This document shows positions 1 through 16,486 of a stretch of 16,486 bases of DNA, piece by piece. The translations under genes and the position numbers were made by a program. Origin of the DNA: Candidatus Cloacimonadota bacterium (GTDB lineage: Bacteria > Cloacimonadota > Cloacimonadia > JGIOTU-2 > B8-G9). The stretch spans positions 1 to 16,486 of the forward strand of contig QMNM01000004.1 of assembly GCA_003647765.1 (NCBI GenBank), written 5' to 3'. Below the pieces are notes generated by a model. That model saw only the letters and a list, made by a program, of their open reading frames with translations. It made no database searches and was not told the DNA's origin. Positions within the stretch are counted from its first letter, which is position 1. Every line of letters starts with the position of its first letter.

Positions 1-31
1 AAAGGTTCGCGTGAGTTCGTTCAGTTCGTAT

Positions 32-72
32 AAGTTCGCGATTGCAAGTTCGCGATTGCAAGTTCGCGATTA
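32..72. repeat. 14-bp tandem repeat upstream of gyrB
   Basis: The unit AAGTTCGCGATTGC occurs at 32-45 and 46-59, with a partial third copy from 60 to 71. The bases before it (1-31) hold looser variants of the word AGTTCG. No reading frame is evident across it. It lies within the gyrB leader and resembles the other short repeat texts that fill intergenic spaces in this window. Confidence 0.85.
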
Positions 73-112
73 AATTCCTGGGATAAAATGCTTGCTATCT
101 AATGGTGGCTAA

Positions 113-2047
<1,935 letters not shown>

Positions 2048-2073
2048 AATATATCGCGAAATTGGTGTAAATT

Positions 2074-3525
2074 ATGAGATATAAAGAATATGAGATAAAG
2101 CGAATTTCTGATGCAATATGGGAAATCCCAAGAAGTAAAGAGATGAGAGTTCCAGTTAGGTTCTATGCTTTAGAGAAGATGATTGCTCAAATAATCAGTG
2201 ATGATGCCTTACAACAATCTATCAATGTTGCTTATCTGCCTGGTATTCAAAAATATTCACTTGCAATGCCGGATATTCATTATGGATATGGTTTTCCAAT
2301 TGGTGGAGTAGCTGCAATGGATGTAGATAATGGAGTAATCTCGCCAGGTGGAGTCGGTTATGATATAAATTGTGGAGTAAGATTTTGCCGAACAAATCTG
2401 TTCTATGATGATATTAAGGATAAGATAAAAGATATAGTGCTTGGCTTTTATCAAAATGTGCCAAGTGGTGTTGGCTCTCACGGTGCAATCAAAAAATTGT
2501 CACAAAAACAAGAAGATGAAGTAATGATAAAAGGTGCTCGTTGGGCTATTGAAAATGGTTATGGAAATGACTCAGATTTAGATGCAACAGAAAATTACGG
2601 CGAAATGAAAGAAGCTAATCCTGATAAAGTTAGTCATAGAGCAAAAGACAGAGGACTTAATCAAGTTGGCACTTTGGGCTCTGGCAATCATTTTCTTGAA
2701 ATTGGCATAGTTGACAAAGTTTATAATGAAGAACTTGCTGATTATTTTAAATTAAGGAATAATAGTGTAATAGTAATTGTGCATAGTGGTTCGCGAGGAT
2801 TTGGCTATCAGATTTGTGATGATTATTTGAAAATAATGGTGAGAAAACAAAATGAGTATGACTTCACTATTCCAGATAGGCAATTAGCTTGTGCTCCGAT
2901 ACACACACAAATTGGTAAGGATTATTTTTTAGCAATGTGTTGCGCGGCAAACTATGCCTGGGCTAATCGTCAAGTGCTGATGAATCTTGCACAAAGGTCT
3001 CTATGTAAGACATTATCTATTTCTCACAATTCATTGGGATTTAAGTTGATTTATGATGTATCACATAATATTGCAAAATTTGAAAAGCATAATGTAAATG
3101 GCAAGGATAAGATGTTGTGTCTACATCGTAAAGGTGCTACGCGTTCTTTTGGTCCTGGGAGAGAAGAATTAGCACCAGAATTTCAAAAGATTGGTCAGCC
3201 GGTAATAGTTCCTGGTGATATGGGCACTCATTCTTATTTGATGATTGGAACTGACTTTGCAATGAATGAAACTTTTGGCTCATGTTGTCACGGTGCAGGA
3301 AGAGTAAAAAGTAGAAAACAAGCTATTAGAGAATATAATTTTGGCAGTATAAAATCAGAATTAGATAAACAGGGCATTATAGTGTTCGCAGCTCAAAAAC
3401 GCACATTAGTTGAGGAAAATCCAGAAGTATATAAAAATGTCTCTGATGTTGTACAAGCAGTACATATAAGTGGTATAGCAAAAAAAATTGTCAGAACAAG
3501 ACCATTAGGCGTATTGAAAGGATAA
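2074..3525 (+). CDS. rtcB: RNA-splicing ligase RtcB
   Basis: GTP- and Mn2+-dependent ligase that joins RNA 2',3'-cyclic phosphate or 3'-phosphate ends to 5'-OH ends, in RNA repair or tRNA splicing. At 483 aa it is full length. Family signatures are PDIHYGYGFPIGG (from residue 66), GGVGYDINCGVR with the metal-binding Asp97 and Cys100, GSGNHFLEIG (His206), VHSGSRGFG (His237), YDVSHN (His331), and CCHGAGR, whose His406 matches the histidine that is guanylylated in characterised RtcB proteins. All catalytic positions I can check are present. It starts 26 bp after gyrB and has only a weak GGTG upstream, so it is probably read from the gyrB transcript. The next gene encodes archease, its known activator, which supports the assignment. 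Confidence 0.96.
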   Translation: MRYKEYEIKRISDAIWEIPRSKEMRVPVRFYALEKMIAQIISDDALQQSINVAYLPGIQKYSLAMPDIHYGYGFPIGGVAAMDVDNGVISPGGVGYDINCGVRFCRTNLFYDDIKDKIKDIVLGFYQNVPSGVGSHGAIKKLSQKQEDEVMIKGARWAIENGYGNDSDLDATENYGEMKEANPDKVSHRAKDRGLNQVGTLGSGNHFLEIGIVDKVYNEELADYFKLRNNSVIVIVHSGSRGFGYQICDDYLKIMVRKQNEYDFTIPDRQLACAPIHTQIGKDYFLAMCCAANYAWANRQVLMNLAQRSLCKTLSISHNSLGFKLIYDVSHNIAKFEKHNVNGKDKMLCLHRKGATRSFGPGREELAPEFQKIGQPVIVPGDMGTHSYLMIGTDFAMNETFGSCCHGAGRVKSRKQAIREYNFGSIKSELDKQGIIVFAAQKRTLVEENPEVYKNVSDVVQAVHISGIAKKIVRTRPLGVLKG

Positions 3526-3740
3526 TTTCATTTGTACTTGGAAACAAGTGCGAGTGAATAAATTCACACGATAAGTCAAAAAAGCGTTCTAAAGAACGCC
3601 TCAGCCTCGGTGTCTTGTCCTACGGCTTCTCCTCCATAGTCCAGTTTTAACAAAATATTACACAGCAACAACCTAATTTTGATGGAATTAAATAATTATT
3701 CGTGTTAATTCGTGGTTAAAAATATTTTGTGGTTCACTAT
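3526..3740. other. Intergenic hairpin cluster between rtcB and archease gene
   Basis: No gene is seen. It holds ACTTG-GAAA-CAAGT just after rtcB, a perfect hairpin GTGAATAAATTCAC at 3553-3566, and another, GCGTTCTAAAGAACGC (7-bp stem), at 3584-3599. None is followed by a T-run, so these look like dispersed palindromic repeats and not strong terminators. Repeat text rich in CCTCCATAG/TCCTACGG follows. The region ends with the 23-bp repeat annotated at 3698-3720. Confidence 0.7.
3698..3720 (+). repeat. 23-bp repeat, copy 1, upstream of archease gene
   Basis: Identical to 4252-4274. The text begins ATTCGTGTTAATTCGTGG and ends TTAAA. It contains an internal near-tandem of TTAATTCGTGG. It ends 20 bp before the archease ATG, in the leader of the gene. 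Confidence 0.9.
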
Positions 3741-4196
3741 ATGTATGAAATATTAAATCACACAGCAGATTTAGCAATAAAAGTGCAATCCAACACAGTC
3801 AAGGGTTTGTTCTATAAATGTGCAATTGCTTTGACAGATTTGCTGTTTGGCTCACAATATCTTTTCCGCCATACGCCCTACGCATTACGCATTATGCCTT
3901 TGTTTTCTATTCAGCAAAAAGCAGGCAAAATAACTTTGCAAATTACAGCCAACAATAAAGAAGATTTACTTGTTGAATTTCTTGGAGAACTGCTATTCCA
4001 TTCTATTTGTAAATATAGATATTTCTTTGATTTCAAATGGAAAAAATTTACTGAACAAGAAATTATTGTTGATTGCCTTTTCCATAACTTGAAAGCCATT
4101 GATTTGAAAATGGATATAAAAGCAGTTACTTACCATAATATTAAGATAAAAAAAGATAATAACAATTTCTCTGTAATTATTACATTTGATTTATAG
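3741..4196 (+). CDS. Archease (RtcB activator protein)
   Basis: Small protein (151 aa) that activates RtcB RNA ligase by promoting guanylylation and multiple turnover. The family pattern is clear: MYEILNHTADLAIKV with the acidic metal ligand Asp10, ALTDLL (Asp33), an EDLLVEFLGELLF helix, and the C-terminal VKAVTYHNIKI strand ending in TFDL with a near-terminal Asp. The ATG at 3741 is chosen because the protein then begins directly with the family's first strand; a GTG at 3729 would add four residues. No good ribosome site is visible; a 23-bp dispersed repeat occupies the leader. Residues 43-53 (RHTPYALRIMP) are encoded by intergenic-type repeat text on the opposite strand (see findings). They replace a loop between two conserved blocks, so the fold is probably intact. 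It is located 200 bp after rtcB. Confidence 0.9.
   Translation: MYEILNHTADLAIKVQSNTVKGLFYKCAIALTDLLFGSQYLFRHTPYALRIMPLFSIQQKAGKITLQITANNKEDLLVEFLGELLFHSICKYRYFFDFKWKKFTEQEIIVDCLFHNLKAIDLKMDIKAVTYHNIKIKKDNNNFSVIITFDL
3867..3899 (-). repeat. Dispersed GCGTAATGCGTA-type repeat inside the archease gene
   Basis: Read on the minus strand, this stretch contains GCGTAATGCGTA (3879-3890) and GCGTAGGGCGTA (3872-3883). The first 12-mer recurs twice after mazG (8362-8373 and 8383-8394) and the second recurs just after the malic enzyme gene (7226-7237). It is translated within archease as residues 43-53. Confidence 0.8.
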
Positions 4197-4198
4197 AG

Positions 4199-4222
4199 TG
4201 CGTCGGTGTTTACACCGTCGCA
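4199..4222. other. Hairpin after archease gene
   Basis: TGCG-T-CGGTGT, TT, ACACCG-T-CGCA forms a 10-bp stem with one T/T mismatch, starting three bases after the stop codon. No T-run follows, so it is a weak terminator candidate or a palindromic repeat. Confidence 0.55.
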
Positions 4223-4251
4223 ATATCTGAGCTCAAATATATTTTGTGAAA

Positions 4252-4274
4252 ATTCGTGTTAATTCGTGGTTAAA
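4252..4274 (+). repeat. 23-bp repeat, copy 2, upstream of the 4284 gene
   Basis: Identical to 3698-3720. It ends 9 bp before the ATG at 4284 and so fills the position where a ribosome binding site would lie; no purine-rich Shine-Dalgarno is seen there. Confidence 0.9.
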
Positions 4275-4283
4275 CAAATTAAA

Positions 4284-5147
4284 ATGAAAAAATTTATTGT
4301 ATTCATATTTTTATACTTATTATCATCTAATTTGATAGCAGAGCAGATTCACATACTATATACTAATGATTTGCTTTGTGGAAAAGAAAATACCCAGTAT
4401 AAAAAATTGGCTTATCTAACTGTTCTGACTGATTCGTTAAAGAATGAGTATCAAAATGTTGTAATAGTGGGAAATGGAAATAATTTTTGTGGAGATTCAC
4501 TATTAAGCAGAATAATCTCTCAAACGATGAATAGAATCGGTTATGATGTAGTAATGACAGGTACCAAAGAGTTTAGTAATGGTTTAGACGAATATTTATC
4601 TGCTTTGGATAATATAGATTTTCCAGTGGTTGTTTCTAATCTTAGGTTTGATATAAATCATAAAAATCTGCATAAGATAAGAGAAAATCTGATAATAGAG
4701 AGAGATGGTGTAAAATTAGGATTTTTTGGATTATTATCACCTGATTTTCCGCATTTAACCGTAACTGATAAAAGATACCAGTTTCGTTTTGATTATCAGA
4801 ATGAAGCAAAGGAACAGATAGAGAAATTACAAAAAGATAGTGTTAATATTAAGATTGCGATTACTCAATTTGATAAAAAGTTTAATATTGAACTTGCTGA
4901 GAATGTTGAAGGAATAGATATAATTTTATGCGGAGACCCGATAACACGGAACCAAGGTATAAGAAAAATTATCTCTCCTGACTCTAATATTACTTATATT
5001 GTTTGGATTGATAACAATAAATACTTTGGAGATTTACTGATAGATATTGAACAAAAAAAGATACATAAAGTTGAATGGCAGAAAATTCCTTTATTAGATG
5101 ATATTAGTGATAAAATAGATATTTTAGATTTACTTAAAAACGATTAG
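4284..5147 (+). CDS. Secreted 5'-nucleotidase-like protein, probably catalytically dead
   Basis: 287 aa with an N-terminal signal peptide (MKKFIVFIFLYLLSSNLIA, probable cut before EQ), so likely periplasmic or exported. The remainder follows the order of the metallophosphoesterase domain of UshA-type 5'-nucleotidases: a first strand QIHILYTND, then a GNNF block, GTKEF, PVVVSNL, VKLGFFGLLSP, IKIAITQFD and IDIILCGD. The metal and catalytic residues of this family are mostly substituted: TNDxHG is TNDLLCG, GDN is GNN, GNHEFD is GTKEFS, the LTH histidine is Gln195, and GHxH is GDPI. Only Asp29 remains. The C-terminal nucleotide-binding domain of UshA is absent. I infer a non-catalytic relative; substrate or partner is unknown. 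The ATG at 4284 is chosen over a GTG at 4266 that lies within a repeat and would precede the signal peptide. Confidence 0.72.
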   Translation: MKKFIVFIFLYLLSSNLIAEQIHILYTNDLLCGKENTQYKKLAYLTVLTDSLKNEYQNVVIVGNGNNFCGDSLLSRIISQTMNRIGYDVVMTGTKEFSNGLDEYLSALDNIDFPVVVSNLRFDINHKNLHKIRENLIIERDGVKLGFFGLLSPDFPHLTVTDKRYQFRFDYQNEAKEQIEKLQKDSVNIKIAITQFDKKFNIELAENVEGIDIILCGDPITRNQGIRKIISPDSNITYIVWIDNNKYFGDLLIDIEQKKIHKVEWQKIPLLDDISDKIDILDLLKND

Positions 5148-5379
5148 ACCCATAAACTAGCCACAGAGACACGAAGATACAAAGGCACAAAAAATAGCTT
5201 ATTATAATGATTTAAATTTAGATCGTTCTAATGAGTGATTCTAACACTCTATAGTAATGGTGTTTATAATCAGTTCGGGAAAAAACAGGATTACAAATCT
5301 TGTTGGATCGGCATTGGTGAGGTTAGACGAATATGGAAAGGGAATGCAAAGAGGACAAGATTATAACAAGGAGTTTATA
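5148..5379. other. Intergenic region before the antitoxin gene
   Basis: Repeat text of the CCACAGAGACACGAAG type lies at about 5160-5196. A small hairpin GAGTG-ATTCTAA-CACTC is seen at 5233-5249. An open frame from ATG 5257 joins the antitoxin gene, but its residues resemble no protein I know and a strong ribosome site supports the later start, so I treat this as non-coding. Confidence 0.5.
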
Positions 5380-5592
5380 ATGTTAAATACGGTTTCTATT
5401 AGATTAGATAATACCCTAATTAGTTTTTTAGATAAATACTCACAGGAACTAAAAGTTAGTAAAAGTTGGATTATAAGGCAGGCTTTACAAAACTACTTTG
5501 ATAAGTTAGATGAGAATCTATCTGATATGAGAATAGAAACTTTATCAAAGGGTAAATCTCACAGAGAGGTGTTAAAAGAGTATGGCTTATAG
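5380..5592 (+). CDS. Ribbon-helix-helix antitoxin (CopG/RHH type)
   Basis: 70-aa DNA-binding protein. A short beta strand VSIRLDNTL precedes two helices (LISFLDKYSQEL and SKSWIIRQALQNYFDKL), the standard arrangement of a ribbon-helix-helix dimer that binds its own operator. The C-terminal segment with ETLSKGKSHREVLKEYGL would be the toxin-contacting tail in RelB/ParD-like antitoxins. The ATG at 5380 is chosen because AAGGAG lies at 5368-5373 and the RHH strand begins immediately; the ATG at 5257 would add 41 unfamiliar residues. The next small frame overlaps its 3' end by 11 bp, the usual arrangement of antitoxin and toxin. It probably represses its own promoter, but I could not identify an operator. 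Confidence 0.8.
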   Translation: MLNTVSIRLDNTLISFLDKYSQELKVSKSWIIRQALQNYFDKLDENLSDMRIETLSKGKSHREVLKEYGL

Positions 5593-5680
5593 GATAATGT
5601 GGGATACAAGAGCATACAGAGAACTGAAAAGCATAAATGTAAAAGATGCTGTGAGACATAGAAAAGATATTTATGATTAA
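5582..5680 (+). pseudogene. RelE/ParE-type toxin remnant, apparently internally deleted
   Basis: A 32-codon frame overlapping the antitoxin end by 11 bp. It reads MAYRIMWDTRAYRELKSI, which matches the first strand and helix of RelE/StbE toxins, then NVKD, then AVRHRKDIYD, which looks like the family's C-terminal end (typically a ...VGHRKDVY ending). RelE proteins are usually about 85-100 aa, so roughly 55-65 middle residues appear to be missing while both ends stay in frame. It could not fold as the normal toxin. The alternative is a coincidental short frame, but the position directly after an RHH antitoxin and the likeness of both ends make that unlikely. Confidence 0.65.
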
Positions 5681-5862
5681 AGAGTTGAGTTCAGTTTAAA
5701 AAGCAGACAAACAGATTTTCACCAGGATTTTCGCAAAATAGTAATTTTGTATTATAAGCGAGTGGATAAAATCCATACACTAAATCAAGAAAAGCGTGCT
5801 AAAGAGCCATGCGAAGCATGTTTGCATAACGCATAATCAAATTAAATTAAAGGAGAATTGAA
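5681..5862. other. Intergenic region before malic enzyme gene
   Basis: No gene seen. Contains a short hairpin CATGC-GAA-GCATG at 5808-5820 beside AAGCGTGCTAAAGAG, and text of the CAGATTTTCACCAGGATTTTC type around 5710-5735, similar to dispersed repeats elsewhere. It ends with a strong ribosome site AAAGGAG about 8 bp before the malic enzyme ATG. Confidence 0.5.
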
Positions 5863-7221
5863 ATGTCAGATCAAAGAAAATTAACAAAGGAAGAATTGAT
5901 TGCCAAGGCAAACAAACCTGCTGAAGATGCAATGAAATTACATCCATTTTATCGTGGTAAAGTAGAAGTTGTATCTAAATGCTGTATTAGAGAGCTTAAT
6001 GATTTTGCTATATGGTATACACCTGGAGTAGCTGCTCCTTGCCGTGATATTCAACAGCATCCTGAAAAAGTTATGGAACATACAAACAAGTCCAATTTTG
6101 TCGCTGTAATATCAGATGGAACACGGGTGTTAGGATTAGGAGATATAGGTCCAGAAGCAGGACTACCTGTAATGGAAGGTAAAGCACTTCTTTTCAAATA
6201 TCTTGGTGGTGTAGATGCATTTCCTATATGCCTTGATACCAAAGACCCTGATAAGATTATTGAAATCTGTAAAATTCTACAGCCCAGCTTCGGCGGATTT
6301 AATCTGGAAGATATTTCTCAACCAAAATGCTTTAGAATTCTTGACACTTTACGCAAAGAATGCCATATTCCTGTTTGGCATGATGATCAACAGGGAACAG
6401 CCGCGGTTACTACTGCTGGAATGATTAACGCTGTAAAGTTAGTTAACAAGAAATTGGAAGATATTACAATTGCAATGATTGGAGCAGGAGCGGCAAATAT
6501 TGCTATTGCTCGTGTGTTAGTATCTGCTGGTGTGAACATCAAGAATATTGTAATGGTAGATTCAAAGGGCATTTTACATCCAGATAGGGAAGATGCTGAA
6601 AATTTGCAAAAGAATTATAAAGAAAAATGGTTCTATGCAATGAACTCCAATGGAATGAATAAACGAGGTGGTAAGCCTGAAGCAATGGAAGGAATGGATT
6701 GTCTTATTGCTCTTTCCAAGCCAGGACCTAATACTATCAAGAAAGAATGGATATCAAGAATGGCAAAAGATACAATTGTTTTTGTGTGTGCTAATCCAAT
6801 CCCGGAAATCTGGCCATGGGAAGCAAAAGAAGCTGGTGCAAAAATTGTTGCAACTGGTCGTTCTGATTTCCCTAATCAAGTAAATAATTCTCTCGGTTTT
6901 CCAGGAATTTTCCGGGGCACGCTTGATGTTATGGCTACTACTATTACTGATGAAATGTGTATTGCAGCAGCTAAAGAATTAGCAAAATGCGCAGAAGATA
7001 AAGGCATCCACGAAGATTATCTTATCCCAACTATGGATGAATGGGAAGTTTATCCAAGAGAAGCTGCTGCTGTTGGAATGAAAGCAATTGAACAGGGCGT
7101 TGCACGACTTAAAATGACCCGCGATGAATTATTTGAAAAGTCATCAAAAGTGATAAAAAGAGCTAGAGAAGAAACTAAATGTCTGATGAGAGAGAATTTT
7201 ATTCCAAAAGCACCAAAGTAA
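5863..7221 (+). CDS. Malic enzyme, NAD(P)-dependent (short form)
   Basis: Oxidatively decarboxylates malate to pyruvate and CO2, producing NAD(P)H in the cytoplasm. 452 aa, the short bacterial form without the phosphotransacetylase-like domain of MaeB. Landmarks are WYTPGVAAPC (catalytic Tyr52), ISDGTRVLGLGDIGPEAG, MEGKALL (catalytic Lys107), the metal ligands Glu149-Asp150 in NLEDIS and Asp174-Asp175 in WHDDQQGTA, and a Rossmann fold with IGAGAANIA (207-215). A later GRSDFPNQVNNSLGFPGIFRG block is also typical. All key residues are present. AGGAG at 5851-5855 fixes the start. An intrinsic terminator follows, so it is probably transcribed alone. Cofactor choice (NAD or NADP) cannot be decided by eye. 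Confidence 0.94.
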   Translation: MSDQRKLTKEELIAKANKPAEDAMKLHPFYRGKVEVVSKCCIRELNDFAIWYTPGVAAPCRDIQQHPEKVMEHTNKSNFVAVISDGTRVLGLGDIGPEAGLPVMEGKALLFKYLGGVDAFPICLDTKDPDKIIEICKILQPSFGGFNLEDISQPKCFRILDTLRKECHIPVWHDDQQGTAAVTTAGMINAVKLVNKKLEDITIAMIGAGAANIAIARVLVSAGVNIKNIVMVDSKGILHPDREDAENLQKNYKEKWFYAMNSNGMNKRGGKPEAMEGMDCLIALSKPGPNTIKKEWISRMAKDTIVFVCANPIPEIWPWEAKEAGAKIVATGRSDFPNQVNNSLGFPGIFRGTLDVMATTITDEMCIAAAKELAKCAEDKGIHEDYLIPTMDEWEVYPREAAAVGMKAIEQGVARLKMTRDELFEKSSKVIKRAREETKCLMRENFIPKAPK

Positions 7222-7225
7222 ATAA

Positions 7226-7239
7226 GCGTAGGGCGTAAG
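7226..7239 (+). repeat. GCGTAGGGCGTA repeat after malic enzyme gene
   Basis: GCGTAGGGCGTA at 7226-7237 is the reverse complement of 3872-3883 inside the archease gene. It starts four bases after the malic enzyme stop codon. Confidence 0.7.
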
Positions 7240-7248
7240 ATGAAGATT

Positions 7249-7294
7249 AAAAGGCGAGAAATAGTCAAATATAATACTATACCTCGTCTTTTTT
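7249..7294 (+). terminator. Rho-independent terminator of malic enzyme gene
   Basis: AAGGCGAG (7251-7258) pairs with CTCGTCTT (7283-7290) with one G/T wobble. Inside, after a 2/2 internal loop, ATAGT pairs with ACTAT. The stem is followed at once by a run of T ending at 7294. It lies 27 bp after the stop codon. Confidence 0.75.
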
Positions 7295-7589
7295 CTAAAA
7301 TTATGACTTTCGCAAATTAAGCCATTTATATCGCTCCTACGGAGCTATGATTTGACACTGTAATTATTGCTATAATTATTTCATGTCTACGGGATTTGTT
7401 TCACAGAAACTCGACTCGGGTTCTTTGAACTCGAGTCGGGTTTCACGGTCCTCTCTCCGTGTCCATACAATCTTTTCAATCTTTCTAATCTTTCAATCTT
7501 TATGAATCTTTCAATCTTTATAATCTTCTCTGTGCCCTCTGTGTTTCTGTGGCAATATTGATATTCCTTAATTATTAGGAGATTTTCAG
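7295..7589. other. Hairpin-rich and repeat-rich intergenic region before mazG
   Basis: No gene seen. GCTCC-TAC-GGAGC at 7333-7345 is a small palindrome. A long hairpin lies at 7406-7444 (separate entry), followed by CACGG...CCGTG at 7444-7461. From about 7466 to 7530 the word CAATCTTT/TAATCTTT is repeated, then CTCTGTGCCCTCTGTGTTTCTGTGGC at 7532-7556 is the reverse complement of the CACAGAGACACGAAG type of text seen at 5160. A ribosome site TAGGAG precedes mazG. Confidence 0.6.
7406..7444. other. 18-bp perfect-pairing hairpin
   Basis: The arm 7406-7423 (GAAACTCGACTCGGGTTC) pairs along all 18 positions with 7427-7444 as RNA, with two G/U wobbles and a loop of TTT. No T-run follows directly. 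It is the strongest secondary structure I see in the window and lies between the malic enzyme terminator and mazG. Confidence 0.85.
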
Positions 7590-8360
7590 ATGAAACAATT
7601 TGATGAATTAGTAGCAATAATGCAGAGATTACGGGACAAAGAATCAGGTTGTCCTTGGGATTTACAGCAGACCTATGAAAGCTTAAAGCCCCATCTTATA
7701 GAAGAGACATACGAAGTTATTGAAGCAATTGAGAAAAAGGACTATCAGGCATTAAAAGAGGAACTGGGCGATTTGCTTCTACATATAGTATTTCAATCAA
7801 AAATGGCTGAAGAAAATGGACATTTTAATATTAAAGATGTCCTGACCAAAATAAATAAAAAGATGATAAATAGGCATCCGCATATATTCTCTGATAAAAA
7901 AGTAGAAAGTGCTGAGGATGTAGTGCAGAACTGGGAAAAAATTAAAAAAAAGGAGAAGAAACATAGAAAGTCCATTTTAGACGAAATTCCGAAAGGGATA
8001 CCAGCACTTATTAAGGCAAAAAGAGTCCAACAAAAGGCCTCTGCTGTGGGATTTGACTGGAAAGCAGCTGAACCTATTTTTGACAAACTACAAGAAGAAA
8101 TTAAAGAATTTCAATCTGCATATCAGGAAAATGATAGTCAAGAAATGGAATACGAAATTGGAGATATCCTTTTTACAATTGTTAATATTGCCAGACAATT
8201 AAATATTGACTCAGAATTTGCTTTACAAAAAAGTGTGGAAAAATTTATACAAAGATTTAAGCTTATGGAAAATTATCTAAACGAGGAGAATAAGGATATT
8301 TCTAAGTGCGGACTAAATGAATTAGAGATATTATGGGAGAGAGCAAAAAAGAAGGCGTAG
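7590..8360 (+). CDS. mazG: Nucleoside triphosphate pyrophosphohydrolase MazG
   Basis: Hydrolyses NTPs or dNTPs to the monophosphate and pyrophosphate, cleaning the nucleotide pool. 256 aa, close to the 263 aa of E. coli MazG, with the tandem-domain layout. The N-terminal domain has CPWDLQQTYESLKPHLIEETYEVIEAI (Glu38, Glu39, Glu42) and EELGDLLLHIVF (Glu58, Asp61), the metal-binding EExxE/ExxD pattern. The linker carries RHPHIFSD and VVQNWEKIKKKEK. The second domain has AKRVQQKASAVGFDW, LQEEIKEF and EIGDILFTIVNIARQL. A TAGGAG about 10 bases before the ATG supports the start. Its last Ala codon and stop codon lie in a dispersed GCGTA repeat that fills the 43-bp gap to the next gene. Whether it is cotranscribed with the histidine kinase gene is likely but not shown. 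Confidence 0.95.
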   Translation: MKQFDELVAIMQRLRDKESGCPWDLQQTYESLKPHLIEETYEVIEAIEKKDYQALKEELGDLLLHIVFQSKMAEENGHFNIKDVLTKINKKMINRHPHIFSDKKVESAEDVVQNWEKIKKKEKKHRKSILDEIPKGIPALIKAKRVQQKASAVGFDWKAAEPIFDKLQEEIKEFQSAYQENDSQEMEYEIGDILFTIVNIARQLNIDSEFALQKSVEKFIQRFKLMENYLNEENKDISKCGLNELEILWERAKKKA

Positions 8361-8397
8361 AGCGTAATGCGTAAAGCGTAAAGCGTAATGCGTAAGG
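8355..8397 (+). repeat. GCGTAATGCGTA repeat tract spanning the mazG stop
   Basis: Units GCGTAG, AGCGTAATGCGTAA, AGCGTAA and AGCGTAATGCGTAA follow one another. The first unit provides the last Ala codon and TAG stop of mazG, and the tract runs to 7 bp before the next ATG. The AAGG at its end may serve as ribosome site for the histidine kinase gene. Confidence 0.8.
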
Positions 8398-8403
8398 TGT
8401 GGA

Positions 8404-9705
8404 ATGAATAAAATTCGTCGTTCAATATTAGTAAAATTATATTTCCTTGTCGGTAGTTTAATTATAGTTATTTTCTTTATAATCTACAATAATTCTCTAT
8501 TGGTAAAATCTCGGGAAGAGGGCCAAATAATTCCCCGTTTCTTTGCTAAATTTCTAACTATCTCCACTTATGAAAATATTGAAGGTAAATTAGTACAACT
8601 AATTTTTAATGAAGTAATACAAAAAATAGATTATCCAATTATTGTAACTAATAAAAATAATATTCCTCAACAATGGAAAAATTTGCCTGTACCAAATAAG
8701 AAATTTGAGGACTTATCAGATGAAGAGAAGTTATTGTTAATGAAAACAATAAAAATAATGGAGAGGAAGTATTCCCATATTAAACTAACAATTCCTCAAA
8801 GCAATAAAATTATTAGTTATATCTACTACGGTGAATCAAACACAATGAAAAGGTTAAAGTTCTTACCGTATTTTGAATTCCTTGTAATGCTTATATTTAT
8901 TGCGGTTGGTATATTTGGCGTAATTTATGTTCAACAGGGTGAGAAAAGGTCACTCTGGGTGGCATTAGCAAAAGAGACAGCTCATCAGTTTGGTACACCC
9001 CTATCATCTCTTATGGGCTGGATGGATATTCTAAAAATAAAAACAAAAGATTGTCCTAATTCACAAGCAATTAGGGAAATTATAGATAATGCTACAATTG
9101 ATATAGACAATTTAAAAAGGACCGCTTTTCGGTTCGGCAAAATTGGCTCCACTATTAAATTAAAACAATCCAGTATGGAAAAGATGATTCAGGAAACAAT
9201 TGAGTATTTCAAACCACGCTTGCCTCAATTTGGAAGTAAAATCTATCTTAATTATATCAATCACTTAGAGCGAGATGATTACTTGTTTGATCCTGACTTA
9301 ATGAAGTGGGTTCTGGAAAATTTAATAAAGAATGCTATTGATGCTATGCGAAATACTTCTGGAAATATCTCTATTATCACTTTTGATGATACTTCTGATA
9401 AATATGTCCATATTCAAGTAAGAGATGAAGGAAAAGGAATTCCAACTAATATGTATAAGAAGATTTTTGATACAGGTGTAACTACGAAAAATCGTGGTTG
9501 GGGATTAGGATTGAGTTTAGCAAAGAGAATTGTAGAGGAATTTCATAAAGGGAAAATTTATGTTTTGGAAAGTACCAAGAATCAAGGCACAGCCATAGAA
9601 GTGCTATTACCTAAAGAGACAAGAAGACAAGAGTTCAAGAGGACAAGAGTTCAAGATAACAAGAGTTCAAGAGGACAAGAAGAGAATGCTGATGCTGTGA
9701 AATAG
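8404..9705 (+). CDS. Membrane-bound sensor histidine kinase
   Basis: 433-aa two-component sensor. Membrane segments are at about residues 10-30 and 152-176, enclosing an extracytoplasmic region of about 120 residues of unknown ligand. The dimerisation helix has the H-box AKETAHQFGTPLSSLMGW with the phospho-accepting His194. The GHKL ATPase domain shows an N-box NLIKNAIDAM (Asn310), DEGKGIP (Asp341) and GWGLGLSLAKRIVEEF. All kinase motifs are intact. The HQFGTPLSS form of the H-box is one I associate with FCB-group kinases, which is an impression. No response regulator is adjacent, so it is an orphan within this window. The last ~29 residues (405-433, ETRRQEFKRTRVQDNK...) extend past the end of the ATPase fold and are encoded largely by repeat DNA. 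A terminator candidate follows. Confidence 0.9.
   Translation: MNKIRRSILVKLYFLVGSLIIVIFFIIYNNSLLVKSREEGQIIPRFFAKFLTISTYENIEGKLVQLIFNEVIQKIDYPIIVTNKNNIPQQWKNLPVPNKKFEDLSDEEKLLLMKTIKIMERKYSHIKLTIPQSNKIISYIYYGESNTMKRLKFLPYFEFLVMLIFIAVGIFGVIYVQQGEKRSLWVALAKETAHQFGTPLSSLMGWMDILKIKTKDCPNSQAIREIIDNATIDIDNLKRTAFRFGKIGSTIKLKQSSMEKMIQETIEYFKPRLPQFGSKIYLNYINHLERDDYLFDPDLMKWVLENLIKNAIDAMRNTSGNISIITFDDTSDKYVHIQVRDEGKGIPTNMYKKIFDTGVTTKNRGWGLGLSLAKRIVEEFHKGKIYVLESTKNQGTAIEVLLPKETRRQEFKRTRVQDNKSSRGQEENADAVK
9617..9684 (+). repeat. GTTCAAGAGGACAAGA repeat inside the kinase 3' end
   Basis: The word GAGTTCAAG recurs about every 16-18 bp, separated by AGGACAA, ATAACAA and AGACAA. It is translated as the kinase C-terminal tail. 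The same words occur at 10501-10565 inside the NnrE/NnrD gene, and in reverse complement as CTTGAAATCTTGTTATC at about 12017-12056. Confidence 0.85.
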
Positions 9706-9746
9706 GAATATTTCAGTAGAAATTTCTTCGTGTTTCTCCGTGCTTG

Positions 9747-9783
9747 CCCCGTTAAATTTTTTCATATTTAATTGGGGTTTTTT
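9747..9783 (+). terminator. Probable intrinsic terminator after histidine kinase gene
   Basis: CCCC (9747-9750) and TTAAAT pair with ATTTAA and GGGG (9774-9777) with a small bulge, followed by six T at 9778-9783. It would separate the kinase transcript from nnrD. The flanks are repeat-like (TTCGTGTTTCTCCGTGC before, TTGTGGCTAAAATTTTTC after). Confidence 0.6.
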
Positions 9784-9852
9784 GTGGCTAAAATTTTTCA
9801 TGTAATTTGTGTGTGATTTTGTGGCAATATTTAACATAAGTAGAGGTTATAA

Positions 9853-11484
9853 ATGATAGTTTTATCACCAGCAGAGATGAGAGAATTGGATAGAATATCA
9901 ATTGAAGAAGTAGGCATTTCTGGTTTAGTGTTAATGGAAAATGCTGGGAAAAAATCAGCAGAAATAATAGAAGAAAAAATCCTTAAAACTAACAAAGAAA
10001 GAATTGCAGTCCTTTGTGGCACAGGAAATAATGGCGGGGATGGAATGGTCATTGCTCGTTGGCTATTCAACCATAACTATAATGTAGATTGTTTCATAAT
10101 TGGAAGTGAAGAGAAGTTCACACCATCAGCAAGAAATAATTATGGCATCCTCAAATACCATAATATTTCTATATATTACATTGAAAATGAGCAAGATTTA
10201 GACAAATGGAAAGATGCTTTTGTTAATTATAATGTGTTCATTGATGCGATTTTTGGTGTCGGATTAAAAGGTGCTGTCAAAGGATTTCGTCAACAATTGA
10301 TAGAAACTATAAATCATCTAAATAGAATTTGTATAGGTGTAGATATTGCATCAGGTGTGGATGCTGAAACAGGCAAAATAGGAAGTGTGGCTATAAAATG
10401 CAATTATACTATTACAATGGCTTTCCCAAAGTATGGGCATCTCTTATTCCCAGGCAGAGAGTATACTGGTAAGTTATTTGTTGTTGATATTGGAATACCA
10501 AAAAGAGTTCAAGAGTTCAAGAGTTCAAGAAGACAAGAGTTCAAGAAATCAAGAGTTCAAGAAGTAGAACGACCTTCCAAGCTCGTTAATAATTATGCTG
10601 AATTATTAGAAGATGTTCGCAGTTTAATTCCAGCAAGAAAGATGAATTCTCATAAAGGTAATTATGGCAAAGTAGGAATTATTGCTGGTTCGCCAGGTTT
10701 GACTGGTGCGGCTATTATGTCTGCCAATGCTTGTCTGGAAATGGGCGCTGGACTGATAACTGTTATTCATCCTAAATCTATTGGCACTATTTTGGAAAAT
10801 AATCTTCTGGAAATTATGACTTATGGAGTTGATGAGACAGAAGAATTCAGTATTGCATATACAGCTCTTAATAAAATTATGAATTTTTGCAAAAATTTAG
10901 ATGCTGTTGCTGTGGGTCCAGGTTTATCAAGAAATCCAAATACACAAAAGTTAATCAGAGATTTTTTACTGAATAATCAATTACCAGCAGTAATAGATGC
11001 TGATGCAATCAATGCGTTTGAAAATCATAATGATACTTTGGAGGAACTAACAGGCAAACCATACATATTTACACCACATTTAGTAGAATTCTCAAGATTA
11101 TACAACATTTCACTTGAAGAGATAAAAGATAATCCATTACATACAGCCAAACAATTTGCTAAACAATATAAAGTTGTTCTATTATTAAAAGGAGCAACTT
11201 CCATTATCACTGACGGAAATAGATTAACATTCAATATTACAGGTAATCCTGGATTAAGCACAGGTGGTAGTGGAGATGTATTGACAGGTATTATTTTAGC
11301 ATTGTTAGGACAAGGACTATCTATTTATGATTCTGCTCGTATTGGCGCATTTATTCATGGAAAAGTTGCTGATGTAATTAAAAATGAATTTGGAGAAATT
11401 TCTATCACACCAGCAAAATTGATAAGGAATATTTATCGTGTGATGAAAGCCACGAACCATACATCGTTAAAACTTTCTCCATAG
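9853..11484 (+). CDS. nnrD: Bifunctional NAD(P)HX epimerase / ADP-dependent NAD(P)HX dehydratase
   Basis: Repairs hydrated NAD(P)H: the N-terminal NnrE domain interconverts the R and S epimers, and the C-terminal NnrD domain dehydrates S-NAD(P)HX using ADP. 543 aa, close to the fused YjeF type. NnrE (about 1-216) shows CGTGNNGGDGMVIAR, FIDAIFGVGLKG and VDIASGVDAETG. NnrD (about 242-543) shows GNYGKVGIIAGSPGLTGAA, AVGPGLSRN, VIDADAIN, FTPHLVEFSRL, LLKGATSII and the ribokinase-like GGSGDVLTG with catalytic Asp475. A GAGG lies before the ATG. Residues 217-241, between the two domains, are encoded by a short-word DNA repeat and read KRVQEFKSSRRQEFKK..., a basic, probably flexible linker. Both catalytic domains look complete. 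Confidence 0.94.
   Translation: MIVLSPAEMRELDRISIEEVGISGLVLMENAGKKSAEIIEEKILKTNKERIAVLCGTGNNGGDGMVIARWLFNHNYNVDCFIIGSEEKFTPSARNNYGILKYHNISIYYIENEQDLDKWKDAFVNYNVFIDAIFGVGLKGAVKGFRQQLIETINHLNRICIGVDIASGVDAETGKIGSVAIKCNYTITMAFPKYGHLLFPGREYTGKLFVVDIGIPKRVQEFKSSRRQEFKKSRVQEVERPSKLVNNYAELLEDVRSLIPARKMNSHKGNYGKVGIIAGSPGLTGAAIMSANACLEMGAGLITVIHPKSIGTILENNLLEIMTYGVDETEEFSIAYTALNKIMNFCKNLDAVAVGPGLSRNPNTQKLIRDFLLNNQLPAVIDADAINAFENHNDTLEELTGKPYIFTPHLVEFSRLYNISLEEIKDNPLHTAKQFAKQYKVVLLLKGATSIITDGNRLTFNITGNPGLSTGGSGDVLTGIILALLGQGLSIYDSARIGAFIHGKVADVIKNEFGEISITPAKLIRNIYRVMKATNHTSLKLSP
10501..10565 (+). repeat. GAGTTCAAGA repeat inside the NnrE-NnrD linker
   Basis: AGAGTTCA/AGTTCAAG units run head to tail, then AGACAAGAGTTCAAGAAATC and AAGAGTTCAAGAAG. 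The reading frame is the same as in the repeat at the kinase C terminus, giving RRQEFKKSRVQ here and RRQEFKRTRVQ there. Confidence 0.85.
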
Positions 11485-11597
11485 TTGAATTGTATCAGGC
11501 ATAAATAATATTTTTGAACTCTCATTATTTTTTTCTTGTGGCTTATTCATAACTGAAATAAACAGTATCATAATTATACATAAATAAAAAATTTTAC

Positions 11598-11623
11598 TTG
11601 ACAGGACTTTTCCAAATTAAAAT
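11598..11623 (+). promoter_or_regulatory. Candidate promoter box, TTGACA copy 1
   Basis: CTTGACAGGACTTTTCCA contains a consensus -35 hexamer at 11598-11603. The bases 14-18 downstream are only A/T-rich, without a good TATAAT, so the -10 is unclear. The 18-bp text recurs with two differences at 12101-12118. Confidence 0.3.
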
Positions 11624-11778
11624 TTTGGCTCTTTAAAAATGTTTTGTAGTTTTTTTATAATTTATATAGAGTGTATAAATCCATTTTTAGTATTTTTTCT
11701 CTTGACTAATGACTAAATATTTTGAAAAAGACACTATATGATAAATCAGAACTTGAGAGTATCAGATAAGGATTTAAA

Positions 11779-11850
11779 ATGATTGATATTAGAATTAAAC
11801 ATATAGCATACAAATTGTCATTGTCCACCTGTGATAGTTGTGAAAAATAG
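11779..11850 (+). CDS. Possible 23-aa small protein
   Basis: An ATG preceded at a good distance by AAGGA (11768-11772) opens a frame reading MIDIRIKHIAYKLSLSTCDSCEK, ending in a CDSC pair. I do not recognise it. At this length and AT content a chance frame is quite possible; the ribosome site is its only support. It could equally be the remains of a longer gene. Confidence 0.2.
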   Translation: MIDIRIKHIAYKLSLSTCDSCEK

Positions 11851-11938
11851 ACAGGATTTACAGGAAAAACAAAAACAAAAAATTTGGATTAGAATTATTA
11901 TGGAAGTAAAAGAAAAAATGTGAAAATAATAAAAGTAG

Positions 11939-12085
11939 ATGTCGTTAAGTTAAATGACCCTTTATTCCTGTTGGGCATACTATATATAGTGTAGCGCGAC
12001 CTGCCAGGTCGCTTTTCTTGATCTCTTGAAATCTTGAAATCTTGTTATCTTGTTATCTGGTCTTAATTTATAATGTCGTAACTAT
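11939..12085 (+). repeat. Paired-arm hairpin element, copy A
   Basis: Left arm 11939-11959 (ATGTCGTTAAGTTAAATGAC plus C) and right arm 12059-12085 (GGTCTTAATTTATAATGTCG plus TAACTAT) are identical to those of copy B. TAAG-TTAA-(AT)-GACC of the left arm pairs with GGTC-TTAA-TTTA of the right, giving a 12-bp stem with a 2-base bulge. The 99-bp interior holds a palindrome ACTATATATAGT, a hairpin GCGACCT-GCC-AGGTCGC (11996-12012) followed by TTTT, and CTTGAAATC repeat text. Confidence 0.75.
11996..12016. terminator. Hairpin with T-run inside arm element A
   Basis: GCGACCT (11996-12002), loop GCC, AGGTCGC (12006-12012), then TTTT. The 7-bp GC-rich stem with a short T-run could terminate transcription on the + strand, but it lies far from any gene end, so a role as part of the repeat element is as likely. 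Confidence 0.4.
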
Positions 12086-12101
12086 GAAAATTTAAAAAAA
12101 C

Positions 12102-12130
12102 TTGACAGCATTTTTCCATAAAAAGAATTT
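12102..12130 (+). promoter_or_regulatory. Candidate promoter box, TTGACA copy 2
   Basis: CTTGACAGCATTTTTCCA starts at 12101 and matches copy 1 at 16 of 18 bases. TTGACA at 12102-12107 suits a -35 hexamer; the following A-rich DNA has no clear TATAAT. It lies about 380 bp before the giant gene, so a long leader would result. Confidence 0.3.
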
Positions 12131-12157
12131 ATCCTTCATAAAAAAATTTATCCTTTC
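12118..12157 (+). repeat. 20-bp tandem duplication
   Basis: ATAAAAAGAATTTATCCTTC (12118-12137) is followed directly by ATAAAAAAATTTATCCTTTC (12138-12157). The two differ only by compensating single-base gaps. Confidence 0.8.
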
Positions 12158-12238
12158 TGAAAAAAGTTTTTTAGATAAAAACATAGTGTGAATAGTCGCT
12201 GAACTTCTTTATTGCTTATGTCTTATAGGAAAAAATAA

Positions 12239-12315
12239 ATGTCGTTAAGTTAAATGACCACCGCTGTATAACTACAGCAATACTACAAGGTCTTAATTTA
12301 TAATGTCGTAACTAT
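12239..12315 (+). repeat. Paired-arm hairpin element, copy B
   Basis: Left arm 12239-12259 and right arm 12289-12315 are identical to copy A. The interior is only 29 bp and unrelated in sequence, but it too forms a hairpin: GCTGTA (12263-12268), loop TAAC, TACAGC (12273-12278). Thus conserved arms enclose different hairpins. Confidence 0.8.
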
Positions 12316-12486
12316 AAAAAAATAAAAAATAATTGCGAGAATGAGAAAAAAATTAAAAAAGATAGCACACAGAAGAACACTGATTTAACAGAAAATCACT
12401 GATTAAAATTATGAAATATTTTTTTATCAGCGTTATTCTCTAAATTTTATGTTATTCTGTGTCAAATCTCATTGGAGGAAATTAAA

Positions 12487-15400
12487 ATGAAAAAAATTGG
12501 CTTAATACTAACGGTTATGCTGTTTACAGCAAGTCTGGCGTTCGGTTTATCTGAAACATATTCCAACAGCGGTTCGGGATATGATTCTGATAATTTTGAA
12601 GTGTCTATCAACTTGGGCACTATTCCTGGTACTACAATTACTGATTTACAGATTACATCTTATATAGGAGATTATGTACCTAGCTGGTATGATATGGACC
12701 TGTGTATTGATGGAACTTGGTATTATGATACTGGGAATTTAACGGCTCAATCTTATGCAGACTTGAATGGACAAGCACTTAATGGTCAGGAAGTAAAGAT
12801 TCGTTCAAAAGACAACGATGCTTATTCTGATTGGGTTACAATGACATTGGATGTTACAGTATTTTATGACCCCCCTGCTGGTGCTCCTGGTATGCCTTCA
12901 GCACCTAATCCTGCTGATTTAGATACTGGAATATCCATTAATACCGGACTTGCCTGGACTAATGGTGCTAATACTGACGACACAGAAATCCTCTTTGATA
13001 CTGTAGATCCACCTGTCAATTCTGTTTATGATGGTGTTGCTGTTGAATCTTTAACTAATGCTCAAATTGGCGGTCCATTAAGTTATGGTGAAACATACTA
13101 CTGGCAAGTTATTGCAAAAAATTCTGCAAAGTTGGAAACTGCTGGTCCTATTTGGAGTTTCACCACAGAATATGATACTTATCCATTACCAGTAACAGAT
13201 GACTTTGAACCTACTTTTGATAAATTTGATAATGTGGCTGGCAATAATGTAGATTGGGTATTAAATGATACTCTATTCACCAGCACTACACATTCTGTCT
13301 GGAATCCTTATGGAGCAAATAATGAAAATATCCTTATGTTAACTGGAATGATTGATTTGACTGCTAAAGTAAATGCTACCCTGAAATTCTGGCATATTGC
13401 AAAAACAGAAGGCTACTGGGATGAATGCTATGTAGAGATATCTACAGATGCTGGTGCAACCTGGGCTGTTCTTCCTGCTGCTACTTATTTAGGTGGCTCT
13501 TCTGAATATGCAGGTGACGAATGCTTCTGGGAAGATTCCTATGCTGACTGGGGAACTGGTTATGAAATTCCTGATAATACCTGGTGGAAACAGGAAATAT
13601 TCGACTTGACTTCTTACAACACCTTCTCTCAGGTTATGATAAGATTCAGATTAAGCTCTGATACTAGTAATCAGAAATTTGGTTGGTTGATTGATGATAT
13701 TGCTATTGAAGAGATGACAGGTCCACCTGACCCACCACATAGTCCAACTCCTGCTGATAGTGCTCTTGATATTGCAATTACAACTAACTTGGACTGGACT
13801 AATGGTTTGGGAACTGAATGGATTGATCTGTTCTTTGGCACTGACTCTGCATTAGTTGCTAATATGGATGCTTCTGTAAAAGTTATTGCTGATACAGATA
13901 CCAATACTTATGACCCACCTGCTGATTTAGCCTATTCTACTACATACTTCTGGAAAGTATTGGCAAAGAACAGTGCAAAGGCACAAACAGAAGGTCCAGT
14001 ATGGCAATTCACAACTATGGCAGACCCTACAATTACCACATTTCCATACCTTGAGGACTTTGAAACATTCACCGTTGCTTCAAATGCAACAGGTTATACG
14101 AACAATTGGAGTACAGACCCTTCTAATACAACTTCTCTATTCCGTTGGAATGTAGATAATGGCGGAACTCCTTCATCTAATACTGGACCTACAGTTGACC
14201 ATACAACCGGAACTTCATCTGGCATATATCTCTTTACTGAAGCATCATCTGGCTCAGCTGGATCTGAAGCTTATGTATTCAGTCCTCCCTTTGATTTAAG
14301 TGCAAAGTTGACTGCTCCTGGAATGTTATTCTGGTATCATATGTATGGTTCAGATATGGGTGAATTACATGTTGATGTATATTCAGGCGGTGCCTGGGTT
14401 CTGGATGCTATGGCCCCATTAATTGGTCAGCAACAAGCCGCTCAAGGTGATCCCTGGTTACAAGCAAGTGTAGATTTAACTCCCTATGCAGGACAAACTA
14501 TCAGTTTTAGATTCAGAGGTGTTCGCGATGGTAGTTACACAGGTGATATGGCAATTGATGATGTATGGGTAGGCAGTATGGCTGCTCCTCCAGAACCACC
14601 TTATAATCCTTCTCCTGATAGTGCTGCTACAGATGTCTCTGTTTCGGCTGATCTATCCTGGACTAATGGAACTGGAACACAAACAATTGACCTGTTCTTT
14701 GGCACTGACTCCGCATTAGTTGCTAATATGGATGCATCTGTTAAAGTTATTGATAATGTTGATACTAATGCTTATGACCCAGGAACTCTAACTGGTAACA
14801 CTACATACTGGTGGAAAGTCCTTGCAAGAAATCCATATACTAAATTTGAAACAGAAGGTCCATTATGGTACTTCACTACATTTGATATAGCAAGTGGTAA
14901 CAAAATCGGAGACGGAACCTATGCCTGGACTTATCCATTCCATACATACTATATGGATACAAGATTACAGACAATCTATCTTGCAAGTGAATTCCCAAGT
15001 GGATATAATATTACATCTGTTAAATTAGATGTAGCTACACTACCCGGTCAGATTCTTGAGAATTTCTATATCAGAATGAAGGAAACTAGTGCTAATACCC
15101 TAACTGAATTTGATAATACTGACCTGACCCAGGTTCTTCATGCTACTAATGTAGATGTTGGCACAACTGGTTGGTATGAATTTGTCCTTGATACTCCTTT
15201 CAATTACTGGGGTGTTGATAATTTGTTAGTTGATTTTGTTGTTGACAATAGTTCATATACTTCAAATGGTGAAACTTATGCATTTGAAGATACTCGTGCA
15301 AATCGTTCCTGTCGTCATCATCAGGATATTTCAAGTGGTGATTTGTTGACTTATACAGGTGGTACACCAGACCATTATGGTAACAATATCTGGTTTGTTG

Positions 15401-16486
15401 GAACTCAAATTTGGCCTTCTTATGGTGCAATAGAAGGTACTGTATCAGAATACACTACAAAAGCCCCAATTCAAGATGCTGTTGTAACCATAGCTGGTAA
15501 ATCCGATACCACTGATGCAACTGGATATTATCTTATTGAAGATGTAGTTGTTGATACTTATGATGTAACCTGTACTCATCCTGACTACTTTGACTCTACT
15601 AAAACAGGTATTGTTATAATTGTAGATGATACTGTTACTGTGGACTTTGATCTATGGTGGGCTCAAATTGCTGTTAATCCTGATTCTTTCAATGTTACAT
15701 TAAATCCTCTTGCTACTTTAGATGATACATTCACCATTACTAATGATGGTCCTGGTGATTTGACTTATAGTTGCTCAATTGATTATTTAACTAAAAATAG
15801 TCAATATAATGTTAACTATAACCTACAGGGTAAACCACCAACACCAGAAAATAGCGAAATTGCACCATATAGCTCAACCACATCCAAGAAAGTTGAAGGT
15901 TCTAATTCCAGGGCAACTTGGGATGTTCTATACAATTTCAATGCTCAAGCTGGCGGACAACCTGGAATTGAAACAAATGGAACTCATATATACTTAGCAG
16001 ACTGGCGTGCTGGTTATATAACATTCTATGAACATAATATGGATGGGACTTTTGACCATTCATTTGAGATTGCAGGTGTAGATGCTATTCGTGATATGGC
16101 TTATGATGGAACTTACTTCTATGGAAGTCCTGCTTCTATGACAATTTATATTATGGATCTTGAAAATGAGCTACTTATTGGCACTATTCCAGTAACTTGT
16201 ACTGGAATTTCTGGAGTTCGTCATATTGCTTATGACCCTGAACTTGATGGTGGCAATGGCGGTTTTTGGATAGGAAACTGGGATGAACTTGGTGCAATTG
16301 ATATGAATGGCAGCGAGATTTATGGAGACATTGGTCCTGCTGTGCAAAGTTTGTATGGTGATGCTTATGATCCTTGGACAGATGGTGGTCCATATCTATG
16401 GTTATTCTCACAAGATGGTGGTTCTGTATTACATCAATTTGAAATTGCAACTCAGACATTTACAGGTGTAACTCATGATTGTTCAG
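12487..16486 (+). CDS. Giant secreted multidomain protein (Fn3/MAM/propeller-like), 3' end outside window
   Basis: Open for 1333 codons and running off the window. MKKIGLILTVMLFTASLAFG is a signal peptide, so it is exported, perhaps to the surface. Then: a beta-rich domain (21-128); Fn3-like repeats at 129-228, 413-511 and 701-798, each with proline-rich start, xWTNG, a YxTYxWxVxAxN strand and a FTT end; MAM/jelly-roll-like domains at 229-412 and 512-700 (DDFEP/EDFET starts and IDDIAIE/IDDVWVG ends); a further beta domain at about 799-978; a carboxypeptidase-regulatory-like domain at 979-1056 (AIEGTVSEYTTKAPIQDAVV, DATGYY); an Ig-like segment from 1059; and a propeller-like part from 1144. 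No catalytic site is visible; adhesion or glycan binding is my inference. A C-terminal sorting signal, if any, is beyond the window. GGAGGAA before the ATG fixes the start. Confidence 0.88.
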   Translation, partial: MKKIGLILTVMLFTASLAFGLSETYSNSGSGYDSDNFEVSINLGTIPGTTITDLQITSYIGDYVPSWYDMDLCIDGTWYYDTGNLTAQSYADLNGQALNGQEVKIRSKDNDAYSDWVTMTLDVTVFYDPPAGAPGMPSAPNPADLDTGISINTGLAWTNGANTDDTEILFDTVDPPVNSVYDGVAVESLTNAQIGGPLSYGETYYWQVIAKNSAKLETAGPIWSFTTEYDTYPLPVTDDFEPTFDKFDNVAGNNVDWVLNDTLFTSTTHSVWNPYGANNENILMLTGMIDLTAKVNATLKFWHIAKTEGYWDECYVEISTDAGATWAVLPAATYLGGSSEYAGDECFWEDSYADWGTGYEIPDNTWWKQEIFDLTSYNTFSQVMIRFRLSSDTSNQKFGWLIDDIAIEEMTGPPDPPHSPTPADSALDIAITTNLDWTNGLGTEWIDLFFGTDSALVANMDASVKVIADTDTNTYDPPADLAYSTTYFWKVLAKNSAKAQTEGPVWQFTTMADPTITTFPYLEDFETFTVASNATGYTNNWSTDPSNTTSLFRWNVDNGGTPSSNTGPTVDHTTGTSSGIYLFTEASSGSAGSEAYVFSPPFDLSAKLTAPGMLFWYHMYGSDMGELHVDVYSGGAWVLDAMAPLIGQQQAAQGDPWLQASVDLTPYAGQTISFRFRGVRDGSYTGDMAIDDVWVGSMAAPPEPPYNPSPDSAATDVSVSADLSWTNGTGTQTIDLFFGTDSALVANMDASVKVIDNVDTNAYDPGTLTGNTTYWWKVLARNPYTKFETEGPLWYFTTFDIASGNKIGDGTYAWTYPFHTYYMDTRLQTIYLASEFPSGYNITSVKLDVATLPGQILENFYIRMKETSANTLTEFDNTDLTQVLHATNVDVGTTGWYEFVLDTPFNYWGVDNLLVDFVVDNSSYTSNGETYAFEDTRANRSCRHHQDISSGDLLTYTGGTPDHYGNNIWFVGTQIWPSYGAIEGTVSEYTTKAPIQDAVVTIAGKSDTTDATGYYLIEDVVVDTYDVTCTHPDYFDSTKTGIVIIVDDTVTVDFDLWWAQIAVNPDSFNVTLNPLATLDDTFTITNDGPGDLTYSCSIDYLTKNSQYNVNYNLQGKPPTPENSEIAPYSSTTSKKVEGSNSRATWDVLYNFNAQAGGQPGIETNGTHIYLADWRAGYITFYEHNMDGTFDHSFEIAGVDAIRDMAYDGTYFYGSPASMTIYIMDLENELLIGTIPVTCTGISGVRHIAYDPELDGGNGGFWIGNWDELGAIDMNGSEIYGDIGPAVQSLYGDAYDPWTDGGPYLWLFSQDGGSVLHQFEIATQTFTGVTHDCS
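13825..13887 (+). repeat. Internal duplication in giant gene, copy 1
   Basis: These 63 bases in the second Fn3-like domain match 14689-14751 at 59 positions. All four differences are silent, so 21 residues (starting DLFFGTDSALV) are identical in both domains. Confidence 0.9.
14689..14751 (+). repeat. Internal duplication in giant gene, copy 2
   Basis: Counterpart of 13825-13887, in the third Fn3-like domain. The flanks on both sides diverge much more in sequence. Confidence 0.9.

Follow-up and report, generated by a model that had tools for sequence, protein, structure and literature searches.

The Locus and Its Genomic Setting

The window analyzed here, a stretch of 16,486 nucleotides, is contig 4 of a draft genome of a Candidatus Cloacimonadota bacterium, a fragmented assembly of 1.97 Mb in 360 contigs that is 88.8% complete. 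The two elements described below lie in a spacer of ~1 kb, between a gene for NAD(P)H-hydrate epimerase/dehydratase, recognized by its Pfam domains YjeF_N and Carb_kinase, and a large open reading frame that probably encodes a secreted protein, judging by eye from its signal-peptide-like start. Other large frames of the window read by eye as gyrase/topoisomerase subunit B, an RtcB-like protein and a MazG-like protein, and Pfam searches added a histidine kinase and a malic enzyme. Neither reading by eye nor Pfam revealed a recognizable transposase or recombinase in the window, and a tRNA scan found no tRNA. Rfam searches at gathering and permissive thresholds returned nothing credible and no score above the gathering cut-off, and the literature yielded nothing on point.

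Identical Arms Around Two Different Interiors

A preliminary description of this DNA reported two elements, copies A and B, with exact left arms of 21 bases and exact right arms of 27 bases, and sequence comparison agrees (Table 1). It also described the interiors, 99 and 29 nt in length, as unrelated but each provided with a hairpin of its own; the best local alignment between them is only 6 nt, and both hairpins were found by folding. The likeness of the copies reaches past the arms by 8 nt leftward and 14 nt rightward, into A-rich DNA, and then ends, giving extended alignments of 29 and 41 nt at 93% identity, and the outer flank AACTAT is identical in the two. The background for repeat scans was 274 kb of the source genome (258 kb from other contigs plus the window). 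Only two other arm pairs in left-right-left-right order were found there, both with arms of 12–14 nt, so that no comparable pair exists in this background and the exact arm repeats are not a product of chance.

TABLE 1. Coordinates of the two copies, their parts and their flanks in the window.
Feature	Position	Strand	Remark
A-rich left flank, copy A	11931-11938	+	6/8 bases common to 12231-12238
Left arm, copy A, 21 nt	11939-11959	+	Exact repeat of 12239-12259
Interior of copy A, 99 nt	11960-12058	+	Unrelated to copy B interior
G+C-rich hairpin then TTTTCTT, copy A interior	11996-12012	+	Terminator-like; single copy in genome
Array of 8-bp units, TCTTGNNN, copy A interior	12016-12058	+	Repeat dispersed through source genome
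Right arm, copy A, 27 nt	12059-12085	+	Exact repeat of 12289-12315
Left arm, copy B, 21 nt	12239-12259	+	Exact direct repeat of 11939-11959
Interior of copy B, 29 nt	12260-12288	+	Unrelated to copy A interior
Hairpin GCTGTA-TAAC-TACAGC, copy B interior	12263-12278	+	Found by folding
Right arm, copy B, 27 nt	12289-12315	+	Exact direct repeat of 12059-12085
A-rich right flank, copy B	12316-12329	+	Partly common to 12086-12099

The interior of each copy can be regarded as the head of a stem formed by its arms. In head A, the G+C-rich hairpin stands upstream of the array of 8-bp units, which makes up nearly half of this interior. Arrays of this kind are scattered through the spacers of the source genome, singly and often as inverted pairs, and the movement of repeats within this genome thus accounts for nearly half of head A. 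The first 24 nt of the copy B interior are single-copy in the genome. Promoter-like matches number 14 in this A+T-rich spacer against 7 expected, and none is tied to a copy.

Several further repeats were observed nearby or elsewhere in the material. Between copies A and B (12117-12169) lie about 2–2.5 copies of AAAAAAATTTATCCTTCAG, a 19-bp tandem repeat. Arrays of 8-bp units (CAAGANNN) also occur within two neighboring coding genes, at 9614-9680 and 10503-10563; the latter array encodes roughly residues 215-247 of the hydrate epimerase/dehydratase, an extra linker of ~30 residues between the two domains that in most relatives falls in the gap between the matched parts. At locus L053, positions 4560-4834, a palindromic element of REP-type look, GAAACCCGACTCGAGTTCAAAGAACCCGAGTCGAGTTTC, is found nearly identical on either side of a tRNA-like gene.

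The heptamer ATGTCGT, which was noted at both outer edges of each copy in direct orientation, was verified at all four positions (11939, 12073, 12239, and 12303), with one further copy in the window at 846. As the two copies are duplicates of one another, the sole independent coincidence is that one word is common to the left and right arm, and shuffled arms have some 7-mer in common in 4% of trials. The suggestion that the word represents a recombination core is accordingly a weak one.

Confinement of the Arms to the Locus

Each arm, searched in the 88.8%-complete source genome with up to three mismatches allowed, was found only in the two adjacent copies. Both arms are absent from the 123 other genomes of the phylum used for comparison, from the contigs of 84,980 species in an exact search, and from viral contigs. 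The phylum set includes no member of the source organism's family or genus, for which reason absence from these relatives says little about the age of the element. Copy B had no match by BLAST in 40 genomes, and the whole element matched no phage and, among plasmids, gave nothing but a weak match to the 8-bp simple array. The neighborhoods of the upstream gene in relatives (L063–L079) hold no comparable paired repeats, short tandem ones being present in L073 only. A covariance model built from the two arm pairs, which the long interior keeps from recovering copy A in full, found no match in 18 relatives.

Folding of the Arms and Strand Preference

The arms had been described as pairing in a bulged 12-bp stem. 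The bulged stem stood, although its length did not: folded as plus-strand RNA, the arms give 18 bp interrupted by one 1x1 mismatch and two 2-nt bulges, which is slightly better than claimed. The stem pairs without flaw at its inner tip, GACC/GGTC, and becomes imperfect farther out, and the identity of the arms between copies stops exactly at this tip. The predicted free energy of the arm duplex alone is -10.4 kcal/mol, a value that 5000 arm shuffles equaled 145 times in one run and 157 times in another (~3%), and equally good pairing occurs in 29 of 2409 overlapping segment pairs taken from the same A+T-rich spacer. By these estimates, the significance of the predicted arm pairing is modest, suggestive rather than strong. 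The arm pairs of copies A and B are identical, and the stem therefore carries no covariation signal.

The predicted pairing depends on the strand. On the minus strand it is mostly lost and 25% of shuffles are its equal, and both strands pair only weakly under DNA parameters (about -3.6 kcal/mol), because three of the 18 pairs are G-U. If this preference favors anything, it favors RNA over an inverted repeat in DNA. Folded in full as plus-strand RNA, the copies surpass dinucleotide shuffles with z values of -2.4 and -2.7; the minus-strand values are -1.4 for copy A and -2.3 for copy B, the latter arising from other hairpins. The proposal of a structured RNA, its base conserved and its head variable, is mildly favored by the strand specificity of the predicted fold.

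Origin of the Pair and Possible Roles

With nothing similar elsewhere in this genome or in the others searched, the pair most likely reflects local duplication rather than a mobile element. The interpretation that we consider somewhat probable is that local duplication produced two copies of a small stem-loop element, that at least one head was replaced or expanded, and that the element possibly acts as plus-strand RNA. A stem-loop of about 75–100 nt would have been duplicated once, in the same orientation, within the ~1-kb spacer. Its base arms would have remained identical in both copies, while at least one head was replaced or expanded, head A in part by an 8-bp array. A function, if the element has one, would most likely be exercised by plus-strand RNA, as two small RNAs or as two domains of one transcript that share a base stem and differ in their heads. 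Exact arms enclosing wholly unlike interiors are an odd outcome for a simple recent duplication, and this counts against such an event; they can be accounted for if the arms are under selection or if a head was exchanged shortly after the duplication, one or the other being required.

A paralogous pair of small regulatory RNAs, in which the base stem is under selection and the heads have diverged toward different targets, seems a rather unlikely alternative. The selected stem might serve in protein binding or in protection from RNases. Arms that are identical whereas interiors and flanks differ would fit such a pair, as would the strand-specific predicted fold with its G-U pairs and the presence of a separate hairpin in each head, that of head A being terminator-like. 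Tandem paralogous small RNAs, or sibling sRNAs, are adjacent and in the same orientation, and share a stem while the remainder is unlike, all of which can be said of copies A and B. The present pair differs from them in being known from sequence alone, with no Rfam family and no homolog in the searched relatives that would show conservation; in addition, a simple repeat found across the genome, rather than an evolved head sequence, occupies nearly half of one head.

A MITE-type element with interchangeable cargo, with ATGTCGT as its target duplication, had been proposed as well and is very unlikely. Inverted arms bordered by a 7-bp direct repeat, in a genome where short dispersed repeats are common, are what recommended it, and the copies resemble MITEs and REP-type intergenic palindromes in being short, non-coding, intergenic and equipped with paired arms. 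Unlike those elements, they number two, lie side by side and show no dispersal. The absence of the arms elsewhere in their own genome, a finding named beforehand as telling against this proposal, argues against mobility, and it also means that no transposase in the assembly is flanked by the same arms. Nor is there a target-duplication pattern: a duplicated target should differ between insertions, but both copies carry the same ATGTCGT, and the outer AACTAT common to both indicates that they are not two independent insertions. In terminal inverted repeats, agreement is expected at the outer ends; the arms here match best at their inner ends, and the G-U pairs on which the stem depends would be mismatches in DNA. 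With no transposase recognized in the window, the MITE proposal is largely refuted within the source assembly.

Recombination sites of the integron attC or phage att kind, with ATGTCGT as the crossover core, are scarcely credible. An attC site is a bulged, imperfect stem with a variable head, a form that recurs here together with GTTRRRY-type heptamers in the left arms (GTTAAGT, GTTAAAT), but the RYYYAAC box is absent from 11931-12330, leaving no consensus box pair; there is no cassette gene between the sites; no integrase or other recombinase gene was recognized; shuffled arms share some heptamer at the frequency given above; and sequences close to the would-be empty site, AATGTCGTAACTAT, are no commoner in the genome than those close to its reversed control (19, including the two here, vs. 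73). The related idea of integration-site relics fares no better, as the arms occur only at this locus and the window holds no recognized recombinase.

As it stands, this is a minor observation, a single spacer element found duplicated in a bacterium that has been poorly sampled. It illustrates that identical arms around unlike interiors in two copies need not mean mobility. A more far-reaching conjecture, which we regard as highly improbable, is that the copies belong to a family of small RNAs, restricted to this lineage, in which the base stem is fixed while the heads are renewed by the genome's 8-bp arrays and thereby gain new targets. If sister species had the same arms with other heads, the element would be a modular small RNA, and the finding would matter.
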